A DNA stretch of 64,000 nucleotides from Ricordea florida. Lineage: Eukaryota; Cnidaria; Anthozoa; Corallimorpharia; Ricordeidae. A program made the translations under genes and the position numbers. The notes beneath the pieces were generated by a model that searched no databases, had not been told where the DNA came from, and worked only from the letters and a program-made list of their open reading frames with translations. The DNA lies in contig OX453277.1 of the NCBI GenBank assembly GCA_949710005.1, positions 1,835,501 to 1,899,500 on the forward strand, in the 5' to 3' direction. Positions 1-64,000 of this stretch are shown in pieces. Each line of letters starts with the position of its first letter. Positions within the stretch are counted from its first letter, which is position 1.

Positions 1-19169: not shown

Positions 19170-20351
19170 GTAGATGGTGGCATTCGCTGGAGTTACCTTA
19201 GTCTACCCCATTCTTTTAATTGCCTGTTTTAGTTTTAAGAGAAGTACGCTCCCATAAATATGAAAGCATGAAATGTTTATGAAAGAAAGCCTCGTTTATT
19301 CCTTAACATGCTTAGCATCGGTTAGTCAATTGTGGGGACAGCTCTTTGTTTGATGTTGTTGTCGTGGTGAACTCACGCATTTGGGACGTCATTTATTTCA
19401 GGTTTCGTCGTTCAAATAATGCTATTACATACCACAACATGAAAAGCTTTTTAAAATATTTACAGTGTTTGCATAAAACGGAGATTTTGTTGTTTCCGTT
19501 GTTTTGTACTATTTCGGAAAACGTGCTTGTTTAGACATAAAGCCGTCGTACTCAATAAGATCCTTGGGTCATGTTCTCCAGTTGTTTACCAACTCTTTGT
19601 CGAAGAGCCTCTTATAGTCGTCAATGCTTATAAGTTCTCGCGCCAGACTTCCAAAGAAAGAGGATGAAGTCATGGGAGTACGGGCAATTTTTTGCCAGGG
19701 GGGAGGGGGGGGGGGGGTGAACCATTTGCCCAAAAAGATTATCGCTAGTTGCCCAAATTCTTTACGACACAGTCGAAACGAAACGAGTGCCATATGATGC
19801 ACTAACATAGGCCTACATATGAAGTGAAAATATCCTTACATATGAAACTATCGTATGAGCTCGTAAAACACGTCAAAAGAAATAAAGTATCTCTGTTCGA
19901 GAAAACACATACAAATGCAAACTTCTTTAGAAATTGGCTTTGTCCAAATTTCTCTTGATGCCCAAAAAATCTAAGTTGCCCCAATTTTTTTTTTTTTTGG
20001 GGGGGGGGTTGGGGTGGGGGGTGCTGAATTCTCTCTCCTTCCACAGCCCACCCCCAACCCCGACCCGTGCGCCTATGGATACAGTCAATTTCTTAAAAGG
20101 TCTTTTCCAATTTTCACTATACTTGGTTCCAAGGCATTCTCATAATAACATCTTAACCGTCTCCCGCCTGCCTAACTGTTGTCAAAGTCGAACAAAGAAT
20201 AGCACTTTGATCCAAAGCAATTTTCCTGGTCACCAGTTTTTCTAATACCCTGGAAAAAAGGCGTCTCTCTTATTTTATTATTTTTTTTAACTGTTATCAC
20301 TGTAAAAATCTCAGCGTAGAAAAATGAATTATTTGAATAAGGTTACATTTT
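19170..20351. other. Gene-free spacer with poly-G tracts
   Basis: No supported gene. Long G runs occur near 19700-19720 and 20000-20020, each with GCCCAAA/TTGCCC-type sequence alongside, suggesting two related copies of a repeat in opposite orientation. The proline-run ORFs here come from the G tracts. Confidence 0.4.
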
Positions 20352-21906
20352 TACGGTGGCCCATAGGGGCAAAACGCAACTCAATTTCTCTTCTGAAACA
20401 CAACAATCTTTCAGAGAACACAACAATCTTTTAGAGAACACAACAATCTTTTAGAGAACACAACAATCTTTTAGAGAACACAACAATCTTTCCGAGAACA
20501 AAACAATCTTTTTCAGAGCACAACGAAATTTCCCGATACACAACAATCTTTTTCAAAACACAATAAAATTTTCTGATACACAAACGCAAACTGAAACACA
20601 ACAAAATTAATTGAAACACAACAAAATTTCAAAGTACTGGTAACTAACTCTGACGCTGAAAGCGACCGGAACCTGGGATAAGCTCTGGCCACGTCACTGA
20701 AAGGCGCCCTTTTTGTATCGTTCATGTGAATTTGATCCGAAATGGTTTCTTCAGGTTCAATAAGCTGTACTCCAGAAGAGGAAAGCATAATTTCATATTA
20801 CTTTTCAAGAGGCTATACGTACGAAGTTATCAATGAATTTTTAGCTAAGTTTCATGGCATTTCAGGCACGCCTCTTTCAGAAATAATCCAAAGTTCTCAA
20901 GGAAGCATCACTAATTCTCAAACGCCAAGACAAAGCCGTAAACGTAACCGCGAAACGCGGAAAGAAAAAGCTCACATACGTGACAGTAGCAACGGCAATT
21001 ACGATATAGCCAGAAAGTGTTAACGCTCTGACGAAAAGGCCGCCATGTAGATGTTAGTAAAAAAATCTGGATCTATTGCCATACTACAGGCATTGAGACA
21101 AACACACTTGCCCTAGAACACTGAGATACAGTGCACGGGCAAAGATCAGGCCAGATCCAGAATTTCAATCTGACATCTATAAGATAAGAAAAGACGCAGA
21201 GCATAAACTGCAACGAGCGTTAAAGAAATTTCACTACCGTAGCGTAGAGATAAACAAACTGAAACTTAGAGAACTTGAGCCAAAGTATTCTAAAGAAAAC
21301 TTTATTGAGAAAAAGGCATTTAATACAGGATCAACCTTTACTGAGTGAGATATACAAAGAGCCTCCCATCATATTGTACAAAAGAGGAAAATTGCTCAAA
21401 GACATACTCGTGAGATCCAAACTCTAAAAGCAAAGAAACCACACTTGCGAACAGCGGGAGTCGTGTAGGCCCGTCACAACTATTTTTAAATCGAAGGTAA
21501 ACTTATGCCGCACCTTGGGCAAAACTTGTGATCTGCTCTTCTCCAACCACCACAACTGTGACAAAACATGGCGGGCAACAGCATGGAGCGCCAGAGCAAA
21601 CCCATGTGACCATAGCTAGTCCAAGGTTCCGGTCGCTTTCAGCGTCAGGGTTAGTTACCAGTACTTTGAAATTTTGTTGTGTCTCAATTAATTTTGTTGT
21701 GTTTTAGTTTGCGTTTGTGTATCAGAAAATTTTATTGTGTTTTGAAAAAGATTGTTGTGTATCGGGAAATTTCGTTGTGTTCTGAAAAAGATTGTTGTGT
21801 TCTGGAAAAGATTGTTGTGTTCTCTAAAAGATTGTTGTGTTCTCTAAAAGATTGTTGTGTTTCAGAAGAGAAATCGAGTTGTGTTTTGCCCCTATGGGCC
21901 ACCGTA
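20352..21906. mobile_element. Decayed DNA transposon with long, internally repetitive TIRs
   Basis: The left arm 20352-20674 and right arm about 21624-21906 are inverted copies beginning TACGGTGGCCCATAGGGGCA. Within each arm a 20-bp unit (GAACACAACAATCTTTTAGA) is tandemly repeated, with more copies on the left than on the right. CATTTT flanks both sides (20346-20351 and 21907-21912), a likely 6-bp target duplication. The interior has a helix-rich 93-codon ORF (20742-21023) and then decayed coding-like sequence with stops (about 21140-21440). Superfamily not assigned. Confidence 0.8.
20742..21023 (+). CDS. 93-codon ORF inside the TIR element, HTH-like N terminus
   Basis: Open from ATG to TAA. 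It contains SIISYYFSRGYTYEVINEFL, resembling the helix-turn-helix start of integrase-type transposases (a short 'grow and repeat' helix pair), then a basic tail (PRQSRKRNRETRKEK). Downstream, about 21140-21440, another frame is coding-like but has stops (KLQRALKKFHYRSVEINKLK), so the ORF is probably the surviving 5' part of a dead transposase-associated gene. Confidence 0.35.
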   Translation: MVSSGSISCTPEEESIISYYFSRGYTYEVINEFLAKFHGISGTPLSEIIQSSQGSITNSQTPRQSRKRNRETRKEKAHIRDSSNGNYDIARKC

Positions 21907-21949
21907 CATTTTATTACTGAAACTAATCACAACAAGCTTAGGTATCAAA

Positions 21950-22242
21950 AGAAGTTATTTTCTTCTGCTGTTATCGCCTCCCAACTAGCAATTGCACATT
22001 ATGAGTGCCCAACTATGAATTGTACAGAGCATAGAGCCAGCCAGACCTCAGGGCAAAACCTAAAAGGCTATCGAGTGAAGGGACAAAAAACTGAACTTTT
22101 TTCTCAAGTTGTACCAAAGGCGGTAGTGCACTGCCTTCCCTCACAGAGACTGGTAATAAACGAAGTGCCAGCGGCACCTGAGTTCAACCAATGTAGGCGA
22201 CCTAATAAACAGGTAAAAAGACCAAAGAAACGAAAGACCTAG
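21950..22242 (+). pseudogene. Unrecognised coding-like tail next to the TIR element
   Basis: A plus-strand frame that reads protein-like (CPTMNCTEHRASQTSGQNLK, then PKAVVHCLPSQRLV, then a basic end KQVKRPKKRKT) and stops at 22242. The same open frame extends leftwards into the transposon TIR, where it is only repeat. Could be the last exon of a transposase-like or SWIM-type gene. Family not known. Confidence 0.25.
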
Positions 22243-22539
22243 AAGGAAAAACAACTCATCGTTACGAACTTGGCAGACAGCACCTTCCCTGCCCCATTGG
22301 TGTTGGAAAAATAGGCTTTTCCTCGCAGAATTAAAACGCTTGAAATACAGGGGTTAGTAAAATTTGAACCTTGCCTTCATGGTGTCATTCCGTTGTCTTC
22401 ACACCAGGAGCTTTAGCCCGTGGAGCAGGTAGACGAACGCTTGGGGCACACCGAAGAGCTCGTCCGGATTAAAACCGAAACGGACATTCCGCAGGCAGAT
22501 GGGAGGAGCCGTTGGAGAGGCAGTAAACAAAAGGTCTCA

Positions 22540-22795
22540 ATGGGGAGGTGACTTTCGTGGGCAACGGTTAATATTTTTGCTTTTTTACGGCCACCGGTTA
22601 ATTTATTTGAAAATTAATTTCCATTGTTTTAAAAAGGTAATAATTAATTTTCATTGTTTAAAAAAGTTAAAAATTTATTTTCGTGGCTAGAATTTTTTAC
22701 GGTTAACATATTTTACGGCTAACGGTTAAAATGTTCCACTTTTTACGCCTAGCGACAAAATTTTTGCCCCGTTTTACGACTAACGGTTTCCCCCT
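22540..22795. repeat. TACGGCTAACGGTTAA minisatellite, degenerate copy
   Basis: Several imperfect ~32-bp repeats with the core TTTTACGGCTAACGGTTAA and T-rich spacers. The same repeat occurs in a cleaner form at 58288-58503, which makes it a dispersed family. Confidence 0.7.
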
Positions 22796-22859
22796 TTGAA
22801 GTGATAGCAAATGGAAAAATGAGAGACTCGCCGATACACTGAGACTCTTGTTTAAAAAT

Positions 22860-23240
22860 CCGAGACCGTGACTAATATAAGGCCCCGTTTACATGAGTAA
22901 AGTTGTCCCAGGACGAGGGGATATCTCGCCTAGCCGAGTCACTCGGGGCGAGCTAAAATTTCATACATTTCTTTGTAAAACGCAAAAAAACCGTTTATAT
23001 GACGTCCCGGGACGAAGAGTTGTCCCTGTTACCAGAGACATCTCACGTAGCCGAGGCGAGTCATCCCTTCCCACCCGAGCCAACTTTCTCAATGAACAGT
23101 CTGTCCCTTTGTCCCGTGACGCTCGTCATAATCGAGGCAGTCGAAGCATGCAAACGTGGCCTGTTCATCGAAAGTTTCAATAATTTAACAGGACCAAAGC
23201 TCCACTTTAAGATTCATTGGAGTATTAAGAAGCCCATTGA
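22860..23240. repeat. Probable dispersed repeat (GGCCCCGTTTACATGA type)
   Basis: GC-richer block with recurrent GTCCC(A/G)GGACGA and CGAG motifs. ORFs on both strands are short and unrecognised. Assigned as a repeat only on appearance. Confidence 0.25.
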
Positions 23241-23335
23241 CACTAAAAGGGCTAACGATTGAGTCAATCAATTTGGTTTAGAGTTTACAGGAATCAAATT
23301 AGCAGATACAAGTAACAGTTTCTCGAATGTATAAT

Positions 23336-23589
23336 AGGGGTGGCGAATGGTCCTTCAAAAACTCTGGGTCTCGCAAAATTTTAGTCGAATTTCACGGGTC
23401 TCGCAGTCTCGTTTCTTAGAGGTTATGTGCGTCTCGCAGTCTCGTTTCTTATACGAAAGAGTCTCGCACTCAAAAGAGTCTCGCACTCAAAACACTTTAA
23501 CGTCTCGGTATCACAATCTACAAAAGTCAAAATGTCTCGGGCTCGCAAAGAAAAACGCTAGTCTCGCTGAAGTACCATTCGCCACCCCT
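23336..23589. repeat. 254-bp MITE with TIRs and TATAAT target duplication
   Basis: Ends AGGGGTGGCGAATGGT and ACCATTCGCCACCCCT are inverted copies, and TATAAT flanks both sides exactly (23330-23335, 23590-23595). The interior is a run of GTCTCGCA-type motifs. Non-coding. Confidence 0.85.
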
Positions 23590-23595
23590 TATAAT

Positions 23596-24625
<1,030 letters not shown>

Positions 24626-24639
24626 TGCTTAAACATTGC

Positions 24640-25910
24640 TGCACAACTTTAATTTAGCTTGAATTTTCCTTTGGTTCTTTCCTATTTTTGTGACAACATA
24701 AATAAGTCGAAAAGGGGATTTACGTGATGTCGGGATCATAACCGATCATAACTGTTGCACCTATCGAAGAAATAGGACACGGTGTTTACTTTTGAGGAAG
24801 TTCGTTTGAACAGGTGGAAGTGGGATGTTTTTAACCAGCGTTTATAAACAACGCTTCAAATCGCTCAGATCTCAAGTAGCGGAAACGTCACACTATGTCT
24901 TGGGTTCTATTGAAAGTTTGAATCAAGAAGCATTTAGTTTGCATTTTAAGGCAACAAGGGAAGTGGCTGATTGAACGTTGCAGAAATTAGGGAACGTCTA
25001 CAGCTCAGCGAATAGAGTAAGTTTTTGAACCACTAAAAGTGCCATGTTACTGTTAGTGAGTGACTGCTGGGAGGTAGAAACTTTCCGTGGCCATAAACCT
25101 AAAAACTAATGCAACACATTTCAGAAAAGGGGAGCCATTTTTTATATTGCCTGCAACAAGTTAGGCGATCCATATCATTTTCAGGAGAATGCGAGAGCCT
25201 TAAGGAAAAGATGATGTCGACTTTCAAATTTTACAGTTTGTTTTTAGAAAAGCGTTGATATCGTTGAGCATTGATACGTGAGCTTTTTCATAGTCATAAG
25301 ACGTGAGCTTTTTCATGATAGTCATAAGACGAGAGCGTCTTGTGACTATGATAATTGCTCCTTTTTCTGAAAAGTCAAATTACCTCTTGAAATGTTATGA
25401 CAACGACTTCATTTAGAAAAAAAAGGAACGCATACAGTCACGCCCAACCTGCCACCTTTTCTGACGCCGGTTGCTTACTTCTCTAAAACAAAACATTACG
25501 GCGCTTTGAAATTCCTCTTCGTTGTACTTTTTACAATACTTGAAACTAAGAAAGTTTGTCTTACCTTTCTTCTGCGTGTTTATCAGCGCCAACTGAATTC
25601 ATTAAGTGCTCCTTTCCTCGTAGGAACTGAATTGTCACTCGTAAAACTTTCGTCAAAACTAACGCTTTAATTTATATTTCGTTGCGGGAGGCGCGATTCT
25701 CAAATATAAATCCAAAATCAAGGCCTTCGAGTTTTCTAGGAGACGCTGCTGTCTTTTCGCCCTTGCATTGAGCTTCATATTTTGTTCTAATAGATCTTGT
25801 CATGGAATCTATTTTTCTTCCTTTGATGCAAGCAAATAACCTTTCTAGATACAGTGTATATATTTTCTAGTCCCTTAGATACGAGTGGCAATAGATTTTA
25901 CCTAGTTGCA
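24640..25910. other. Spacer with a tandem/hairpin motif; promoter side of a small gene
   Basis: No exon recognised. At 25278-25330 a ~28-bp phrase (ACGTGAGCTTTTTCAT..AGTCATAAG) is repeated twice, and its second copy forms a hairpin at 25319-25348 (TAGTCATAAGACG / CGTCTTGTGACTA, 4-nt loop). Confidence 0.4.
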
Positions 25911-26324
25911 ATGGTCATTGTAACTGAATCTCAGACTGGAGCAGTTAATTGGTAAGTCCAAACCCATATTCAAATATTTGTAAAACCGAAATATTTCAAT
26001 CATAGTTTCAACCTTGTGGAATTGTTTGTGTCCTTCGTGCTGCTACAGGTTCCTAGGTTATGAAAATGCTTGACGAAAATTTTCTTAAAGAAACAACACG
26101 TTATTTGAATATGTTGTTTGTTTGTTTTCTTCCTTTCTCTTTTTTTTTTGCTTAGGTCTAGTCTTCCTTCCGCTTACAATCAGTGGTCGCCATGGGCCTG
26201 GGACTGGTGGTTTAAAGGACGGACTGTTGAGGATGAGGAACACGTGACAAACACAAAGGAAACGGCGCATGACAAACTCAACGAGACGGCTGACGAAAGA
26301 CAACCTGATGATAGGCAACAATAA
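25911..26324 (+). CDS. Two-exon small protein, Trp-rich (69 residues)
   Basis: Exon 1 25911-25951 (ATG GTC ATT ...) ends at TG/GTAAGT in phase 2. Exon 2 26156-26324 follows a classic pyrimidine tract and TTAG and restores the frame as Trp. The product runs MVIVTESQTGAVNW, SSLPSAYNQWSPWAWDWWF, then a charged hydrophilic tail ending in ERQPDDRQQ. The Trp/aromatic block could be a short membrane-interface segment; no family recognised. AATAAA at 26553 would be a suitable poly(A) signal. Exon 2 might instead be the last exon of a longer gene. Confidence 0.45.
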
Positions 26325-26552
26325 CGACAGAGTCCGTGTTTGTTATGCTTTAGGGAAAGTATATATTTCGAATGGTTTATACAGGAACAAACAAGCAAAT
26401 ATTTCGCTCTTGACTATGTTAGAGAATCCCCGCCCACCTTGGCGGGGTTGGAAAGAATGGTTAATTTTTTTTTTTTGGCTGCCAAACATGTAAATAGTTT
26501 AAGAAGTTAGCCATTGAGGTTTTCCTTTCCTTCAGGACACTAAATTTCACCA

Positions 26553-26558
26553 AATAAA
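26553..26558 (+). terminator. Poly(A) signal AATAAA after the small gene
   Basis: AATAAA in CACCAAATAAAGTTAAAG, about 230 bp after the stop codon. Confidence 0.4.
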
Positions 26559-26819
26559 GTTAAAGCTAACCAGCTCTTGACCCCAATTTATTGCAATCGC
26601 CTGTAATTTAGTTTTATTCAATGGTATCAATATTATTTAAATGTTTAGTTGCAAGCTCTCTCACCAGACATTTGTAACACAATACACAAACTAAAAAACT
26701 GAGGGGTTTTTTTGCTAATTGGAATTCACTAGAGTTAAAGTGGACAACATTTAATTTTTGTATTTAACCCGGTTTTGCGACACCCGTAATCACAGAAACG
26801 GTTACCCTCTGATAGTCTT

Positions 26820-26901
26820 TCACATCAGCGTATGGGGCGGGGGGGCTAGGGGGGGCTGCAGCCCCCCCTGTAGGAAAAAAAAATAGTATTATTCGGGCAA
26901 A
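26820..26901. repeat. G/C-run repeat at the LINE insertion site
   Basis: GGGGGGGCTAGGGGGGGCTGCAGCCCCCCC is a strong G/C palindrome. A related end (TTCGGGCAAATTATG then CAGCCCCCCC) occurs at 29269-29300, so the LINE at 26902-28762 appears to sit inside or beside an older repeat. Confidence 0.5.
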
Positions 26902-28762
26902 ACTGATGTACAGTTAGTAAGTAAGTAAGTAAGTAAGTAAATCTTTATTTAGACACGGTATTTCCTTCAGGACCATACAATATTTAATTAGAATAAATGT
27001 AACTACCTAACTAATTTAATATTATAAAACTACTAAAAAGAGAAATGATAAAAACCTGCTTTACAATGAAGCCGTGTATAAAAACAAAATAAAATTTATA
27101 TAAGACCACTGTCAAAATCATAGTTCTTCAACTTAGATTTAAACTGATTAAGAGAGAGCGATTGTCTAATATTCAAGGGCAGACTATTCCATAGTACAAC
27201 TCCGCTGTAAGAAAGACTTCTTTTACAGTAATTAGTGCGGGGCTGTGGGATAGCAAGCGTACCATCACTGCCTCTTAGGTTATAAGTCAGAGTATCGGAA
27301 CGGAAGACAAAGCGTGAACAAAGATATTCCGGAACCATATTATTTACAATCTTGTACATCATTATTGATTTATTAACAAGGCGTTGACGATCCAGTTTAA
27401 CCCAGTTGACCATCCTCAACAATTCATCGGTATTACGATCGTAATTTGAAAAAGTTATGACGCGTGCTGCCCGATTTTGTAATTTCTGTAACTTTTGAGA
27501 AAGAGTTTTAGAACAGGATCCCCAGACCGAACTGCAGTAATCGAGATGAGGTTGGACTAATGAATTGTAAACGGAAAGTAAAGTCTTATATGGGACCAAG
27601 AGAAAATGATGGGACCGAATACCTAATACGTTTAATGGCACTAATGCCAGAAGCAATCTTTTTGAAAAGCTCATTGATATGACACTCCCAAGTAAGATTT
27701 TCATCAATGTGTACACCTAAGGATTTAACAGTCGAGACTCGTTTTATCGGAAACTGGTTGATATTAGCAGTAGGATTCACTGTAAAATTTGAAAGCCTTT
27801 GCTTGGAACCAATCAGAATGAATTCTGTCTTTGTCATATTTAAAGTTAGTTTGTTGGCTGCAAGCCACACACGAATTCTCTCCAAATCAAGATTAATACA
27901 ACTACTTATTTCATCAACGTCACTACCAGCAAAAGTAATACTAGTGTCATCGGCGTACATCCTTGGTTGGGAATGCTGGAGGCAATTAGGCAAGTCATTT
28001 ATATACAATAGAAATAAAAGGGCCCCAAAAATCGTTCCCTGTGGAACACCACAGCGAAGGAACATTTTGGACGATTTATTCCCGTTTACAAGACACGTTT
28101 GGGTTCGGTCTTTTAAATAAGAGCAGAACCATTGGTTTGTGGAACCCTGAATACCATAAGCTTGTAATTTTGAGAGAAGAATAGAGTGATCCACAGTATC
28201 GAAAGCCTTCTTAAGATCTAAAAATACAACGGCATTAATAAAGCCGCGATCAATGTTTAAAGACCAATTATCAGTCGCTTCAATCAATGCAGTTACTGTA
28301 AAATGAAGCGAGCGAAAACCGGATTGGTGTCTACTAAGAAGATTATTTTCATTTAGGTAACGATACAACTGATCATAAATAATTCGCTCGAAAACCTTGG
28401 CCACAACCGGGATAATCGAGATCGGTCGATAATTAGAAGGATCACTTCTACTTCCTGCTTTCTTAAAAAGAGGCGTGATTCTTGCATTTTTCCATTCATC
28501 AGGAAAAATACCAGTATCGATCGATTGATTGAATATCAAAGCGAGTGACCAGGAGATTAAATCCGGACATTCTTTTAGAAGTCTTGCTGACACAGAATCG
28601 AGACCTGTAGCCTTTCTCTTGCATAATTTATTTAGGTGGCACAAAACGTGCGATTGAGTCACACGCTGGAAACTAAAACAATTGCTGGTTTGGTAAATAT
28701 ATTTATCGAAAGAGGTGCCGACTTCCTCTATATCCCTGGACAGTTCGGGACCGATTTCTGCG
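26902..28762 (-). mobile_element. CR1/L2-like LINE, 5'-truncated, with 10-bp target duplication
   Basis: Minus-strand reverse transcriptase from about 28762: KATGLDSVSARLL, PLFKKAGSRSDPSNYRPIS, SGFR, AFDTVDH, GVPQGTIFGALLFLLYINDL, catalytic YADD, TLNMTKTE. A one-base frame change near 27600-27640 shifts to the C-terminal half (SLVQPHLDYCSSVWG, LQNRAARVITF, SGVVLWNSLP), stop at 27096. The endonuclease is missing (5' truncation). The 3' end is a (TTAC)n run at 26910-26940. TTCGGGCAAA flanks both sides (26892-26901 and 28763-28772). Confidence 0.9.
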
Positions 28763-28772
28763 TTCGGGCAAA

Positions 28773-29895
28773 GACACAGTAAAAAATATTTTATTATTTA
28801 ATATCTTGATTTATTTGTTTTCATCTCGCATCTCGGCTAATCTTCTAACTGATCTCTGTACTACTTCACGGGATGGCTTTTATTACTCGGAGTTAGAACA
28901 TTGAGTTCTGCCGAGGGACTGGCTTGTTATAATCAAGACCGCGCTGGGACTGGAACTGCGTATGAGTTGGCGGCCATGTTGATTTATGTCAGTTCTCGAG
29001 TGCATGTGCGTGTAACAAAACAATGCAGAATGACATGCAAAGGATTATTGACATATTTGGGTGTCGAAGTAATCGTTCTTCATACTTCTTTTAGAACTCA
29101 AATGGGTACGGTTTATCTCTCACTTCATGGTTTTGTATTTTAGAAATGTTCATCTCGATTTACCGAAAATATTTGCACTATTTTGAACGCCCGTGCTCTC
29201 ACGGCATGGCGAAGAAAACTTGACGTCACGAAAGAATCATCTTGTGCATCTGTGACCAACAAGTTTCATTCGGGCAAATTATGTTCAGCCCCCCCAACAA
29301 AAATTTTCCCGTACGCCGGTGGTCTTTCATAAGATTTGCAATGAGATATGCGATAACCAGTTAGATGCCGAAAATTTCAGACGCTAAAAGACCAAAAGAG
29401 AAAAACAGTGTAGAACCTTTTTAGGGATCAAAAAGCTGGGAACAAGCTCGGAATTAATTTCGGGAACAAAGGAACACATGCAAATTTTTAAAGGGAACAA
29501 GGGTCCCCCCGGGAAAGCCCTCACTAGTTGTGTGCGGACATTTGATTTGCACAGATCGCCCACTACGAGTGGTTACTGCCCTCATGAATGGGAGAGTATC
29601 ATCAACATCATCATCATCCATGTACGTGAATTCGCGAATGACTATAAAGTATTTTAGCAGTTCGCGTTTCGAGGAATGCACTGGCTTGGGTTGCGTATTT
29701 TTCTATTTTGTTTAATTTAAACATTGAAATAAATTGATGACGATCATTGATTGACTTGAATCACGATTTAGCAAAAGTGGTGGATCACGGGGTCACGAAA
29801 TAAGCTTGCCCCTTCCCTCCCCCCTTCTACCTAACTTAACACCGTTTGAAATTGTCAGTCCACTGGAGAAAAGTTAACTTCCTTTGGAGTTATCA
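28773..29895. other. Spacer before BSDC1
   Basis: No gene recognised. Ends of an older G/C-run repeat lie at 29269-29300. A (ATC)n tract near 29600-29620 gives the serine-rich frame seen there. Confidence 0.35.
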
Positions 29896-29946
29896 ATGGC
29901 GGCATCGGAAAAATTCGTCCCCAGAGCTCCATGTGCAAGAAATTAA
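29896..29946 (+). CDS. Possible upstream ORF of BSDC1 (16 codons)
   Basis: ATGGCGGCATCGG... stays open for 16 codons (MAASEKFVPRAPCARN) and stops 70 bp before the BSDC1 start. It could be a uORF in the 5' leader if transcription starts upstream. Confidence 0.2.
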   Translation: MAASEKFVPRAPCARN

Positions 29947-30016
29947 ACGAGAGATCTAGGTACAAATATGTCTGTGACGTCATTCTTTATTCGTCAACAT
30001 TATTTTTAGTTTCAAT

Positions 30017-33000
30017 ATGGCGGAAGAGAGGTAGGTTTGTGGTTTACTTTCACAGTAAAAAAAATAAGGTAAAACTTCTCTTCGTATAGTGGCATTAACT
30101 AATTGAAGAGCCATTGTTTTGTTTGGTTTAGTGGCGGAAGTAGTTGGTGGGAAACATGGGGCGCAGACTTAATGTCAAGCGTTCGGTCCAAGGTAATCAC
30201 TGAATTTAAAACATTCGTTTTTTGCCGTATCTGAACTTTCTACCGTCTTAAATCCTTCATAACGTGACATGCCAACAAAAATCACGGCCGCTTATCATAC
30301 GCCAGAGATTGTTTTAACTCCGTAAACTACAAGCTGGGCTTGTTAAATACCTTAGCTCAACACTGAACATAAACCCAGTTGATATAAAATTATGCTTTGT
30401 TGTATGTGTTGTAAGTTAAGTTGAATTTTACAAACTGTGGTTCGATTTGTTTTTCCCTTTGTTTCAGATTATTGGAGGATTATGGAAATTAATCTGAAAC
30501 AAAGGAAAAAGAAAATCAAACTACATGTAGTTTGGAACCATTTTGACCTGAAATTCATTTTAACCCACAAAATATGCATGTAAATGTACTGTGCCTTGAC
30601 ATTTTTAAATTCTTTTGTAGTTTGAAGGAATTTGTATGCTCTGTTGTAAGATAAATTCGGTTTCAATTAAATGAAAAGACAATGCAATAATGAAAAAACT
30701 TCTTTCAATGAAAACATTCATCCTTGGTTTTGCTAAGAGTACATGTAGCTTTTTTTAGCACCATGAATGGACAAATAAACAGAACATTAACACAGCCTGC
30801 ATCTACTGCATTAATGAACATAAAACAGTCATTTCAGAACAGAATAGAAATGTTCCAAAAAAAACAAATAGAGAAATGCCTACATTTTTAAAATTTGTGA
30901 GCGGATGAAATGGATACCAAATGTTTGTCATACTGTATTATTAATTTTTTCATATAGCCACATACATGCAATGTGCAATATAATCTTTATTGTCTTCTAC
31001 CTCACTATGTAATAACCAATATTTCATCTGTAGCCATTAAGGAGATAGTTTTTAAGGGATGTATAAATAAGTGAATAGGTATTCAGAAAATGAAACTGCT
31101 TGCCCTTATGATCAAAATGTCAGTTGCTCTTAAATCTTACAGGGGTACAACATAGGTTGTCAACTCATCTGATAACCATTTTTTTGTGCATTCAGTAAAA
31201 TGCTCAAGACTTTTTCTTAATTACAACAATTTCAATTTAAAGATTTGTATTGAATTATTTTATGTTTAGTCAGCAGAGGCCATGACCATGGTAAGACATG
31301 ACCTGACAGAATTTGTAAACACCATCCATCAAGACACTTCAGCAGTGGTGGCTGACACTGCTTCCTCTGTGAAGGAAAGACTCAAAGTATGATACAGCAC
31401 ACTGCAATTATGAAAACTCTGTATGCTTCTTCATGTGTTGAGATAAATCTTTAAAATTTTGTATTATGCATTAGGAATTCCTGCAGAATTCCTTAAAGAA
31501 AGATTTTCCAATGGAATTCCTCTTTTTCATTTTTTAGCGTTAGAGGAAAGTTAAGACAATTTAAGAGGGAATCCATCAGGAAATTGTTTGATGAGTAATT
31601 TGGATTTTCTGTGGACAAAACCTTGTACCAGAATAATTACTCAAATAATATCAACTTCTTGTTTAGACTCTTGAAGGGCTATAGATATAATGAGTTATCT
31701 GTAATGACATCAAAGACAATTTCTCATGAGAGTCCAAGAAAATACATGTCACAAGAACTGTGGAAACACAGGTAAAATTCTGAAAATTTCGTGTGGAAGT
31801 TGCCATTTTTTGTGAAATTTGACATTTATATTCTCAGGCTCAGACCATAATAATTTTTTTTTTGTTGGTGTTATTACAGATAGTGGAGGCACAGTAGCGT
31901 AGTGATTAGCATGTCGGACTTCCGAGTAGGAGGTTTGGGGTTCGAGCCCTGGTGCTGGCACTGTGTTGTTTCCTTAGACGAGAAACTTTACTCCATGCTG
32001 TCTCTCTCCACCCAGGTGTATAAATGGGTACCAGCGATACAATGCTGGGGGTGACTCTGCGATGGACTAGCATCCCATCCAGGGGGGAGTAATAATACTC
32101 CCAGGAGCTTCATGCTATTGAAACCGGGATAAGCTCCAGCCGTGTGGGCTTCCTGTGGCTCGTGTGGGCCTGTACCTTTACAGATAACTCATTATTATAT
32201 TTATAGCCCTTGCAATATGTAAACAAGAATGTGAGATTGTTTAAATTAATCTGGCACTAGGTTTTTTCCCACTGAAAACTCAATTTCCTGATGGATCCCC
32301 TCTTAATTTCTGTTCTGTTCCAATCATTTGGCAGTTTACTTCTGCAGTGTTAGTTGAAGCTAAAAATTACTGTTGCCTTGTCATTAGGTAGATGATGAAG
32401 ATGAGCAAGGAGGAACAGCCCTTTTTAAGCAAGGTTAGTATCATAATTAACAATTAAATAAGCCTCCTCTGGGCTTTGTTCTGTTATAAAGCATGCAGGA
32501 GGTGACGAGAGCACGAAAGAAGTGTAGGGGGAAACACGAGCCGCAGGCGAGTGTTTCTCCCTACACTTCTTTCGTGCTCTCGTCACCTCCTAAGTGCTTT
32601 ATAACAGAACAAAGCCCAGAGGAGGCTTATTTATTTGTTTTATAATAAAGAACTAGCGATTTTCCACAAAAATGAGCTTTTATTTTCGATCAACTGCCAG
32701 TTTTTTTTTCAGCGCACGCGCTGAATGTCGTCAGCACTGTCCTTTATACTCTGATAAAGTACAGCAATTTGGGCCAATCAGCGAGCTTGTAAGAAACGTC
32801 CAACACTCTCATTGGTTCAAAAGACAAAGGCTGTCAAACCATCAAAGTTCGAACGCAAAGTACTGAAAAGTTTTTGAACGCGAAATTTTTTCAGCTCAGT
32901 CAAGATATTTTTAAACATTCTCAGTCTTAAATTAATCGAAATCCAGTCAAATTATGGCCCATGAAGACAATAAGAGGAAAAAACCATTTGTGGAATTTAA

Positions 33001-36000
33001 CAGAAGAAAACAAACAAGACGAACTGCTTAGCGTGTTGCTGAAACTAAAGACAGTGTGCCATGTTTTCTGAATGGACAACGCTCAGTTTATGTCAATGCG
33101 AGAACTGCTGTTTTCGTTTGTGCTTTTAGTCTCTGCTTTAATGAAAATGTTGTGGAGAGATGAATTGGACACACAAGCAAATTTCTGTGTGTTTGATCCG
33201 TACTGTTTGTCGTTTTTACTAAATGCGACGTAAGGGAGCTCAAATTAAGAAACCAAGACTACAACGCCGAGTACTGTACCAGTGACAAAAGTGGATTTGT
33301 CTTCCTCTTGTACTGTTGACGGTAGGCAAGTTTCATATCATTTTCATTTTTCTTTGAAACTGTAGAATTTTCCACTTAGTCCGTTTGCAGTCCATTTCGA
33401 ATTTTTGCCGTCAACCTTCACGTCTTTAGCGGAGAAGACTTGTAAATTGGTCACTTCACGTTGTTGTTTTGCATAGCTTGGCACTGAAACCAACCGGACT
33501 GTAATTTGCTCGGCAATTTTATTGTTTCATTAAAAAACGCCATTGTTTGATGGTTTCGTGGTTGATATCGTAGTCTTGTTTTTCTTAATTTAACTCCCCA
33601 TTTTTACAAGTGCTAACTTAGTTGTTTAACTCGGTCTCTATATCTACATTTTCCTAGAGCTCCTCATCTTCGCATTCTTGTAAATGTAAGGGATGCTTTG
33701 TTCGAGCTCGTTATGAATATTTTACGAAAAGCTAGTAAACTCTTTAAAAAATTCAGCCACTTTTTTCACTGTGCAAAGCCGGGTGATGACGCAAGCACCG
33801 TCCTTTATACTCTGATAAAGGACGCTGTTTGGACCAATCATATCGCGCGTAGTATCGGGACTTTATTATAAATTGTCATTAAATTATTACTGTGGGTGTC
33901 AGTATAGTACAGTTGAAGACTTACAGTAGTTCAAAGGGCTTTACTGGCAGTTCTAGACACTGTGAAATAGTGACCTAACTGTAGCTTTTAATCACCATGA
34001 AGATAACATAACGTAAAACCTTTATTTTAACACAGTAAAATTTAAAGCTTATGAAATATACATGCCATGTATGAATATGTAAAATAATTGGAAAGACTGA
34101 CAAAATCTTGGCAGTAATCAGTTTAAAATACAAATATATCCCTAAGAGTACATAGAAGTGAGAATATATACCTATAAAATACCTATAAACTATGGGAAAA
34201 AATATTCATTTAATCTGGTAAGGATCAACTTAAAAGTACACTGTCATAGTCGCTGGTCAGTTTCTTTGTGTCTTGACGCTAAAACTGCTGTGCTGTCACA
34301 TTTATTTTTAATATGCATAGCATCTGAAGATTCATGTAACAGGTGTCTCTTGGTGTTACAAAAGCTGGTGTTTGGTCACCTTTTGGTTTTCCAGGCTCTT
34401 GTATTACATTATCAGGTGCTCACACTTCTGCTAATCATTAAAATGCATGGAGTTTGGTTTGCTTAAGTCACCAGTGATGCTGTACAGTGTGGTTCTATTG
34501 ACCTATCCAGAACATATATATACCTCTTACTAACGGAGTTTGAGGTCCATACTGTAAGTTACGGACCAAGATTTTTCTGCTCGGATTTGGCCATAAATCC
34601 GAACGGAAAAAACGAGGATCCGTAAGTTACATTACGAACTGAGAAAATGAGTGTTTTTGACCAGAGCAAGTTACTTTATGAAAAATCCCGACATTTTTTG
34701 TACTTTCTGTGATATGTAGAGCGAATATTATCTTGTTAAGGTTTAAAACTCTTCTCGCTTGAAATTTCTACAAAAACCACAACACCGAGACAAATGCAAA
34801 TTCGTGCGGCTTAATTTAATTTGATATCATTTTATTTTAAACTTAGAAATAAGAGTGTGAAACTTGTATTTCCTGAAAGAAAACGTCCTTCACTTGAGTA
34901 ACAAAAATAAATCCTGTTTCTTGACGAGAATTATTGATTTTCTGTCGCCCAAAGTTTCAGCGCTTTTGTTTGCAAATCGGTGCATTTGCCTTTGCGAAAA
35001 TATCATGTTCCGACAAATTGGCAGCCATGTCAAATAAGCCAATGAAAAATAAGAATAGACTGAGACTAGTGCCCAGGCCAGCACGGATCTTGGAAGAGCT
35101 GCCTTGTTGTTTTTATATCCGCTCAAGCTGTGCAATAGGGGATTTCTCGAATGTTTTGCAAGTTAAATGGCCTAAATATAGCCTAAAAGGCTTCTTTAAA
35201 CCTTGGCAATCGATTGGAATACCGATTTTATTATTTAATTATCTAATTAATTATATTAATTTAATTATCTTTTTAACCAAATCTTTCCATATTGTGTGGG
35301 ATTTTGCAGATTTTTCAGAAATTGTGATCTTGAGCTTTGATCGAATTGTGCAGTCCCGCACCCACGCACCCTGTCAGAAGGCCTGTATATCTCAAAACAA
35401 GCTTTTGAATTTAGCAGGCAGTACAGTGGAGTACTATAGTATTATATGGATAACAGTGTCTTACTGGAAACGAGAACACTTGTATTTTCCACTCACTCAG
35501 TGAAGATATGAAAAAGTTATGTACCAAATGTCCTAGATGTATGCACGCATCCTAACAATATTTTGCCGCTAGTTTCTTGTCCTTATAATAAAACGAACAT
35601 TACACAGTGGCTTGAAAATATCTTCAGGCCACCGTGTAATATCCTCTATGTCTGGAATCCTCTAGAGGACTCCAGACCTCCTCATCCCTTTATTCTTCTA
35701 TGCTGCACAGTTATAAACATACATTTGGCATGTTTTCTGGCAGGTGTATCCAAGCTTCTGGGTTCCATCTCAAGCACACTAAGAGAGAATATCACACAAG
35801 TGGCAACAGTAGCTTCAGGTGCCAGCTCAGATGGGCCAGAACCAATTTTTGACAGGATGCAGGTCCATGTGACAAGTTTTGATGTTTTAACTGTTGAACC
35901 CTGATCATAGGCAAGACAAGTTATGATAATAGTTGCCCAAGAAGGTCTCACAATTCATTGTTGCTTTTATTTTCAAAGGCTCGATTAATTGAGATCCAGA

Positions 36001-39000
36001 CAGATCCTGCAACATTTTGCACAGACCCAGATGGTAAGTGAACTTGTTCGGTATATATTATAATAATTATTACATGTATTTTCAGAATACTAAACATGTG
36101 CTGCTTGGCCTTTATGTTGTGAACTAGCACTATCATCAGTAGCCTTATAATGGGGATAACTCTGTAAAGCTAATGTCAGTGTGTTTTAAATACTGCCACA
36201 GGTCACCTTGGACTGTTTCAAGATTGGTGCATGACTTTTGACTTGGATCAGAACAAAGGGGAAATTTCCGAACTGCTTGTCAACATACCAGAAATTAGGG
36301 CTCTTTATGCCAAGCTGGTAACTATTGTTATTATCATTGTTATGTCATGGTTTAATTGTTAAAGCTAAATTTTTAGAACACAATGTACCAGTACTTTAAT
36401 GGTTCCTGAGAAATGTTTTTCATTGTTATGTGGAATTGTGAATGCAACTTTTTTTTTTTATCATGTGGACAGGTTCCTAGTGCTGTAACGCATGCCCTCT
36501 TTTGGCAAAGATACTTCTACAAAGTTCATCAACTCCAGCAGGTTTGGATAATTATTAAAACACATTACATCACTTGGACATGAAAACACATTACACATTA
36601 TTGGACATTAAAACATCTCAACAGTGTAAAGAGCCAATTTTGTTATCGGCATAAAATAACAGACCCTTTTCCATGCTTGGCAAACCACTTACATGTGCTT
36701 GATATTTCCGGGATTGGTGACACTGTTCATGTTTGAGTTTATTTATATATTTATTTATCCAGCCTGAACTACTTGTATCTTATAAGCAGAAATCCGTAAT
36801 ACTTGAAATGTGTGAGTAAAAAGTAAGTAAGTAAAGAACCTTTATTGATTTATACCGCTCAGGGTAGCCCCTTCAGATGCAAAAAGCTGTCTGTTATCAA
36901 TGGGAGCCCTGAGCGCAACATTGTACTAAAACTATAGCATACATATGCATTACACTAACATTAATAATAATATAGATAGAAAACTATGTACAAATAAAAG
37001 ATTTAGAAGCAACTGAGTACGAAATACCATCAAGATAGTTCGTTAAAAAGAGTGCAACCATAGTAATAGAAGGATCGTTTTGCGATCTCAGTCCTTACAG
37101 CAGGCGGATGTAAAAGGTTGCTTTGTCTAGTGACACGCGCATGGATTTTATTATTACGTTTAAAATATTCTTTAAAATATTGGGGACATTGCCCTTGCAG
37201 GCATTTCTTGACGAGTTTAAAAACAGATTTACGACGGCGCTCCTCCAGCGTGGGCCATTTCAGAATGTCCATTGCCGGGTTGCTGCGCACAGTTCGTGCA
37301 ACTATTCTGGCAGCCCGGTTTTGGAGGGCTTCAAGGTCTTGTTTGTGACCTACTCCGCAGCAGCCCCACACACTTACACAGTATTCTAAAATTGGCCTAA
37401 TTAGACTACAATAAACTATATTTGCACTCTCTCTAGTGAGACCTCTACGAAGCCTAACTGCCTAACTGCCTGTAACTGCCTTTGAACATCTCTAACCAGA
37501 TAGCTTGTCCACGTTCAATCTACGTACCAACTACCATACTTGGAAAGTCAAGGGAAATGAAATAAACCAATTAAATTGACTTCAGTAGCAGGACATACTA
37601 CGTACCTACATACCAGGAAAATGGCAGACAGGGTGTTGTTGCAAATGCATGTTACTTATGATATGACACGGAATTGGGACAGTGCCAAATAATGAATCAG
37701 TTGTAGAGCGGTGTGTCCACTAATTGCTCAAAGCACTGTACAATGGCAGTGCTATCAGAAGAGGGAGGATGGCGTTTGTCAGGTATTTTTTGCAAAATCT
37801 TAGTGACAGTCTTAAATAATATCTTCTGATCTGATGAGTGCTCATTGATGATATCAATGTAATCAATGAGATTTTTGGCAATGTAGCATTGATAAACATA
37901 TTGTTCATGGTCACATTGTAGCCTAGTTGAGCGCCACTTCCGCTCTAACTGCCTTTGGATGTTTTTCTGACCAGCCACTTCCGGCTTATACCATGGAGCG
38001 CCAGGTTGCATTGTCATTGTTTGGGGCATAGAGGTCTAAAAGGGATCGTATTACGTTGTCATATTAATCTGCAAGAGCACTGAGTTCGGCAGCTTGACCC
38101 TGTAGTAAAGGAGAACTCAAGATATCCTCGCAGTTCTAAGGAGTCAATATCCAAAGAACCTAATTTCAGATACTTCACCCTTTGTGAAGTGCATTTTTTG
38201 TACTTGCAAGTTACAGTGAACTGTGCAGTGGTCAGAGATTACAGGGTCACTTATTTTAATTTCCGTAATAAGGTGATTGTCTGCCTTGGAAATTACGAGA
38301 TCCAGGGTGTGGCCGTTAGCGTGGGTTGCTCCAATGGCATGTTGTTTTAGGTTGCATGATTCAAGAATTTTGTTGAAGCGATTTGTGTGAGTATTACAGG
38401 GGTCATCAACATGGAAATCAAAGTCACCAGCTATTAATAAGTAACCCATAGAGTCAGCTATAACTTGTTCCAGTAGCCATGAGAATGGCTACTTGGTAGA
38501 ATGGTACTTAAGAAATGTTGAATCTGGACAAGCTGTGAACGGGTGTTGCACTTTTCAAGTGTTTTGGGTTTCTGATATAAGAAAGGCGTACACTTGGTAT
38601 AGCCCATTGTTGAAGTTTTCCTGCAATGTTGTGGAATTGATGCGTTGTTTCGACTGTGAATACTGGCAATAATTGTGGCAATTCTTATTCAAACTTTTAG
38701 GAGGAAAAGAAGAGAGCTGCCATAGTAGCAAGAGCAAACCAAGCAGACGATGATGATCTGGGATGGGGAGATGAAGGTGAAATATTTCAACCTGTATAAT
38801 TATAATTTGCAAGTAAAGAAATTTGTCTTTTATATATGTTTAACTTCACAAAGAGGACATTACAGTGTGTGTGGCAGCGTGGAGACACAAAATTCCTCTT
38901 AGAGGGTTGATGTATTTTTAACATGTGAGGAGGAATTTCAAGTCTCCAAACAACCATGTAATGTTTTATTTATTATATGAACACCAATGAAATACCAAAC

Positions 39001-41416
39001 CATTTCACTTTAATATTTTCAAGTGCAACTTATTATGTTACCATACCAAAGTGTTTTTTTTTTTTTCAAAAAAACTCATCCATTGGTGTTTATATATAAG
39101 AACTGCGTGGAGGATGTTTCATAACAAATTTTGTTTTTTGTTTCTAAGCTACATTGTAATTTTCTTATTATTGTATAAAATGTACCACATATTTTATTAC
39201 ATTCATTGTTATTGTTTCTTTTTTTTAGATTTATTTGTTAACATTGCAAAATTTGACAGAGGCACAATGACATAGTTTTGACTGACTGAAATGACCTTTA
39301 CATATTATATTATAAGACTTAGTATGGCATGAAGCGACAGAAACTTGTACCTCTCACCTCGAAACCAGAGCTGCAAGCTACTTGTATGCTTGTCTGTTCT
39401 CAAAATGGTGAGAAAGAGAGATGTCTGGACTTTTCACATACAAAGCAGTGAAAACTTGATGCTTTTGTATGTAGTAAACACCAGAGACAAACAAGTAAAA
39501 AAAATGGAAAGCTGTCAGGACTCTTTTGCACAGTACTGGTACCACGGTCAAACCTCAATTATCTGGACTCATTGGGCCTTGTGCACAGTGGCTACATATA
39601 ACCAAGAACCTATTTAGCCTTCAAATTGAAAAAGAGGTTCTTATTTTCTAAAATCATATTAGTACGTTACAGCTGCAGTGCAAGAATCCTATTTGAAGAA
39701 AAAAGCAGATTCTCTTCACTGTAAAAATGAGGTTTTTTTAATAAATAAGATTGCAAGACATTATTTAAATTTACACAGCAATACGAAGATTAAGAACCTA
39801 TTTTAAGAACCTAAGTAGCCTAAGATTGTGGTACAGATAAGACTGATATACATCACTTCATGTATCGCAGAATTTGCACAAGGATCATCGGATTGTGACT
39901 GTAATACCTCTGTTTAGAGTGCATTCCTTTCAATAAGGTTTTTGATGTGTTGTTTAGACTTGTGGGACACAGAGGAAATCGATGCAGACAGTTTGAAGCA
40001 TCATTCCGCTGACCAGACTGGCACAGACCGTGACTCGTCAGCATCCGAAAAACCTGAGAACAAGAACTCAGTCCCCAGTGAAGACACCTCGACAGAGGTT
40101 GAAAAAATGGAGTTTGGAAACGATACGCCGAATGACAGAAAAGCACTTGGACAAGAACCAACAGGAACTGTAAATACACAGGAACGTAGTGAACCAGGAA
40201 TTAAGCTTAGTGGTGCCGAGGAAAGGACAAGTATGCTGGAGAGAGTATACAATGGAAAAGGGACAGATATTAAAACCCAGAAATTGTTAGACCAGAACCC
40301 AGACAGCAGAGATGCTGGAGCTGAAGTATCGCCGCCCGAGACCTCAGAGAAACGTGAATGTCAAGATGTCACTGATTCTATGGGTGATGTTCAGCAAGGA
40401 GATGCAGAGCTAAGTGGTGCAAATGAAAGTGTTGAGTGTCCTGTATCCAAGGAAAAAACCACCACATTCCAATCTTTGCACAAACGTGAAAATTCTAATG
40501 GTTGTGTAGATAGCTCCTGGTCAGAGCTCAGTGAAGGAGGTACGAAGGGTTTGTTTTTATGATGATCTCGTTGGACGCGCTGTTCATGGTCCAAATCAAA
40601 CCATGCTTAACTAAATCACTTGAAAGTTGTGATTAACGTTTTAGTTTTAAACGGGGCTATAGTAGTGTTATAACTGAAACACCACAGCGTTGTCAGAAAT
40701 GCCGTCAACTTTATTCCAGGTTTGAAGACCAGCAATGTTTCTGCTCCATCGCCCGCGACTAGCTCTAGCTCGTCCAGCGGTGTATTGGTACCTTACGTAA
40801 GCGACAAGGATTTGGAGTGGGATGACGAACTGGAGTTAGACGAAGATATGTCTGAAGAAGAAGTCAAACGAATTATGGAGAGTATGGCCAACAGACAGGT
40901 ACACGACGATGGCGTTGACGCTGATTTGGATGTAAGTGGTTAATTTTTGTAGGTATTATGTTACGCTGAAGAAAAGGTGCAATACGTCTTGTTATTATAA
41001 GACTGGATCCGCGAGCGCTCAAGATGAGACGGATTCTGAGTTGAGTTCGGCTTCCCGAGCGGCTTATTTTGCCCGCTCGGGATTTCCCGCGTTGTCCCGC
41101 GCAACAAAACAAAATAAAATGGCCATATCACATGTCTTTTACTGACCAAGCTTGTTCGGTCAAGATGGCTGCATATGGCCATTACACATCTTTCCTTTTG
41201 CGTTCTTACTGAACTCGACTTCGTCTCGGTTAGTAGAAACGGAAGAAAGAACAATATGCATTGGCCAGTATGCCGCCATCTTGATCTCACGATTGGTCGA
41301 TAATCTATATCTTCGCTTCATGTATATTACACAAGTTGACGCAATTATGTTGTGCTAGCGCAGGGTAACCAAACATTTTTGTTTTTCAGGAAGATGACTG
41401 GGAGAACTGGGACTAG
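30017..41416 (+). CDS. BSDC1: BSD domain-containing protein 1 (complete, twelve exons)
   Basis: Exons 30017-30030, 30132-30192, 31270-31386, 32388-32433, 35744-35862, 35979-36033, 36202-36317, 36473-36541, 38701-38776, 39958-40539, 40720-40931 and 41390-41416 total 1494 nt, in phase throughout, encoding 497 residues. Order: short N terminus (MAEES, WWETWGADLM), a BSDC1-type segment (FVNTIHQDTSAVVADTASSV), the BSD domain at about residues 138-196 (LFQDWCMTF, then ALFWQRYFYKVHQLQQ with the family's FW pair), a 25-residue charged linker with LGWGDED, a large low-complexity acidic/Ser-rich exon 10, and an acidic C terminus (DKDLEWDDELELDED, EDDWENWD). BSD domains occur in TFIIH p62 and synapse-associated proteins; BSDC1's own role is poorly defined. 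It is longer than the vertebrate protein mainly through exon 10. Confidence 0.93.
30438..30525. repeat. Short foldback repeat in BSDC1 intron 2
   Basis: GTTCGATTTGTTTTTCCCTT...TTTCAGATTA and its near-complement (TTAATCTGAAACAAAGGAAA...) face each other over a short loop. The AAACAAAGGA core resembles the foldback at 59973-60085. Confidence 0.6.
31885..32180 (+). mobile_element. tRNA-derived SINE in BSDC1 intron 3
   Basis: The head has a good A box (TAGCGTAGTGATTAGC, 31895-31910) and a perfect B box (GGTTCGAGCCC, about 31939-31949), the two parts of an internal Pol III promoter. The body contains GCGATGGACTAGCATCCCATCC and GGGATAAGCTCCAGCC, phrases I recognise from SINEs of distantly related animals. 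The tail is CA/T-rich. The tRNA cloverleaf is not functional. Confidence 0.8.
32455..32633. repeat. Near-perfect ~80-bp-arm foldback in BSDC1 intron 4
   Basis: Arms from AAATAAGCCTCCTCTGGGC to GGGGGAAACAC match their inverted copy almost base for base, leaving about 14 nt of loop (GAGCCGCAGGCGAG). Such long arms would form a stable cruciform or hairpin RNA. Confidence 0.9.
32738..33841. repeat. Intronic segment bounded by direct repeats
   Basis: GTCCTTTATACTCTGATAAAG plus a following (T)GG(A/G)CCAATCA occurs at 32740-32786 and again at 33810-33842 in the same orientation, about 1.05 kb apart. The material between includes a degenerate open stretch (GCCCATGAAGACAATAAGAGG) of no known family. 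May be LTR-like ends or a duplicated repeat end. Confidence 0.4.
34520..34655. repeat. Palindromic repeat family, copy 3
   Basis: GTAAGTTACGGACCAAGATT, GCTCGGATTTGGCCATAAATCCGA and GAGGATCCGTAAGTTAC match the family at 13741 and 14575. A related end (TCTCAAAACAAGCTTTTGAA) stands at 35385-35440. Confidence 0.6.
36817..38560 (-). mobile_element. Internally deleted CR1/L2-like LINE in BSDC1 intron 8
   Basis: Minus-strand pieces in order: endonuclease C-terminal part (38449-38144; GDFDFHVDD, TLDLVISKADN, ISDHCTVHCN), linker (38029-37697; KNIQRQLERKWRSTR), then the polymerase thumb/C-terminal part (37371-37030; LQNRAARIVARTV, LFNELS). The reverse-transcriptase catalytic core is missing. The 3' end is a (TTAC)n run at 36820-36835. 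Dead element. Confidence 0.85.
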
Positions 41417-42322
41417 TCTCTTGCGGGGGATGGTCAGGGGTATTGTGGACCTCGTCTCAAAGTGTTGATATTGTACCGTAATATATATATCGTAGGTTAA
41501 AATATTAAATTTATGGCGCTAGTCTATTTTTCAAGCAACAGTTGGGATTTAAAGAAAGATTTGAGTGATATCTTTTTCTGGGGAAATGTGTGACAAGTGG
41601 GAAGATCTTACGGACTCTAGAGAACTGTCTTGTTTCAACATTAGATTCCCAACAGAATGACTCGGGAAATGCTTATAAATCATTAAAGAGAATTTCACTT
41701 CTCATCACCTTATATAATATCGCTAAATGATCCGCTCGCAAGAAATGTTAGCTTGTACATCTAGTGTTTTTCCTTCCATTTCAGTTATGTTGGTTGAAAA
41801 ATTTAAGTTTGCGCAGCTTGATAGAATCAATAAGAAAAAGTGTATGTCAGGATGCTGTGTGAGGTGATTGGTCAACTTGTTTTTTTTTTCCTAACCACTA
41901 TTATATACTGTATGTTTTGCCTATTATCATGGCTGTTAATTGTTGTATTGATGTTGTGTTTTGTGTCATGTGCCCAGTGTGGTAAATCTTTTAAAGCTTA
42001 TTGTAAGGTACAGCTGTAAAATATAAACCAAATGCACTGTGTGTTCCCAACTGAAACTGTGTTTTTCGGCTTTAAAGGTGTTGCTTCAAGTGGAAATAAG
42101 TGCAACTGGCTCCATATTTTTTACGAGAGTGGGTTGCAGTTTGTTATCCCCTCCTCCCTCCCCCACTCGTTCCCTAGGCTACCCAGCAACAGCACGACCA
42201 CATATAAGGGACATTTAGAAGTTTAATAACGAGTTCAAAACGCAATACGCAGCATACAATTTTGTAACCTTTTCAAAAAAGAAAAACAAAATCGCTGACC
42301 ACTTCAAAGAAGTATTTGTAAA
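41417..42322. other. 3' flank / 3' UTR of BSDC1
   Basis: No further exon. ATTAAA occurs near 41500 and 41680 and could serve as a poly(A) signal, but none is clearly best. Confidence 0.35.
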
Positions 42323-43247
42323 GTGAATGAAATACTTCTCGCTTTTGTGTCGTCATGTCTTCCTCAAGATCTTTTTGGAGGAAAAACAAACACAAGGGTA
42401 GGAATAATGTAAGTAAAAGGAAAAAAAGCGGATGAAATACATCTCGTTTTTGCATCCGTAGGAGAAAAACAAACTTGTTTACAACTTCAAAGAAATCACG
42501 GACGTGTCAGAGGTGCCCTTAAACTGGATGAAATACTTCTCGTTTTTGCATCCATTTTTCTTTCACCTACAACGTGAAACGGTTTTTCAAGCGGATGAAA
42601 CACATCTCGTCTTTGCATCCTTGTCCCATTTAAAATCATTTAAAATCATCAACATGCTTGTCCACAGTTGTAACGTCACTGTCAAAGTCACCGTACTTGA
42701 CAAGTGTCAAGACAATTTGTCGGAAATAATGGAAATGAGAAAAACTGTAACACGTTTCTTAAAGTAGATGAAACACATCTCGTTTTTGCATCCTTAAGAA
42801 TGAAACATTCGTTTACAGCTTTAAGGAAATCACTAAACGTGTCTTTAGTGTTAGTTAACTGGATGAAATCCTTTACGTTTTTGCATCCATTAATTGTCCT
42901 AGTACAACGTGAAATGTCTTGTAAACAGGATGAAACACATCTCGTCTTTGCATCCTTATGTCGCCTTCAAGATCATTATTTGAAAGGTAAAACTAACACA
43001 CGAGGCAGTGCTTGACCACAGTTATAAAGTCACTCTAAAAGTCATCGTGTTTCACCCGTGTCAAAGACAATCTGACGACGGTAACGCCAAGAACAAGAAA
43101 ACATATGTAACTCTTTTTGAACAGATGAAATACATCTCGTTTTTGCATCCGTAAGAGAAAAACAAACTCGCCCACAACTTGAAAGAAATCACGAAATTCT
43201 TTCGAAGTGAATGTAAAGTGGATGAAATACTTCTCGTCTTTGCATCC
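42323..43247. repeat. Higher-order array of 28-bp palindromic cores
   Basis: Nine cores (GGATGAAA(T/C)AC(A/T)TCTCG... ...TTTGCATCC) at 42323, 42430, 42526, 42593, 42766, 42861, 42928, 43123 and 43220. Each has inverted ends GGATG / CATCC. The distances repeat as 96, 67, 173 then 95, 67, 195 then 97, so three cores (A, B, C) form a unit of about 335-358 bp; positions A, B and C also differ by sequence (TACATCTCG, TACTTCTCG, CACATCTCGTC). Spacers share phrases such as GAGAAAAACAAACT and AAAGAAATCAC. No protein-coding potential is claimed. Confidence 0.9.
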
Positions 43248-43482
43248 ACAATTTCCGTTTTGAGATAATTGTGATTTAGAAGTTTTATCAAACACAGATA
43301 ACCATTAAATATGCTCGTCCATGTTTCAATTCAGCGCAATGCCAAACTTTTCTTTTCAACACAATTCTCGGTGTTTGACGTGTGATGCCGCACTGCCTCA
43401 AGTATTTGACTTACCACGTCAATGTTTTACTGTGGTATGAGACATGTACTTCTCAGTACATGCTTAGGATACACTGATCTTG
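43248..43482. other. Short spacer between the palindromic array and the transferrin gene
   Basis: AT-rich; nothing recognised except a GACATGTACTTCTCAGTACATGC-like hairpin near 43440-43462. Confidence 0.3.
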
Positions 43483-46400
43483 TTAGCCGGATCCTACGGC
43501 AGAAACCGCCAAAGAAAAGGAGAGAAATACAATGGCGGCCATAGGGCCTATCATATGGGCTGTTCCTGTAGCATCTTTAGCTTTCTCACAAGTGGATATA
43601 GCCTTTATATCTGCGAGGTAGTCATCTCCAAGCCAAGCCTGATATGAGTTTTTTTCACCAACACTAGTCAACCGTTTTGTGGAATCCTTGAATATGAGAT
43701 CTTTGCCACCGAAAATCGTCGACTCAAACAGTTGGAATTGCGTGGAATTTGTTTGATTGATTCCAAACATCTCCGAAGCTTTCAGCAGGATCTGTTGATA
43801 ATCAGCAATATTGTTACCCCTCTTGGTCATCACTGCGTGAGATGGAACCCTGGCAAGGTTGCATTGAAGGTGCTGTCCAATTTCTGTAAAGAAAAATAGC
43901 CACAAAATGTTAGTCCTGCTCTTGATCTATGTCAGTGTTAAGGCAACAATGATTTACTCGTTTTCCCGCCTTTAATAGTCAACCGCTGTTGTACCACGGG
44001 CATGAAAGACCCACGACTAGCTGAAAACGGCCGTGTTTGTAAAGAAATGTTTTGTTCGTCTTGGATTTTCAGTAAATGTCCAATTCGTGGGCTTAATGTT
44101 GAGCCCACTATGAGTATTCTATCAACACGAACAGAATGCGCTCTTCTGTTTTGCGTAAATTTTCTTCATGATCCTTTGATTGAAGCCGGCTGGCAAATCA
44201 AATGATATTTAATGTGTCTAACTGAACGGTTTTCAAGTGACTGTTGTTAAAGTAAAACCATGGCGATTAAATTGACCAGTCAGAAAAGATGCACGTGGTT
44301 CAGTGAACCAATCAGAACGTAAATGCGTACGTCAGCACCAAGCTCTTGCGACCTTGTCGCGATTGGTCCAAATTTACTTCAAGTAAATTTTTGGCTAAAA
44401 CGAAAATTGATCTTCGATTCACCAGTGCCATTACGTTACAGTATTTCCGGTTCTCTGCGAGAGGAACCGCGCAGTACAAGCCAAACATCTTGAAAGATTT
44501 TTTCGTAGCTCTGAACATCATTTATCTGTGATTTAAAAATGAACTTGAAACTTGAAGCGATTAAGGAAGCCATTAATGACATTACTATGCCAATTTTTTT
44601 GACCAAGGGTACGCAAATTGACGCTGATAAAATCAAGTAAAATGGAATTGTGAAAAGGTAAAGTGAAATGTATCTTAACCGCGTACCTCCACGTCCTCCC
44701 TCTTTACAGAGATACTGGTAATCGTTCCCGGTTCCATAGAAAGAGGGATTAGCTTCCACCATTTCTTGAACAGTTGAATGTTTGATGAACGCCACGTCTC
44801 CGACACCCTCCGCCATGCACTTGAATGCTCCGCTGTAGTCTGCAAAACGACCGTCCGATTTGCATCCTCCCTGGCAAAGTTCACACAGGTTCTGGGGATT
44901 GGTGTTATTCGGGTTGTACTTAGGCAGCATGTTATCTGCAAAAAAAAACAAACAATTGAAGAAACAAATACGTAAATATACAAACAAACAAGAAGACACA
45001 TACAAACGAACAAATAAACAAACAGACAATGCATTACTAAATGGAGAACAGTGAGATCCTGCTAAGTAAGCTATTAAACAAAATATCAAAAAATCACCAC
45101 CATTGCTTGGTAGCTTTTCAATATATGGCTCTATATGTAATGCAGGGTTTAGTTCAGACATTATTGAGAATTTCCTTTAACCCTTAAAAGTCCCAGTAGT
45201 GACCAGCATCGAATTTCTCATTACAATATTCACTGTTCGTCAACCATGCAGGTTGAGAATAACGAAAATGATCACCAAAAAAGATTTGTATTGACATTTA
45301 AACAAATTCTCCTCACTAGTACCATGAGAAATATATGAGACCAGTTATGAGAAAATAAATATTGATATTGGGGCTTTAAGGGTTAAACACAATCTTAAAT
45401 GGTTAGATTGTGTAGCCACTTATAAATTCTGTATGATTTTTGGGTCTTCTGTCGAAGCCTTTTTTTATAAAGAAGGTATGGTTCATCGATAACGTCAGTC
45501 ATAGATAGAGAAAGTAACCTGATAACATAGCTTTCGGAAAGGGCGCCCTACGATTGGCTTAGGCGCGCGAGCCATTTGCCCATTATTGTAATATCAAATG
45601 TTTGCCTGGATGTGACTAAGTGTTGATTGGCTTGATATTTTGATATATCATGATAATATCCAAATATCGATATCAATGGGTTGCATGTTGACGTCCCATT
45701 GTTAATTAGTAAAAAAATTGTGAAGTGTTATGTTGTAATGAAGAAATGGTACACGTACGCTTCAAAAAGTTGTGAGTCTTATGTGATAATGGAGAAATGG
45801 TACACGCTGCACCTCGAACATCTCTTATGCTTTTTTTCGTGCTCAGCAACCTCCCGCGTGCGTCCATAACTCGATGGTTGCACACTGCACGTTTACCATT
45901 TCTTCAGTGAAATAGCGGGAATAAGTTGTATAACCAATCCTATATTGCAGTGTCGTTACAATGGAATAATCGACTTGTTTCACCTGGTACACAGCTTTTC
46001 TCGAAGAAGTTTCCCGCTGACTTGTATGGATTACAGCTCGAATCTTGTTTCATATATTTCTTTGACAACAAAAAACCTATAGGGACGTTCCAACCAGCTG
46101 TTTTTCCGGCCCCAGTATGGCAGGACTTCTTTCCCTGTAGTTTCCTTATATCAAAATCTTTATCGGTGTTGTTTTTCCTTCTCACCGCCACGGCGTAGTA
46201 GCTAGTCTCGTATAAATCCCCATAGTTTTCACCAACAACTGGTACCATGCCATGATCTTTGCCTGAACATCAAAACACACGACATGGTCAGAAAATGAGC
46301 ACTTAACACAAAACTGACTTGTTTTCTACTCAGTCTCAGGAGAACATTCGTCTTTCCCTCAAGTAAAATTTGCGATCCTTTATTGATATTCATTATCTTC

Positions 46401-49400
46401 ATTAGTTTGTTAGAAAACTCCAAAAGAAGAAATTTAAATTCCATTAAAACAATGAAACACACAAACAGCCACTGCTCGCAAATAGCTCAGGCTTATCGAG
46501 GAGGAAAGAGAAAAAAGGAAAAAAATAATAAAAGGAAGAAATTTATAACTAGGAAGAAATTAACAATTAATTATTATTCATTGTTATTATCAATTATTAT
46601 AATTATCACGATCTCTCTGTATAAATGATCAAATTTATAATTCAATATTACAAAATATACAAACTATACAAGCTTACTTTACATTTCATGTCATCGTAAT
46701 TGCATAATCAAAATTTAAAAGAAACGCAGGCAAAATCGAGATTTGCTTTGCGTTGTGGCAGAGCCTTGTTTTTAGCGGACCATAATGCACTGCGTTGTCG
46801 AAGAGCCTCGCTCTTAATTTAGCGGACCAGAATACACCGTAGAATGCAATTTAGCAATCATTTTGAGAACTTTTCGCACCAAGAGAAAACGAGGGACAGA
46901 GTCCCTTGTATTCCCTTGTTTGCACGTAGTCGTGCAACATTCGATTATTTTTTATTTGCTTCGATGGTTTGTTGTTTTAACTTGTGCAGCAGCTGCCATG
47001 TGCTTCTTGTTGAAACATTTCTGCACTGGAGTTTTCACACCTTGGAGACCGTTCATTTTTTAAGGGATAGGGGGGGGCTGGTGGGATTTGGGGGAGGGCC
47101 ATGCGAAAAAAAATCGCTTCAAAGGGGGGGTCACCTTAACAAAATTAAATTGGATTGTCAGGGAAGGGGATGAAGAAGACAATTTGGAAGCTCTTTTGAG
47201 AAATTTAGATGGGATGTGTGCAAAACAGCTTTCTTTATAGATTTGTAAATATTCACAAGTAGTTGCATTTGGCCGATTCTGGCGCAAAAGGGCGTGGTCA
47301 ATTTTTTCCGGGGACTGGACCGAGCTCGGTCAGAATTTTTTGGGTGTGGTCAAAAATGTTGGGTCTCAACTTGTTCGATTTTTGGTCGATGATTTTTTTG
47401 TCGATTTCGATTTTTTGTTTGGGAGTGTCAAGGTGACAAAAATGTATCTTTGTGGGGGGTGGGGTGGGGGAAGCGGGTAGGGGAAATCCCATCGGAAAAT
47501 CCAATAAAATTTAATGCTTGTTTATATTAGAGCATATTTGTTACTTGAACCGAGTAACAAATACCCAAGACTTAATGTTAATTAAGAGGGACTTAGATGA
47601 AACTCTAGTCAATTCTAGATAATATTCTTAGATTCTACAAGTATTCATGTAGACTGCATACTAGAAAGTCTCGATTTTTGTTGATATTTCTGTGGACTAT
47701 TCTAATTTTTTGTTAAGCATTCTAATAGATGATTTCCTAGTACATCTCTTGGATTTTCAATAGAGGATTTGCTTCAAATTTAAATTCTGAACATCCATAA
47801 CCGCATCAGAAACCAAAAACATATAACATGTAATGATTCCAGTTCCTCCTTTTTCACGATCTATTTCAAGTGTCACACCAGTATAAATATCATTTAGAGA
47901 ATAACCATTACCATGAATTTTATTATCGGGATAGGATCTCAAATCGATCCACAAAGCGAATTTGTCCATGTAGAAATCTTCCTCTTTGATAGAATCATTC
48001 AATCCAAAGCGTTTAATAGCTGATCTCCATAAATCGGTTTGATTCATCCCCTTGGAATATAGTTGGTTTGGTATCCCATCCAAGCTAATATTGATGGATG
48101 TGATTTCTGGATTCACAAAAGTCTCAGAATCTCTATTTCCTGGTGTATAGCTATTTGTGAATAGGCAAAGGATACCCGTCATGGATCTTCTGGGAATATT
48201 CACATGTTTAAAAATTTTATCATCATTAGGTCTTGAAATTTTAAACGTTTTGTGTAAGAGAATGTCTTCGTAAGTGAATGTTTTCCCCACTTTGTAGGAA
48301 GCTAGTGCCTGAGTCGTCAAATAATTACTTAATATGCATGAATACTCCAACTCAATGTTAATCATTGTATAATTTGGAGGTTCTTCAGCATTCGAGTAAC
48401 GACAATATCATCAACTGATGCTAGTGTAATTTCAAATTCGAGTGAGTCATTATTAAACGCTCTATTATAAAACACACCATGATCCTTGAGAATGGGATGA
48501 TCTAAAGGTATTGCATACTTAGTGTTATGAATCGCAGCAAGATTAACCTCCTTTCTATTTGAAGTGTTTTTATCACCGGCATTTGTTCTAAGTTTACGCA
48601 TATTTTCAGAAGAGATGCCTTGCCTCAACCTATCTCTACGCTCCTTCTTTGGTAAATGCAAATCATGATACGTCTGGAATACATTGAATCTCTCAGTATC
48701 TTGTATAATTTCTCCACCGAATTTAACTATAAGTCTGGAGATGAGATTTCTCCCCACATTATTGACTAGAGTATTGTCTTTATGTCCTGAGACATTCAGA
48801 TTGAAGGTGAGATATACACTACCTGGAACTAACATAAGATTCTCTGATAATTTCGGAATTTCAATGTATTGTGTTTCACCAGGATTAGCAGATGAAGGAT
48901 TGAATGTGATTCGATTCAATGATGTTTTCGCTTTCAAACCCCCCAATTCTCTAGGAAAACGATTTGGTTCAAGAATTTCTGATATAGTAGTCATTTTATA
49001 TATATAATCAGAATAATCTTTAAAATGTTTAGAAACATTACTTATTCTACCACTCTTATTGGACTTAGATGTTCTAGGAAATCATCTATTAGAATGCTTA
49101 ACAAAAAATTAGAATAGTCCACAGAAATATCAACAAAACTCGAGACTTTCTAGTATGCAGTCTACATGAATACTTGTAGAATCTAAGAATATTATCTAGA
49201 ATTGACTAGAGTTTCATCTAAGTCCCTCTTAATTAATATTAAGTCTTGGGTATTTGTTACTCGGTTCAAGTAACAAATATGCTCTAATATAAACAAGCAT
49301 TAAATTTTATTGGATTTTCCGATGGGATTTCCCCTACCCGCTTCCCCCACCCCACCCCCCACAAAGATACATTTTTGTCACCTTGACACTCCCAAACAAA

Positions 49401-52400
49401 AAATCGAAATCGACAAAAAAGTCATCGACCAAAAATCGAACAAGTTGAGACCCAACATTTTTGACCACACCCAAAAAATTCTGACCGAGCTCGGTCCAGT
49501 CCCCAGAAAAAATTGACCACGCCCTTTTGCGCCAGAATCGGCCAAATGCAACTACTTCACTCGTCAAGTGAAATGTAACAGTTAATATGACATCAAGATG
49601 CATGTAGTGGCATTTGAACGTATTAATCTGTAAAATACCAGATGTAACTTCGAGGTGGCCAAGGGGGGGTCATCCCGAAAAAATTCCTTTTGAGTGGGGG
49701 GGGGGGGGGTCATGTGAAAAATTGGCAAGCTAACGGGGGGTCACTCAATTTCCCACTGACACTCCCCCAAATCCCACCAGCCCCCCCATCCCTTAAAAAA
49801 TGAACGGTCCCTTGGTGACCTGGACATCATTTCGTGAATTGGTCAGCGCGGTAAAGTGCACCAGCATTTTGAGAGCTTTAATGTTACGGGCTTCACATAT
49901 TCACAAAGTATTCTAGGATAACTTTTTTTATACAAATCTCTTCAATTTGAATGAATCACAAACATGAAGCCTTTTAACCAAAGGAACTGGAACTTCTAAT
50001 TGAAGCATACTATTCCATATATATTCAAGTGTCACCATTAGCGTTTTCACAAACTTGAACGAACAATATAAATAAATGACAACCATTTCATCAAAAGGTC
50101 TATGCAGTCCTTGTTCCAATTTGCAAACTACATCCAAATTTCCACAACACTTTCATAGCTCTGGCTACACTAGTTTATTAATTAAAGTAGGTGTGTCAAC
50201 ATATTCTAAGATATGTAGGAAGAGCTGATGTAAAGACGCTTTAAATTTGTGTCTATAAAACACTTGGATACTTTGAGGAATACTGTTCTCAATTCTAGCA
50301 CCAAATCTAGAAAATGAGTATTTTAAATGATTTGTTCTGGGATTTTTAAAACCTAGCATTGTAGCTATGTGCTCATTGTGAAGGTTTAACAAATAAGTTA
50401 AGAATGTTCTCCGGCAAACTTGCAGTATTGAAAGTTGATTGGGAGATCGCATGAGATCTGTATGGAGCAAATTAAAGTGATCCTACGGCATCAAACTTGG
50501 TAAAATTCGTCAGGTTTAATTCATCATTGACATGCGAAATATTTGATTACTGGTGAACCATGAACACTATTTGGCTCACAGCTTTTCGATAAAAACCGGC
50601 TGCGATGTAATTTATTTCTGCAAGAGGCATATGGCCTTTTATTGATTTCTATCGTTCCATTAAATTGAATCTCTTGGCGATCGCGCTTTAGGTAATGTTC
50701 GCTGCCCTAAAGGTTCTGGAGGTGGTTCACTCGTCAACGTTTGCAACATTCGAAGAGAACTTTCGGATTTCCATGAGACCATATATTATCCTCTAAAGGC
50801 AAGCAGAATTTGAGTTATTTTTAATGTATTTGTGTTGTTGTCATACAAAAGACGCACCTGCCAAGTAGATCTCTCCACCATCGAGTGTAATCAAGTCTGC
50901 AGCTCCTTGTTCAATCTTCTTCATACAGTCAGTGGCATCGGAACCCTCCACACAAGCGAAGTTGATGGTCTTGTTCAAAGCGGCGCCAACCATTGCTATA
51001 GCATCATGAAAATCTTGACACTTTTCGTTTTCTTTGCTGGTGATGCACCATCTCATTGTAACATTCTTATCACCTGAAAATGAAATAAAAACTGATGTCG
51101 GACTGAGCATTGTACATAACCTACTGAGGTTATTGAGGTCCCAGGAACATGAAATTAGTGTCATGGAGACGACCGAGAAAAATAGCTTTGAGCTGTAAAC
51201 CTTTAAGCCTTAAACTTTTTGTACCCAATCGTCACAAAACTACCACTTTTTCAAACTTGTGGTACAGTACACAAAATACAAGCATCCAATAAATTTGATG
51301 TAACTTCAGATTCTTAGCGGGTTTTTTAGGATTACAGCATAGTACTGAATCCAAAGAAAGTTCTGTGAAAATTTCACATAATTTGAGCAAATACGTATTG
51401 AGAAATTCTTTTCGCCACTGGGTCTGCTGATGTACGTGAAATTGCACAGTCAAAAAACTGATCCACTTTAGAGTTCCGTATGACGAAAACAGTCTCATCA
51501 AGAAAACTAACTGTCACTAAAACAACATAAGTTGAGTTCTCAATTCTTCTCGTTAAAAGGCACCAAATACACACTTTTCCCCCTCTCTTTCTTGGCTTTT
51601 GTCTTCTATTTTATGTCACTTCCCTCTGAGAAGTCTTTTTATTCTTTGCTAGTTTTCTTGTAGTTCGCCTTTGTCATCCTAAGCTTCTTGGCATACTGAA
51701 TTCACTGGGAGTGATGCCAAGGTTTTCACACACTCTAATGGCAGCATTAGATCCAATCAAAACAACGTCCGATTGGAGCAGAGGCGTAAAACTCTTCAGT
51801 TCAACCACACGTTTAACACAGTAAACGAAGGCAGAGTGCACGGTTGTAGTGAAACCTAAGACCCCCGAAAGTTAAGACCTAAGACCCGAAAACTAAGACC
51901 CGAAAGCTAAGACCCGAAAAATAAGGCCCGGTATTTTCGAAGACACCTATTGTTGTTCTCTGTTATCTTGATCAGACGAATATTTGCTTTTGCAATAGAT
52001 ACAAGGTATATTTGTTTTCTTTTCAATATTCTTTTTTTTGCTATTCTTTTTTTTCTAATATTCGCTGTTGGCGTGCGTTTTTCCGAAAACTAAGACTTCC
52101 AATTTTCCTTGCCGTCCTTTGTTTTTACCCGAACGAATGTGTGTGCGATGCGCCTCAACAAAGACTTTATATTCTATGTTAATTACTCTCTTTTCCTTTT
52201 CGTGCGTTGTGTTCTTTTTCATTTATTTTTGCTGGAATGTTTGTGCGATGCTCCTGCTTTCTTTCATTTTTTTTTAAGCCAAGGTCTTAATTTTCTTAGA
52301 TCTTAGTTTATACGCTTCATAAGAGACGTTATAGCCTTACTTTGATGGATCTAGGGCCCTCTATTTTTTTCCTTATCACAGTCTCCACTGAAGAGTGACA

Positions 52401-54582
52401 ACAAGGAAGCGTTCCAATTTATTCAGGGTTGAACGAAACGTTTGCACTGATGGCCAGTGCTCAAGTCACAAATCCATTTGCCTTTTATATCCATTATTTG
52501 GATAAATCGGCCCATAATAGTGTCAAGATCCAGCAAAGAAAGTAAAGAAAAATAGAATAGAGCGTGTCTGTTGAGGTGCATCATACACACATTCATTTGG
52601 GTGTAGGCAAAAGACAAGAAAAATTGGCAGTTCCTACTTTTCAGAAACTGACAGTGCACACCAGTTACGAAAACTAAGACCGACCCAGCAAAAGCAGAGA
52701 AAAAAAATAGGAATAAACATGGAATATGTCTTTGTTGAGGCACATCACACCCATATTAGTTTGGATGAGGACAAAACACAAGAAAGATTGGGGGGTCTTA
52801 GTTGTCGGAAAAGCGCACGCCAATAGGGAAAACTAATGACACGGCAAATGTCGCGTATCATGATTTAGATTTATCGATCCCTGATGGCGTTTTCCAAAAT
52901 AAATATCGCATGTCGAGACCACCGAAGAACATCTCGACACAATGGTCGAAAACTTCTGCCTGCGTGTTTGAACGGCAGCGGGCGACGAGCATTTTTACTC
53001 AACGGTCGAATATTTTGCCAGAATAGGCGAATAATATTTCCACTCTAAGATCGAATGTTGAACCTCCTCGGGCGACAGACTCAACGATCAAATATTTTGC
53101 CTCAACGGGCGACAGACTTTTTGACTCAACGGTCAAAGATTTAGCGGGCAACGGACTCTTCGACTCAATGGGCGAGATAGTAACCTCGTGCTTCCCCTTG
53201 ACGGGCTCTGGACTCACTCCAACAACAGATCTGTTTGTGTGATTTTAAAAACGCGCAGAAGAAATCATTGAGACGTCACGCAACGAAAACACCAAACTGC
53301 GCATGCCCCGAATCTGACATCGGAAAAATCGAGATTTTTCACCGCTTATATGATATGGAACACCGCTGACCCTCTCAAATAGTGTGCTGTCTCGCTAAGG
53401 CTCGCCAGCAAATACAAGTCACGAAAAGAGGAATTAATTAGTTTGGACGAAGACACAAGACAAGAAAAATTGGGGGTCTTAGTTTTCGGATATGTGCACG
53501 CCACTAGCGAAAACAAAGACCCAGCAAAGAATGTTAAAAAAAAGTAATACAGTGTCTCTATTGCAAAAGCAAATATTCGTCTGATCAAAAACAATAGAAT
53601 AGGTTTCGCTGCAACATAGAGTGCTTAATTCACAGCTTGCAACACCAAAAACGCAAGGAAAGCATAACATTCCTTGCGTGGTATGGATTAGATGCATGTT
53701 TGTCATGTCTCGACGTCACACAGATGAAGGTCAGGAGCCTATTACCATATGTAAATGGCTCCTGTGAAGGTGTGGTATGCTGTCAGTCGTATCGTAGAGA
53801 GGGATTTGGAGGATAATTGTGCCAGTGCCTATAGAAAAATCCTGGCTACGCCCTCTGATATGTACTCATTCGGTTCTAGATTTTAAAAGCTGTGACAAAC
53901 CTGGCCTGTTGTGCAGCCTGCGCAGTGCTGAAAATTACTGGGCGCTGTAAGTTCACGCAGCAGGAGTCATATTGTCGAACTGAGGGTGGAGAAATATGAC
54001 ACCCTGACAGTGATCCATATCATAACTCGAATGCCAAGAACCCGGTTCAGTTACAGTGTTGTAACTTATGACTCAGGAAGACTGATATTTCTTTTTATAA
54101 CACTTACCGTTGTGGCCATGCATGGTTTTAATCAAGTAAATAACACTGAAAGGTTAATTCGTGACTTGATACTCACATCTTTTGATGCACGCGAATCACT
54201 TAAATTAGTCACTGGATAATGACATATTGAGCAATTCCTTGTTGAAAAAACAATTCTATCAAACGTTTATCAGACTGCAAATACTTTGCTTTGCGTTTCT
54301 GCTGCGATAGAACCTCTTGTGGACTATCTGTGGACCGAGAAACAACGTTTTGAGCACGTTGAACTCAGGAGCCACCGTAAGCGCTAAGGATGGATGCTTT
54401 ATGGAAAAAAACTGATAAATATATAGCAGGGGTGGAATTGATGGCCGAACAACGCAAGTATAAGTAGCAGCTAGGTGAAGAAAGCTATGAAACTATTATT
54501 GCGTCCTCTATAATTAAAAGCCAGTCTTACCCAACACCAAAGTTGAAAGTGCGCACAGGAGAACAAGACGAATGAACGACAT
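43483..54582 (-). CDS. Single-lobe transferrin, probable GPI-anchored (complete)
   Basis: Minus-strand exons 54582-54531, 51073-50858, 46262-45984, 44935-44687 and 43883-43483 join in phase (1197 nt, 398 residues). Residues 1-18 are a signal peptide (MSFIRLVLLCALSTLVLG). One transferrin lobe follows: MRWCITSKENEKC, then Asp82 (TLDGG), Tyr111 (SYYAVAV), SCHTGAGKTAGWNVP, Tyr216 (DYSGAFKC), DVAFIKHST, His281 (VPSHAV), then FKDST and a WLG segment. These are the four iron ligands of family members; Thr139 is kept, but the anion-site Arg is Lys143. A hydrophobic C terminus (MAAIVFLSFSLAVSAVGSG) suggests GPI anchoring. Role: iron binding/uptake at the cell surface. Unlike vertebrate serum and melano-transferrins there is only one lobe. 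Introns hold large repeats. Confidence 0.9.
47257..47747. repeat. Left TIR of the capsid-gene element
   Basis: 491 bp; the outer part has GGCGCAAAAGGGCGTGGTC, a GGGGTGGGGTGGGGG run, and the inner end CATTCTAATAGATGATTTCC. Inverted copy of 49067-49557. Confidence 0.9.
47757..48365 (-). CDS. Capsid-like protein, C-terminal half (ORF2)
   Basis: 202 codons from ATG at 48365 to a stop at 47757, just outside the left TIR. Features include KYMF-like beta-rich segments, NIPRRSMTGILCLFTNSY, NPEITSINISLDGIPNQLY, FYMDKFALWIDLRS and ITCYMFLVSDA. I recognise this pattern from hexon-like major capsid proteins found with Polinton/adintovirus-like elements in invertebrates; this is recall, not a search result. 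The start codon overlaps the stop of ORF1 (ATGA), and the frame stays open about 45 nt upstream of that ATG, so this is most likely the second part of one protein split by a one-base frame difference. No restored form is given. Confidence 0.6.
   Translation of the reverse strand: MINIELEYSCILSNYLTTQALASYKVGKTFTYEDILLHKTFKISRPNDDKIFKHVNIPRRSMTGILCLFTNSYTPGNRDSETFVNPEITSINISLDGIPNQLYSKGMNQTDLWRSAIKRFGLNDSIKEEDFYMDKFALWIDLRSYPDNKIHGNGYSLNDIYTGVTLEIDREKGGTGIITCYMFLVSDAVMDVQNLNLKQILY
48362..48994 (-). CDS. Capsid-like protein, N-terminal half (ORF1)
   Basis: 210 codons from ATG at 48994. Shows SLNRITFNPSSANPGETQYI, SENLMLVPGSVYLTFNLN, NNVGRNLISRLIVKFGGE and YHDLHLPKKERRDRLRQG, matching in order the first jelly-roll part of the same hexon-like family as ORF2 (inference). 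A TATA-like run (TATATATATAA) lies a few bases upstream of the ATG on the minus strand. There are no introns. It ends in ATGA shared with ORF2. Whether this is a damaged gene or uses frameshifting or reinitiation cannot be told from the sequence. Confidence 0.6.
   Translation of the reverse strand: MTTISEILEPNRFPRELGGLKAKTSLNRITFNPSSANPGETQYIEIPKLSENLMLVPGSVYLTFNLNVSGHKDNTLVNNVGRNLISRLIVKFGGEIIQDTERFNVFQTYHDLHLPKKERRDRLRQGISSENMRKLRTNAGDKNTSNRKEVNLAAIHNTKYAIPLDHPILKDHGVFYNRAFNNDSLEFEITLASVDDIVVTRMLKNLQIIQ
49067..49557. repeat. Right TIR of the capsid-gene element
   Basis: Inverted, near-identical copy of the left arm. Differences seen include CTTTTTTG for ATTTTTTG and TATTAATT for TGTTAATT. 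Confidence 0.9.
49935..50480 (-). pseudogene. LINE polymerase C-terminal remnant
   Basis: Minus-strand frame 50470-50165 reads HLKYSFSRFGARIENSIPQS and LHQLFLHILEYVDTP, the typical last part of CR1/L2-like polymerases, followed by 3' non-coding sequence. The catalytic core is absent. In intron 2 of the transferrin gene. Confidence 0.6.
51857..53640. repeat. Complex foldback with four ~110-bp units and minisatellites
   Basis: 51857-51932 is a 15-bp minisatellite (AAGACCCGAAAACTA). 51955-52115 and 53435-53605 are inverted copies (GATCAGACGAATATTTGCTT, GCGTGC, CCGAAAACTAAGAC). Two more inverted-sense units (GAGGCACATCACAC..., GAGGTGCATCATACAC...) lie at 52560-52680 and 52720-52830. 52940-53190 is another minisatellite built on GACTCAACGGTCGAATATTT and CGGGCGA. 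All within transferrin intron 1; no coding. Confidence 0.7.
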
Positions 54583-54771
54583 GTTGGCAGCGTTGAAGCG
54601 TAATCACCTTTCAAATGAACGGTCGGCAACAGACTTATAATTGACATTATTTGCATATCAATTGGTAATAATGACCAATGGTAACGCTGAGATTGCTTTG
54701 AATAACAATAGCGTCTTTGTTTCCAAATATCACGCCTCAAGGAAGTCTTTGGTTAGATTCCCATACAACCA

Positions 54772-54866
54772 AACTTCATAATGCATTCTGTTTCATTCTT
54801 CGAAAACAAGAAGTGTCTGTTCGTGCATTATAATGAAAAATACAGCTACCGCATGCATAATGAAGT
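54772..54866. repeat. Short foldback, copy 1 of a pair
   Basis: AACTTCATAATGCAT and ATGCATAATGAAGT face each other. The central CTGTTTCATTCT...AACAAGAAGT is shared with copy 2 at 55234. Confidence 0.6.
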
Positions 54867-55233
54867 ATGAGGTTTTACGGAAATATAGCTGAAGTCGTTT
54901 TGTTTTAATGCTGGACGTAGGGCTAGACACAGGCCTACTACGTTTCCATTTAGGCAAAGAATTTGGCAATTGAATATTGGTTTACATTGTTGTATTACCA
55001 GCTCATTTAGTGTCATAATTTTGACCAGTACTCAAATGAATCTGCATTCGCCCTCTGGCAATACTCAGTGAGTATTGTGCGTTCAGTGAACCCTGAAACT
55101 GTTAGAATAGTTTGAACATTGGAGACAACAATTGATTGTGATAATAAAACATAAACTTGGCTATTTGAAATGAGCACTTGAAAAATATCAAGGATACGGC
55201 CCAATTTAGCAAATAATGGAGCAGAATGGGAAT
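54867..55233. promoter_or_regulatory. Upstream region of the transferrin gene
   Basis: The transferrin start codon is at 54582 on the minus strand, so this stretch is upstream of it. No TATA box or clear factor site could be assigned. Confidence 0.25.
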
Positions 55234-55377
55234 GATTTCCGCACAGGTCCCTACGTCATTATGCATGCTGTAGCCATACTGTTTCATTCTGCAATAACAA
55301 GAAGTCTTTATATGTGCGTTACCCTAAACAATTCATCTGCTGCATGCATAATGAAGTAGGGACCTGTGCGGAAATCA
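55234..55377. repeat. Short foldback, copy 2 of a pair
   Basis: 40-bp near-perfect arms (TGATTTCCGCACAGGTCCCT..., ending ...GTGCGGAAATCA) with the shared CTGTTTCATTCTGC...AACAAGAAGTC centre. Confidence 0.85.
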
Positions 55378-56779
55378 TGCCGGAGAATGTCCTCGAAATT
55401 CGGAATTGGTGATGGATCGCACAGCACGCTTTTGCAGAATGAAAATTCTATTTAAGTTGGACACATACGTGGACGACCAAGAAGAGTTACAATAGGTGGT
55501 ATAGGAATAAATTAACGCGTAGTGTAGAGAAATAGGGACTTCATCAAATCGCTACGGCGACCTCTAGTACGGCGGTCGCGGATGCGGAGTCCTAGGGAGA
55601 GTACTTCACCGTAGCTCGCCAAAATTCAACTTTAAGCAAGCTCGGTCAAAACAGTGACTACGGCGTTTCTTTCTCACTTTTTTTGGCTGTTATGACTTCT
55701 TAAGAGAAGCGAGAGATTTCATCTTTCTCATATTGAATATAGTGATCACATGTCATGTGTTGAAATACTTGAGATGAGGCTTCATATTTAAGTTGTTGCC
55801 ATTTTGATTTCTTCAGTTCTTGTATTTTAGATACTTGGTTTGGAAATTACATTATAATTTATGGCAACAAGAGAATTCAGTGGTGGTCAAGTAAGAAAAA
55901 GGCCAATTTAAATATTTCCGGAAGCCAAGAAAAATATTGATAGTGGACATCATCGGCGGAGGGCGATTTCTAGGCAAAACGGAAAACTAAAAATAATGAT
56001 CGCGGAGTTCGCAGCAAGGGTACCGTATACCACAACAAATCAACAAATTCAACGTTTTTGATATTTTATTCTTGTTTAAACAACCTTCAGTGACATTTAG
56101 CTTTATTGCTAACAGTCGTACTTACGGTTTTCGTCTGGCCTTCGTTTTCACGGCGGGTTTACGATGGCCATAGCACACTCGAATCACACTCTGTTGAGGA
56201 TCGAAATCTCAAACTAAGAAAACGCAGGGAAAACTTATTTACTGGAAAAACCGGCACTATGGTAGTTTTTAAGACCAGTGATATGAGAAAAAATAGGAGA
56301 AAAGTTGACTTTTATACACACGTAGTAGCGACCACGGCAGAAGACAGGTCTTCACGTTGTAGGATTTCGTGTTACGGCTGAAAAGTCATTTCCAAGCATG
56401 TGCACTGCGTCAATTTTGGGCTTATTTATTTCCGGCCGCCGTAGTGATTTGCTTAAGTCCCTAATTTGTTTTCTTCTGTAGAATCGGGCCCTGAATATAA
56501 TTATTATACCAACTGACCTGGAGATCTGTTTAGAGACATAGCTAATGTGATGTTTCCAAGTAAGGTGCTCGTCAACGTCAGGTGTCAACGTATATTCCTC
56601 GAAACTTAGTTTCGTTAGTCTCTTCCAATAATTTCATGAAAAAGAGAGACTACAGTTAAGTTTCTTTTTTCTCGACTTAAAGTTTTTTACTGCAGGCTTC
56701 GCAGTAAAGAGAACAGGAACCCTCTTAATTCGTAGCTAGGGTTGGGTTATAACAATAAGTAAGTGTTTAAATTTCAATA
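55378..56779. other. Spacer with an LTR/LINE scrap
   Basis: No supported exon. A minus-strand frame near 56590-56460 (DEHLTWKHHISYVSKQI) matches the short stretch after the catalytic motif in LINE polymerases and is a decayed scrap. 55990-56350 has a plus ORF of unknown kind. Confidence 0.35.
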
Positions 56780-56832
56780 ACTTAGGTTATGCAAACACTA
56801 ATTCTTCGGGTTAGTGTTTGCATAACCTAAGT
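56780..56832. repeat. Perfect 22-bp hairpin
   Basis: Left arm ACTTAGGTTATGCAAACACT (+AA) at 56780-56801, loop TTCTTCGGG, and right arm at 56811-56832 is its exact complement. It would form a stable RNA hairpin or cruciform. No gene nearby. Confidence 0.9.
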
Positions 56833-58225
56833 ACATGGGAGAAGGGCGGGGGTTTCGTACGCCCACGCTTTGTGCTCGAGCTCCTCGTACTTGAGCTCTT
56901 CTACTGGACAACCACCCCACCCCGCCCCCCCCCCCCCATCCTTCCCCCAACTTCGAAGAGAGTGTCTAATTGTCGCGGGTCGCGCGTTAAATTATTCTTG
57001 TGTTTATTCTTGCGCGTTTCATTATTCTTGCTGATACAAATCGTCGTTCATTCCTATCTTTTGTCTATATATTACATAGGTCAACAGAATTACAAACTGG
57101 TAAACCATTATCTTTGAACTTAAAGCTGCCATTGTGAACTGTCAGCTGAACTGATGAATGAACTGATTCTATCAGGCAATTTTAAATTGGTTTAATGTTC
57201 TAAATTATTTATGCGTGTTTTCACGGACTAAAAATAAAATATTCGCTGTGACGAAATTCTGTTGCTAAGGGACATAAAGCCCAAACCAGCAACCAAGTAA
57301 CAGAATCAGAAGCAGCCAACTAACAGAATCGTAAGCAAACTCTCAGTAAGCAAGTAGTTAATAAACTAAAGCCTTTAGTGTTTTGTCCATAATTTCCATT
57401 AGTAAAAATCTACTTGTAGACTAATGCAAATGCCGCAATCCCTAACCCATTTGACAGCACTTGGTTTAAGATCGTTTTTAAAATGGCGACGTATGGGCGC
57501 TTTTAGCGAAGTTTCGAAGGAAGATTTAGTATTTTGGTGTCTTTTTCGCCGACGCATGATTTGTTTATTATGAGTTTTACTTAAACAATTAGATTATTCG
57601 CTGTCGATTTCTATGAGGTGATAGTTGATTCGGATTGGCAGTTGATGGATGTAACGCAATTCGATGGAGAGTTGAATGAGCTTTCAACCCGAAGGGTACA
57701 CATGGGTTTCGGTTCGGATCTAACTTTTCGCTTATTATAGCCTCAGTCATCTAAAATTTAATATACAATCGATTTTAAATGACTTTTTATGAGAGGTTAT
57801 TTAAGATATATTATAATTTGGGTTGGCTAAGCGAGCGGTTGCGCCAGCAGTGGGTGTGGAGAGTTTACCTACTCGCACTAAATTATTCCCGCAAATTCTT
57901 GTCAGGACCTTTTAGAAGAGTGATTAGACTTTGATTAGATTTTGATTCTGTCCGGATTTGACCTGATTAGCCTTCGGATTTGGATGAAATCAAGATTTTC
58001 CCTAGATTTTATTAAAAAAAAAAGATTTTTCCGGGGATTTTCCAAAACGTCCTAGAATTTTTCCTGGATTTACAAAATGATTTTTTCCACGATTTATCTA
58101 GAGATTTTGTAAATGCGCCAGAATACCCAAATCCCTACTACTAAACTATCAGGCATAAGAGGGGGTAAACTTATATCTATTCACATTTTAACAGCTCAAT
58201 TGTGTACTTCATTTGGAAAGATTGG
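56833..58225. other. Spacer, nothing recognised
   Basis: Contains a C-run at 56929-56938, an ATGGCGACG start near 57485 that leads to only a short frame, and T-rich DNA near 58010-58050. No gene supported. Confidence 0.35.
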
Positions 58226-58287
58226 CGAGTGGCAAATTACGTCTTTCATCATTTGCGCGGTTTCCAAGCTAACTCCCACCTTTTCAG

Positions 58288-58503
58288 GAAAGTCTAACGG
58301 TTAATATTTTTTGGCTGTTTTACGGCTAACGGTTAATATTTTTGGCTGTTTTACGGCTAACGGTTAATATTTTTGGCTGTTTTACGGCTAACGGTTAATA
58401 TTTTTTCAGCTAATGGCTAAAATTTTTCAATATTTACGCCTAACGGCTAATTTTTTTGCCCGTTTTACGGCTAACGGTTAACCCCATTGAGACCCTCTTT
58501 CAG
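58288..58503. repeat. TACGGCTAACGGTTAA minisatellite, clean copy
   Basis: About four 31-32-bp units (core TTTTACGGCTAACGGTTAA plus TATTTTTGGCTG), then degenerate units. TTTTCAG and CTTTCAG flank it, and the other duplicate copy lacks it, so it behaves like an insertion. Confidence 0.85.
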
Positions 58504-58652
58504 AGTTCAGACTCGACGCCAAGAAGCAAAATTCAAGCTTGGTAGGGAAAAGAAGCCTTTTCAACCTACCACATGGAACTCGGAGGGAAAGTATAACATG
58601 GGCCAGCGCGTGAAGCGATCCTCTTTGACCTTGTTATTGTGTGTACTGAAAG

Positions 58653-58722
58653 GTAATCTCGTACCCAGATCTCCCACGGCCAAAGGAAAGTAAAACAGAG
58701 TGAGATCTGGGTACGAGATTAC
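58653..58722. repeat. Small foldback (TAATCTCGTACCCAGATCTC family)
   Basis: GTAATCTCGTACCCAGATCT and its complement, separated by 28 bp. ACTGAAA occurs at both sides, a likely target duplication; the second duplicate copy has no insertion here. Confidence 0.85.
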
Positions 58723-58836
58723 TGAAAAGGTGCATATTTGCACAGAGTGCGCTTCCAACTGGGCACCTCGTCGACTGAATTGTTTATGATGCAAATGAAT
58801 ATATGAAAGACCATATATTTGAACTGCGCATCAATA

Positions 58837-59006
58837 TGTAATAACATTAATTGATCATCGCAGTTATGTACACAACTTAAGCAGCTGTGAATTTGAAGCC
58901 TGAAAAAAGAAACTCAGGCTTGAACGGGACAAATTGAACGCTTCAAATTCACAGCTGCTTAAGTTGTGTACATAAAAGGCTGCGATGATCAATTAATGTT
59001 ATTACA
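58837..59006. repeat. Foldback with ~60-bp arms
   Basis: Arms TGTAATAACATTAATTGATC ... and their complement (ending ...TCAATTAATGTTATTACA) plus an inner matched stretch (TTATGTACACAACTTAAGCA). Confidence 0.85.
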
Positions 59007-59532
59007 TGAATTGTTTATATTGAATTTTTGGATTCATTTGCCTTGTTTCCTTTTTTTTTATCGAAGTCACATATAGCCATGTTTTTTGAGTTTGTGCGAT
59101 TTGGCTTCAGTCCACGTTGGAATCACATTCTAGGTCGGGGGGGGGGGGTCAGGGGTCGATCAGTGTGGATAAAAACAAACGCTGATCACGTACAGCACTA
59201 CCGGAATGTTCATCATATCTGGAAAAAAGAAGTTCTGTAGTCGAACCAGTTTGTTCCCTTTTCAAATAGTGACCGGAGATTGAATTCTTGGATGATTTAT
59301 TATCCCAATGTTTTAGTTGTATCCAACTTACATATTCTCACAGGTTTCCCATTGGGAGCCTAATCAGTTTCTCAATTTATTTCATGTAAGAAAATTCCTT
59401 TGGGAAGAATCATTTTGTCTCGTTTTCAACACATGACCCATCGCGCGTAAACGCCCCCAGGTGTCTTTTTTTTGGCACGCCTTGTCAACGTTTCTCGCAT
59501 CGCGCGAGACGTGTTCGTATATTTACGAGAAT

Positions 59533-59674
59533 AAGGGTGCGTTCCTTTGGTATGATCCGGATTTGGATTTGTGATCCGAGATCACACGGATCATGGCACA
59601 TCATTCATCACTATAATCCGTGTGATCTCGGATCACAAATCCAAATCCTGATCATACCAAAGGAACGCACCCTT
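59533..59674. repeat. Foldback with ~60-bp arms (TGATCCGAGATCAC family)
   Basis: AAGGGTGCGTTCCTTTGGTA ... GATCACACGGAT and its near-exact complement. Loop about 20 bp. Confidence 0.9.
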
Positions 59675-59774
59675 TGTAAGACATCATCCTCCGAAGTTTG
59701 AACTCGAGCCCTCGCGAAACATCAGATTGAAGGGCAAGTGCGATACCGACTGCGTCACTAAGGTATCAATGATT

Positions 59775-60195
59775 CACGCGTGGCAAATTAAGTTTTTAAT
59801 CATTTGCGTCATTCCAAGCTGATTCCCACCTTTTCAGAGCTCAGACTCTACGCCAAGAAGCAAAGCTCAAGCTTGTTTAAGGGGGTAGGGAAAAGAATGC
59901 TTTTCAACCTACCGCATGGAACTCGGAGCAAAAGTATAACATGGCCCAGTGTGTAAATGTCGTAGACTAATAAGTTCAATTTTATCCTTGGTTTAGATTT
60001 TATTTTCCTTTGTTTCAAACTCATTATTATGCATTACCATACCAGAAAACAAAGGAGAATAAAATTTGAACCAAGGAAAAACTAGAACCACAACATAAAT
60101 AGACCTTCTTTTGACTCTGTTTTTGCATTGTGTGTACTAAAAAGGTGAATATTTGCACCGAGTGCGCTTTAAATTGGGCACCTCGTCAAATGAAT
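59775..60195. repeat. Duplicated segment, copy 2
   Basis: Second copy of 58226-58790, without the minisatellite and without the 58653 foldback, but carrying its own foldback at about 59973-60085 (TTGGTTTAGATTTTATTTTC against GAATAAAATTTGAACCAA). Confidence 0.8.
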
Positions 60196-60203
60196 TTCAC
60201 GGA

Positions 60204-61356
60204 ATTTATTTTTTATTTATTTACTAATTAAGTCTTCACTCTCAACAGAGTATTGCAGACTAATTTAAATAATAAAAATTACAACAATTAATACAAAGAT
60301 AACATAAAAATACTAATAAATATCTAAGATTACACAGGGATTGCCCAAATGAACATGGCAAAGTAGAAGCTATAATTTCTGCGGGGAGATTGTTCTACTG
60401 TGCAATTGCCCGAGGGTAAAAAGAGTTCTTATAATAATCACATGTACAACGTGGCTGTTTAAATCGATGACATAGAGACGAGAGCCTAGTTGTGCTCGTA
60501 TGTTCTTTCTGAAGCTTGTATTCGCAAGTGCCTAGTCCATTACACTGCTTGTACAACAAACAAAGACGTGCGTCCGTTCGCCTGCGCTCCAGAGATCTCC
60601 ATTTAAGAGTAGATAGCATATCAGTGACACTGTCTTATCCGTCGTAGCGCCCGAGTTCCCAGCGAGCTGCTGGGCGTTGCATCATTTCAACCTGTTGTAT
60701 GTTCTTAGCTACGTAAGGGTCCTAGGCAGTGCATGGTCACGTATTCAACAATCGGTCTTATAAGGGCTTTATATACTTGTTCTTTGGATTTGGCCGAACA
60801 AGTGCGGAGATTGCGGCGTAGAAAGTTCAGAGTCTTGTTTCCTTTGGTGGTAATTGCATTTATATGATCATTCCAGCATAAGTCATGTGAGAGGTTGATC
60901 CCTAAATATTTAGTAGTATCAACAGTTTCCAGGACCTTGCCATGAACATGGTTTGTACTGAAATTTGAAAGGTGTACTTTTGCGTGTGACCCGTATAACG
61001 TTGCACTTGCTTGGATTAAATTCCATACCCTAGTCGGATTCCCATTTTTCCCTGCTTTGAAGATCATCTTGTAATTGCCGGCATATTGCTCTCATTATAT
61101 ATTGTAAGATAGATGACAGTGTCATCGGCAAAAAGACGAACCCTTGACTTAACATAACATAAAAGATCATTAATAAAAATAAGAAACATTAACGGCCCCA
61201 GCACTGATCCTTGGGGTACACCTGACGTTACTGGAACTGAATGTGAATGCTCTCCTTCTAGAACTACACTTTGTCTTCTTTTGTCAAGAAAACTTTTCAA
61301 CCACTGCAATGTAATGTCATCAATGCCACACTTAAACAATTTATATACCAAGCCAT
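60204..61356 (-). mobile_element. Truncated CR1/Jockey-like LINE polymerase
   Basis: Minus strand 61351-61064 carries LFKCGIDDITLQWLKSFLDK, SGVPQGSVLGPLMFLIFI and catalytic FADD; a frame change at about 61065 leads into 61067-60705 (TKYLGINLSHDLCWNDHI, ALIRPIVEY). A further C-terminal frame lies at 60619-60395 (LCLLYKQCNGLGTCEY). The 3' region is T/A-rich near 60210. No endonuclease and several frame breaks, so inactive. Confidence 0.85.
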
Positions 61357-63293
61357 TGTGTGGAACCTGTTTCTATTGAATTCTTGGATTTAATTGCCTT
61401 AACGTTTTCCACACATGACCCATTCCGCGTTAACGCCCCCCAGGACTTTTGTATAATTGTATTCAGTATTATTGTGACGTCACTAAAAACTCGAATTGAC
61501 TATAGAGAATTGTTACCTTATGACTGCGATACAGATAGCATTTTTCTCGCTCAAGAAAAAGTTATTGACCAGCAGAAAGCATGCTATCTAAAGAACAGAA
61601 GTTGCGCATCGCAGAACAGTCCTCCGTACCACCTCAAAAGCAAACAAACAAACAAAAAAAAACTATTTAAACAATAGTGTTTCTGTCGAGGAACTATCGG
61701 CTGATAGTTAAAACAAATATTTTCCAGAGAAACGAAGCTGCGAGGGCAAATCTGCTTGTTTTATAAACATCAAATTTCCAATTAAGGAGCAGCTATCTAT
61801 CAAACTGATATAGTTCCGAGGCATAAACACTCTATTGTCCTTATCGTTTATCACTAAACTGTCCTCCGCGCGCCAATTGAAAAACAGTCCGTAAAACCTA
61901 CTAAATGCAGATCAATTAAATATTTATTCATGCATACAGCCTGTGACAAATGTCAATTGACTATAGCTAAATACTTCTTCCTTACTGACCTGGGCGAAGC
62001 GAAGAGCCATAGTTATTAAACTTTCACGGACAAGCACTATCTATCCGGATATTTACCTGGGAAGGGCACTACGGGCTGAATACCTCTCCGCGGACGAACT
62101 CTATCGCGTCATGTGATAAATTCAAACCAATAAGAAACGGAGAAAATTTAGTGGTGAACTATAATGGACAGTACGTAATTTTAGTTTCAACTTTCCCTTA
62201 CAACAACCACTATTGTACAGTTAGAATCAGCTCTTCAGTTTTCTTAGCGTGCACAGTCCGTGTAGTCCTTTCTGCTTTTTCAAATAATAATGTAATGTAA
62301 CTCGCTGGAAGTAAAACCACACACAGAAGACGTTCTTGGCAGCTGCAATTAAACTCGCTTTTAATCGCCCCAAAGCCTCATGTAAGGCGAATGAAATATC
62401 CTATACTAATTCCTTACAATGATCTTGTAAAGGGAATTGAAATGTCGCGGTTATACTGCCATATCAATCAAGGCCAAGGAGCGTCGGCCTAGGTGCGGAA
62501 CAATTATTATTACAATTAGCATTACTACAGGAGCCCCTGATTACTATTGATTATTTAATCTTTCCATTTATTTTATCTTCACTTTCTTTTCTAGCAAAAT
62601 ATCATGCAACTAGTAGGAACTAATAAACATGTTAAACATCCCTTGTGCACTACGCGTTAGCAAGCTCCACGTTTACTCAGTGATGGCTGCCAGCTTCTTT
62701 TTTGTGACGGCGGAGAAGAGGGACGGGTCATATATGGTGGTGGGCGTAGGCTGGAAAAAAGGGATTTTCAGAGGGTGGGGGTGGGAGAGTTATAGTAAAA
62801 GGGAGGCATTTATGTGACGACCGTAATAACGGCCGCGGAGGAGACTACGCTCTTATCTGTGTTTCTAATATTTTGTTTTTTATTGAATCGCAAAAGTGCA
62901 GTGAACTCTTACGAAAATTTTCAATAATAGTTTCATGAGTGACCGCCGCAAATGAAAGGTGACTCGGTCCATTCCTCTGAGAACTGGACATGTCCCGGTG
63001 GAATTTATTTTTCCGTCGCTATTTGCCTGGTGCGAGTGGGAATGAAGGCGGCTAAAACTTTGTAAGACCTTTTGACTTATGAAGTGCTGTGATTTATGTT
63101 AAACCAGTGCCTGTTATCAAAAACAAAAGACGACAATCCAAAAGCCTATTCATTTGTAGAGCGTCTGATTTCCATATCAAGACACACCCACAACGAGTAT
63201 AAAAATGTAAATGATATTCTTGATTACTGAGTGAATTCTAGTCGTCTTGACATTTAGCACTCCGCTTCGTTCGGTTGAACATTTCTCGTCAAG
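61357..63293. other. Gene-free spacer
   Basis: No supported exon. G/T runs near 62730-62790 give a short unrecognised plus ORF. The end contains the promoter and 5' UTR of the next gene. Confidence 0.35.
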
Positions 63294-64000
63294 ATGGCCC
63301 GCCTTTTGCAGAAAGCGTGTTTTATCCTTTTCGTGTGGTTTTCTTGTCAGGTCTTGGCTCCTTCAGACGGCAGATCTCTGTTCAGAAGAGTAAGTTTCAA
63401 ATTTGTGTACACTCTGTATTTTTTGATCGTAGGCCAGTGAAGTTGAGCTTCATTTATTCTAAAAGGCGGTAATTTTTGGAGTAATAATTTCCTTACTGGC
63501 TTGTTTATGCGCTGTTTTATTTTTGTACCTTCTTAAATTGTGCGTAGGCCATTGAGGAGGCAAAGAATGGGTCTTCAAATACGAGTGAGGGACGCGAAGA
63601 CACTTGCTCCGAAGAGAAATTTGGTCCGTATCCTTGCTCATCTACGGTAAGTAAATTTCTTTTGTTGTGAAATTTACGCGTTCGCTTAGCTTGATCCCCT
63701 GGTATATACGTGATCATAAATTCCTTGAGATTCCTTCGAAATTTCTTGTCGTCAACAACTTGACCAGCTAGTTAAATACTGTTTTATTAACGAAATAATT
63801 TTGTCTCGATCGCGACTTTTATTTTCGCGTAGCCAATAAAGTCGGAGGCAAAATCAATGTATTAAAATATGATATATTTTGAAAAAAAAAATAATAATAA
63901 TCGTAAGTTTAGGGAAATTCGGCGCGAAAGTTCTAATTAATTTGTGCTTTTCATTCTTGTCTCTCGCTCGCCCCTGTGTATTAAGGTTGAATGCCCACTT
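63294..64000 (+). CDS. Secreted Cys-containing protein, 5' part (runs off the edge)
   Basis: Exon 1 63294-63389 starts MARLLQKACFILFVWFSCQV, a signal peptide, and ends ...SLFRR/GTAAGT in phase 0. Exon 2 63548-63646 (AIEEAKNGSSNTSEG ... DTCSEEKFGPYPCSST) ends at GTAAGT, phase 0. Exon 3 begins at 63986 (VECPL) and is cut by the window end. The mature part starts with an R-R site, is hydrophilic, and has the beginning of a Cys-rich module. No family recognised; could be a neuropeptide precursor or secreted Cys-rich protein. Confidence 0.65.

What the first reader, a model, noticed from the sequence alone, without database searches (positions are those of the whole stretch)
47257..49557. Capsid-only TIR element inserted in a host intron
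Seen: 491-bp near-identical inverted arms around a 1.3-kb interior that holds only two abutting ORFs resembling the halves of a viral hexon-like capsid protein. Known: Polintons, adintoviruses and polinton-like viruses carry capsid genes but normally also polymerase or integrase genes. Inference: a non-autonomous, recently mobile derivative that retained or acquired only a capsid gene, which is unexpected because MITE-like derivatives usually lose the structural genes first. The ~99 percent TIR identity implies recent insertion.
Basis: partly seen in the sequence, partly recalled or inferred. Interest (0 to 1): 0.9.

Follow-up and report, generated by a model that had tools for sequence, protein, structure and literature searches.

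The report
Capsid-only satellite of a Polinton-like virus
A 2.3-kb jumping DNA element in an animal gene's intron carries just one gene, a virus shell protein, and belongs to an old family that appears to borrow everything else it needs from larger viruses living in the same genome.

Summary
In detail: two 491-base inverted arms (5 mismatches) enclose only a capsid gene, inside a transferrin intron. The two ORFs are one ~412-aa major capsid protein (MCP), interrupted at their junction. In the same genome, 26 of 26 further near relatives examined are also TIR-MCP-TIR, and 23 of 23 checked copies of older subfamilies (72-80% identical) lack the packaging gene. Short and long elements share AGTAGTTG ends and 5-bp target duplications. 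The long ones (18-22 kb) carry integrase, a polymerase-like protein, MCP and A32 ATPase: likely helpers. The capsid-only MCPs form one clade (100/100), ~65% identical to the long elements' MCP, so this is an old lineage, not a fresh deletion product. Deep dN/dS is 0.23-0.43 in seven bootstrapped pairs: the capsid gene was selected while it was the only gene. The window copy's outer 213 bases are 94-95% identical to three long elements but 31-69% to 17 other capsid-only copies: a helper-type end. Best reading: an endogenous satellite that supplies its own shell protein. The jelly-roll fold was not modelled; packaging is inferred.

The parts
47258..47747 (+). left terminal inverted repeat, begins AGTAGTTG
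49067..49556 (-). right terminal inverted repeat, ends CAACTACT
47253..47257 (.). left target-site duplication TCACA (4 of 5 bases match the right)
   Evidence: perfect 5-bp duplications in 18 of 19 other copies read, two of which are one duplicated insertion
49557..49561 (.). right target-site duplication TCACT
48362..48994 (-). N-terminal part of the major capsid protein (210 aa)
   Evidence: (Capsid_N 18.5 bits, cut-off 24)
47757..48365 (-). C-terminal part of the same capsid protein (202 aa); frame interrupted at the junction; no Pfam match of its own
47258..47470 (+). outer 213 bases of the repeat: 94-95% identical to the ends of three long elements, 31-69% (gaps counted) to 17 other short copies outside its own 99% lineage
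47520..47747 (+). inner part of the repeat (arm positions 264-491), shared by capsid-only copies of this subfamily and not matched in the fetched pieces of three long elements
47535..47563 (.). 11-bp perfect palindrome with 7-base loop in the left arm (copy at 49251-49279 in the right arm)
50853..51056 (-). transferrin exon upstream of the element in the gene (host; limits approximate)
45973..46278 (-). next transferrin exon (host; limits approximate); the element lies in the intron between
47047..49809 (.). older imperfect inverted pair (47047-47108 / 49749-49809) around the element: a MITE-like repeat into which it probably inserted

Best explanation
It is one recent copy of an old lineage of capsid-only elements, best described as endogenous satellites of a Polinton/adintovirus-like virus in the same genome. 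Shown: structure TIR-MCP-TIR, the same terminal bases and 5-bp target duplications as the long elements, a family-wide single gene, one MCP clade, and selection on that gene. Inferred: the long elements' integrase inserts the satellite and their polymerase copies it from the shared ends; the satellite's own MCP is made during helper activity and helps package its own short DNA, with the ATPase and other virion proteins from the helper. That would explain why the MCP is kept although helpers encode one. The window copy itself is probably inactive as a capsid source because its MCP frame is interrupted.
For: 20 of 20 short copies fetched first carry the MCP and no other ORF of 100 aa or more except ones in the repeats, flanks or antisense to the MCP; 6 of 6 more are TIR-MCP-TIR without integrase or ATPase; two older subfamily members, L062 and L064, are the same; 20 of 20 further 72-80% copies have no ATPase in 350 b after the MCP while 4 of 4 long controls do. 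18 of 20 rows read have perfect 5-bp duplications (L009 and L010 are one insertion duplicated), as do both long elements with both ends read. Long elements: rve-type integrase, A32 ATPase, MCP. Tree: 18 capsid-only rows one clade 100/100. Deep dN/dS 0.23-0.43 in seven pairs, upper 95% bootstrap limits at most 0.582; one-omega codon model 0.43 against 1: lnL -4550.2 against -4590.4. 51 of the first 57 matches at 91% or more have no stop (best-scoring first, so biased to intact). Helper-type end in the window lineage.
Against: No structure model, no expression data, no particle or extrachromosomal form seen. The polymerase-like protein of the long element gave no polymerase hit in Pfam, PDB, NCBIfam or PHROGs; it is called so from motifs by eye. 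Among recent copies pairwise dN/dS averages 0.88, though the nine-copy codon model gives 0.50. 11 of the 20 first copies and the window copy have a broken capsid frame. 2.3 kb is little DNA for a capsid of this type (general knowledge). Selection in cis is not proven; a benefit through kin copies or the host is possible. Only part of the genome's MCP copies was examined.
Confidence: 0.6

Rival explanations
1. An ordinary non-autonomous transposon: mobilised by the long elements' integrase, the capsid gene being passenger DNA without function.
For: Many copies are frame-broken, including the window copy and 11 of the 20 first fetched; dN/dS among recent copies averages 0.88.
Against: Deep capsid-only comparisons give dN/dS 0.23-0.43 with upper bootstrap limits of at most 0.582. 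No capsid-less short copy appeared: of the 22 short places other than the window in the repeat search, 20 fetched have the MCP and the other two have an MCP match next to them; but that search scored only 40 of 520 candidates.
Confidence: 0.2
2. Capsid-only elements arise again and again from long elements by internal deletion, so that the selection seen is that of the long elements.
For: The outer end is shared with long elements in the window lineage.
Against: The 18 capsid-only MCPs in the tree form one clade with no long element and none of 13 database proteins inside; the DNA after the MCP stop is alignable to that of known capsid-only copies in 19 of 20 cases and in 0 of 4 long controls. 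Only part of the genome's MCP copies was inspected, and extinct long carriers cannot be excluded.
Confidence: 0.12
3. Interference: the short element's capsid protein is selected because it poisons or competes with the helper's capsid assembly (by itself or to the host's benefit), without packaging the short DNA.
For: The capsid sequence differs from the helper's by ~35% yet is conserved; long elements are numerous (101 MCP matches scored of 6147 candidates, 20 of 20 inspected long), so interference could be useful.
Against: Does not by itself explain amplification and spread of the encoding element; copies are scattered with target duplications.
Confidence: 0.08

Closest known systems
Polinton/Maverick and adintovirus-type elements (the long elements here)
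   Same: rve-type integrase, MCP, A32-type ATPase, long TIRs whose ends AGTAGT...ACTACT fit the (AGT)2//(ACT)2 motif reported for vertebrate Mavericks (passages of PMC8097293)
   Different: The short element has only the MCP; duplications are 5 bp here against 6 bp for vertebrate Mavericks. None of the 18 proteins of the C8 element scanned matched a protease family.
Satellite viruses (recalled concept: subviral agents that encode their own capsid protein but need a helper to replicate)
   Same: Own capsid gene, no replication or integration gene
   Different: dsDNA, TIR-bounded, chromosomally integrated, with a Polinton-type MCP; particles not seen
Virophages and polinton-like viruses
   Same: Capsid-bearing dsDNA agents with inverted repeats, some integrating, virophages helper-dependent (recalled, and passages of PMC12220804)
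   Different: They carry several further genes (recalled); the cryptophyte survey kept only inserts of 6-80 kb (passage of PMC12220804), so a 2.3-kb element would be filtered out
MITEs and other non-autonomous derivatives (recalled)
   Same: Short, TIRs, target duplications, mobilised in trans
   Different: MITEs have no gene; here a full capsid gene is kept under selection

Membership tests
Polinton/Maverick (short element) | own protein-primed PolB and rve integrase | tested here: not met
   only the MCP between the arms
Polinton/Maverick (short element) | TIR end motif (AGT)2//(ACT)2 | tested here: met
   AGTAGT...ACTACT exactly at both ends in the window copy and 15 of the 19 other copies; also in L021 and L022 when the end is set a few bases inward; not in L016 (left end AGTAAT) nor L023 (right end not found). 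Motif from PMC8097293
Polinton/Maverick (short element) | 6-bp target-site duplication | tested here: not met
   5 bp in 18 of 20 short copies read and in 2 of 2 long ones
Polinton/Maverick/adintovirus (long helper) | rve-type integrase | tested here: met
   PF00665 2.1e-4 and NCBIfam IS481 1.6e-10, both below the curated cut-offs; PHROG transposase 1.9e-7
Polinton/Maverick/adintovirus (long helper) | protein-primed PolB | tested here: inconclusive
   1298-aa protein with Rho_N and endonuclease VII matches but no polymerase match; polymerase motifs by eye only
Polinton/Maverick/adintovirus (long helper) | A32/FtsK-type packaging ATPase | tested here: met
   PF04665 9.8e-12, above cut-off
Double jelly-roll MCP | sequence match to an MCP profile | tested here: met
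   Capsid_N matched by 18 of 20 members of A1 and as the only family by 10 of 10 MCPs; above cut-off for P0189 (31.1 of 24) and L042 (24.6), below for the window and the six capsid-only copies
Double jelly-roll MCP | two jelly-roll domains in the fold | not tested
   Structure prediction never accepted the job (23 tries, machine busy)
Satellite virus | encodes its own capsid protein, lacks replication genes | tested here: met
Satellite virus | depends on a helper and forms its own particles | not testable with these tools
   shared ends and duplications make dependence likely
MITE | no coding capacity | tested here: not met
   conserved capsid gene with deep dN/dS 0.23-0.43

The most novel reading that the evidence does not exclude
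A minimal endogenous satellite virus: one ancient escape of a Polinton-type capsid gene between helper-recognised ends, which has since lived, diversified into subfamilies with different repeats, and re-acquired helper ends by end swapping, while packaging its own ~2.3-kb DNA in its own shell protein and taking all enzymes from the helper.
Probability: 0.45. Interest if true: 0.92.

Novelty: new variant of a known kind. Interest (0 to 1): 0.82.

Why it matters
Non-autonomous elements usually keep no structural gene (general knowledge). Here the reverse seems to have been selected: everything except the shell was lost, and the shell was kept by selection for a long time. That is indirect evolutionary evidence that Polinton-type virions matter for spread in animals, for which particles had not been observed according to the abstract of PMC8097293 (listing). 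It also offers a dependent agent with its own capsid that surveys with size filters of 6 kb or more cannot see.

Tried and rejected
Two separate genes: rejected, relatives have one ~412-aa protein. Cellular gene family: rejected, the gene lies in TIR elements or between integrase and ATPase. Fresh deletion of the sampled long elements: rejected, MCPs only ~65% identical with dS near 1.7-1.9. Large MCP clusters elsewhere as capsid-only bursts: the largest MCP cluster listed (4980 members) has a counterpart in an ATPase cluster of 3858 members, so that burst is probably of long elements; that both come from one genome is assumed. Free relatives in IMG/VR: none in 4 scans; none in phage records. 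PDB sequence searches gave nothing useful. Papers: nine searches listed no title or abstract start describing a capsid-only Polinton derivative; only passages of PMC11071308, PMC10120064, PMC4028283, PMC6431247, PMC8097293 and PMC12220804 were read; most subscription papers are not held, nor was the adintovirus paper looked up.

Not done: counting ATPase copies in the genome; the transferrin family search of the genome (not answered; one search answered the intron question instead); structure prediction. Two of the 25 rows at 72-80% were not checked for the ATPase.
Full report
Observation. The window holds inverted arms 47257-47747 and 49067-49557 (491 nt, 1319 nt apart) that differ at 5 positions. 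Comparison with other copies puts the true ends one base further in, AGTAGTTG...CAACTACT, giving a 2299-bp element with target duplication TCACA/TCACT. Between the arms are two minus-strand ORFs of 210 and 202 aa and no other ATG-started ORF of 100 aa or more. The element lies in an intron of a transferrin gene on the same strand: PF00405 matches the profile's start at about 50853-51056 and the following part at about 45973-46278. It also sits inside an older, imperfect inverted pair.

The gene. Database relatives have one continuous protein of about 412 aa; the window's ORFs correspond to its N- and C-terminal parts, so the window copy is one capsid gene interrupted once near residue 200. Intact copies exist in the same genome. 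Pfam Capsid_N is the family matched: 18.5 bits for the window's N-terminal part and nothing for the C-terminal part (cut-off 24), 18 of 20 members of an alignment of relatives, 31.1 bits for P0189, and the only match for 10 of 10 MCPs from this genome (1 of those 10 above the cut-off). P0189 is 100% identical to a locus of this genome and groups with long-element MCPs. No useful PDB sequence match was found, and the structure job was never accepted, so the double jelly-roll fold is inferred from family and gene order.

Relatives in the same genome. The repeat found 66 places, 40 of 520 candidates scored. They make up 22 short places besides the window's own, and three long pairs. I fetched 20 of the 22: 20 of 20 contain the MCP; 9 of 20 have it open over its full length (two of these with in-frame deletions), 11 of 20 are broken. 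The two not fetched have an MCP match next to the repeat. Two of the 20 (L009, L010) share flanks and are one insertion duplicated. Other ORFs of 100 aa or more lie in flanks, repeats or antisense to the MCP. Of 20 rows read for ends, 18 show perfect 5-bp duplications, the window copy 4 of 5, and one right end was not found. The window's ORFs are 84.9-95.0% and 89.1-94.6% identical to 15 intact MCPs of this group, 72.3-82.4% to the older subfamilies and 61.4-72.4% to 9 long-element MCPs.

Long elements. The outer ~213 bases of the repeat also occur in inverted pairs 18-22 kb apart on C8, C9 and C11. Both elements whose two ends I read have perfect 5-bp duplications (GACGT, ATTCT). The C8 element encodes a 1298-aa polymerase-like protein, an integrase (254 aa as listed; 329 aa in the C9 copy; PF00665 2.1e-4 and IS481 1.6e-10, both below cut-off), the MCP and an A32-type ATPase (PF04665 9.8e-12), plus unassigned genes. 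The polymerase assignment rests on motifs seen by eye; no library supported it. A search with P0189 scored 101 MCP copies of 6147 candidates; 20 of 20 inspected sit between integrase and ATPase. The long form is therefore common.

One old capsid-only clade. A search with an intact short-lineage MCP gave 102 rows. Its first 57 rows are at 91% identity or more and cover at least 410 of 412 residues; 51 have no stop (best-scoring first, so biased to intact). Six of six inspected from this group outside the first 20 are TIR-MCP-TIR. Of 25 rows at 72-80%, 23 were checked and none has the ATPase: L062 and L064 are flanked by inverted arms without integrase or ATPase (L062 has AGTAGTTG ends and CCTGC/CCTGC duplications, with outer repeat sequence only 38% like the window's), L063 has neither gene but a rearranged flank, and 20 of 20 others have no ATPase in 350 b downstream, against 4 of 4 long controls with it. 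The two rows at 70% that I fetched have the ATPase, one also the integrase. In the tree, 18 capsid-only MCPs form one clade with 100/100 support, outside which all 9 long MCPs and 13 database proteins lie. The DNA after the MCP stop aligns to that of known capsid-only copies in 19 of 20, which points to one origin of the arrangement.

Selection. Older capsid-only members compared with each other give dN/dS 0.26-0.28 and against the recent group 0.23-0.47 (mean 0.30), at mean dS 0.35 and 0.47; for seven pairs bootstrapped the values are 0.23-0.43 and the upper limits at most 0.582. A codon model on the 18 rows gives omega 0.43, against omega 1: lnL -4550.2 and -4590.4. Among the recent group pairwise values are noisy (0.22-5.77) and average 0.88; a codon model on nine of them gives 0.50, lnL -2486.7 against -2494.2. 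This fits decay after insertion on top of constraint between insertions. Choosing intact frames excludes stops but not missense changes, so it does not explain the low ratios.

Chimeric ends. Over the first 213 bases, gaps counted, the window copy and its 99% identical relative L009 are 93-96% identical to the three long elements; 16 other copies of the subfamily are 29-69%, and L062 32-35% (L010, L012 and L023 were not included). In pieces, the other copies still match the window's outer ~100 bases at 80-93% (among those with such a match), so the ends are related and differ by insertions and deletions too. The window's MCP and inner repeat belong to the capsid-only family. The simplest reading is that the window lineage carries an end exchanged with a long element, in one direction or the other, as expected of an agent that depends on the helper's enzymes.

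Mechanism. Shown: anatomy, shared ends and duplications, one clade, selection. Inferred: trans-integration and replication by the long elements, and use of the satellite's own capsid protein for packaging its own DNA. If capsids from helpers were enough, the MCP would be expected to decay as in other non-autonomous elements; its retention suggests that it benefits the DNA that encodes it.

Known context. Vertebrate Mavericks have (AGT)2//(ACT)2 ends and 6-bp duplications (passages of PMC8097293); here the ends fit and the duplication is 5 bp. Polinton-like viruses are described with 5-6 bp duplications, and the cryptophyte survey kept inserts of 6-80 kb (passages of PMC12220804). Cnidarian MCPs were reported to fall outside the main Maverick-Polinton cluster (passage of PMC10120064); whether this host is a cnidarian I could not test. 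None of nine paper searches listed a title or abstract start on a capsid-only Polinton derivative.

A last computation added the identity of the window's own ORFs to the capsid-only group, because the window copy, being interrupted, is not in the trees.

Noticed in passing
window 47047-47108 and 49749-49809: Imperfect inverted pair (about 90%) around the element: probably an older MITE-like repeat that was the insertion target.
   Followed up: partly
window 47535-47563 and 49251-49279: 11-bp perfect palindrome with a 7-base loop in each arm, present in 8 of 8 members of the window's subfamily checked (one arm only in L015), not found in L062 and L064 nor in four of five long-element end pieces checked; L034 has a different one.
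   Followed up: partly
L009 and L010 (G000 C6 ~21.81 and ~22.24 Mb): Two near-identical capsid-only copies with the same flanks: a segmental duplication after insertion; their capsid frame breaks at another place than the window copy's.
   Followed up: no
L063: A capsid-only-like copy whose right flank continues into an inverted piece of a second MCP gene; nested or head-to-head insertion.
   Followed up: no
L029 and L030 (G000 C9 long element): In this long copy the MCP gene is split by about 4.4 kb of inserted DNA, which explains part of its greater length.
   Followed up: no
L033:7634-8002: The long element carries a SLOG-family gene (YAcAr 9.9e-11), which seems unusual cargo for a Polinton-type element.
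   Followed up: no
L032:2104-6000: Polymerase-like protein begins with Rho_N/SAP-type repeats and contains an endonuclease VII match.
   Followed up: no
window 10928-24494: Tandem and inverted copies of what look by eye like alpha-tubulin exons.
   Followed up: no
window 20352-21906: Inverted pair of 20-bp tandem arrays.
   Followed up: no
window 27096-28662: ORFs that look by eye like a non-LTR reverse transcriptase.
   Followed up: no
public protein clusters P0122 and P0228: An MCP cluster of 4980 members and an ATPase cluster of 3858 members in the database: a very large amplification of Polinton-type elements in one or more other genomes.
   Followed up: no
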